DNA from: Ectothiorhodospiraceae bacterium
Lineage (GTDB): Bacteria; Pseudomonadota; Gammaproteobacteria; Nitrococcales; Aquisalimonadaceae
Length of the DNA: 37,224 bases
NCBI GenBank assembly: GCA_020831885.1
Contig: JAFIFU010000034.1
Span: 1 to 37,224, forward strand
Direction of reading: 5' to 3'
Part shown: one piece after another, positions 1 through 37,224 of the stretch
Layout of the letters: each line of letters begins with the position of its first letter
How positions within the stretch are numbered: the first letter of the stretch is position 1
Translations under genes and position numbers: made by a program
The notes under the pieces: generated by a model
Seen by the model: only the letters and a program-made list of their open reading frames with translations
Told to the model about the DNA's origin: nothing
The model's database searches: none

Positions 1-1
1 C

Positions 2-2284
2 CCGCGCCAGGAGGAGCCCGCCCGTCTGGGGCACCAGGCCCAGCCGTTGTGGGTGTCGCTGGGCCAGGCCGCGCCGGGGGCGCAGCACCGGGCGGCGCCG
101 GCGCAGCCGGGTGCGACGGCCGAAGAGCCGACGCCGGCCGATCAGGTCGCGGCCGAGGCCGAACCTCAGGAAACCACCGGACCAGAAGCCCAGGAGCCGG
201 CCGCCGACTTGCCGGAAGAGCAGGCCGAAGCGGGGGCGCCCGCCGAGGAGCCGGCGCCGGTGGCGGACCCTGCCACACTGGAGGCGGAGGCCGAGGCGGA
301 GCAGCGGCGCCGCAACAAGGACAAGCCCAAGGGCAAGGCAGCGCGGACCAGCGAGGAGGAAGACGTGGGTCGGCGGCGCGCCGGCCGGGCGAAGAAGGCC
401 CGGGTGGTCGGCGAGCGGGACGAGCTGCGTGTAGCCCGCGGTGGAGCCAAGCGCAAGCGCAAGGACAAGGACGGGAAAGGTGCTGCCAAGCAGCTCCAGC
501 ACGGTTTCGAGAAGCCCACTGCGCCGGTGGTGCGGGAAGTTCAGATCCCCGAATCCATTACCGTGGGCGAGTTGGCCCAGCGGATGAGCGTCAAGGCGGC
601 GGCGCTGATCAAGGAAATGATGAAACAGGGCGTCATGGCCACCATCAACCAGGTCATCGACCAGGACACGGCGGTGTTGCTGGTCGAGGAAATGGGTCAC
701 AGGCCGAAGATCGTCAGCGAGTCGGCTCTGGAAGATGAGATGATGGCCAGCGTCGCCGCGCCGGAAGGCGAGAAGACGCCGCGGGCGCCGGTGGTCACCA
801 TCATGGGCCATGTGGACCACGGCAAGACCTCCTTGCTGGACTTCATCCGCCGGGACAAGGTGGTGGACTCCGAGGCCGGCGGGATTACCCAGCACATCGG
901 GGCCTACCACGTGGAGACCGAGCGCGGCATGGTGACCTTCCTGGATACGCCGGGGCACCAGGCCTTTACCGCCATGCGCGCCCGGGGTGCGAAGATCACT
1001 GACGTGGTGGTGCTGGTGGTGGCCGCGGATGACGGCGTGATGCCGCAGACCGAGGAGGCCATCCGCCACGCCAAGGCGGCCGGCGTGCCGCTGGTGGTGG
1101 CGGTCAACAAGATTGACAAGCCCGAGGCGGACCCGGACCGGGTGAAGCAGGAGCTGTCCCAGCGGGAAGTCATTCCCGAGGACTGGGGCGGCGAACACCA
1201 GTTCGTGCATGTCTCGGCCAAGACCGGGGAAGGGATCGACGAGCTGCTGGAAGCCATCCTGCTGCAGGCGGAACTCTTGGAGCTCCAGGCCGTGGCCGAC
1301 TGCGCGGCCACGGGTGTGGTGGTGGAATCAAGCCTGGACAAGGGGCGTGGCCCGGTGGCTACCGTGCTGGTCCAGAACGGGCGGCTGCGGCGCGGCGATG
1401 TGATCCTCTCCGGCGTGGAGTATGGCCGGGTGCGCGCCATGCTGGACGAGAACGGTCGTCAGGTGGAAGACGCCGGTCCGTCCATCCCGGTGGTGGTGCT
1501 GGGGCTATCCGGCCTGCCCAACGCCGGCGACGATGTCATGGTGGTGCAGGACGAGCGCAAGGCCCGTGAAGTGGCGGAGCTGCGCAAGGAGCGGCAGCGG
1601 GACAAGCGGCTGCAGCAGCAGAAGGCGGCGAAGATGGAAGACATCTTCGGTCAGCTCAAGGAGAACGAGCTTGGCCAGGTGAACATTCTGCTGAAGGCGG
1701 ACGTGCAGGGTTCCGCCGAGGCGCTGACCCAGTCGCTCACGGAACTGTCCAACGACGAGGTCAAGGTCAATGTGATCCAGGCCGGCGTGGGCGGTATCAA
1801 CGAGTCCGACATCAACCTGGCGCTGGCCTCGAATGCCATCGTGATCGGCTTCAACGTCCGCGCCGATGCCTCTGCGCGTCGGCTGATCCAGGAGGCCGAG
1901 GTGGATGTGCACTATTACAGCATCATCTACGAGGCCATCGAACAGGTGAAGCAGGCCATCAGCGGCATGCTCGAGCCGGAGGTGCGCGAGGAGATCATCG
2001 GCCTGGCCACGGTCCGTGATGTGTTCAAGTCCTCCAAGCTCGGGGCCATTGCCGGCTGTCTGGTGGAGGAAGGGGTGGTCAAGCGGCACAACCCCATCCG
2101 CGTGTTGCGTGACAACGTGGTGATCTACGAGGGTGAGCTGGAATCGCTCCGGCGGTTCAAGGATGACGTCAAGGAAGTCCGCTCCGGAACCGAATGTGGC
2201 ATCGGCGTGAAGAACTACAATGACGTCAAGGTTGGCGATCAGATCGAGTGCTACGAACGCATCGAGGTGGCCCGCAATCTGTAA
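2..2284 (+). CDS. infB: Translation initiation factor IF-2 (5' end missing)
   Basis: IF-2 is the GTPase that brings initiator fMet-tRNA to the 30S subunit and promotes 50S joining. The frame is open to the left edge, so the true start lies outside; about 760 residues are visible against roughly 850-900 in gammaproteobacteria. The visible N-terminal third is a low-complexity Ala/Glu/Pro linker followed by a basic Lys/Arg stretch. The G domain has G1 GHVDHGKT (bases 806-829), G3 DTPGH (near 944), G4 NKID (near 1106) and a SAK G5 motif (near 1216). Domain II and the C-terminal tRNA-binding domains follow up to the stop at 2282. A TTG at 47 is only an in-frame codon, not a credible start. It is followed by rbfA and truB as in many gammaproteobacteria, so nusA probably lies just upstream. 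Confidence 0.97.
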
Positions 2285-2298
2285 GCGGGTTCCCGCAT

Positions 2299-2336
2299 GC
2301 GGGCCCGGCGGGACTGCCGTCGGGCCCGCTGTTTTT
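2299..2336 (+). terminator. Intrinsic terminator-like hairpin between infB and rbfA
   Basis: A 13-bp GC-rich stem (2299-2311 pairing with 2317-2329, one G-U pair) with a 5-nt loop is followed by TGTTTTT. This is textbook intrinsic-terminator architecture, 15 nt after the infB stop. Because rbfA starts only 24 nt later and has no obvious promoter of its own, it probably acts as a partial terminator that lowers rbfA-truB expression relative to infB; that role is inferred. Confidence 0.8.
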
Positions 2337-2359
2337 CCGGATTCAGGCAGGTGAAACAT

Positions 2360-2749
2360 ATGGCCAGGCAAACACCCCGGACCCGCCGTGTGGCCGATCA
2401 GATCCAGCGCGAACTGGCGGAACTCATTCGCGACGCGGTACGCGATCCGCGGGTCAGCGGTTCGGTGACCGTTTCGGGCGTGGAGGTGACCCGGGATCTG
2501 GGCCACGCCAAGGTCTACATGACCGTACTCGGCGCCGACGCGGAGCACAGCCGGGAAGCGGCGGAAGCGCTGAACGGCGCGGCCGGGTTCCTGCGCCGGG
2601 AGCTGCGCCGGCGCATGGTGCTGCGGACAGTGCCGCAACTGCATTTCCAGCACGATCCGTCGTTCGATCGCGGCGCCCACCTGACCAGTCTCATCGACCA
2701 GGTCATGGCCGGGGAGCGGCGGGACGACACCTCCCGCGACGACGATTGA
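2360..2749 (+). CDS. rbfA: Ribosome-binding factor A
   Basis: RbfA is a small KH-fold protein that binds the immature 30S subunit and helps 16S rRNA 5'-end maturation, especially in the cold. The ATG at 2360 gives 129 residues beginning MARQTPRTRRVADQIQREL, which matches the usual RbfA start; E. coli RbfA is 133 residues. In-frame upstream codons back to 2297 run through the terminator hairpin and are unlikely to be translated. The conserved RDPR segment and the beta-strand region around VTRDLGHAKVYMTVLG are present. It sits between infB and truB, with truB starting 17 nt after its stop, so the two are cotranscribed. Confidence 0.95.
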   Translation: MARQTPRTRRVADQIQRELAELIRDAVRDPRVSGSVTVSGVEVTRDLGHAKVYMTVLGADAEHSREAAEALNGAAGFLRRELRRRMVLRTVPQLHFQHDPSFDRGAHLTSLIDQVMAGERRDDTSRDDD

Positions 2750-2766
2750 AGCCAAGCCAGGGTCCC

Positions 2767-3696
2767 ATGGTGAGAGAGAAGCGGAATCGGCGATCCGTGG
2801 ACGGTATTCTGCTGCTGGACAAGCCGGCGGGGATGACCTCCAACCGCGCACTGCAGAAGGTCAAGGCGGTTTACCGCGCGCGCAAGGCCGGGCATACCGG
2901 CAGCCTGGATCCCCTGGCCACCGGGCTGCTCCCTGTGTGTTTCGGAGAGGCCACCAAGATTTCGGGTTTTCTGCTGGATGCGGACAAGCAGTACCGGGTG
3001 CGCGTGCGCCTGGGTGAGACCACCGATACCGGTGACGCGGACGGGCAGGTGATCGAGACCCGGCCCGTTCCGTCGCTGGACCCGGCGCTCATTGAACAGT
3101 CCCTGGCCGCCCTGCGCGGAACCATACAGCAGGTCCCGCCCATGTATTCGGCGCTGAAGCACCAGGGCCAGCGGCTGTACAAACTGGCCCGGCAAGGACG
3201 GGAGGTGGAGCGCGCCCCGCGCCAGGTCACCGTTCACCGGCTGGAACTGCTGGAACGGACCGATCTCCACCTGGAGTTGCTGGTGGATTGCTCCAAGGGG
3301 ACGTATGTCCGCTCCCTGGTGGAGGATCTGGGCGCGTCCCTGGGTTGCGGGGCGCACGTGGCAGCCCTGCGCCGGACCGCCCTGGGGCCCTTTGCCGATC
3401 CACGGATGCATACCCTGGATGCCGTGCTTGCGCTGGCCGAAGACCTGTCCGGGCTGGATGCGCTGCTACTGCCGGTGGATGCGGGGCTGCTGCACTGGCC
3501 CGAGGTCCGGCTTGATGGCGATTCCGCCCACTACGTGCGCCAGGGACAGGCGGTGTTCGTACCGCGGGCGCCTGCCCGGGGCTGGGTCCGTCTGCGGGGA
3601 CCGGACGGATTCATGGGTATGGGGCAGATACTGGATGACGGACGCGTGGCCCCGAAACGGCTAATACAGTCGGATCCGGGTTGCGTGGGCGGGTAA
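2767..3696 (+). CDS. truB: tRNA pseudouridine(55) synthase
   Basis: TruB isomerises uridine 55 in the T-loop of almost all elongator tRNAs to pseudouridine and also acts as a tRNA chaperone. The ATG at 2767 gives 309 residues, close to E. coli TruB (314). The catalytic motif HTGSLDPLATG is at residues 43-53 with the nucleophile at Asp48. The KGTYVRSL segment of the catalytic fold is also present, and the C-terminal part resembles the small PUA-like TruB C-terminal domain. Longer in-frame extensions upstream overlap rbfA and lack TruB character, so they are rejected. It is the last gene before the separately promoted rpsO. Confidence 0.96.
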   Translation: MVREKRNRRSVDGILLLDKPAGMTSNRALQKVKAVYRARKAGHTGSLDPLATGLLPVCFGEATKISGFLLDADKQYRVRVRLGETTDTGDADGQVIETRPVPSLDPALIEQSLAALRGTIQQVPPMYSALKHQGQRLYKLARQGREVERAPRQVTVHRLELLERTDLHLELLVDCSKGTYVRSLVEDLGASLGCGAHVAALRRTALGPFADPRMHTLDAVLALAEDLSGLDALLLPVDAGLLHWPEVRLDGDSAHYVRQGQAVFVPRAPARGWVRLRGPDGFMGMGQILDDGRVAPKRLIQSDPGCVGG

Positions 3697-3722
3697 AACA
3701 ATCGCCTCCACCCGCATTTAGC

Positions 3723-3751
3723 TTGTTACACCTGGCGGCCGCAGATACAAT
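3723..3751 (+). promoter_or_regulatory. Sigma70 promoter for rpsO
   Basis: TTGTTA (3723-3728) and TACAAT (3746-3751) are separated by exactly 17 bp, an excellent sigma70 match in GC-rich DNA. It lies in the only gap between truB and rpsO, about 43 nt before the rpsO ATG. A 7-bp inverted repeat, GGCCGCA (3737-3743) and TGCGGCC (3753-3759), brackets the -10 element. Confidence 0.75.
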
Positions 3752-3793
3752 ATGCGGCCTTCGGATTGGCACGGAATACCAGGAGCTTAACGC

Positions 3794-4063
3794 ATGTCTC
3801 AGTCTGCCGAGCAGAAAAGCCAGATCGTCAAGGAATACCAGCGCTCTCCGGGCGACACGGGTTCGCCGGAGGTGCAGGTGGCCCTGCTGACCCATCGCAT
3901 CGCGCACCTGACCAACCACTTCGCCGAACACAAGCAGGACCACCATTCCCGGCGGGGGCTGCTGAAGCTGGTCAATCAACGCCGCAAGCTGCTGGACTAC
4001 CTGAAGCGCAAGGACCAGGACCGCTATCAGAGCCTGATCGAGCGTCTCGGTCTGCGCCGGTAA
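3794..4063 (+). CDS. rpsO: 30S ribosomal protein S15
   Basis: S15 is a primary 16S rRNA-binding protein of the 30S platform and forms bridge B4 with the 50S subunit. The 89 residues equal E. coli S15 in length. The conserved segment [14 protein letters not shown], the [25 protein letters not shown] region and the C-terminal LGLRR end are visible. AGGAGC at 3781-3786 is a good ribosome binding site before the ATG. It has its own promoter and precedes pnp, the usual gammaproteobacterial arrangement. S15 represses its own mRNA in E. coli; I cannot confirm the same leader structure here. Confidence 0.98.
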
Positions 4064-4072
4064 TAAGGGGCG

Positions 4073-4088
4073 GCACGCAAGGGCGTGC
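4073..4088 (+). promoter_or_regulatory. Small hairpin in the rpsO-pnp intercistronic leader
   Basis: GCACGC (4073-4078) and GCGTGC (4083-4088) form a 6-bp stem with a 4-nt loop between the rpsO stop and the pnp start. In E. coli the pnp leader carries a hairpin cut by RNase III, through which PNPase represses itself. This hairpin is much shorter, so an equivalent role is only a possibility. Confidence 0.3.
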
Positions 4089-4125
4089 TCTGGCCCTGAC
4101 CTTGGAGAAGAGAGGAAAATCGCTA

Positions 4126-6213
4126 GTGAATGCTGTAACCAAATCGTTCAAGTACGGTGACCATACCGTCATACTCGAGACCGGCGCCATCGCCCGTCAG
4201 GCCACCGGCGCAGTGCTGGTCAACATGTCCGATACCGTGGTCCTGGTGACCGTGGTCGGCAAGAAGGACGAGGCGGGCCAGCGTGACTTCCTCCCTCTGA
4301 CCGTCAATTACCAGGAGCGGACATACGCCGCCGGCAAGATCCCCGGCGGGTTCTTCAAGCGGGAAGGCCGTCCGTCCGAGAAGGAAACCCTCACCTCCCG
4401 ACTGATCGATCGCCCCATCCGCCCGCTGTTCCCGGAAGGTTTCTACAACGAGGTCCAGGTCATCGCCACCGTGATCTCGATGAACCCGGACGTGGATCCC
4501 GACATCCCCGCACTGATTGGTACCTCCGCTGCTCTGGCCATTTCCGGTATTCCGTTCGATGGTCCCATCGGTGCTGCCCGTGTCGGGTACAGAAACGGCG
4601 AATTCCTGCTTAATCCGGGTTTCAGCGTGCTGGAAAGCTCACAACTGGATCTGGTCGTGGCGGGCACCGAGGATGCCGTTCTGATGGTGGAGTCGGAAGC
4701 CCAGGAGCTGCCCGAGCAGGTCATGCTGGATGCCGTGCTGTTCGGCCACGAGCAGATGCAGACGGCCATCCAGGCCATTAAGGAGCTGGCCGCCGAGGCC
4801 GGCAAGCCGCGTTGGGACTGGCAGCCGCCGGCCAAGGACGAAGCCCTGGTGGACGAGTTGGCCGCAGCCTTCGAGCATCCGCTGCGCGAGGCCTACTCCA
4901 TTCGCGAAAAGCAGGCGCGTAATGATCGGGTCAACGCCCTGCGGGACCAGGCAGTGGAGCAACTGGCCCAGGAGGATTCGGATGTGCGCACGGCCCACCA
5001 CGTGGTGGCGGCCTTCAAGCGCCTGGAGAAAAAAATCGTGCGTGGCCGCATCCTGGCCGGCGAACCGCGTATCGACGGACGTGACAACCGCACGGTACGA
5101 CACATCGACATCAAGGTTGGCGCCTTGCCGCGCACCCACGGCTCCGCCATCTTCACCCGCGGTGAAACCCAGGCGGTGGTCGTCACCACGTTGGGCACCG
5201 GTCGTGACGCCCAGATCATCGATGCCATCGAGGGCGAGCGTAAAGAGCCCTTCATGCTGCACTACAACTTTCCGCCTTACTGCGTGGGGGAAACCGGCTT
5301 CATGGGCGGCCCGAAGCGCCGTGAGATCGGTCACGGCCGTCTGGCGAAGCGCGGCGTGCAGGCTGTGATGCCGAAGCCCGAGGACTGCCCGTACGTCATC
5401 CGGGTGGTTTCCGAGATCACCGAGTCCAACGGTTCCAGCTCCATGGCAAGCGTCTGCGGCACTTCGCTGGCACTCATGGACGCCGGCGTTCCGGTCAAGG
5501 CGCCGGTCTCCGGCATAGCCATGGGCCTGATCAAGGAGGGAGATCAGTTCGCGGTGCTCAGCGACATCCTTGGGGACGAGGATCACCTGGGCGACATGGA
5601 CTTCAAGGTGGCTGGCACGGAGCAGGGCGTGACCGCACTGCAGATGGACATCAAGATCCAGGGCATCACCCGGGAGATCATGGCGAAGGCCCTGGAGCAG
5701 GCCAACGAAGGCCGCCTGCATATCCTGCAGGAAATGAACAGGGCCATCTCCGAGCCGCGGCAGGATATGTCCGAGTACGCGCCGCGCATGATCACCATGC
5801 GGATTGATCCGGAGAAGATCCGCGACGTCATCGGCAAGGGCGGTGCCACCATCCGTCAGTTGACCGAGGAAACCGGCGCCACCATCGACATCAAGGACGA
5901 CGGTACCGTCACCATCGCTTCCGTGGACAAGGCGGCCGGGGAGGAAGCCCGTCGCCGCGTGGAACTGATCACCGCGGAGATCGAGGTGGGCAAGGTCTAC
6001 GAGGGCCGGGTCGCCAAGCTGATGGATTTCGGTGCGTTCGTCAACATCCTTCCGGGCAAGGACGGCCTGGTGCATATCTCCCAGATCTCCAACGAGCGCG
6101 TGGAGAATGTGGCGGACAAACTGTCCGAGGGCGATGTGGTCAAGGTCAAGGTGCTTGAGGTGGACCGTCAGGGGCGTGTGCGTCTCAGCATGAAAGCCGT
6201 GGAAGAAGCCTGA
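4126..6213 (+). CDS. pnp: Polyribonucleotide nucleotidyltransferase (PNPase)
   Basis: PNPase degrades RNA 3' to 5' by phosphorolysis and can add heteropolymeric tails; it is a degradosome component in many proteobacteria. The GTG at 4126, preceded by AGAGGA at 4111-4116, gives 695 residues beginning [20 protein letters not shown], the normal PNPase start. The open frame extends further upstream through rpsO in another frame, which is not coding. Order of domains: first RNase PH core, helical linker, second RNase PH core ([16 protein letters not shown]), KH domain ([17 protein letters not shown]) and S1 domain ([20 protein letters not shown]). The length fits the family (about 700). Cotranscription with rpsO is likely. 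Confidence 0.98.
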
Positions 6214-6245
6214 CCCCGGCGTCGTTTTCCCGCCGCACTGTCAGA

Positions 6246-6276
6246 CAGGGCCCCGTATCACGGGGCCCTGTTGCAT
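6246..6276 (+). terminator. Intrinsic terminator after pnp
   Basis: A perfect 10-bp stem, CAGGGCCCCG (6246-6255) and CGGGGCCCTG (6261-6270), with a 5-nt loop, followed by the short T-rich TTGCATT. It lies 33 nt after the pnp stop. Confidence 0.8.
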
Positions 6277-6279
6277 TCT

Positions 6280-6383
6280 AGGGAAGCACCACGGCCATTG
6301 CCTGCGAACGCTGCCTTGTCAGCGCGCTCAAAGGGCTCCGCAGAGCACCGTGGGAATCGATCAGCGCTTCCCTGGGAAGCGCT
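6280..6383. repeat. Foldable inverted-repeat element (MITE/REP-like candidate)
   Basis: Outer arms AGGGAAGC (6280-6287) and GCTTCCCT (6366-6373) and second arms CCACGG (6289-6294) and CCGTGG (6348-6353) are complementary. They enclose two small stem-loops: CGCTG/CAGCG (6309-6313, 6320-6324) and GCTC/GAGC (6335-6338, 6343-6346). The right arm is also the left half of a 21-base palindrome, AGCGCTTCCC-T-GGGAAGCGCT (6363-6383), followed by TTTC. This could be a small non-autonomous repeat, a REP-like element or a structured transcript end; the choice is not decidable from one copy. Confidence 0.4.
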
Positions 6384-6531
6384 TTCTCAAGGAAATCAAC
6401 GTCCCCGGGGCTTGCCTGCCTATCCTGCCGGGCGTAGGATCAGAATGGCTTCGATGACAAAGACCGGCAGGGCAGTTCCTCTCGACAATCCCGTCAGCAG
6501 GCTCAGACTCCCGTCCCGTGTTTTGTCCCAT

Positions 6532-6553
6532 CGGCGATGTGCGTGCATCGCCG
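6532..6553 (+). promoter_or_regulatory. Hairpin in probable csp 5' leader
   Basis: CGGCGATG (6532-6539) and CATCGCCG (6546-6553) form a perfect 8-bp stem with a 6-nt loop about 70 nt before the csp start. No T-run follows, so it is not a terminator. Cold-shock genes often have long structured leaders that change fold with temperature; that role is inferred. Confidence 0.4.
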
Positions 6554-6624
6554 GGTTACGAGGCTTGAGGCGGCCCGTACCGGGTTGCAGGTAGTGTCAC
6601 ACCTGATCAGAGGTTTTAGGAATC

Positions 6625-6834
6625 ATGGCAGAGCGAGAACAGGGCACCGTGAAGTGGTTTGATGCCGCCAAAGGGTATGGCTTCATTGCACGGGAAGGCG
6701 GCGATGACGTGTTCGTCCACTTCCGTGCCATCCGCGGTGAAGGCTTCCGCAGTCTGGAGGACGGTCAGCGAGTGGAATTCAACGTTGTGCAGGGCCAGAA
6801 GGGCCTGCAGGCGGACGACGTCCAGGCGCTCTGA
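6625..6834 (+). CDS. Cold-shock domain protein (CspA family)
   Basis: This is a 69-residue single cold-shock domain, the standard CspA-family size, acting as a cytoplasmic RNA chaperone that melts secondary structure. RNP1 KGYGFIA is at residues 16-22 and RNP2 DVFVHF at 28-33, with Trp11 and Phe12 in the KWF motif and Phe20, Phe30 and Phe33 on the nucleic-acid-binding face. TAGGA before the ATG serves as the ribosome binding site. The gene stands alone between a long leader and its own terminator. Whether it is cold-induced or constitutive cannot be told from the sequence, so no specific letter is assigned. Confidence 0.95.
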
Positions 6835-6857
6835 TCCCCGAACGGATCGATGTTCTC

Positions 6858-6881
6858 AGGCCTCCATCCGGAGGCCTTTTT
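6858..6881 (+). terminator. Intrinsic terminator of csp
   Basis: AGGCCTCC (6858-6865) and GGAGGCCT (6870-6877) form an 8-bp perfect stem with an ATCC tetraloop, followed immediately by TTTT. It is 24 nt after the csp stop. Confidence 0.9.
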
Positions 6882-6975
6882 GGTTCGGCCCCGGGATGCC
6901 CGCCGTTGGGCTGGAACGGCCGGGAGGCGCTGGCGCGGCTCCCGGCCTGTGTGCGGAGGCTCAGCGGGTGTCGGG

Positions 6976-8772
6976 CTACTCTGCGTGGCGGAACTGCTCC
7001 ACCGTCAGCGCGTTGGTCCACTGCCCGCCGGCCAGGATCGCCGGGAGCAGGCTGTTGGCGCGGGGCAGCAGGTGGTCCGTGTAGAAACGGGCACTGACGA
7101 TCTTGGCCTCGTAGAAAGGTGTTTCCCCGGTGCCGGAATCCAGCGCTGCCCGGGCTTTCAGGGCAGCGCGAGCCATCAGGGCACCGCCGGCCGTGTAGCC
7201 GGCCAGCATCAGATACGGCACAGAGGCCGCATGGGTGTCCTCAGGGCGTTGCCCATGGGTGGTCGCCACGTACTCGGCCGCTTGTTCCAGTCCATCCAGC
7301 GCCCGGCCCAACGGCTCGGCCATGGGGGCCAGATCGCCGCCCGCCTGCTCCAGGGCCTGCTGATCGGTGCGGAACTCGGCGATCAACGCCTTCATCGCGG
7401 CTCCCTGATCCCGGAAGGTCTTGCGTCCGATCAGGTCGTTGGCCTGGATGGCGGTGGTGCCTTCGTAAATCGCCGTGATCCGGGCATCGCGATAGTGCTG
7501 TGCGGCGCCGGTTTCCTCGATGAAGCCCATGCCCCCGTGCACCTGAACCCCCAGCGAGGTCAGCTCGGTGCCGAATTCCGTGCACCAGCCCTTGACGATG
7601 GGGATGAGCAGGTCCACCCGCGCCTGCGCCTGCTGGCGGTGCTGGGCATCGGCGTGATGGTGCGCCAGGTCCATGGCGTGGGCAGCGGCGTAGGCCAGGG
7701 CCCGCATGGCCTCGGCACCGCTTTTCATGGTCATGAGCATGCGCCGTACGTCGGGGTGCCCGATGATGCTCTTCTCGTCGCCTTTGCGCACCAGCGGTTT
7801 ACCCTGTACCCGGTCGGTGGCGTACCAGAGCGCCTGCTGGTAAGCCCGGTCGGCGATGGACAGGCCCTGCAGGCCCACCTTGTGGCGGGCCTCGTTCATC
7901 ATGGTGAACATGTAGGCCAGCCCCTGACCCTCCTCACCCACCAGGTAGCCGACAGCCCCCTCCTGGTCTCCAAAGGCCATGGTGCAGGTCGGGCTGCCAT
8001 GGATCCCCAGCTTGTGCTCGATGGATACGCAGCGCAGGTCATTGCGCTCGCCCAGACCCCCATCGGCATTGACCAGATATTTGGGCACGATGAACAGGGA
8101 GATGCCCTTGACCCCCGGGGGGGCATCCGGCGTACGGGCCAGCACCAGGTGAATGATGTTTTCCGTGCAGTCATGTTCGCCCCAGGTGATGAAGATCTTC
8201 TGTCCCTGGAGCAGGTAATGGTCGCCGTTGGGCTGCGCCCTGCAGCGGACCTGGGCCAGATCCGAGCCGGCCTGGGGCTCGGTGAGGTTCATGGTTCCCG
8301 ACCACTCGCCGGTGATCAACTTGGGCAGATAGGTGGCCTTCTGCGCGTCCGAGCCGTGGTTGTTCAGCGCCTCGATGGCGCCGGCGGTGAGCAGTGGTCC
8401 GAGGGCGAACGACATGTTGGAGGCTTGCAGCATTTCCTGCACCGCGGATGCCAGCACCGCTGGCAGCCCCTGGCCGCCGAACTCGGTGGGGCAGGGCAGG
8501 GAGTTCCAGCCGCTTTCCACGTATTGACCGTAGGCATCCCGGAAGCCGGTGGGGGTGCTGACCTCGCCGTCCTTCCAGGTGGCGCCCTCCTGATCGCTAA
8601 CCCGGTTCAGCGGCGCCAGCACGTTGCCGGTGAAGCGTCCCGCCTCCTCCAGGACCGCCGCGACCAGATCCTCGCTTATCTCGCTGAAATCCGGCAGCTC
8701 GCTGATCGCCTGGAAGTCCAGCAGCTCGGTAAGCACGAAGCGCATGTCGCGGGTGGGCGCGCGGTAGTCCAT
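6976..8772 (-). CDS. Long-form acyl-CoA dehydrogenase (FadE/DmdC-like)
   Basis: This is an FAD-dependent acyl-CoA dehydrogenase of the roughly 600-residue type (598 here). It has an N-terminal extra helix domain (MDYRAPTRDMRFVL...), the core N-terminal, middle and C-terminal domains, and a C-terminal extension of about 130 residues. The middle domain carries MNLTEPQAGSDL. The catalytic base is Glu437 in AIYEGTTAIQ. This subfamily includes acyl-CoA dehydrogenases annotated as 3-methylmercaptopropionyl-CoA dehydrogenase (DmdC), but many members act on fatty acyl-CoAs, so the substrate is not assigned. GGAGG five bases before the ATG supports the start. It stands alone on the minus strand, convergent with csp. 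Confidence 0.92.
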   Translation of the reverse strand: MDYRAPTRDMRFVLTELLDFQAISELPDFSEISEDLVAAVLEEAGRFTGNVLAPLNRVSDQEGATWKDGEVSTPTGFRDAYGQYVESGWNSLPCPTEFGGQGLPAVLASAVQEMLQASNMSFALGPLLTAGAIEALNNHGSDAQKATYLPKLITGEWSGTMNLTEPQAGSDLAQVRCRAQPNGDHYLLQGQKIFITWGEHDCTENIIHLVLARTPDAPPGVKGISLFIVPKYLVNADGGLGERNDLRCVSIEHKLGIHGSPTCTMAFGDQEGAVGYLVGEEGQGLAYMFTMMNEARHKVGLQGLSIADRAYQQALWYATDRVQGKPLVRKGDEKSIIGHPDVRRMLMTMKSGAEAMRALAYAAAHAMDLAHHHADAQHRQQAQARVDLLIPIVKGWCTEFGTELTSLGVQVHGGMGFIEETGAAQHYRDARITAIYEGTTAIQANDLIGRKTFRDQGAAMKALIAEFRTDQQALEQAGGDLAPMAEPLGRALDGLEQAAEYVATTHGQRPEDTHAASVPYLMLAGYTAGGALMARAALKARAALDSGTGETPFYEAKIVSARFYTDHLLPRANSLLPAILAGGQWTNALTVEQFRHAE

Positions 8773-8842
8773 GGTGTCCTCCAGCCTTCAATTCGGTGGC
8801 GTATGGTAACGGCTACAATACATTACTTTTACAGGCCAGACA

Positions 8843-8853
8843 GTCAAGTTGAC
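8843..8853. promoter_or_regulatory. Palindrome upstream of the long acyl-CoA dehydrogenase
   Basis: GTCAAGTTGAC is an 11-base palindrome (5-bp arms, one central base) 71 bases upstream of the acyl-CoA dehydrogenase start. On the minus strand it overlaps a TTGACT that could serve as a -35 element, although the following -10 is poor. It could be an operator; no regulator is implied. Confidence 0.3.
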
Positions 8854-8893
8854 CAGTGAGTAGGGTAATACCTCCCCGGATGTGGGTGCGGAT

Positions 8894-9400
8894 TCATGCT
8901 TGTCGGTCCTGGTTCGTTCCCCGGCACCCATGATAGCCGCCGGCGTGAAAAATCAGTGGCTCGCCGGGTTGGTGGTCGAATGCCAGCACATGGCCCAGCA
9001 GCATGACATGGTCTCCACCCTCGAGCCGGCGCTCCACCCGACATTGAAAGCGTGCCGTGTAGTCGTCCAGCAGCGGAAGCCCCTGGATGCCGGAGCGGAT
9101 CCTTATGCCGGTGAATTTGTCGCGAATACTGCGGGCGAAATGATCGGCGATCCCCTGTTGCCCGGCGTGGAGCACGTGGACCGCATAGTGATCGGCGCTG
9201 ACGAATGCGTCGAACGGGTCGACGCCGCGGTGTGCGCTCCACAGCACCAGGGGCGGCTCCAGTGAAACCGTGGTGAAACTGTTGACGGTCATGCCTACTG
9301 GCGAACCGTCGGCCGCCCGTGTGGTGACCACGGTCACCCCTGTGGAGAAGGCACCCAGCGCGTCACGGAGCTGTCTGGCATTGAACCGGATTTCGGACAT
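8894..9400 (-). CDS. Flavin reductase-like (FMN-binding split-barrel) protein
   Basis: This looks like a member of the flavin reductase family (HpaC/NtaB type), which uses NAD(P)H to reduce FMN or FAD for partner monooxygenases. The domain spans most of its 168 residues: ALGAFSTGVTVVTT near the start, GMTVNSFTTVSLEPPLVLWS in the flavin-binding strand region, and a C-terminal HAGGYHG. I prefer the ATG at 9400 because AGGA lies just before it; an in-frame GTG nine codons upstream (9427) has no ribosome binding site. No flavin-dependent monooxygenase is beside it, so the partner is unknown. It may form a unit with the CBS gene upstream. Confidence 0.85.
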   Translation of the reverse strand: MSEIRFNARQLRDALGAFSTGVTVVTTRAADGSPVGMTVNSFTTVSLEPPLVLWSAHRGVDPFDAFVSADHYAVHVLHAGQQGIADHFARSIRDKFTGIRIRSGIQGLPLLDDYTARFQCRVERRLEGGDHVMLLGHVLAFDHQPGEPLIFHAGGYHGCRGTNQDRQA

Positions 9401-9500
9401 GCTTCCTGAAAGCTTGATCGTGTGCACTTAATTGCAGATCGTTTCCGCCATCGACGTGTGCCCACTGTAACGGGTTCCGCGCGCTGCGCCATGGGCCCGG

Positions 9501-9968
9501 TCAGATTTCGATCTGCTGGCCGTGGATGTAGCGCATGAGGTCGGCGATGTCGTGATCCTTGTCGTCGAGCGCGAACCGCACCAGATCACCGATGGACAGC
9601 AGCCCCAGCAACTCTCTGCCATCGACCACGGGCAGATGCCGGATGCGCCGGTTCGTGCATTCGGCCAACGCCTCTTCCACGGTCAATGACGACTCCACGG
9701 TGAACACGTCCTTGGTCATGACATCGCCCACCGTAACCTCAGCCGGATTGATGCCTTTATCGGCGATGCGCCTCAACACGTCCCGCTCTGACAGGATGCC
9801 CGCCACCCGGGCGTTGTCGATCACCAGCACGCAGCCCACGTTCTGTTCACACATGGTGCGGATCGCCTCGGATGCGGGAATCTCCGGCCGGGTGGTGTAC
9901 AGCGCACCGCCCCGCTCGGCGAGCAGCAGGGCCTTTGCTCCGAGGACGACCTTTAGCGGCGTCTCCAT
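9501..9968 (-). CDS. Two-CBS-domain protein
   Basis: A 155-residue protein made of a CBS pair: the first at about residues 23-75 (CVLVIDNARVAGILSERDVLRRI) and the second at about 92-142 (MTKDVFTVESSLTVEEALAEC, then LPVVDGRELLGLLSIGDLV). CBS pairs usually bind adenosyl ligands (AMP, ATP, SAM) or NAD and regulate partner proteins. No catalytic or membrane domain is fused, so it is a stand-alone sensor of unknown partner. GGAGG eight bases before the ATG supports the start. It is divergent from nqrA across a 170-bp gap. Confidence 0.9.
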   Translation of the reverse strand: METPLKVVLGAKALLLAERGGALYTTRPEIPASEAIRTMCEQNVGCVLVIDNARVAGILSERDVLRRIADKGINPAEVTVGDVMTKDVFTVESSLTVEEALAECTNRRIRHLPVVDGRELLGLLSIGDLVRFALDDKDHDIADLMRYIHGQQIEI

Positions 9969-10138
9969 GACACGTCCCTCCGTGTCGATCAGCAGGTACT
10001 GACAAGGATAGCCCAGGTGTCAGGCAACGTCCGGACTGGTAAGGCCGGTCCCGTGAACCATACTTGTTCTTACCAATATCCAGAGGTTCGCGATTCCGGG
10101 CGGTTCATCAACCGGACCAGTTCGCCGGGAATAGCACC
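9969..10138. other. Divergent intergenic region between CBS gene and nqrA
   Basis: These 170 bases must contain the promoter of the nqr operon and probably that of the CBS gene. I see only weak candidates (for example CATACT at 10059-10064 as a -10) and no strong palindrome, so I do not call hexamers. Confidence 0.5.
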
Positions 10139-11482
10139 ATGATCAAAATCAGACAGGGACTGGACATACCCATTGCGGGTACGCCGGTTCAGGAGATAGA
10201 GCGGGGTTCGAGGGTGCGCTCTGTTGCTCTGCTGGGAGCCGACTACCCCGGAATGAAGCCGACCATGCATGTCCGAGAGGGCGATCGGGTCCGGCTGGGG
10301 CAGGTGCTGTTCGAGGACAAGAAAACGGAAGGCGTCCGCTACACCGCGCCCGGAGCAGGGCGTGTCAGTGCCATCCATCGTGGTGAACGCCGTACGCTGC
10401 TGTCAGTGGTGATCGATCTCGCCGGAGACGACGAAGAGACCTTTTCGGCACATCCCGCCGTGGCCCTGTCCCGGCTGTCCAGGGAGCGGGCGCAGGAGCA
10501 GTTGTTCGCTTCGGGCGAGTGGACGGCGATCCGGACCCGTCCGTTCGGCAAGGTCCCGGTCCCCGGCACCGTGCCGGAGGCCATCTTCGTCTCTCTCATG
10601 GATACCGCACCCCTGGCCGCCAACCCCGAGATCGTGGTCCGGGAGGCGCTGTCCGCATTCCAGGACGGACTGACCGTGCTGACCCGGTTGACCGATGGAC
10701 CGGTGTGGGTCTGCCGTGGCGCCGATTCCGTGCTGCCGTCCTTCGCAAACGATCGCATCCGCGAGGAGACGTTCGTCGGCCCGCACCCGGCCGGCAATCC
10801 GGGAACCCATATCCACTTTCTGCATCCCGTGGACATGCAGCGCACGGTCTGGGTGGTGGGTTACCAGGATGTGATCGCGTTCGGCAGGCTGTTCACCACC
10901 GGGCGGATCCACTACGAGCGGGTGGTGGCCCTGGCCGGGCCGCAGGTGCGCCGGCCGCGCTTGCTGCGCACCCGGTTGGGCGCCTCGGTGCAGGAGCTGA
11001 CGGCCGGCGAACTGGAGGCGGGGGATAACCGCATCGTGTCCGGGTCCGTCCTGCATGGTCACCACGCCCACGGCCCCGTGGCCTTTCTGAGCCGTCCGGC
11101 CACCCAGATCAGCGTGCTCCGGGAAGGTCGCGAACGGCAGTTGCTTGGCTATCTGTCCCCGGGCATCAACCGGCATTCGGTGATGAATATCTATCTTTCC
11201 CGCCTGATGCCGTGGAAGCGGTTCGGGCTGACCACCACAACCAACGGCAGCGAGCGCGCCATGGTCCCCCTGGGCCAGTATGAGGAGGTGATGCCGCTGG
11301 ACATTCTTCCCACCCAGTTGTTGCGGGCCCTGGTCGTGGGAGATACGGAAACGGCGCAGGCGCTGGGGGCGCTGGAACTGGTGGAAGAGGATCTGGCGCT
11401 GTGCACGTACGTCTGCACCGGGAAGTACGAGTACGGTCCGATTCTGCGGGATAACCTCACGCGCATTGAAGTGGAGGGTTGA
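10139..11482 (+). CDS. nqrA: Na+-translocating NADH:quinone reductase subunit A
   Basis: NqrA is the peripheral cytoplasmic subunit of Na+-NQR, which oxidises NADH, reduces ubiquinone and pumps sodium out. It has no membrane segment. The ATG at 10139 gives 447 residues beginning [16 protein letters not shown], the normal NqrA start; the frame is open further upstream but that extension is not NqrA-like. The RnfC-related C-terminal motif [16 protein letters not shown] is present near the end. It is the first gene of a tight operon: the stop (11480-11482) is one base before the nqrB GTG. Confidence 0.96.
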
Positions 11483-11483
11483 C

Positions 11484-12725
11484 GTGGGGTTGCGGAAGTT
11501 CATCGACGAGCGCATCGCACCGCACTTCCACGAGGGTGGAAAGCTGCAGCGGTATTACGTCTTCTACGAGATGTTCGATACCATGCTGTACAGTCCCGCC
11601 AGCACCACCCGCGCCGGGCCCCATGTGCGCGACGGCATCGACCTGAAACGGGTCATGATCACGGTCTGGTTCGCCGCATTGCCAGCCCTGCTGGTCGGCA
11701 TGTACAACGTCGGCTATCAGGCGAATCTCCAGATCACCGCGTTCGGCTACGATCCCATCCCCGGCTGGCGTACCGATCTGGTGGCCCTGTACACCGGCTT
11801 CGATCACACCAGCGCTGTCGCCAACGTCCTCCACGGCGCGGTGTACTACGTGCCCATTTTCGTCGTCACCTACCTGGCCGGCTTTCTCTGGGAGGGGCTG
11901 TTCGCCTGGAAGCGGGGACATGAGGTCAACGAGGGCTTTTTCGTCACCGGCATCCTGTTCACGCTGATCCTGCCGCCCACGATCCCGCTTTGGCAGGTGT
12001 TCCTCGGTATCAGCTTTGGTGTGGTGGTGGGCAAGGAGGTTTTCGGCGGCACCGGCAAGAACTTTCTCAACCCGGCCCTGGTGGGGCGGGCGTTCCTGTT
12101 CTTCGCCTACCCGGCGGAGATGACGGGGGATACGGTGTGGACGGCGGTGGACGGCTTTTCCGGGGCCACGCCTCTGGCCATGGCGGCAGCCGGGGAGCTG
12201 GATTACACCGCCGGCTTGACCGGAGTGGCCGGCACCTCCGCCGGGGTGGATCTGACCTGGATGCATACCGCCTTCGGTGGCATCCAGGGCTCGATTGGCG
12301 AGACCTCGGCCGTGGTCATCGCCTTGGGCGCCGCCATTCTGCTGATCACCAAGATCGCTTCCTGGCGGATCATGCTGGGGATGTTTCTGGGTATGTTCGT
12401 GCCGGCCGTACTGTTCAACCTGGTGGGCAGCGACACCAACCCCATGTTCGCCATGCCCTGGTACTGGCATCTGACCCTGGGTGGTTTCGCGTTCGGGCTG
12501 GTGTACATGGCCACCGATCCCGTCTCCGCCGCGATGACCAACACCGGCAAATGGATCTTCGGCGTACTTATCGGCGTGCTGGTGGTTCTGATACGCGTGA
12601 TCAATCCCGCGTTTCCGGAAGGCGTCATGCTGGCCATTCTGTTCGGCAATCTGTGTGCGCCGTTGATTGACCATTTCGTCGTCCAGGCCAATATCCGGCG
12701 CCGCATGCGGCGCAAGGAGGTCTAG
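11484..12725 (+). CDS. nqrB: Na+-translocating NADH:quinone reductase subunit B
   Basis: NqrB is the large integral-membrane subunit of the pump and carries covalent FMN and non-covalent riboflavin. The GTG at 11484 with GGAGGG ahead of it gives 413 residues beginning MGLRKFIDER, as in the family; an ATG at 11466 overlaps nqrA and is less likely. The FMN attachment motif SGAT is at residues 226-229 with Thr229 as the flavinylated residue. Multiple hydrophobic helices cover most of the protein. FMN attachment requires ApbE, which is not encoded beside it. Confidence 0.96.
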   Translation: MGLRKFIDERIAPHFHEGGKLQRYYVFYEMFDTMLYSPASTTRAGPHVRDGIDLKRVMITVWFAALPALLVGMYNVGYQANLQITAFGYDPIPGWRTDLVALYTGFDHTSAVANVLHGAVYYVPIFVVTYLAGFLWEGLFAWKRGHEVNEGFFVTGILFTLILPPTIPLWQVFLGISFGVVVGKEVFGGTGKNFLNPALVGRAFLFFAYPAEMTGDTVWTAVDGFSGATPLAMAAAGELDYTAGLTGVAGTSAGVDLTWMHTAFGGIQGSIGETSAVVIALGAAILLITKIASWRIMLGMFLGMFVPAVLFNLVGSDTNPMFAMPWYWHLTLGGFAFGLVYMATDPVSAAMTNTGKWIFGVLIGVLVVLIRVINPAFPEGVMLAILFGNLCAPLIDHFVVQANIRRRMRRKEV

Positions 12726-12728
12726 CCC

Positions 12729-13511
12729 ATGGCCGGAAACCGTGATTCCATCGCCAACACCATCCGGGTCTCCTTTCTGGTCTGCCTGGTGTGTGCCGTG
12801 GTGGTATCCACGGCCTCGGTGGGACTGCGCGAGGCGCAGCACGAGAACCAGATGCAGTATCGCCAGATCAATATCCTCCGGGCGGCCGGCCTGTATGAGC
12901 CCGGCATGGACCTCCGGGAGGCGTTTGAGCGTATTGAGCGCCGTTTCGTGGAATTCGGCACCGGCCGTTACGTGGACATGCCCACCGACTATGATCCGAT
13001 GCGGGCCGCCCGGGATCCGGCCAGGAGCCGGGCAGTGACCCCGGATCCGGCCGGCATCCGCCGGCAGCCCCATGTGGGCGAGGTGTACCTGGCCTGGAGT
13101 GAGGCGGGAGAGCTGGAGCGCATCATCCTGCCGGTTCACGGCTACGGCCTGTGGTCCACCATGTACGGATTCCTGGCCTTGGAGCCGGATGCCAACACCG
13201 TGGCCGGTATCGGTTTCTTCGAGCACGGGGAGACCCCGGGCCTGGGCGGCGAAATCGACAATCCGCGCTGGCAGGCCGTCTGGGAGGGCAAACGGCTGCT
13301 GGACGACGACGGGGCCGTGGCAATCCGCGTGATCAAGGGGGCCGTGCCGGACGGCGCCACCAACCGGGAGCACCTGATCGATGGCCTGAGTGGCGCCACG
13401 ATCACCACGGAGGGCGTGAACAGACTGGTGCGCTTCTGGGTAGGCGATCAGGGCTATGGTCCCTACCTGGAACGTCTTCGTGATCCATACCGGGGCAACG
13501 ATACAACCTGA
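12729..13511 (+). CDS. nqrC: Na+-translocating NADH:quinone reductase subunit C
   Basis: NqrC is a 260-residue subunit with one N-terminal membrane helix (about residues 12-32) and a large extracytoplasmic FMN-binding domain. The second covalent FMN site is SGAT at 221-224 with Thr224 as the attachment residue, within [14 protein letters not shown]. The ribosome binding site overlaps the nqrB stop (AAGGAGGTCTAG), giving tight coupling. It passes electrons between the NqrD/NqrE iron-sulfur centre and NqrB. Confidence 0.96.
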
Positions 13512-13546
13512 GGCGGGGGCGGTACTCCGGTCCCCGAGGAGGCGAT

Positions 13547-14215
13547 ATGGCGGCAGCGAAAGCAACAGAGGTGCTGTTCCAGCCCATCTTCAACAACAAC
13601 CCCATCGCCCTGCAGATTCTGGGCATCTGCTCGGCGCTGGCCATCACCACGACGCTGCAGACCACCATCACCATGTGTCTGGCGGTCATATTCGTGCTTA
13701 CCTGCTCGAACTTCTTCGTCAGCCTGATTCGCACCCATATCCCCACCAATGTCCGCATCATCGTGCAGATGACGATTATCACCTCGCTGGTGATCCTGGT
13801 GGACCAGGTGCTGCAGGCCTATGCCTACGAGATCAGCCGTCAACTGTCCGTGTTCGTGGGGTTGATCATCACCAACTGCATCATTCTCGGCCGCGCCGAG
13901 GCCTTTGCCATGAACAATTCCCCGGGGATGGCGGCAGCCGACGGCTTCGGTAACGCCTTGGGCTACTCGGTGGTCCTGTTGTTTGTGGGGGCGTCGCGGG
14001 AGCTGCTCGGTTCCGGCACGCTGGCCGGTGCGGAAATCCTGCACCCTGTCGCCGAGGGTGGCTGGTATGCCCCCAACGGCCTCATGCTGTTGCCGCCGGC
14101 GGCCTTCTTCCTGATCGGTGCCTTTATCTGGTTGTTGCGTGCCTGGAAACCGGACCAGGTGGAGGAGCCCCAGTTCAGGATCGCGCCGAACTCCCGGTCA
14201 GTGGAGGCGTTCTGA
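13547..14215 (+). CDS. nqrD: Na+-translocating NADH:quinone reductase subunit D
   Basis: NqrD is a membrane subunit with six predicted helices, homologous to NqrE and packed against it in inverted topology. It has 222 residues. Cys28 (in GICSALAI) and the Cys in the [13 protein letters not shown] motif are the conserved residues that, with the pair in NqrE, hold the intramembrane iron-sulfur centre. GAGGAGG precedes the ATG. The stop is one base before the nqrE start. Confidence 0.96.
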
Positions 14216-14216
14216 C

Positions 14217-14837
14217 GTGTTCGAGCATTACTTGAGCCTGTTCATCCGCGCCGTGTTCGTGGAGAACATGGCGCTGGCCTTTTTCCTCGGCATGTGCACC
14301 TTCCTGGCCATTTCCAAGAAGGTGCAGACCGCCCTGGGCCTGGGTGTTGCCGTGGTGGTGGTGCTGACCATCACCGTGCCGGTGAACAACCTGATTCTGC
14401 ATCATCTGCTGGACGAGGGGGCGCTGGCCTGGACCGGGATTCCCGCCCTGCAGTCATTGGATATGCGCTTCCTGGGTCTGCTCTGCTACATCGGCGTGAT
14501 CGCCGCCATTGTGCAGATCCTGGAGATGACCCTGGATCGGTACGTGCCGGCCCTGTACAACGCCCTTGGCATCTTCCTGCCGTTGATCACCGTCAACTGC
14601 GCCATTCTCGGCGCCAGCCTGTTCATGGTGGAACGGCACTACAGCCTGGGCGAGAGCGTGGTGTTCGGTTTCGGTGCCGGTGTGGGCTGGGCCCTGGCCA
14701 TTGTCCTGTTGGCAGCGATCCGGGAGAAGCTGAAGTACAGCGATGTGCCCGCCGGGCTCCAGGGGCTGGGTATCACCTTCATTATCGTGGGGCTGATGTC
14801 CCTGGGGTTCATGTCCTTTGCCGGAGTGCAGCTCTGA
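14217..14837 (+). CDS. nqrE: Na+-translocating NADH:quinone reductase subunit E
   Basis: NqrE is the partner of NqrD, with 206 residues and six hydrophobic helices. The GTG at 14217, preceded by GGAGG at 14203-14207, gives the family start [20 protein letters not shown]; further upstream codons lie in nqrD. Cys27 (LGMCTFLA) and the Cys in [11 protein letters not shown] are the iron-centre ligands. The GTG start and one-base gap suggest translational coupling to nqrD. Confidence 0.96.
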
Positions 14838-14883
14838 TTGCACGCGGGAGACGCGTGTCCGCGCACACTGGCTGGGAGGTGTC

Positions 14884-16110
14884 ATGTTCTTCGAGATCCT
14901 GTTCGGTGTGGGCACCTTTACCGCCGTGGTCCTGTCCCTGGTGCTGATTATCCTCGTGGCCCGTACCCGCCTGGTGACCACCGGTCGGGTACGCATCGAT
15001 ATCAATGATGATCCGGACAAGGCCGTGGTGACGGAGGGGGGCGGCAAGCTGTTGGGTACCCTGGCCGCCAATGGGATCTACCTGTCTTCCGCCTGCGGTG
15101 GCGGTGGTACCTGCGGCCAGTGCCGCTGCCGGGTTCTGGAGGGGGGTGGTGATATCCTGCCCACCGAGCAGGAGCATTTCACCCGCAAGGAGATCCGCGA
15201 AGGTTTCCGGCTGTCCTGCCAGGTGGCGGTGAAGCGGGACCTCCAGATCATCGTGCCGCCGGAGTTTTTCGAGGTGCGCAAATGGCAGTGCGAGGTCATG
15301 TCCAATGACAACGTGGCCACCTTCATCAAAGAGCTGGTGGTGAAGCTGCCGGAAGGGGAGGATGTCGCTTTCCGCGCTGGCGGTTTCGTGCAGTTGGAGG
15401 CGCCGCCGTTCCATGTGAAGTTCCGCGACTTCGACATTCCCCCGGACTACCGGGAGGACTGGGATAGCCTCCGGCTGTTCGACCTTGAGTGCCGCAGCGA
15501 CGAGACCGTGATCCGGGCTTATTCCATGGCCAACTATCCCGAGGAGCGCGGCATCCTGAAGTTCAATGTCCGTATCGCGACACCGCCGCCTGATACCGGG
15601 GTGCCGCCGGGCAAGGTGTCCTCCTATGTGTTCGGCCTCAAGCCGGGGGACCGGTGCACGGTATTCGGACCATTTGGTGAGTTCTTTGCCAAGGACACCG
15701 ACGCCGAGATGATCTTTATCGGCGGTGGTGCTGGCATGGCACCCATGCGCTCCCATATCTTCGATCAGTTGCTCCGCCTTAAAAGCCGGCGAAAGATCAG
15801 TTTCTGGTACGGCGCCCGGTCCTATCGCGAAGCCTTCTACGTGGAGGAGTTCGACAAACTCGCGGCGGAGCACGACAACTTCACCTGGTATCTGGCCTTG
15901 TCCGATCCGTTACCGGAAGACAACTGGACCGGACTCACGGGCTTTATTCACCAGGTCCTCTACGACAATTACCTGAAGGACCATCCGGCGCCGGAGGACT
16001 GCGAGTATTACATCTGCGGCCCCCCGGTGATGCTGGCGGTCTGCCAGCAGATGCTCCGGGATCTGGGCGTGGAACCCGAGAACGTCCTCTATGACGATTT
16101 CGGCGGCTGA
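14884..16110 (+). CDS. nqrF: Na+-translocating NADH:quinone reductase subunit F
   Basis: NqrF takes hydride from NADH and passes electrons through FAD to a [2Fe-2S] cluster. It has 408 residues. An N-terminal membrane helix (about 5-26) is followed by a ferredoxin domain with cluster ligands Cys71, Cys77, Cys80 and Cys112, the FAD motif RAYSMANY, and the NADH-binding [12 protein letters not shown]. The C-terminal CGPPVM and terminal DDFGG match the family. GGGAGG lies before the ATG at 14884. It is the last structural subunit of the pump. Confidence 0.97.
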
Positions 16111-16146
16111 CGGCGCTGGACAGCGTCAGAAGGTGCAGACTGCGAG

Positions 16147-16184
16147 CGTCGGTGGGAGGCCCTGCGCAGCAGGGATCTCCGACG
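16147..16184 (+). promoter_or_regulatory. Long hairpin between nqrF and nqrM
   Basis: CGTCGG (16147-16152) pairs with CCGACG (16179-16184), and an inner CCCTGC (16160-16165) pairs with GCAGGG (16169-16174) around a 3-nt loop. No T-run follows. A second hairpin, CCCCCGG/CCGGGGG (16233-16239, 16246-16252), precedes nqrM. They may protect or punctuate the mRNA; this is inferred. Confidence 0.4.
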
Positions 16185-16286
16185 ATTCCGGCCGCCCATA
16201 AGCTGGCGCGGGGTGATGTGCGGATCAGTTTGCCCCCGGGCGGTTCCGGGGGTACCGTGGTCCATGGCCGATGTGTGAGGTGTCGT

Positions 16287-16520
16287 ATGCTGACCACCGT
16301 TATCGTCACCATCGTGTTGTTCGCCTTGCTCTTCGCCGGCATGGCCATCGGCGTGATCCTGTCGGACAAGACGATCAAGGGGTCCTGCGGCGGCCTGGGT
16401 AGCCGCTGCGACATTTGCGAGGGTGATCCGGACATCTGCCGGGAGCAAAAGCAGGGTCCGTCCGCGGCGGTTGGGCGGCGGGCAGGACGCGCTACGCCTT
16501 CTTCCCGGGGCCTGCCCTGA
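16287..16520 (+). CDS. nqrM: Na+-NQR maturation factor NqrM (DUF539)
   Basis: NqrM is a small membrane-anchored cysteine protein needed to insert the iron centre between NqrD and NqrE. The ATG at 16287, with a GTGAGG site before it, gives 77 residues: one hydrophobic helix (about 3-24), then KGSCGGLGSRCDICEGDPDIC carrying the family's GSCGGL signature and further cysteines. The C-terminal tail is basic and unconserved. Its place after nqrF supports the assignment. In many genomes apbE lies between nqrF and nqrM; here that gap is only 176 bases. Confidence 0.9.
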   Translation: MLTTVIVTIVLFALLFAGMAIGVILSDKTIKGSCGGLGSRCDICEGDPDICREQKQGPSAAVGRRAGRATPSSRGLP

Positions 16521-16556
16521 TCAAGGCCCTGCGGCCCCGCAGCGGATGCGCTGCCG

Positions 16557-17243
16557 TCAGTCCGCGGACGCCTCATCATCCTCCGGGTAGAAGTCCAGAT
16601 CCTCCAGTTGACCCATCACGGCGGTGGCGATGTTGGCCAGGTGGGCCGCCACGCGCTTGTAATGTCTGGCCAACAGCGAATAGGCCACGGCTTCGTGGAA
16701 TGCGATCTGATCCTCGTCCCGGAACAGTTCCTCGATCAGCCGGTCGCAATGGCGCCGGATCTGGCCGGCGGAATCCAGCGCCTTGCGGGCGAGGCGCTCA
16801 TCCGAGTCCCTTGTGGCGGCAATGACCAGTTCAAACATCCGGGTCATCTGCTCGGCCGTCCGGTCCAGCGGCTCATGGTATTTCGGAACGTGGAAACCTT
16901 CGGTGTAGAACGCTCCCACTTCAAACACGTTCTTGCAGTAATCGCCGATACGCTCGGCGTCCTTCGCCACACTCATCAGCGCCAGGCAGATGGCAACGTC
17001 GTGGCCGGGGTTGACCGTGAGATATCGCAGTACCTTGCGGCGAATGGAGCGTTCCAGGTCGTTGATGGCCTGATCGCGGTCGTACAGTGGCTGCCGCACC
17101 TGGTCGGCGGGAACCGTGCTGTGCAGGACCTCGTTGGCCCGGTCGAACATCCATGCGCCGTGCTCCAGCATCCGGGTCAGATCCTCGAACGCCTGGTTGA
17201 TCGTGTTCTCCGAGGTCAGGGCGCTGTAGATCTGTCGAAACAT
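16557..17243 (-). CDS. PhoU-domain protein
   Basis: A 228-residue all-helical protein with two PhoU-like repeats; each carries a heptad-rich helix bundle (for example ALMSVAKDAERIGDYCKNVFE, and the second-half SLLARHYKRVAAHLANIA). PhoU proteins bind metal clusters and modulate phosphate uptake. Because it follows a Na+/phosphate cotransporter-like gene by 55 bases, it is more likely a partner of that protein than the classical PhoU of a pst operon, which is not in the window. The ATG at 17243 has GGAGG six bases ahead; a longer frame to 17264 runs into the ribosome binding site. Confidence 0.88.
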   Translation of the reverse strand: MFRQIYSALTSENTINQAFEDLTRMLEHGAWMFDRANEVLHSTVPADQVRQPLYDRDQAINDLERSIRRKVLRYLTVNPGHDVAICLALMSVAKDAERIGDYCKNVFEVGAFYTEGFHVPKYHEPLDRTAEQMTRMFELVIAATRDSDERLARKALDSAGQIRRHCDRLIEELFRDEDQIAFHEAVAYSLLARHYKRVAAHLANIATAVMGQLEDLDFYPEDDEASAD

Positions 17244-17298
17244 TGAGAACCTCCGGGGAGCCACTGGATCCGAAAATACCTGCCGAACAGCGCTGGTC

Positions 17299-18510
17299 TC
17301 AGCGCAGGGTGCCGATCAGCTCGGTGAGTCCGATTCCGATCAACGGTATCACTAAGAATACGCCAAACAGGAAGGCGAAGGCGTAACGGGTCTGTCGGCC
17401 GGCCAGCCCCCCATACCAGGTAGCAATTTTCAGCGGTATGCGGCGGAGCGGATACCAGATGGCTGTACCCGTCAGATTAAAGATGACGTGGAACAGCGCC
17501 ACGGTCATGGCGGCGGCGATGGGGTTGGCCGTCGCGGCCAGTACGCTGGTCACCGTGGTGCCCAGATTGGCACCCATCATGAACGGGAGCACCCGGCGGA
17601 TGCGGACCACGCCGGCGCCCGCCAGAGGCACCATCAGGCTGCTTGTGATGGTGCTGGATTGCACCAGAACCGTGGAGATCACGCCCACGCCATAGGCGCG
17701 CAGATCATTGCGGAAGAAGTAGGTGCGGAACAGGCCGTCCAGATGGCGCAGCAGCGCTCCACGCAGGTTCTGCACCATGAAGATCAGGGCGATGAACATC
17801 AGTAGCAGGCCGATGGCTGCCACCAGTAATCCCTCGCCGGTGGCGCCGGGCATGAGCCAGGCGCCGAGCGCATCAATGCCTTTGACCACCGGCGCGGTCA
17901 CCACCTTCACGGGGCTGTCCGGTCGCGCCACTTCCTCCAGGCCGATCAGATCGCTGCACCAGGCCGCCAGGCGTGTCAGCAGGCCGCGGCCGGATTCATG
18001 GAGCAGACCGCTGATCCATTCCAGCGGAAAGATCAGCGCCACCGTCAGGATGTTGAAGAAATCGTGGAGGAGAGCGGCGGTGAAGGAGCGGCGGAAGTTG
18101 CGTCGAATGCGGATGTTCGCCAGAGCGACGATGACGCCGGTGACGGCCGTGCCGATGTTCGCCCCCATGATGGCGAAGACCGCGGTGCCCAGTGTCATCT
18201 CGCCGCTGGCCACCAGGGTGACGATCAGCGCCGAGGTGAAGGAGGAACTCTGCACGGTCATGGTGACCAGGACACCGCCTAACAGCGCGATGAACGGGTT
18301 TTCCCCGTACGCGAACACCTGGGCAAGGAAGTCGCTGCTGCGGCCGAAGGTGCCGAGTCCCGAGCCCAGGACGTTCAGCGCCGCCAGGAACAGGTACAGA
18401 CACAGGCCTGCGTAAACGCCCCGAAGCCAGGCCGGGACTTCCCTTGGTCGACGCCGGCTCAGGGCCGGTGGTTGCGTATCACGTGCGGATGAAGAATCGG
18501 CTCTGGACAT
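17299..18510 (-). CDS. Na+/phosphate cotransporter family protein (NptA/PNaS type)
   Basis: A 403-residue polytopic membrane protein of the sodium-dependent phosphate symporter family. The family's duplicated signature is present as QSSS at residues 87-90 (TVQSSSFTSALIV) and QSST at 284-287 (LVQSSTITSSLMVPL). Each is followed by a GANIGT or GANLGT motif (IMGANIGTAVTG and MMGANLGTTVTS). These repeats form the two-fold transport core. A short charged N-terminus precedes the first helix. The Shine-Dalgarno GGAG is close to the ATG, so the exact start is not certain. Downstream is a PhoU-like gene, a common pairing; PhoB-like boxes upstream suggest control by phosphate starvation. Confidence 0.9.
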   Translation of the reverse strand: MSRADSSSARDTQPPALSRRRPREVPAWLRGVYAGLCLYLFLAALNVLGSGLGTFGRSSDFLAQVFAYGENPFIALLGGVLVTMTVQSSSFTSALIVTLVASGEMTLGTAVFAIMGANIGTAVTGVIVALANIRIRRNFRRSFTAALLHDFFNILTVALIFPLEWISGLLHESGRGLLTRLAAWCSDLIGLEEVARPDSPVKVVTAPVVKGIDALGAWLMPGATGEGLLVAAIGLLLMFIALIFMVQNLRGALLRHLDGLFRTYFFRNDLRAYGVGVISTVLVQSSTITSSLMVPLAGAGVVRIRRVLPFMMGANLGTTVTSVLAATANPIAAAMTVALFHVIFNLTGTAIWYPLRRIPLKIATWYGGLAGRQTRYAFAFLFGVFLVIPLIGIGLTELIGTLR

Positions 18511-18547
18511 GGGCTCCGATTTCCAATGCGCTGGTTCTCAGGCCGGA

Positions 18548-18565
18548 TTGTCACCCGGCTGTCAT
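18548..18565 (+). promoter_or_regulatory. Second PhoB-box-like direct repeat (plus orientation)
   Basis: TTGTCAC (18548-18554), a 4-base spacer, and CTGTCAT (18559-18565) give a second 7+4+7 repeat. It faces the other way and lies between the first box and the gene start. No plus-strand gene follows, so it may be an additional PhoB binding site for the same promoter. Confidence 0.45.
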
Positions 18566-18597
18566 AGTCGCCTGTGCGCGCACGGTACCGATCAATT

Positions 18598-18615
18598 GTG
18601 ACAAAGACGTGACAG
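18598..18615 (-). promoter_or_regulatory. PhoB-box-like direct repeat (minus orientation)
   Basis: On the minus strand CTGTCAC-GTCT-TTGTCAC reproduces the Pho-box layout: two 7-base repeats close to CTGTCAT separated by 4 bases. It lies 88 nt upstream of the Na+/phosphate cotransporter-like start and points toward it. A weak -10 candidate, TACCGT (18587-18582), sits 10 nt beyond. The spacer is less AT-rich than the E. coli consensus. Confidence 0.55.
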
Positions 18616-18679
18616 CGGCATGCAGGACGCCATTTCCCGATTCGCCGGTCACCGCCGGGTGCATCCTGAAACGGTCGAG

Positions 18680-18706
18680 AAAACGGGGACGTACTGCGTC
18701 CCCGTT
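18680..18706 (-). terminator. Intrinsic terminator after the ETF-QO gene
   Basis: AACGGGGACG (18682-18691) and CGTCCCCGTT (18697-18706) form a perfect 10-bp stem with a 5-nt loop. On the minus strand it is followed by TTC after the stem's TT, making a short U-run. It lies 28 bases past the ETF-QO stop. Confidence 0.75.
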
Positions 18707-18733
18707 GAAAGCCTGGTCGAACCGTCGTGTGGC

Positions 18734-20404
18734 CTACATGTTCGGGTAGTTGGGACCGCCGCCCCCTTCCGGCGTCACCCAGTTGATGTTCTGGGTGGGA
18801 TCCTTGATATCGCAGGTCTTGCAGTGAACGCAGTTCTGCGCGTTGATCTGGAAGCGCTTGGAGCCGTCGTCATTCTCCACCACTTCATAGACCCCCGCCG
18901 GGCAGTAGCGCTGTGCCGGTTCGGCCCACTTGGGCAGGTTGGTCTGGATGGGTATGTCCGGATCCTTGAGTTGCAGGTGACAGGGCTGGTCTTCCTCGTG
19001 ATTGGTATTGGAGATGAACACCGAATCCAGTCGGTTGAAAGTCAGCTTTCCATCCGGTTTCGGATAGTTGATGGGTTTGCACTCCGATGCCGGCTTCAGC
19101 GTGTCGTGGTCCGGCTTGGGATCCCGCAGCGTGAACGGCATGCGGCCGCCCAGCCAGTTGATGTCCACCACGGCCAGGCCGGAACCGACGAAGTTGCCGA
19201 ATTTGTGCTGGTACGGGCCGAAGTTGCGCTGCTTGTGCAACTCCTCGTGGATCCAGCTTCCTTCGAAGGCGGCCTTGTATTCGCTCAGCTCATCGTTGGC
19301 CCGGCCGGCCTTGATGGCCTCGGCAAGCACTTCCGCGGCGATCATGCCGGATTTCATGGCGGTGTGACTGCCCTTGATCTTGGCGAAGTTCAGCGTTCCC
19401 GCATCGCACCCCACCAATAAGCCGCCCGGGAAGTGCATTTTCGGCAGGGACTGCAGCCCACCCTTGGAAATGGCCCGGGCGCCATAGGAAATTCGCTTGC
19501 CGCCTTCCAGGTACTTGCGCACCGCCGGATGGGTTTTCCAGCGCTGCATTTCCTCGAAGGGGCTGACGTAGGGGTTCTCGTAGCAGAGATCCGTGATCAG
19601 TCCCAGCGCCACCTGATTGTTGTCCAGGTGGTACAGGAAGCCGCCGCCCAGGGAGCGGGATTCGGTGAGCGGCCAGCCAGCGCTATGCATCACCAGGCCT
19701 TCCCGGTGTTTCTCCGGGTCGATCTCCCACAGCTCCTTGACGCCCAGCCCGTAATGCTGCGGGTCCACGCCCTCGCGGAGCTGGTACTTCTCCATCAGCT
19801 GCTTGCCCAGATGACCTCGGCAGCCTTCGGAGAAGACGGTGTACTTGGCGCGCAGTTCCATGCCCGGCTCATGGTTGGGTTTGGGCTTGCCGTCCGCGCC
19901 GATGCCCACATCGCCGGTGGCGATGCCGCAGACGGCGCCGTCGTCATCGAACAACACCTCGGCGGCGGCGAACCCGGGAAAGACTTCCACGCCCAGGGCT
20001 TCCGCCTGTTCCGCAAGCCAGCGGCAGACATTGCCCAGGGAGACGATGTAGTTGCCCTCGTTGTGCATGGTCTTGGGCACGAACATGCCCGGCACCCGGC
20101 TTGCCTTCTCCGGGCCGCGCATATACAGGATTTCGTCCTCTTTTACGGGAACATTCAGTGGTGCTCCACGATCTTTCCAGTCCGGGAACAGCTCGTTCAG
20201 CGCCCGGGGCTCCAGGACTGCCCCGGAGAGAATATGGGCGCCAACCTCGGAGCCCTTCTCGACGACGACGATGCTGAGTTCCTGGCCGGTTTCCTGGGCG
20301 ATCTGGCCCAGCCGGCAGGCGGTGGCCAGCCCGGACGGTCCGGCGCCGACGATCACCACGTCGAACTCCATGCTTTCGCGTTCCACGGCCTCGTGGTTAT
20401 CCAT
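18734..20404 (-). CDS. Electron transfer flavoprotein-ubiquinone oxidoreductase
   Basis: ETF-QO takes electrons from reduced ETF, loaded by acyl-CoA dehydrogenases, and reduces ubiquinone at the inner membrane. It has 556 residues, the family's length. The FAD-binding GAGPSG is at residues 20-25. The C-terminal ferredoxin-like domain carries the four [4Fe-4S] ligands Cys501, Cys525, Cys528 and Cys531 in YCPAGVYE and CVHCKTCDIKDPTQNINW. GGGAGG five bases before the ATG fixes the start. It lies downstream of glutaryl-CoA dehydrogenase on the same strand, which fits its job. The ETF subunits themselves are not in the window. Confidence 0.97.
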   Translation of the reverse strand: MDNHEAVERESMEFDVVIVGAGPSGLATACRLGQIAQETGQELSIVVVEKGSEVGAHILSGAVLEPRALNELFPDWKDRGAPLNVPVKEDEILYMRGPEKASRVPGMFVPKTMHNEGNYIVSLGNVCRWLAEQAEALGVEVFPGFAAAEVLFDDDGAVCGIATGDVGIGADGKPKPNHEPGMELRAKYTVFSEGCRGHLGKQLMEKYQLREGVDPQHYGLGVKELWEIDPEKHREGLVMHSAGWPLTESRSLGGGFLYHLDNNQVALGLITDLCYENPYVSPFEEMQRWKTHPAVRKYLEGGKRISYGARAISKGGLQSLPKMHFPGGLLVGCDAGTLNFAKIKGSHTAMKSGMIAAEVLAEAIKAGRANDELSEYKAAFEGSWIHEELHKQRNFGPYQHKFGNFVGSGLAVVDINWLGGRMPFTLRDPKPDHDTLKPASECKPINYPKPDGKLTFNRLDSVFISNTNHEEDQPCHLQLKDPDIPIQTNLPKWAEPAQRYCPAGVYEVVENDDGSKRFQINAQNCVHCKTCDIKDPTQNINWVTPEGGGGPNYPNM

Positions 20405-20478
20405 GAATGCCTCCCATCGTGTGGCGTGTCTTCAAACCTGTTGCGCGCCCGGGCCCGTGGACCCGGATGCGCCGTGGG

Positions 20479-21654
20479 TCATTCCGCGGAAAACGCCTGA
20501 ATACCGGTCTGGGCGCGGCCGAGGATCAGCGCATGCACGTCATGGGTCCCCTCATAGGTGTTGACCGCCTCCAGGTTCATCACGTGACGGATCACGTGAT
20601 ACTCGTCGGAAATGCCGTTGCCCCCATGCATGTCCCGGGCCGTGCGGGCGATGTCCAGGGCCTTGCCACAGTTGTTGCGCTTCATCAGCGAAATCATCTC
20701 CGGCGCCCAGTCGCCGCTGTCCATCAAACGGCCGAGCCGCAGGCAGCCCTGCAGCCCCAGGGTGATCTCGGTCTGCATGTCCGCCAGCTTTTTCTGGATC
20801 AACTGGTTGGCCGCCAGCGGGCGGCCGAACTGCTTGCGTTCCAGCGTGTACTGCCGGGCAGCATGCCAGCAGAACTCGGCGGATCCCATGGCACCCCAGC
20901 TGATCCCGTAGCGGGCCTTGTTCAGGCAGCCGAACGGGCCCTTCAGGCCTTCCACGTTCGGCAGCAGATTCTCCTTGGGTACGAACACATTGTCCATCAC
21001 GATTTCCCCGGTGATGGACGCACGCAGGGAGAATTTGCCCTCGATCTTCGGCGCCTTCAGGCCGTCCATGCCCTTCTCGAGAATGAATCCGCGGATGACG
21101 CCGTTGAGCTTCCCCCAGACCACGAACACGTCCGCGATAGGGGAGTTGGTGATCCACATCTTTGCGCCGCTGAGCCGGAATCCCCCATCCACTTCTTCAG
21201 CCCGGGTCTTCATGCCGCCGGGGTCGGAGCCGTGGTCCGGCTCGGTGAGACCGAAACAACCCACCCATTCGCCGCTGGCCAGCTTCGGCAGGTACTTCTG
21301 GCGCTGCTCTTCGCTGCCGAACGCGTGGATGGGATGCATCACCAGGGAGGACTGCACGCTCATGGCGGAGCGGTAGCCGGAATCCACCCGTTCCACCTCG
21401 CGGGCGATCAACCCGTAGCTCACGTGGTTGACGCCGGCACCGCCGTATTCCTCCGGGATGGTGGGGCCCAGCAGGCCCAGTTCTCCCATCTCGTTCATGA
21501 TTTCCCGGTGGAAGTGTTCATGGCGATTGGCTTCCAGCACACGGGTCATGAGCCGTTCCTGGCAGTAATCCCGGGCGCTGTCGCGAACCATGCGCTCCTC
21601 CTCGGTCAGGCTCTGTTCGAGCAGCAGCGCATCATCCCACTGAAAACGGTTCAT
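20479..21654 (-). CDS. gcdH: Glutaryl-CoA dehydrogenase
   Basis: GcdH oxidises and decarboxylates glutaryl-CoA to crotonyl-CoA, an end step of lysine, tryptophan, aromatic and odd-chain dicarboxylate degradation. The 391 residues and the start [22 protein letters not shown] are typical. The catalytic base is Glu368 in [20 protein letters not shown], the hallmark of this branch of the acyl-CoA dehydrogenases. [13 protein letters not shown] of the flavin-binding middle domain is present. GGAGG precedes the ATG. Neighbours are ETF-QO downstream and a thiolase upstream, consistent with one catabolic unit. Confidence 0.93.
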
Positions 21655-21744
21655 TCTCTGTCCTCCACGGCGTGCGTCCCGCCGTTCGTCGTTATGACCT
21701 TGGTTGTGCAGGCTGCGCGGTGACCACCGCCGGCAGCCGCGTCT

Positions 21745-22947
21745 TCATACCCGTTCGATCACGGCGGCAATGCCCTGGCCGACACCGATGCACATGGTCA
21801 CCAGTGCATAGCGTCCCTGAATCCGCTCCAGTTGGCGTAGGGCGGTCAGGGCAAGCCGGGCCCCGGAGGCACCCAGCGGATGGCCGATGGCGATGGCGCC
21901 GCCGTTGGGGTTCAGCCGCGGGTCATCGTTGGCCAGGCCCAGTTGCCTGGTGCAGCCCAGCACCTGGGCGGCGAAGGCCTCGTTGATCTCGATGACGTCC
22001 ATCTGCTCCAGGCTCAGGCCGGCGCGCTCCAATGCCTTGCGGGAGGCGGGCACCGGGCCCAGCCCCATGACCCGGGGTTCCACACCGGCCACGGCGCCAG
22101 ACAGGATGCGCGCCCGCGGTTTGATTCCGGCCCGTTCCCCGGCTTCCAGGGTCCCCACCAGCAGGGCCGCGGCGCCGTCGTTGACACCGGAGGCGTTGCC
22201 GGCGGTGACCACCCCGCCCTCGAACAGCGTGCGCAGTTTGCCCAGGGCGTCCGCCGTGGTTCCGGCCCGCGGATGCTCGTCCTCGTTCACGGTGACCGGT
22301 GGGGTCTTGCGGCCGGTGGGGACTTCCACCGCCAGCAGTTCCTCATCATAGAAGCCGGCCGCCTTGGCATCCTGGTACTTCTGCTGTGACCAGGCGGCGA
22401 AGGCATCGGCTTCCTCGCGGCTGATGCCCAGATCGCTGGCCACATTGTCGGCGGTTTCCGGCATGGTGTCGTTGCCGTAGCGCTTGATCACCTGCGGGTT
22501 GGGGAATCGGGCGCCAATGGTGGAATCGAACATGCGGAAGTCGCGACTGTAGGCCGATTCCGACTTGGCCATGACGAACGGTGCGCGACTCATGCTTTCA
22601 GTGCCGCCGGCAACGAACAACTCGCCATGACCACAGTTGGTCGCGCGGGCAGCATCGAGCACCGCGGCCAGGCCGGAGCCGCACAGGCGGTTTACGGTCT
22701 GACCGGCCACCTCCACCGGTAACCCGGCCACCAGGCCCGCGTGGCGGGCCACATTGCGGGCATCCTCGCCGGCCTGGTTGGTGCATCCGGCGATCACGTC
22801 CTCGATGGTTGCAGGATCGAATGCATTGCGCTCCACCACGTGGCGGATGCAGTGGGCCAGCAGATCATCCGGGCGGATCCTGGCCAGGGCGCCGGCATGG
22901 CGGCCGATGGGCGTGCGGATGCCGTCGTACAGGTAGGCGTTCATCAT
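21745..22947 (-). CDS. Thiolase of the 3-oxoadipyl-CoA type (PaaJ/PcaF-like)
   Basis: A 400-residue thiolase. The nucleophile is Cys89 in NRLCGSG, the acid/base pair is His356 in GHPLG and Cys386 in TMCIGVGQG. The N-terminal AYLYDGIRTPIGRHAGAL, CTNQAGEDARNVAR and the FDSTIGARFPNP segment closely resemble E. coli PaaJ and PcaF, which cleave 3-oxoadipyl-CoA to succinyl-CoA and acetyl-CoA. A broader beta-ketothiolase role cannot be excluded. GGAGG lies nine bases before tandem ATGs. The gene is followed by gcdH and preceded by a 3-hydroxyacyl-CoA dehydrogenase. Confidence 0.88.
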   Translation of the reverse strand: MMNAYLYDGIRTPIGRHAGALARIRPDDLLAHCIRHVVERNAFDPATIEDVIAGCTNQAGEDARNVARHAGLVAGLPVEVAGQTVNRLCGSGLAAVLDAARATNCGHGELFVAGGTESMSRAPFVMAKSESAYSRDFRMFDSTIGARFPNPQVIKRYGNDTMPETADNVASDLGISREEADAFAAWSQQKYQDAKAAGFYDEELLAVEVPTGRKTPPVTVNEDEHPRAGTTADALGKLRTLFEGGVVTAGNASGVNDGAAALLVGTLEAGERAGIKPRARILSGAVAGVEPRVMGLGPVPASRKALERAGLSLEQMDVIEINEAFAAQVLGCTRQLGLANDDPRLNPNGGAIAIGHPLGASGARLALTALRQLERIQGRYALVTMCIGVGQGIAAVIERV

Positions 22948-23009
22948 GTCTGTTTTCCTCCGGGGCGCTGTACGCCGTGTGCCTCTGTTCGTGATTCCGT
23001 TACCGCGGT

Positions 23010-24536
23010 TCAGTTCTCCCCGGTGGTGAGCGGCACGCCGAGCATGGCGCGGCGCTTCAGCCAGGGGCTGGGGCGGTAGCGCGGATCGCCGTAGTATGCC
23101 TGCATGTTCTCAAGGATACGCAGGATCCGCCGGGGGCCCAGCGCGTCACCGAAGCCCAGCGGACCGTGGGGGTAACCCAGGCCCAGCTTCACGGCGGTTT
23201 CGATGTCCTGGGGCGTGGCGATACGTTGCTGAGCGATATCGCAGCCGATGTTGACAATGGTGGCGACGATGCGCTGGGCGATAAAGCCGGCGCTGTCCCG
23301 GATCACGGTCACGGGTGTGCCGTCCCTCCCCAGGGCGGCATGGGCAATGTTGCGTGCCTCCACGCTGGTGACCGGCGTGCTCATCAGTGTCCGGCGGCGC
23401 TCCAGACCGAACAGCGTGTCCACGGCCAGGGTGCGGCTGGGGTCCAGCCCCTGGTCCAGTGCCGCGCTGGTGGCGTCCTGACCCAACGGGGTCACCAGGC
23501 ACACCGAGTCGGGATCCGGTTCGCCGCCGTCGTCCAGCAGCACACCGGCCTGCTCCAGAACCGCGCGCAGGCTGCGCCCCGCTTCTTCGTCAGACGGGCT
23601 GACCCAGATCGGCAGGCCGTTCACCTGCGGTACCGGCTGCTCCGGGGGCTGCTGGGGCCTGCCGTCCTGGTACGGGTAGAAGCCGGTGCCCACCTTGCGT
23701 CCGAACAGCCCCGCGGCCACCCGTTGCCGGGTGATGTACGAGGGGCGGAAGCGGGGTTCCTGGTAGTACTGTTCGTAGATGGATTCCATCACATGGTGGG
23801 ACACATCCAGACCCGTGAGATCCAGTAGTTCGAACGGTCCCATGCGAAAGCCCGCGGCTTCCCGCATCACGCGGTCGATGTCAATCGTCTCGCAGACGGC
23901 CTCGCCCAGCAGACGCAGGGCTTCGGTACCGAAGCCCCGGCCGGCATGGTTGACGATGAATCCGGGGGAGTCGGTGCAGACCACCGGTGTGTGGCCCATG
24001 CGCCTGGCCAGCGCCACCAGCGCGTCCGCTGCCCACTCTGCCGTGCGGATGGCGGTCGCCACCTCCACCAGTTTCATCAGGGGCACGGGATTGAAGAAGT
24101 GAAAGCCGGCGACCCGTTCCGGCCGTTCGCAGCCGGCGGCGATGGCGGTGACCGACAGGGAAGAGGTGTTGGTTGCCAGGATGGCGTCGGGGGCGACGAT
24201 GGACTCCAGCTCCCGAAACAGTGCCTGCTTGGCATCCAGACGCTCGACGATGGCTTCAATGACCACATGGGCGGGGGCGAGATCCCCGGTGCCGGAGACA
24301 ATCGCGAGACGGTCCTTGGCCGCCGTGGCGCCTGCCTGGTCCAGCCGGCCCTTCTCCACCAGCCGATCCACCATCTTGCAGACGAAGTCGTGGGCCTCCT
24401 GGGCGGCGCCCTCCCGGGCGTCATGCAGCAGCACCCGCACGCCCCCCAGGGCGGCGATCTGGGCGATGCCGCGGCCCATGGCCCCCGTGCCCACAACGCC
24501 CAGAACCAGGTCGGGTCGGTTTGCGTCCAGTGTCAT
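23010..24536 (-). CDS. 3-hydroxyacyl-CoA dehydrogenase (PaaH/PaaC type)
   Basis: This NAD-dependent enzyme oxidises 3-hydroxyacyl-CoA to 3-oxoacyl-CoA, the step before the thiolase. The 508-residue form has an NAD-binding Rossmann domain (GTGAMG at 16-21) and a first C-terminal helical domain (SPGFIVNHAGRGFGTEALRLL). After a Pro-rich linker comes a second helical domain (DSAGFIAQRIVATIVN, then GLGYPHGPLGFGD). This is the layout of PaaH-type enzymes acting on 3-hydroxyadipyl-CoA and related substrates. The ATG at 24536 has AGGAG seven bases ahead; an upstream in-frame start at 24563 overlaps that site and is less likely. No hydratase domain is fused. Confidence 0.9.
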   Translation of the reverse strand: MTLDANRPDLVLGVVGTGAMGRGIAQIAALGGVRVLLHDAREGAAQEAHDFVCKMVDRLVEKGRLDQAGATAAKDRLAIVSGTGDLAPAHVVIEAIVERLDAKQALFRELESIVAPDAILATNTSSLSVTAIAAGCERPERVAGFHFFNPVPLMKLVEVATAIRTAEWAADALVALARRMGHTPVVCTDSPGFIVNHAGRGFGTEALRLLGEAVCETIDIDRVMREAAGFRMGPFELLDLTGLDVSHHVMESIYEQYYQEPRFRPSYITRQRVAAGLFGRKVGTGFYPYQDGRPQQPPEQPVPQVNGLPIWVSPSDEEAGRSLRAVLEQAGVLLDDGGEPDPDSVCLVTPLGQDATSAALDQGLDPSRTLAVDTLFGLERRRTLMSTPVTSVEARNIAHAALGRDGTPVTVIRDSAGFIAQRIVATIVNIGCDIAQQRIATPQDIETAVKLGLGYPHGPLGFGDALGPRRILRILENMQAYYGDPRYRPSPWLKRRAMLGVPLTTGEN

Positions 24537-24599
24537 GAAAGTTCTCCTGTCTGGTGGTCGCATCCCCTGTGATACGCCGACAGTCTACACAAGGAAAAC

Positions 24600-24634
24600 C
24601 ACCGGCGGTCCTGTCCCTTGGGGGCCCGCCGGTG
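24600..24634 (-). promoter_or_regulatory. Hairpin with T-run in the 3-hydroxyacyl-CoA dehydrogenase leader
   Basis: CACCGGCGG (24600-24608) and CCGCCGGTG (24626-24634) form a perfect 9-bp stem with a 17-nt GC-rich loop. On the minus strand it is followed by GGTTTTCC, 63 bases before the gene start. It could be a leader attenuator or a terminator against antisense transcription. Confidence 0.35.
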
Positions 24635-24650
24635 TGCCGATCACTGATTC

Positions 24651-24715
24651 CGCAATGCGAAATCTAATTCCGAAAACTTGACCAAAAGAATAGTTCGTGC
24701 CAGATTGCAATGCAA
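24651..24715. promoter_or_regulatory. Paired GCAATGC palindromes and possible promoter in the divergent region
   Basis: CGCAATGCG (24651-24659) and TTGCAATGCAA (24705-24715) share the core GCAATGC and are centred 55 bp apart. Between them TTGACC (24678-24683) and, 17 bp on, CAGATT (24701-24706) may form a plus-strand promoter whose -10 overlaps the second palindrome. This looks like an operator arrangement for the divergent catabolic genes; the regulator is unknown. Confidence 0.4.
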
Positions 24716-24759
24716 ACCTGCGTGCCCGCCTCACCCCGGAACCCGTTGGAGGACCCCTC

Positions 24760-25920
24760 ATGATCCGTGATCAGGAGACCCTGAACCAGTTGCTGGATAT
24801 CGTCTCCCGGTTTGTCCGGGAGCGCCTGATTCCCAATGAACAGCGGGTGGCGGAGGAAGACCGCATACCCGACGACATCGTCGACGAGATGAAGGAGCTG
24901 GGCCTGTTCGGGCTCTCCATCCCGGAGGAATACGGCGGGCTCGGCCTCACCATGGAGGAGGAGGTGAACGTGGCCTTCGAGCTTGGCCACACCTCGCCGG
25001 CTTTCCGCTCCATCATGGGAACCAACAATGGCATCGGTTCCCAGGGCATCATCATGGACGGCACGGAAGAGCAGAAACAGCGGTATCTGCCTCGCATGGC
25101 GACCGGTGAAATCATCGGCTCCTTTGCTCTGACCGAGCCGGATGTGGGATCCGATGCCGGCTCCGTGAAAGCTTCTGCGGTGCGCGACGGTGACCATTAC
25201 GTGGTCAATGGCACCAAGCGTTACATCACCAATGCGCCCCGCGCCAGTGTGTTCACGCTGATGGCCCGGACCAATCCCGAAGTGAAGGGTGCCGGGGGCG
25301 TGTCCGCCTTCCTGGTGGACGCCGATTCCCCGGGCATCACCCTGGGCAAGCCGGACAAGAAGATGGGGCAGAGTGGCTCCCAGACCTGTGACGTGATCTT
25401 CGAGGACGTGCGGGTCCCGGCCGAGAACATGATCGGCGGTCCGGACAAAGAGGGGCAGGGCTTCAAGACCGCCATGAAGGTGCTGGATCGGGGCCGCCTG
25501 CACATCTCCGCCGTTTGCGTGGGTGTGGCCGAGCGCCTGATCGAGGAAGCGTTGCGTTTCGCCATGGAGCGTAAGCAGTTCGGCAAGCCCATCGCGGAGC
25601 ACCAGCTCATTCAGGCCATGCTGGCCGACAGCAAGGCTGAAGCCTATGCCGGCCGTTCCATGGTGCTGGAAGCGGCCCGTAAGATGGATACCGGTGCCCA
25701 GGTCAGCACCGAAGCCTCCTGCTGCAAGCTCTACTGTGCCGAGATGGTGGGCCGCGTTGCCGATCGTGCGGTGCAGATCCACGGTGGCGCCGGTTACATT
25801 TCCGAGTACCCCGTCGAGCGTTTCTACCGTGACGTGCGCCTGTTCCGCATCTACGAGGGCACGACCCAGATCCAGCAAATCGTCGTGGCGCGGAACATGA
25901 TCCGGGACGCTTCCAACTAG
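24760..25920 (+). CDS. Acyl-CoA dehydrogenase
   Basis: An FAD-dependent acyl-CoA dehydrogenase of standard length (386 residues) with all three domains. GSFALTEPDVGSDAGS is in the middle domain. The catalytic base is Glu366 in RIYEGTTQIQQIV. GGAGG seven bases before the ATG at 24760 supports the start; the longer frame from 24697 covers the promoter region. It is divergent from the hydroxyacyl-CoA dehydrogenase and followed by a CoA ligase and thioesterase, so it probably performs the first oxidation of the acid activated by the ligase. The substrate is not assigned; a dicarboxyl-CoA is a reasonable guess from the neighbours. Confidence 0.93.
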   Translation: MIRDQETLNQLLDIVSRFVRERLIPNEQRVAEEDRIPDDIVDEMKELGLFGLSIPEEYGGLGLTMEEEVNVAFELGHTSPAFRSIMGTNNGIGSQGIIMDGTEEQKQRYLPRMATGEIIGSFALTEPDVGSDAGSVKASAVRDGDHYVVNGTKRYITNAPRASVFTLMARTNPEVKGAGGVSAFLVDADSPGITLGKPDKKMGQSGSQTCDVIFEDVRVPAENMIGGPDKEGQGFKTAMKVLDRGRLHISAVCVGVAERLIEEALRFAMERKQFGKPIAEHQLIQAMLADSKAEAYAGRSMVLEAARKMDTGAQVSTEASCCKLYCAEMVGRVADRAVQIHGGAGYISEYPVERFYRDVRLFRIYEGTTQIQQIVVARNMIRDASN

Positions 25921-25935
25921 TGTCCCGGAACGGAG

Positions 25936-26005
25936 GTTCGTTACCTTTGTGCGGTCCCGTGCACGTTCTGGCCAAGGCGGCGGGCCGCTCACAAAGACAA
26001 CGAAC
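25936..26005 (+). repeat. Long inverted repeat between acyl-CoA dehydrogenase and CoA ligase
   Basis: GTTCGTT-ac-CTTTGTG (25936-25951) is matched by CACAAAG-ac-AACGAAC (25990-26005): two perfect 7-bp stems separated by a 2x2 internal loop, around a 38-nt loop. It starts 15 bases after the dehydrogenase stop and ends 29 bases before the ligase ATG. No T-run follows, so a simple terminator is unlikely. Confidence 0.6.
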
Positions 26006-26034
26006 GTGTGTTACGTGACACTGGGAGCCGTCGC

Positions 26035-27621
26035 ATGACAGTGAATACGGTGCTCCGGGCACCGGACGAACCGATCAATGGCCGTCCTGCCAGTGAACTG
26101 CTGGCAGCGCTGCCGGACCGTATCAGCCGGGCGGCGCTGCAGTGGGCGGAACGGGAACCGGATCGCCCGGCCCTGGTGGATGGCGACGTGAGCTGGAGCT
26201 ACGCGGAACTGGGCGCTGCCATCCGTGGAGCCCGGGACCTGTTGCGTTCGCTGGACGTACGTCCCGGTGATCGCATCATGGTGCTGAACGAGAACTCCCG
26301 GGCGCTGATTGCCCTGCTGCTCGGCGCCGCGGAGTTGGACGTCTGGGTGGCCGTGGTCAGTGCACGTCTGTCCGCCAAGGAGGTGGATACCATCGCCGGG
26401 GCGGCGGACCCGCGGCGTCTGTTATATACCACCGGCGTTTCGCCGGAAGCCGCCGCCCATGCCGACCGCCACGGTGCTCAGCGGCGCCTGCTGCCGGATC
26501 TGGGAGAGATCGCGGTGGGCCTGCTGCGGGAGCGTGCCGAGCCGGAGCCGGTGCACGCCTCGGGGCGGGATCAGGTGGCCACGCTGATCTTTACCTCCGG
26601 CACCACCGGCGTGCCCAAAGGGGTGATGCTCACCCATCGGAACATGCTGACTGTTGCCGCCTTCACCGGCGGCCTGCGGGAACTGGGGGCGGGTGACCGG
26701 GTTTACGGCGTGCTGCCCATCTCCCACGTCTTCGGCCTGTCCTCGGTATTTCTCGGCACCCTATTCTATGGCGCCACCCTGCAGTTGGAGGCGCGCTTCG
26801 AACCCGCCCGGCTGGCGGAAGCGCTGGAGCACCAGGGAGTGACCGTGGTGCAGGGCGTGCCGGCCATGTTCCAGCGTCTGTTGGAGTATCTGCGGGTACA
26901 GGGACGGGAGCTGCGGGCCCCGTTTCTGCGGTACATGTCGGTGGGCGGCGCGCCGCTGGACCCGGCAGTGAAGGAACGGGTGGAGCAGGCATTCGGTCTG
27001 CCCCTGAACAACGGCTACGGGCTCACCGAGGCCGCGCCCACCATTTCCCAAACCCGGATTCACGGCCCGCATGACACCATTTCCACCGGGCCGGTGCTGC
27101 CCCTGCTGGAATACCAGCTCAAGCGCGACCAGGCGGATGCCGAGAACGATCCGGAGGTGGGTGAGCTCTGGGTGCGCGGCCCTACCGTGATGAAGGGGTA
27201 TTTCCGCCGGCCGGAGGCCACCGCCGAGGTACTGACCGCCGATGGCTGGCTGAACACCGGCGACCTGGCCAGGTTGGACGGGCAAGGTAATCTGTACATT
27301 GTGGGGCGCACCAAGGAACTCATCATCCGTTCCGGCTTCAACGTCTACCCGCCGGACGTGGAGGCTGTGATCACCGAACATCCGGACGTCACCCTGTGCG
27401 CGGTGGTGGGCCGCGCCGTTGAAGGCAACGAGGAAGTCGTGGCCTACGTCCAACTGGTGCCGGGCAGCATGGCCACCGCCACGGAGATCCGGGCGTTCGC
27501 ATCGGAGCGGCTGGCGCCGTACAAGCGACCGTCGGAGGTGGTGATCATGGACAGTCTGCCCGCGACGCCAACCGGCAAGATTCTCAAAGCGCGCCTGCGC
27601 CAGCAGTCGGACAAGCAATAA
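26035..27621 (+). CDS. Acyl-CoA ligase (AMP-forming, class I adenylate-forming)
   Basis: This enzyme activates a carboxylic acid with ATP and CoA via an acyl-adenylate. Of 528 residues, the phosphate-binding motif TSGTTGVPKG is at 187-196 and GYGLTE at 327-332. The adenylation/hinge motifs GWLNTGDLARLD and GRTKELIIRSGFNVYPPDVE are present, and the C-terminal catalytic lysine is Lys515 in TPTGKILK. The ATG at 26035 with GGGAG ahead is preferred. It lies between an acyl-CoA dehydrogenase and a hotdog thioesterase. The exact acid (fatty, dicarboxylic or aromatic) cannot be read from sequence; the nearby PaaJ-like thiolase and GcdH make a dicarboxylate or ring-derived acid plausible. Confidence 0.92.
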   Translation: MTVNTVLRAPDEPINGRPASELLAALPDRISRAALQWAEREPDRPALVDGDVSWSYAELGAAIRGARDLLRSLDVRPGDRIMVLNENSRALIALLLGAAELDVWVAVVSARLSAKEVDTIAGAADPRRLLYTTGVSPEAAAHADRHGAQRRLLPDLGEIAVGLLRERAEPEPVHASGRDQVATLIFTSGTTGVPKGVMLTHRNMLTVAAFTGGLRELGAGDRVYGVLPISHVFGLSSVFLGTLFYGATLQLEARFEPARLAEALEHQGVTVVQGVPAMFQRLLEYLRVQGRELRAPFLRYMSVGGAPLDPAVKERVEQAFGLPLNNGYGLTEAAPTISQTRIHGPHDTISTGPVLPLLEYQLKRDQADAENDPEVGELWVRGPTVMKGYFRRPEATAEVLTADGWLNTGDLARLDGQGNLYIVGRTKELIIRSGFNVYPPDVEAVITEHPDVTLCAVVGRAVEGNEEVVAYVQLVPGSMATATEIRAFASERLAPYKRPSEVVIMDSLPATPTGKILKARLRQQSDKQ

Positions 27622-27639
27622 GGCGTACCCCGGACCGCA

Positions 27640-27663
27640 GGACGCCAGCGCGGGCTGGCGTTC
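27640..27663 (+). promoter_or_regulatory. Hairpin before the thioesterase gene
   Basis: A 10-bp stem (27640-27649 with 27654-27663, one G-U pair, core ACGCCAGC/GCTGGCGT) with a 4-nt loop lies between the ligase stop and the thioesterase ribosome binding site. No T-run follows, so it may protect or space the mRNA rather than end it. Confidence 0.45.
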
Positions 27664-27686
27664 CGACTCGATAGAGGGAGCAGTCA

Positions 27687-28130
27687 GTGAGTGACAGCAA
27701 GCGACTGGAGGATATCGATGCAGACATGGCCAGCGGCTTCCACGGCCACATCGGGCACCGTCTGGTGCAATGGGAGCCGGAGTTGGCGGTGCTGGAACTG
27801 GAGATCGGCAGGCATCATCTCAACCGGGGCGGCGTGATCCACGGGGGCGTGCTGGCCACACTGATCGATGCTGTCTGCGGATTTGCCGGCTGCTACTCGG
27901 AGGATCCGGCGGAACGCCGGGGGGCCATCACCCTCAGTCTGACCGTGAGCTTCACCGGTCAGCTCAGCGAGGGAACGGTGCGGGCCGTCGGACGCCGCAA
28001 GGCGGGCGGTCGACGCATCTACTTCGCCACCGGTGAGGTCTTCGGTCCGGACGGTGACTTGATTGCCATGGGCGAAGGTTCGTTCCGTGTGCGCTCCGAT
28101 CCCCTGCCGGCGGGTGGTGGCGACGATTGA
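27687..28130 (+). CDS. PaaI-family hotdog thioesterase
   Basis: A 147-residue single-hotdog acyl-CoA thioesterase. The family motif NRGGVIHGGVLATLIDAVCG (about residues 46-65) holds the HGG turn and the catalytic Asp in the central helix. These enzymes often rescue CoA from stalled or toxic acyl-CoAs in catabolic clusters, as PaaI does in phenylacetate degradation. GTG start with GAGGGAG six bases ahead. It follows the CoA ligase and precedes the membrane protein, probably in one transcript. Confidence 0.88.
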   Translation: MSDSKRLEDIDADMASGFHGHIGHRLVQWEPELAVLELEIGRHHLNRGGVIHGGVLATLIDAVCGFAGCYSEDPAERRGAITLSLTVSFTGQLSEGTVRAVGRRKAGGRRIYFATGEVFGPDGDLIAMGEGSFRVRSDPLPAGGGDD

Positions 28131-28170
28131 TGGCCGGCGGCAAGCCGCCCGTCGCCGCCGATGACCCTGT

Positions 28171-29580
28171 ATGAAGCTGCCCCGGCCCGAGGTGCACCTG
28201 TTACCACTGGTGATGGTATCCACGTTGGGGTACCAGTTGTTCGGCTGGTTGCCGGCCGCACTGGCTTCCCACGTTCTGCTGGCGGCTTATGTGCTGTCCC
28301 AATGGCCACAGTTGACCCGGGTGCCGCGCACGCTGCTGACCCTGGCCACGATGGCCATCCTGACGCTGCCCTGGCTCTCCGTTGACCCGGCCGGCAGTCT
28401 GCTGCTCGCCCTGAACCGGGCCGCTTACTTCGCCACCTTCCTGGCCGCCCTGTCGTTTCTGCGGGAGGCGGCCGAGACCTCGCCGCTGGTCCGGCGCTGT
28501 GGGGATGTGACCATCAACCAGCCGCCCGGCATGCGCTACGCGACCCTGAGTTCGGGTTCGTTCCTGATCGGCATCCTGCTCAATATGGCGGTGCTGAATC
28601 TGTTGGGAGTGATGGTCCGGCGGGCGAACACCCTGGCGGCCGCCGGCGGCAACGCGGCGATCCAGCAGATCCGCAACCGGCGGATGTTCACGGCCATGAT
28701 CCGCGGCTTCTCCGTGATCCCCCTGGGATCGCCCCTGACCATCACCCTGGCGCTGATCCTGTCCATCGTGCCGGGGGTCCGCTGGTGGCAGGTTCTGCCG
28801 TACGGCTGGGCCACCATGCTGCTGATCCTGTTGCTGGGCTGGGCCTGGGACCGGGCGGTGGCGCCTCGGCATCTGGCCGGGCAGCTCCCGGCCGCCCGGC
28901 CACCCGCCGGCGCTGCCTGGGATATCACACGATTTCTGTTGCTGGTGCTGGCCATTTTCAGCGCCGCTGTGGTGGTGGAGCTGGCACTGGGCATTGACCT
29001 GCCACTGGCGATTCTGTTGACGGCGCCCGCGGCGGCGATCGCCTGGATGACCGTGCAGCGCTCCCGCCGGGGGGTTGGCCGGGCAGTGGTGCTGACCGGC
29101 GCCAGGTTGCTGAAGGGAGCGGAACGACAGTTTTCGGGCATGCGTGCCGAGGTGTCGGTGCTCTGTGCCGCCGGCCTGCTGGGAACGCTGATCGCCGCCG
29201 TGGTACCGACCACGGCCTTTGCGGATTTCCTCGGTCTGATGGGGCTGCAGGGGCCGGTGATCGGCGTGTTGCTGGTGGTCCTGATGGTGGCGCTGTCACA
29301 GATCGGCCTGAATCCGATCCTGGTGGCCACCATCGGTCTGTCTTCACTGGCGCAGCCCGAACTGTTCGGTCTGGCGCCGGAAATGCTGGCCTTGTCGGTG
29401 ATGGCAGGGTGGACGCTGGCCATCGGTTGCTCCCCGGTGACAACCTCGATTCTCATCGCCAGTCGCATGGCGGGCGTGAGCCCGCAGACCGCTGGCTGGA
29501 GCTGGAACGGCTGGTACACGCTGGGGGCGACGGCGGTGATGGTTGCCTGGCTGCTATTGCTGGGGTGGCTGTTCTTCTGA
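28171..29580 (+). CDS. Polytopic membrane protein of unknown function, possible transporter
   Basis: I do not recognise this 469-residue protein. It is strongly hydrophobic, with about 11-12 likely membrane helices in two halves joined by a hydrophilic stretch (about 240-255). Two segments look functional: IRGFSVIPLGSPLTITLALILSI in the first half and QIGLNPILVATIGLSSL then IGCSPVTTSILIASRMAG in the second. These Ser/Thr/Pro/Asn-rich breaks inside helices resemble re-entrant or unwound segments of ion-transporter superfamily proteins, so a carrier is plausible but unproven. The start is uncertain because no clear ribosome binding site precedes the ATG. It is the last gene after an acyl-CoA ligase and thioesterase and ends at the poly-G tract; import of the acid activated by the ligase is one idea. 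Confidence 0.7.
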   Translation: MKLPRPEVHLLPLVMVSTLGYQLFGWLPAALASHVLLAAYVLSQWPQLTRVPRTLLTLATMAILTLPWLSVDPAGSLLLALNRAAYFATFLAALSFLREAAETSPLVRRCGDVTINQPPGMRYATLSSGSFLIGILLNMAVLNLLGVMVRRANTLAAAGGNAAIQQIRNRRMFTAMIRGFSVIPLGSPLTITLALILSIVPGVRWWQVLPYGWATMLLILLLGWAWDRAVAPRHLAGQLPAARPPAGAAWDITRFLLLVLAIFSAAVVVELALGIDLPLAILLTAPAAAIAWMTVQRSRRGVGRAVVLTGARLLKGAERQFSGMRAEVSVLCAAGLLGTLIAAVVPTTAFADFLGLMGLQGPVIGVLLVVLMVALSQIGLNPILVATIGLSSLAQPELFGLAPEMLALSVMAGWTLAIGCSPVTTSILIASRMAGVSPQTAGWSWNGWYTLGATAVMVAWLLLLGWLFF

Positions 29581-29699
29581 GTTGCCGGGGGGGGGGGCGG
29601 GGGGGGGGGGGGGGGGGGGTGGGGGGTGGGGGGGGGGGGGGGTGGGGTGGGGGGGGGGGGGGGCGCGGCGCGGGGCGCCCCCCCCCCCCCCCCGGCAGC
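29581..29699. repeat. Poly-G/poly-C low-complexity tract between convergent genes
   Basis: From 29587 to 29663, 72 of 77 bases are G (runs of 11, 21, 6, 15, 4 and 15 broken by single C or T), followed by a GC segment and a run of 16 C at 29678-29693. The edges are complementary: TGCC plus 11 G (29583-29597) against 16 C plus GGCA (29678-29697), so the whole could fold as a hairpin. It occupies the terminator position for the membrane protein and fpr. It may be a real slippage-prone tract or a sequencing/assembly artefact. Confidence 0.85.
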
Positions 29700-29733
29700 A
29701 GGTCCGCCAGCGGCCTCCCGTTAAGGTGGACTG

Positions 29734-30510
29734 CTATTTCTCGACGAAGGCCCGTTCGATCACGTAGTCGCCGGCCACGCCGATACGCGGGGCAATCCGG
29801 AAGCCGCGGTCGTCCAGCATGTTGCTGATGTCCTTCAGCATGGCCGGGCTGCCGCAGATCATGGCCCGGTCCTGCTCCGGATCCAGCGGCGGCTGGTCAA
29901 TGTCACGGAACAGTTTGCCACTGTTGATGAGGTCCGTGATGCGGCCACGGTTCTCGTAGGGTTCCCGCGTTACGGTGGGGTAGTAAACCAGCTTGTCCCG
30001 GATGTCGTCGCCAAGGAATTCATGCTTGGGCAGCTCGTCGCGGATGAAGTCCGCATAGGCCAGTTCGCTGACCTGACGCACACCGTGGACGAGAATGATC
30101 CGTTCGAAGCGCTCGTAGGCTTCCGGATCCTGGATCACACTGAGGAACGGAGCCAGGCCGGTGCCGGTGCTGAACAGGAACAGGCGCTTGCCGGGCTTGA
30201 GATCGCTCAGCACAAGGGTGCCCGTGGGCTTGCGGCTGGTGAAGATGATGTCCCCTTCCTTCAGGTGCTGCAGCTTTGAAGTCAGTGGACCGTCGGGCAC
30301 CTTGATGCTGAAGAACTCCAGATGATCCTCGTAGTTGGGGCTGGCAATGCTGTAGGCCCGCATCAGCGGCTTGCCCTTGTCCTCCAGGCCGATCATCACG
30401 AACTGGCCGTTCTCGAAGCGCAGGGTCGGATTGCGGGTGGTGCGGAAGCTGAACAGGGTATCGTTCCAGTGGTGTACGCTGAGCACACGCTCGGTGACAA
30501 TATTGCTCAT
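29734..30510 (-). CDS. fpr: Ferredoxin-NADP(+) reductase
   Basis: Fpr moves electrons between NADPH and ferredoxin or flavodoxin and helps in oxidative-stress defence and Fe-S repair. The 258 residues match the length of pseudomonad and Azotobacter Fpr. The FAD motif RAYSIAS starts at Arg51, the NADP-binding GTGLAPFLSV follows, then CGSPAML, and the C-terminus ends AFVEK as in this subclass. A GAGG site precedes the ATG. It is divergent from a LysR-type gene that resembles FinR, the known activator of fprA in Pseudomonas, which strongly supports the assignment. Confidence 0.93.
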   Translation of the reverse strand: MSNIVTERVLSVHHWNDTLFSFRTTRNPTLRFENGQFVMIGLEDKGKPLMRAYSIASPNYEDHLEFFSIKVPDGPLTSKLQHLKEGDIIFTSRKPTGTLVLSDLKPGKRLFLFSTGTGLAPFLSVIQDPEAYERFERIILVHGVRQVSELAYADFIRDELPKHEFLGDDIRDKLVYYPTVTREPYENRGRITDLINSGKLFRDIDQPPLDPEQDRAMICGSPAMLKDISNMLDDRGFRIAPRIGVAGDYVIERAFVEK

Positions 30511-30584
30511 GATGCCTCGTCCTTACGCCAGAATGCCGGTGGAAATCGCCCTGCGTTCTTTTGCAGTGCGGGATGTTGGGGCAC

Positions 30585-30613
30585 ATGTTAGGCAAGTAGA
30601 GAATATCTTTGAA
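30585..30613 (-). promoter_or_regulatory. Promoter of fpr
   Basis: On the minus strand TTCAAA (30613-30608) and TAACAT (30590-30585) are 17 bp apart, four of six matches each to sigma70 consensus. The palindrome at 30619-30630 lies just upstream of this -35, the usual place for a LysR-type activator. Confidence 0.5.
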
Positions 30614-30638
30614 ATGGATTATTCGAATAAGCTATATC
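30609..30638 (+). promoter_or_regulatory. Promoter of the LysR-type regulator
   Basis: TTGAAA (30609-30614) and TATATC (30633-30638) are 18 bp apart. The -35 overlaps the -35 of the opposite fpr promoter, and the palindrome sits in the spacer, so a bound regulator would block its own transcription. Confidence 0.5.
30619..30630. promoter_or_regulatory. Palindromic LysR-type binding site candidate
   Basis: TTATTCGAATAA is a perfect 12-base palindrome in the divergent fpr/LysR region. A wider, offset pair ATGGAT (30614-30619) and ATCCAT (30636-30641) brackets it. The AT-rich patch stands out from the surrounding GC-rich DNA. Confidence 0.6.
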
Positions 30639-30681
30639 CATTCCGTGTATATGAAACCGGCTGCAGGTCCGGAGGCGGGTG

Positions 30682-31608
30682 GTGAAATACTCCCTGCGGC
30701 AGTTGCAGATCTTCGTCGCCGTGGCCCAGGGCGGCAGCGTCTCCGGCGCGGCCGAGAGCCTGTCCCTGTCCCAGTCCGCCACAAGTGCCGCGCTGGCCGA
30801 ACTGGAACGGCAGTTCGATTGTCAGCTCTTCGATCGCGCCGGCAAGCGCCTGCGGCTCAATGAACTGGGGCGCCAACTGCTGCCCCGTGCCGTCGAGTTG
30901 CTGGACCGGGCGGCGGAGATCGAGAACCTGCTGCAGGGGCACGAAGGCTTCGGACCGCTGAACGTGGGCGCCTCGCTGACCATCGGCAATTACCTGGCGA
31001 CGCTGATCATCGGCGGCTATATGCAGCACCACCCGGAAAGCCGGGTCCGGCTCCATGTGAGCAACACCGCCTCCATCGTGGAACAGGTGGTGCATTTCGA
31101 ACTGGATCTGGGGCTGATCGAGGGGGAGTGCCGGGATCAGGACGTGGAGGCGGAACCCTGGCTGGAGGATGAACTGGTGGTGTTCGCATCGCCGGGACAT
31201 CCGTTGGCCGCCCGGGAAGCGGTCAGCGTGGAGGAGTTGAGCCGCGAGGTCTGGATCCTGCGGGAGCAGGGATCCGGCACACGGCGCACGCTGGATCAGG
31301 CCGTACGTCATCTCTCCCGACCGCTGAACGTTCGTCTGGAACTGGAGCACACGGAGGCGATCAAGCGGGCGGTGGAGTCCGGTCTGGGTATCGGCTGTGT
31401 CTCGCGTCTGGCTCTGCGGGATGCCTTCCGCCGGGGCAGCCTGGTACCCATCGCGACCCCGGAACTGGACCTGGGGCGCCAGTTCCACTTCATCTGGCAC
31501 CGGCAGAAATTCGTCACTGCCGGTATGAGGGAGTTTCTGCAGCACAGCCGTCGGTTCACCGCCGGCAAACGTCGCAGTGACGAGCTGGATCTGGGTGAGT
31601 TTCTCTGA
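30682..31608 (+). CDS. LysR-type regulator, FinR-like
   Basis: A 308-residue LysR-family protein with an N-terminal winged helix-turn-helix (about 1-60; SVSGAAESLSLSQSATSAALAELE) and a C-terminal periplasmic-binding-like effector domain. The segments LTIGNYLATLIIGGYMQ, NTASIVEQVVHFELDLGLIEG, and LELEHTEAIKRAVESGLGIGC look like those of FinR, which activates fprA under oxidative stress in Pseudomonas. Two adjacent GTGs exist (30679 and 30682); the second is six bases from GGAGG and gives MKYSLRQLQIF, so it is preferred. It is divergent from fpr, matching the finR-fprA layout. Its stop codon directly abuts that of the next, convergent gene. Confidence 0.85.
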   Translation: MKYSLRQLQIFVAVAQGGSVSGAAESLSLSQSATSAALAELERQFDCQLFDRAGKRLRLNELGRQLLPRAVELLDRAAEIENLLQGHEGFGPLNVGASLTIGNYLATLIIGGYMQHHPESRVRLHVSNTASIVEQVVHFELDLGLIEGECRDQDVEAEPWLEDELVVFASPGHPLAAREAVSVEELSREVWILREQGSGTRRTLDQAVRHLSRPLNVRLELEHTEAIKRAVESGLGIGCVSRLALRDAFRRGSLVPIATPELDLGRQFHFIWHRQKFVTAGMREFLQHSRRFTAGKRRSDELDLGEFL

Positions 31609-32484
31609 TCAGAGCTGCAGGCGCGGCCCTTCACCCCGGCCCGGAGGCGGGACGTCGGTGGTCAGCCGGACCTCCTGTCGCTCCCCGTCCTGCCAGTAGG
31701 TGATGGTCGCCCGCTGGCCGGCGGGTGTCCTGCGGACCAGGTCAAGGAAATGCATCGGGGATTCCGGCGTTTCACCGTTCACGGCCAGCAGCAGGCTGCC
31801 CGGGCGGATTCCCGCGTCCTCGGCCCGACCGCGGCTTCCGCTCACCAGGAGTCCCGGATCGTCCGGCAGACCCAGCGCCTGCCGCAGTTCCGCCGTCACC
31901 TCCTCAACGGTGATGCCCAGGGCGGTCACCACCTGGTCGTCCCGCAGTCCTTCGTACTCCAGGTCGCGGCCGGCCTCCAGCACCCGCGGTGCCACCAGGA
32001 TGGCTGCCCCGGTCCGGGCGGCCAGCGCCAGGCCGTCACTGGGCCGGGTATCCACCAGAATGGGTTTCTCTTCTCCGGTCAGCCGCAGTTCCAGGGCACC
32101 CAGGTACGTGCCGTCCACCAGATCATCCACGACGACCCGTTCCAGCGAGGCGCCGGTAGTGTCCAGCAGATCGCGCATCAGGTCGTGGGTTTGCGGACGA
32201 CTGACGGGCACGTCCCGCAACGCCAGGAGGATGGCGCGCGCCTCCGCCAGACCGATGAAGATGGGGACGATGTCCCCGCTTTCCGGCTCCCGCAGCAGCA
32301 CCACGGGGGCGTTGGTACCGGGTACGACGCCCACGGTGGCCAGTTCCACCGGGATCAGCTCGTCCTCGGGAACGGCCAGTTCCCGTGCCTGGAGTGCCGA
32401 CGCACCAATCCCCAACAGGGCGAGCAATAGGACAAGGCGTGCCCAGGCGGGGACATACGGGCGGGGGGAGGTTTGGCGGCGCAT
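31609..32484 (-). CDS. Exported BFN (DUF151) - PDZ protein
   Basis: A 291-residue protein with an N-terminal signal peptide (hydrophobic ARLVLLLALLGIGASAL, likely cut near LQA-RE). It has a bifunctional-nuclease/DUF151 domain at about 42-175 (IFIGLAEARAILLAL, then TYLGALELRL, then VDTRPSDGLALAARTGAAILVA) and a PDZ domain at about 195-285 (AGIRPGSLLLAVNGE). Nuclease activity has been reported for some BFN proteins, but bacterial roles are poorly known. Export of the domain with a PDZ module suggests an envelope or periplasmic job. A GAGG site precedes the ATG. It is divergent from the AI-2E family gene with a 95-bp gap. Confidence 0.82.
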   Translation of the reverse strand: MRRQTSPRPYVPAWARLVLLLALLGIGASALQARELAVPEDELIPVELATVGVVPGTNAPVVLLREPESGDIVPIFIGLAEARAILLALRDVPVSRPQTHDLMRDLLDTTGASLERVVVDDLVDGTYLGALELRLTGEEKPILVDTRPSDGLALAARTGAAILVAPRVLEAGRDLEYEGLRDDQVVTALGITVEEVTAELRQALGLPDDPGLLVSGSRGRAEDAGIRPGSLLLAVNGETPESPMHFLDLVRRTPAGQRATITYWQDGERQEVRLTTDVPPPGRGEGPRLQL

Positions 32485-32579
32485 GGTGCACCTCGGTGGC
32501 CGGTGTGCGGAAGCGCGGGACTACGCTTCATGATAGTCTGCCTGCAGTAACTCGTCCGATCAAACCGGTGGATCGTTCC

Positions 32580-33698
32580 ATGGGTGATGACCACGAAAAG
32601 CCGGGGCATTCCGGGCGGAGACGGCTCCCGAATCCCGGGGATCCACTGCGGGTCTCCATACACGGGCTGTTTGCGCTGGGGATTCTGTATACCCTGTACC
32701 TGGCCCGGGACATGATTCTTCCCATCACGCTGGCGGTGCTGACCAGTCTGCTGCTGGCGCCGCTGGTCCGGCGCCTGGCCCGACTCGGGGTTCATCGGGG
32801 GGTCTCCGCGCTGCTGCTGCTGTCCGCCCTGGTGTTTGCCGTGGGCGGCACCCTGTACGCAACGGCCAAGCCGGCGGCGGACTGGCTGGAGCAGGCGCCG
32901 GATGGCATTGCGCGTTTGCTGGTACAGGATGGGGAGCTTCGTCGGCTTTACGATTCCATGACCCAGTCGGCCCGCCAGGTGGAGCAGCAACTGGCCGAGG
33001 TTGCCGAGGGGGCTGAGGGGGCGCAGGATCAGGAGCGCCCGCAGACGGTGGTGGTACAGGCGGAGTCCTGGCGCAGCCAGATGGCTGTGGCCCTGCGGGA
33101 CTCGGCGGGTGCGTTCGCCCTGGCACTGGCCTTGAGTTTCTTCCTGCTGGTGAACGGCGATACCCTGATCGATCATTTCGTCCGTCAGCTCCCGGGGAGG
33201 GGGCGACGGCTCACGGCGCTGCGGGTGATTCGCGAGGCCCAGGCGCAGATTGCCCGCTACCTGGCTTTCATCACCATCTCCAATTCCCTGGTGGGGCTTG
33301 CCACCGCGCTCATGGTCTGGGCTCTGGCCCTGCCCTCGGCCGTGGTCTGGGGTGTGTTGGCGACGCTGTTGCGTTTCATCCCGTATCTGGGGGTCTTGCT
33401 TACCGTGATCATGCTGGCGGTGGTGTCCGCCCTGACCCATGAGGAGCTCTGGATGATCCTCGCCGCGCCACTGGGGTATCTGGTGCTGTCATCCATCGTC
33501 GGCTTTTTCCTGGAGCCCTATCTGCACGGCTTTCGTATGGCCATCAATCCCATTGTCATCTTCCTGGCGATTTTCTTCTGGGGCTGGCTCTGGGGGCCGA
33601 TTGGGGTGTTGCTGGCGGTGCCGTTGATGACCGTGATTCAGGTGGTCCTGAAGCAGATCGGCCCCCTGCAGCCCGTGTACCGGATCATCGCGCGCTGA
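32580..33698 (+). CDS. AI-2E transporter / PerM family membrane protein
   Basis: A 372-residue member of the AI-2E exporter/PerM permease family. Two N-terminal helices (about 23-60), a third, then a soluble helical insert (about 95-170) are followed by a C-terminal block of helices. The block contains the family motifs LRFIPYLGVLLTVI, IVGFFLEPYLHGFRMAINPIVIFLAIFFWGWLWGP and LAVPLMTVIQV. Members have been linked to autoinducer-2 export or Na+/H+ exchange, so the substrate is not assigned. The ATG at 32580 is chosen because the family starts shortly before the first helix; upstream in-frame codons lie in the opposite gene. The ribosome binding site is weak. Confidence 0.85.
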   Translation: MGDDHEKPGHSGRRRLPNPGDPLRVSIHGLFALGILYTLYLARDMILPITLAVLTSLLLAPLVRRLARLGVHRGVSALLLLSALVFAVGGTLYATAKPAADWLEQAPDGIARLLVQDGELRRLYDSMTQSARQVEQQLAEVAEGAEGAQDQERPQTVVVQAESWRSQMAVALRDSAGAFALALALSFFLLVNGDTLIDHFVRQLPGRGRRLTALRVIREAQAQIARYLAFITISNSLVGLATALMVWALALPSAVVWGVLATLLRFIPYLGVLLTVIMLAVVSALTHEELWMILAAPLGYLVLSSIVGFFLEPYLHGFRMAINPIVIFLAIFFWGWLWGPIGVLLAVPLMTVIQVVLKQIGPLQPVYRIIAR

Positions 33699-33748
33699 TT
33701 CTCTCCCGTCGCGACGTCAGGGCATCATGGGAATCGATCCGTGCCGTC

Positions 33749-35062
33749 TCAGTGGTGATTCTTGCCGAACAGCCGTCGGCGCATGAAGCGGATGCCCAGC
33801 CAGACGGTCAGCACCACCACCGGAATCGACAGCCCCATGGCCAGATCCACGTTAATCGGCGCCCCGGCGGCGTGGGCGCCCTTGTACAGGTAGGACAGCA
33901 AGCCGCTGCCGTAATAACTCAGAACCACCACCGACAACCCTTCCACCGTCTGCTGCAGGCGCAGTTGCAGGTCCGTGCGACGGTTCATGGAGGCCAGCAG
34001 ATCCCGGTTCTGGGCTTCAAGGGCCACGTCCACCCGCGTCCGCAGCAGGTTTGCCGCCCGGGAAACCCGCCGCGACAACGCTTCCTGCCGGTCGCCCACG
34101 GATTCGCAGGTCCGCATGGCCGGATTGAAGCGGCGCTCCAGAAACTCACCGATCGTCTGCAGTTCCGGTAGTCGGGATTCACGCAGGTTCTCGATGCGCC
34201 GGTTCACCAGGGCGTGGTATGCCCGCGCCGCGCTGAGGCGGAAACTGTTCGCCGCCACGGTGCGCTCCAGACCGGCGGACAGGGTGGAAATCCGGTCCAG
34301 CAGCCGTTGCTCGTCATCCAGGCCACGGCTTCGCGTCATGCGCTCGGTGATGGTCTCCAGTTGCTGGTCCAGGGCGCTGAGTTGCCGGGTTGCCTGGCGT
34401 GCCAGCGGTAGGGCCAGCAGGGCCATCAGGCGGTAGGTCTCGATTTCCAGTAGCCGTTGTACCAGCCGTCCGGCCCGGCGCGGCGCCAGACCCTGATCCT
34501 CAATGAGGATCCAACTGTAGCCGTCGGACCTGGGGCGGAAATCCGTGTACAGGCTGGCGGACCCGTCCGCCACCAGGCTGCCGGCGACGTTGTCCGTGCC
34601 GAAAATGTCCGTGATCTGCTGCAGATCCCGCCGTGCCTCCGGGCCGCGTTCCATGGTGAGATGGACAGCCGCCACCAGGTGTCCGGGCATCTGACGCAGC
34701 CAATCACCGGGCACCGCCTCCAGCGCCGGATCTGCAAAGGGTTGCAGAGGGGCGGCGGGTGCGCCCGGTATGAACACGGTGTAGGTGGAGAATTCCGTAT
34801 GCCGCTCCCAGCGCAGGCGTAGCGTGCCCAGATCCCGGCTCAGATAATTGTCATCCGGCGCCGGACCCGGTTCCCCGTAGCGCGCGCACAGGGCCGCCAC
34901 ATGGTTGCGCTCCTGTTCCGGATCGCCGCCATGTAATGCAATGTGGGTCGCCCGGACCGGGCTGTGAATGCTCTCGAACGGCCGTGCGTGCAGCTCGTTG
35001 ACGATCTGCTCGCGGTCGGGATGACTGGCAAGGCTGGGGGAAGCGGTCTGGGGGTCAGTCAT
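33749..35062 (-). CDS. DUF3422 family membrane protein
   Basis: A 437-residue protein matching the DUF3422 family as I recognise it. The N-terminal HPDREQIVNELHARPFE motif, a central soluble region with conserved WERHTEFSTYTVF, a long helical/coiled-coil region (about 215-375), and two C-terminal membrane helices (about 385-425) separated by a short loop are visible. No function is established for the family. The architecture (soluble sensor-like domain, coiled coil, C-terminal membrane hairpin) recalls CorA-like proteins, but I see no GMN motif. The ATG at 35062 lies five bases after GGAG; a GTG one codon earlier is also possible. Confidence 0.82.
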   Translation of the reverse strand: MTDPQTASPSLASHPDREQIVNELHARPFESIHSPVRATHIALHGGDPEQERNHVAALCARYGEPGPAPDDNYLSRDLGTLRLRWERHTEFSTYTVFIPGAPAAPLQPFADPALEAVPGDWLRQMPGHLVAAVHLTMERGPEARRDLQQITDIFGTDNVAGSLVADGSASLYTDFRPRSDGYSWILIEDQGLAPRRAGRLVQRLLEIETYRLMALLALPLARQATRQLSALDQQLETITERMTRSRGLDDEQRLLDRISTLSAGLERTVAANSFRLSAARAYHALVNRRIENLRESRLPELQTIGEFLERRFNPAMRTCESVGDRQEALSRRVSRAANLLRTRVDVALEAQNRDLLASMNRRTDLQLRLQQTVEGLSVVVLSYYGSGLLSYLYKGAHAAGAPINVDLAMGLSIPVVVLTVWLGIRFMRRRLFGKNHH

Positions 35063-35104
35063 CACGGCTCCGGTGGTTTCCCTGTCTCCGGCGCCAGCAT
35101 ACAG

Positions 35105-35134
35105 CGCAGGCGCCTCCGGCGGGAGGCGCCTGCG
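35105..35134 (-). terminator. Perfect hairpin after the TAXI gene
   Basis: CGCAGGCGCCTCC (35105-35117) and GGAGGCGCCTGCG (35122-35134) form a perfect 13-bp stem with a 4-nt loop, 22 bases after the TAXI stop. There is no clean U-run on the minus strand, so termination may be partial or the hairpin may protect the mRNA end. Confidence 0.5.
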
Positions 35135-35156
35135 TGATCAGCAGACCGGGAAACGC

Positions 35157-36317
35157 TTACCGGAACACCGGGTTCATACCGGCTGCATCCAGTGCCGCGG
35201 CGCGGGCTTCCATCCAGCCTGCGATGAACGCGTCTTCATCGGAGGGCGGGTTGGATCCGGTGTACTCCGCCCAGGTCTCCTGCAGGATTTCCTGGCGGCG
35301 CACCAGCATGTCCTGGTGCTCCTGCATTTCGTCGGTCCAGACGCCGATTTCCTTGTAGTACTCCACCACCGCATCGTGGAAGGGGACCACCCACTTCATG
35401 TTCTGGTTATCCAGTGAGTAGCCATCGTTCCCCGGAGCGGCATCCTTGTAGCTGTCGAACTCCTCCACGAAGAAGCGGATCAGCGGCCTGACCTTATCGT
35501 TGTCCAGGTCGGCATTCGTCACCATGATCGGATACGGGTAGCTGGAGCCTTGCCAGGGGTTGTCGGCGTCGACGTCGCCGGCAGCTGCGGTCACATTGTG
35601 TGGCTGGAAGTAGGGCGCCACCGACTGCAGGCGATCCCAGGCCTCGGAGTCGTCCGGATCAAGCCGCGGCCACGTCAGACCGCGTGGGCTCGCGGCCAGC
35701 TGCTGCGCCGGGGGCGCCACCGTCGCGGTGAAGGCAGCATCCGCCTGCCCGGCGATAACACCCTCGAACGATCGGGTGTAGCCCGGAAAGGTGACCCGTT
35801 CCACGTCATCCCAGGTGAGCCCGGCGAACGCCAGGTAGGATTCCGCGCCCACGTTCAGCGCATCGTCCCCGCGAACAAAGGCAACCCGCTTGCCCTTCAG
35901 GTCAGCCGGGGTTTCCACGCCGATATCACCCGCCACCGCCAGGCCCAGCCCGAACCTGGCGATCGAGGTGGTGATCACGCGGATCTGCTGCGGGCCCCAA
36001 TCCGGGCCGGCAAACATGAGAACGCCTTCGGAGCCGAAGTAGGCCGCTATGCCGCAGGCGCAGTAATCCACTCGCTGGTTTTTCAGTGGAGTCATACGGC
36101 TGATGTCGTTATCGCCCGGCAGAATGCGAACCGACGTGCCCTTGCCCTGCAGCACGTTGCCGATGGCGGCCATCTGCGTGTAACCCAAGGAGCCCGTGGG
36201 GTATGCCGTCATGGAAAGCGTGCGTGGCAGTTCCGCCTCGGCGCTGGCCGCGCCCGCCGCGAGTAGAGCGGACAGACCGACTGCGGTTGCCACTGACTGA
36301 ATCATCGTTTTCATCAT
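35157..36317 (-). CDS. TAXI-family TRAP transporter solute-binding protein
   Basis: The periplasmic receptor of a TRAP transporter of the TAXI type. The 386-residue precursor has a clear signal peptide (MMKTMIQSVATAVGLSALLAAGAASA, cut before EAE). The TAXI fold begins with LSMTAYPTGSLGYTQMAAIGNVL, and LKGKRVAFVRGDDALNVGAESYLAFAGLTWDDV is the second-domain signature. TAXI receptors are known for glutamate and other acids; the ligand here is unknown. GGAGGAG just before the tandem ATGs fixes the start at 36317, against a longer frame from 36425. It lies 73 bases after the permease gene, so the two are cotranscribed. Confidence 0.9.
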   Translation of the reverse strand: MMKTMIQSVATAVGLSALLAAGAASAEAELPRTLSMTAYPTGSLGYTQMAAIGNVLQGKGTSVRILPGDNDISRMTPLKNQRVDYCACGIAAYFGSEGVLMFAGPDWGPQQIRVITTSIARFGLGLAVAGDIGVETPADLKGKRVAFVRGDDALNVGAESYLAFAGLTWDDVERVTFPGYTRSFEGVIAGQADAAFTATVAPPAQQLAASPRGLTWPRLDPDDSEAWDRLQSVAPYFQPHNVTAAAGDVDADNPWQGSSYPYPIMVTNADLDNDKVRPLIRFFVEEFDSYKDAAPGNDGYSLDNQNMKWVVPFHDAVVEYYKEIGVWTDEMQEHQDMLVRRQEILQETWAEYTGSNPPSDEDAFIAGWMEARAAALDAAGMNPVFR

Positions 36318-36390
36318 CGTCTCCTCCAAAAGGCCCTTCATTTTATCTACAGCGAACACACCAAGCCGGCGACCGTTATCGCTCACCGGG

Positions 36391-37224
36391 TCATGCTTGG
36401 TTCTGTGCCGTCCTTGACGCGACATTGCGATTGATCCACCAGGAGAGAACCACTGCGGGAACCCCCAGAAGCAGACCGACCACGCTAAGCTCCATGTTGC
36501 TCAGTGGAACCGGGTCACCGCCGGGGATGGCCACTGTCAGACCGGCGATAACCAGCATGGCGCGGATCGGCCATTGCAGGATAATGTTGTTGCACAGGTT
36601 GCCCACCACCAGCAGATAGCCCTGCAAGGCCGAGGCAATCAGCCAGACTCCGAATACCGCCTGGGCGAACACCACGACGCTCTCTTGCCAGGCTCCCTGG
36701 AGAATGAGCGCCGGGTTCAACACGAACAGGAACGGAATGAAGTAAATGATGCTGCCCAGGCGCATGGCCTGCAGGCCGGTCTCCATGGGCCGGGCACCAG
36801 CCACGGTGGCCGCGGCGAAGGCACCCAGAGCCACCGGCGGTGTGATGAAGCTGAGCATCCCCCAGTACAGAATGAACAGATGCACAGCCATGGGGTTCAT
36901 GCCCGCCCCCTGGACCAGCGCCGGTGCCAGGGCCACTGCCAGGAAGATATAAGCGGCGGTCACGGTCATGCCTATGCCCAGGATGAAGCTGGTCATCGCG
37001 CCCATGAGCAACAGCACCAGCGTGTTGCCGCCGGCCAGCCAGATCAGGTCGTTGGCGATGGTGCCGGAGAGCCCCGTCATGGACAGCGCCCCAACGAGCA
37101 GCCCCACGCCGGCGAGAATGGCAATCAGCTCCGCGAACAGCTTGGCCGAACTGTTGAAGAAATCCAGCACCTCGCTCCAGCCCCAGCGCTGGTAGGGCAG
37201 CACCTGGTTGATCACCAGCAGCAG
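36391..37224 (-). CDS. TRAP transporter permease, fused type (5' end missing)
   Basis: The frame is open to the right edge of the window, so only the C-terminal 277 residues are visible. They contain about six hydrophobic helices and conserved DctM-type segments: GTIANDLIWLAGGNTLVLLLMGAMTSFILGIGMTVTAAYIFLA, and FILYWGMLSFITPPVALGAFAAA. Permeases paired with TAXI receptors are usually fusions of the small DctQ-like and large DctM-like subunits. The visible part is the end of the DctM-like half; I infer the fusion. It uses the sodium gradient to import organic acids. Confidence 0.88.
   Translation of the reverse strand: MLLVINQVLPYQRWGWSEVLDFFNSSAKLFAELIAILAGVGLLVGALSMTGLSGTIANDLIWLAGGNTLVLLLMGAMTSFILGIGMTVTAAYIFLAVALAPALVQGAGMNPMAVHLFILYWGMLSFITPPVALGAFAAATVAGARPMETGLQAMRLGSIIYFIPFLFVLNPALILQGAWQESVVVFAQAVFGVWLIASALQGYLLVVGNLCNNIILQWPIRAMLVIAGLTVAIPGGDPVPLSNMELSVVGLLLGVPAVVLSWWINRNVASRTAQNQA

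Follow-up and report, generated by a model that had tools for sequence, protein, structure and literature searches.

Two PhoB-box-like sites of different predicted roles upstream of a Na+/phosphate symporter and phoU gene pair in an Ectothiorhodospiraceae bacterium

Introduction

Proteobacterial secondary phosphate importers are for the most part regarded either as lying outside the Pho response or as being repressed by it. In promoters of the Escherichia coli phoA type an 18-bp PhoB box of 7+4+7 layout is followed after 10 bp by a -10 hexamer, and phoA itself is a single-box promoter. A structural model has PhoB arranged head to tail on direct repeats, making contacts of fixed geometry with sigma and alpha (PMC3348028), and strict spacing for PhoB activation is also stated in PMC10294691, according to which PhoB activates or represses depending on the position of its site. 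An earlier proposal of E. coli pitB as a PhoB target finds no support in the same paper.

For NptA-type symporters, the idea of control by a Pho system has a precedent in Staphylococcus aureus, where nptA depends on PhoPR and is induced by phosphate limitation (PMC13170248). PhoB of Halomonas sp. HAL1 binds a Pho box on the antisense strand, located 3-21 bp before aioB, and phoB or phoR mutants fail to induce aioBA (PMC4563254). A precedent for repression is Sinorhizobium meliloti orfA-pit, which is repressed on starvation and has a Pho box just before its start codon (PMC3131613).

The locus described here lies in a window of 37,224 nucleotides (the whole stretch of DNA analysed, positions 1 to 37,224 of contig JAFIFU010000034.1 in assembly GCA_020831885.1). 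Like the S. aureus system it combines an NptA-type Na+/Pi importer with PhoU function, although S. aureus NptA carries PhoU as a C-terminal domain and is regulated by PhoP (PMC13170248), whereas the window has a separate phoU-like gene and PhoB-type boxes. With HAL1 aioBA, the case in which Halomonas PhoB binding has been seen, it shares an antisense-strand Pho box near the start codon; aioBA differs in its single reported box, its arsenite oxidase operon and its net activation (PMC4563254). S. meliloti orfA-pit likewise encodes a phosphate transporter with a Pho box close upstream of the start codon, but this is a starvation-repressed member of the Pit family, and the passage on it in PMC3131613 mentions no upstream activating box. 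Compared with a phoA-type promoter, the predicted npt promoter has a weaker -10 (TACCGT), beyond which lies another strong PhoB box. Judged by its sequence, the outer half reads as an ordinary Pho promoter, and the unusual part is the conserved, locally inverted inner PhoB box.

Results and Discussion

The npt and phoU genes

17299..18510, minus strand: npt, predicted NptA/SLC34-type Na+/Pi symporter of 403 aa; PF02690 in two stretches (1.2e-32), with VQSSS and VQSST motifs
16557..17243, minus strand: phoU-like gene, separate from npt; PF01895 in two stretches (1.9e-20), ATG at 17243-17241, GGAGG upstream

A first-pass annotation had placed two PhoB-box-like sites in front of a Na+/phosphate cotransporter-PhoU pair, and the PF02690 and PF01895 matches agree with this identification of the genes. 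The npt product passes the cut-off of NCBIfam model NF037997 (87.8 bits, cut-off 50), stays under those of TIGR01013 (139.4 of 306.15) and TIGR00704 (74.2 of 210.1), and matches solved SLC34A2 chains at 9.8e-47; we assign it as a predicted NptA/SLC34-type Na+/Pi symporter, and take its VQSSS and VQSST motifs to be significant for that family. The phoU-like product scores 78.8 of the 130.25 bits needed for the TIGR02135 equivalog, the Pst-linked PhoU, and is a PhoU-domain protein that is not a TIGR02135 equivalog. A PhoU relative, searched with a query without its first Met, is found in the flank of 58/58 proteobacterial npt loci and of 18 of the 22 other loci.

Two strong PhoB boxes at the npt promoter

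18598..18615, minus strand: distal PhoB box CTGTCAC-GTCT-TTGTCAC, facing npt, in the activator position; score 18.7
18582..18587, minus strand: TACCGT, predicted -10 element, separated from the distal box by 10 bp
18575, minus strand: transcription start as predicted from the -10 element, which lies about 7 bp upstream
18548..18565, plus strand: proximal (inner) PhoB box TTGTCAC-CCGG-CTGTCAT, pointing away from npt and covering about +11 to +28 of the predicted leader; score 21.0

The window was scored with a matrix of PhoB half-sites taken from ten E. coli K-12 boxes, which were chosen by likeness to a consensus and themselves score 15.0-24.2; because the matrix background is the G+C-rich composition of the window, A+T-rich stretches are favoured. 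Among all window positions on both strands the sites at 18548-18565 (21.0) and 18598-18615 (18.7) rank first and second, with the third at 11.75, and an exact single-base background gives 0.3 and 1.9 expected sites at these two scores per genome, or 0.003 and 0.017 per window. The sites that had been described at 18548-18615, with a 7+4+7 layout and opposite orientation, are thus exact to the base, and the position-matrix check suggested with them sets both clearly apart from the next-best site. The proximal box scores 21.0 in the reverse and 3.1 in the forward sense, so its opposite orientation is genuine. The starts of the two boxes are 50 bp apart, and the inner and distal boxes lie 38-55 bp and 88-105 bp, respectively, upstream of the npt ATG (18510, minus strand).

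When the whole 4.13-Mb genome was searched for perfect TGTCA-N6-TGTCA sites, there were five, and the npt promoter boxes are two of them. None of the remaining three is plainly at a phosphate gene, with genes named by eye from their translations:

L119, contig C19: perfect TGTCA-N6-TGTCA site at flagellar-hook-like genes
L120, contig C87: perfect TGTCA-N6-TGTCA site in a formate-dehydrogenase-like locus
L121, positions 3003-3020 (G000, contig C107): perfect TGTCA-N6-TGTCA site, score 18.4, between enoyl-CoA-hydratase-like and ribonucleotide-reductase-like genes

Sites with one mismatch number 89, against 61 for a reversed-pattern control, a mild excess which means that such sites carry little meaning by themselves.

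The genome encodes its own PhoB (TIGR02154, 358.9 bits, above the cut-off of 296.2), which shares 66% identity with its E. coli counterpart and hardly differs from it across a 22-residue stretch, presumably where the recognition helix lies. Around phoB there is a pst-phoU-phoBR-like cluster (L118) with a PhoR-like ORF adjoining phoB, all but PhoB being named by eye. Matrix scoring in this genome covered selected places, among which the npt promoter pair are the two strongest boxes; weaker sites lie upstream of pstC (15.2), phoB (14.9), a porin-like gene (14.8), a ppk-like gene (14.8) and pstS (13.0). When a box is asked to have a -10 at the fixed distance, ppk and pstC pass, neither having a leader box beyond the -10, and pstS, phoB and the porin-like gene do not.

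The region upstream of the ppk-like gene (L122, about 3167-3235; G000, contig C69) contains a forward PhoB-like box followed after 10 bp by TAGACT, and a second PhoB-like site (14.8) that overlaps this hexamer. It is a possible second dual-box promoter in this genome, and a milder form of the two-box layout may therefore exist elsewhere.

The distal box and Pho control among npt orthologues

Orthologues were collected from a scan of named genomes (77 loci from the best 80 of 184 matches) and from additional searches within the genus (3/3 genomes, E 1e-3), the family (9/14, E 1e-60) and the order (17/54, E 1e-100). The resulting 59 proteobacterial upstream regions include the window and L050, which carries an alphaproteobacterial name (Rhodovibrio), and exclude the duplicate loci L129-L131 and L061, which is too short. 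A PhoB site scoring at least 14 is present in 43 of the 59, compared with 1/21 other orthologues, 2/457 coding pieces and 9/590 shuffles; at a threshold of at least 12 the corresponding numbers are 47/59, 3/21, 4/457 and 14/590. Conservation upstream of orthologues, a further check that had been suggested, is therefore well above the coding background. The other proteobacterial upstreams fall below 14 (16/59) or below 12 (12/59), and no site of at least 11 is seen upstream of npt in Marinimicrobium (L032), Wenzhouxiangella (L042), Natronospira (L043) and Ectothiorhodospira haloalkaliphila (L038), among others. All four named are haloalkaliphile relatives, so Pho control of npt is not universal.

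The position of the -10 element points to the role of the distal box. Forward sites of at least 12 occur in 45 upstreams, and in 24 of these the motif TANNNT lies exactly 10 bp after the best forward site, and every other spacing from 4 to 25 bp accounts for at most 1/45. The same 10-bp spacing occurs in E. coli phoA and pstS; the other 5/7 E. coli K-12 Pho promoters do not pass a strict test of box, 10 bp and TANNNT, so that the test is sufficient rather than necessary. This fixed spacing marks the distal box as an activator box, as at E. coli phoA, and predicts a transcription start near 18575.

In a related lineage (L161, L163-L166, L045, L046 and L055) the npt boxes end in TTGACTGTCAT or TTGACTGTCAC, with GGCAGC or GGCAGT at 10 bp in place of TANNNT, which suggests a different core promoter layout.

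Matrix score, orthologue conservation and the fixed -10 spacing all support the proposed membership of the symporter-PhoU pair in the Pho regulon, and npt-phoU is very probably a Pho-activated operon. A predicted sodium-driven phosphate importer is thereby added, by sequence evidence, to the Pho regulon of haloalkaliphilic proteobacteria. Among the open-access papers listed, by title and opening of the abstract, none dealt with PhoB control of npt in these groups.

A second box at fixed positions in the leader

For analysis of the leader, the 20/59 upstreams without a distal box plus TANNNT were dropped, leaving 39 promoters, and L160 was added to make 40 for counts at fixed positions. A second site of at least 9 lies somewhere in the leader of 36/39 promoters, as against 44/1950 shuffled leaders. 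Leader half-sites occupy slots at 39-41, 50-52 and 61-63, and a second site of at least 9 starting at offsets 39-41 or 50-52 is found in 35/40 promoters versus 6/2000 shuffles; with a threshold of at least 13 the counts are 18/40 and 0/2000. By this stricter count, in which the inner sites of L017 and L026 fall below 9 at the slots, the 39 promoters contribute 34 (35/40 with L160). The shuffles preserve single-base composition only, and many Halomonas rows are close kin, the 40 promoters falling into 14 clusters at a rough 75% identity.

The inner box could be a neutral relic or a chance match, with the distal box alone mattering. It is absent in L005 (same genus, G002) and in L128 and L036 (same family), all of which keep the distal box, and is thus dispensable. 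Moreover, the leader of E. coli phoA gives a match of 13.6 at offset 38, in an A+T-rich stretch, and the leader test is consequently not free of false matches. Given the 35/40 slot count against 6/2000 shuffles, and the 21.0 and 24.2 scored by the two reversed boxes described below, we consider this explanation improbable, and the inner box is likely to be a functional PhoB site.

It was also considered whether Pho promoters of these species carry a leader box as a rule. Comparison of 20 pstS loci from 16 genomes yielded six promoters with a box and a -10 (from the genomes of L013, L014, L041, L058, L059 and L063), and none of these six has a site at the slots, one having a leader site of 9.06 at offset 80, outside them. 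This idea was rejected; the npt promoters of the same six genomes are all two-box.

The orientation of the inner box varies among lineages. Its half-sites are mostly forward in Halomonadaceae, Natronospirillum and G034, a genome of the same taxonomic order as the window, whereas the window and L004 (a sister species of the same genus, G001) have strong reversed half-sites at slots 50 and 61, the pairs scoring 21.0 and 24.2. The L004 box starts 50 bp after the start of the distal box, as in the window, and these two are the only strongly reversed inner boxes among the 40 promoters. Weak reverse matches occur in L013, L015, L016, L017 and L026 (9.9-11.6, offset 44), in which the slots mostly hold forward half-sites, some of them weak, and the flipped count is accordingly restricted to the window and L004.

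On a rapidly built tree of npt, which has unresolved forks and long branches and excludes the short fragment L064, all 36 two-box rows fall within one clade of 39 (support 88), next to L005 and L128; the other three rows of this clade (L019, L038 and L051) were scored as having none. Support is 84 for the group that the window and L004 form with L160 (forward) and L038 (none), L160 being their nearest two-box row. The simplest history, including its direction, would be a single gain of a forward leader box followed by inversion in the lineage of the window. Between the window and L004 the proximal half-sites are conserved at 12/14 positions and the rest of the leader at 30/52 (p=0.066), a difference that is suggestive only.

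The inner box might instead drive a second, downstream promoter, and TAACCT does lie 10 bp after the forward inner box in L008-L011. A TANNNT at this distance after the best forward leader site is present only in those 4/39 promoters, which are close relatives, and in the window the inner box faces away from npt, the plus-strand hexamer 10 bp on being GCGCGC; a second promoter is therefore very improbable. A divergent promoter from the plus-strand box at 18548-18565 was likewise rejected, there being no -10 at 10 bp.

The repeats might also act as RNA structure in the leader and not as PhoB sites. Compared with shuffles, the predicted leader has a somewhat better fold (z -1.9, with 7/200 as good), and several Halomonas leaders contain TGACA-N6-TGTCA, which could pair; set against this, 18300-18800 has no Rfam match up to E 0.1, and the repeats of the window and L160 are direct, not palindromic. 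We find an RNA role hardly credible.

Possible action of the inner box

From their positions the two npt boxes do not appear equivalent, the distal one being in the activator position and the proximal one downstream of the predicted -10, and we regard a PhoB-dependent npt-phoU promoter with two boxes of different roles as reasonably likely. Under phosphate limitation, PhoB~P would bind the distal box at 18598-18615, which would stand in for a -35 element 10 bp upstream of TACCGT and, as at E. coli phoA, recruit RNA polymerase. Another PhoB dimer would occupy the leader box at 18548-18565, about +11 to +28, and hinder promoter escape or early elongation, limiting symporter synthesis when PhoB~P is abundant.

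The argument for a limiting role is that the inner box holds its place yet is reversed in the lineage of the window, from which we infer that it probably does not recruit polymerase and may act sterically, independent of polarity. PhoB contacts need a set geometry, so a box downstream of the start and flipped in place is unlikely to use them. Limitation has in its favour the starvation-repressed S. meliloti orfA-pit (PMC3131613) and the dependence of PhoB action on site position stated in PMC10294691. Against it, intragenic PhoB sites of E. coli showed no evidence of acting as roadblocks (PMC10294691), and the inner box outscores the outer one in the window, which would make strong limitation costly under starvation. 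A limiting net effect of the inner box could well be real, but we judge it slightly doubtful.

A different reading is that the inner box also activates or cooperates, stabilising PhoB at the promoter or bending the DNA so that output is raised with no repression. The Pho box of HAL1 aioBA, which scores 16.1 on the E. coli K-12 matrix, is reversed, start-proximal and PhoB-bound, and its operon is PhoBR-dependent (PMC4563254); a reversed start-proximal box thus need not repress. In Rhizobium rosR, PHO boxes 2 and/or 3, near the translation start, are reported to have a small positive effect with E. coli PhoB. The set PhoB-polymerase geometry (PMC3348028, PMC10294691) ill fits a flipped box downstream of the start, and we consider an activating inner box rather unlikely.

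Returning to a limiting inner box, the fullest version would have one regulator both start and cap npt-phoU, the distal box activating and the leader box obstructing to give a pulse or a ceiling of expression, with a single gain of the cap box in the npt clade to which Halomonas, Natronospirillum and their relatives belong, and a later in-place inversion in the lineage of the window. We offer this combined scenario tentatively and doubt more of it than we accept. Were it true, the in-place inversion would be a natural experiment indicating action independent of polarity. A conserved, naturally flipped PhoB site offers a means to test whether PhoB acts both ways at one promoter.

The neighbouring Na+-NQR operon and other npt genes

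10064..16110, plus strand: nqrABCDEF operon, NCBIfam equivalogs over cut-off; convergent with phoU and outside the Pho unit

The first-pass annotation had linked sodium-driven phosphate uptake under Pho control to a sodium-pumping NADH dehydrogenase in the same organism. The nqrA-F genes are indeed present, but a functional link to the Na+-NQR is not supported: no PhoB site lies in its promoter region (9501-10200), where the best match scores 4.8, and a tblastn match to nqrF (E 1e-20) occurs in the flank of 1/83 npt loci, that of L004, with flanks of up to 3 kb and often shorter. Among the flanks examined, NQR adjoins npt in the window and L004 only. Inclusion of NQR in the Pho unit was rejected on these two grounds; the connection is one of neighbourhood only, and the case for sodium-driven uptake in the Pho regulon rests on npt alone.

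The genome contains a second npt paralogue (G000, contig C16, about 35962-36720; L002, L003) in a 581-aa open frame, which is perhaps of the NptA-PhoU fusion type, a guess from length alone; the flanking DNA examined has no PhoB site of at least 11. Genes 50-64% identical to the npt of the window are also present in Planctomycetota MAGs (Phycisphaerales/Phycisphaeraceae; L052, L054, L056, L057, L060 and L061), and all six adjoin a PhoU relative, suggesting old exchange or descent across phyla.
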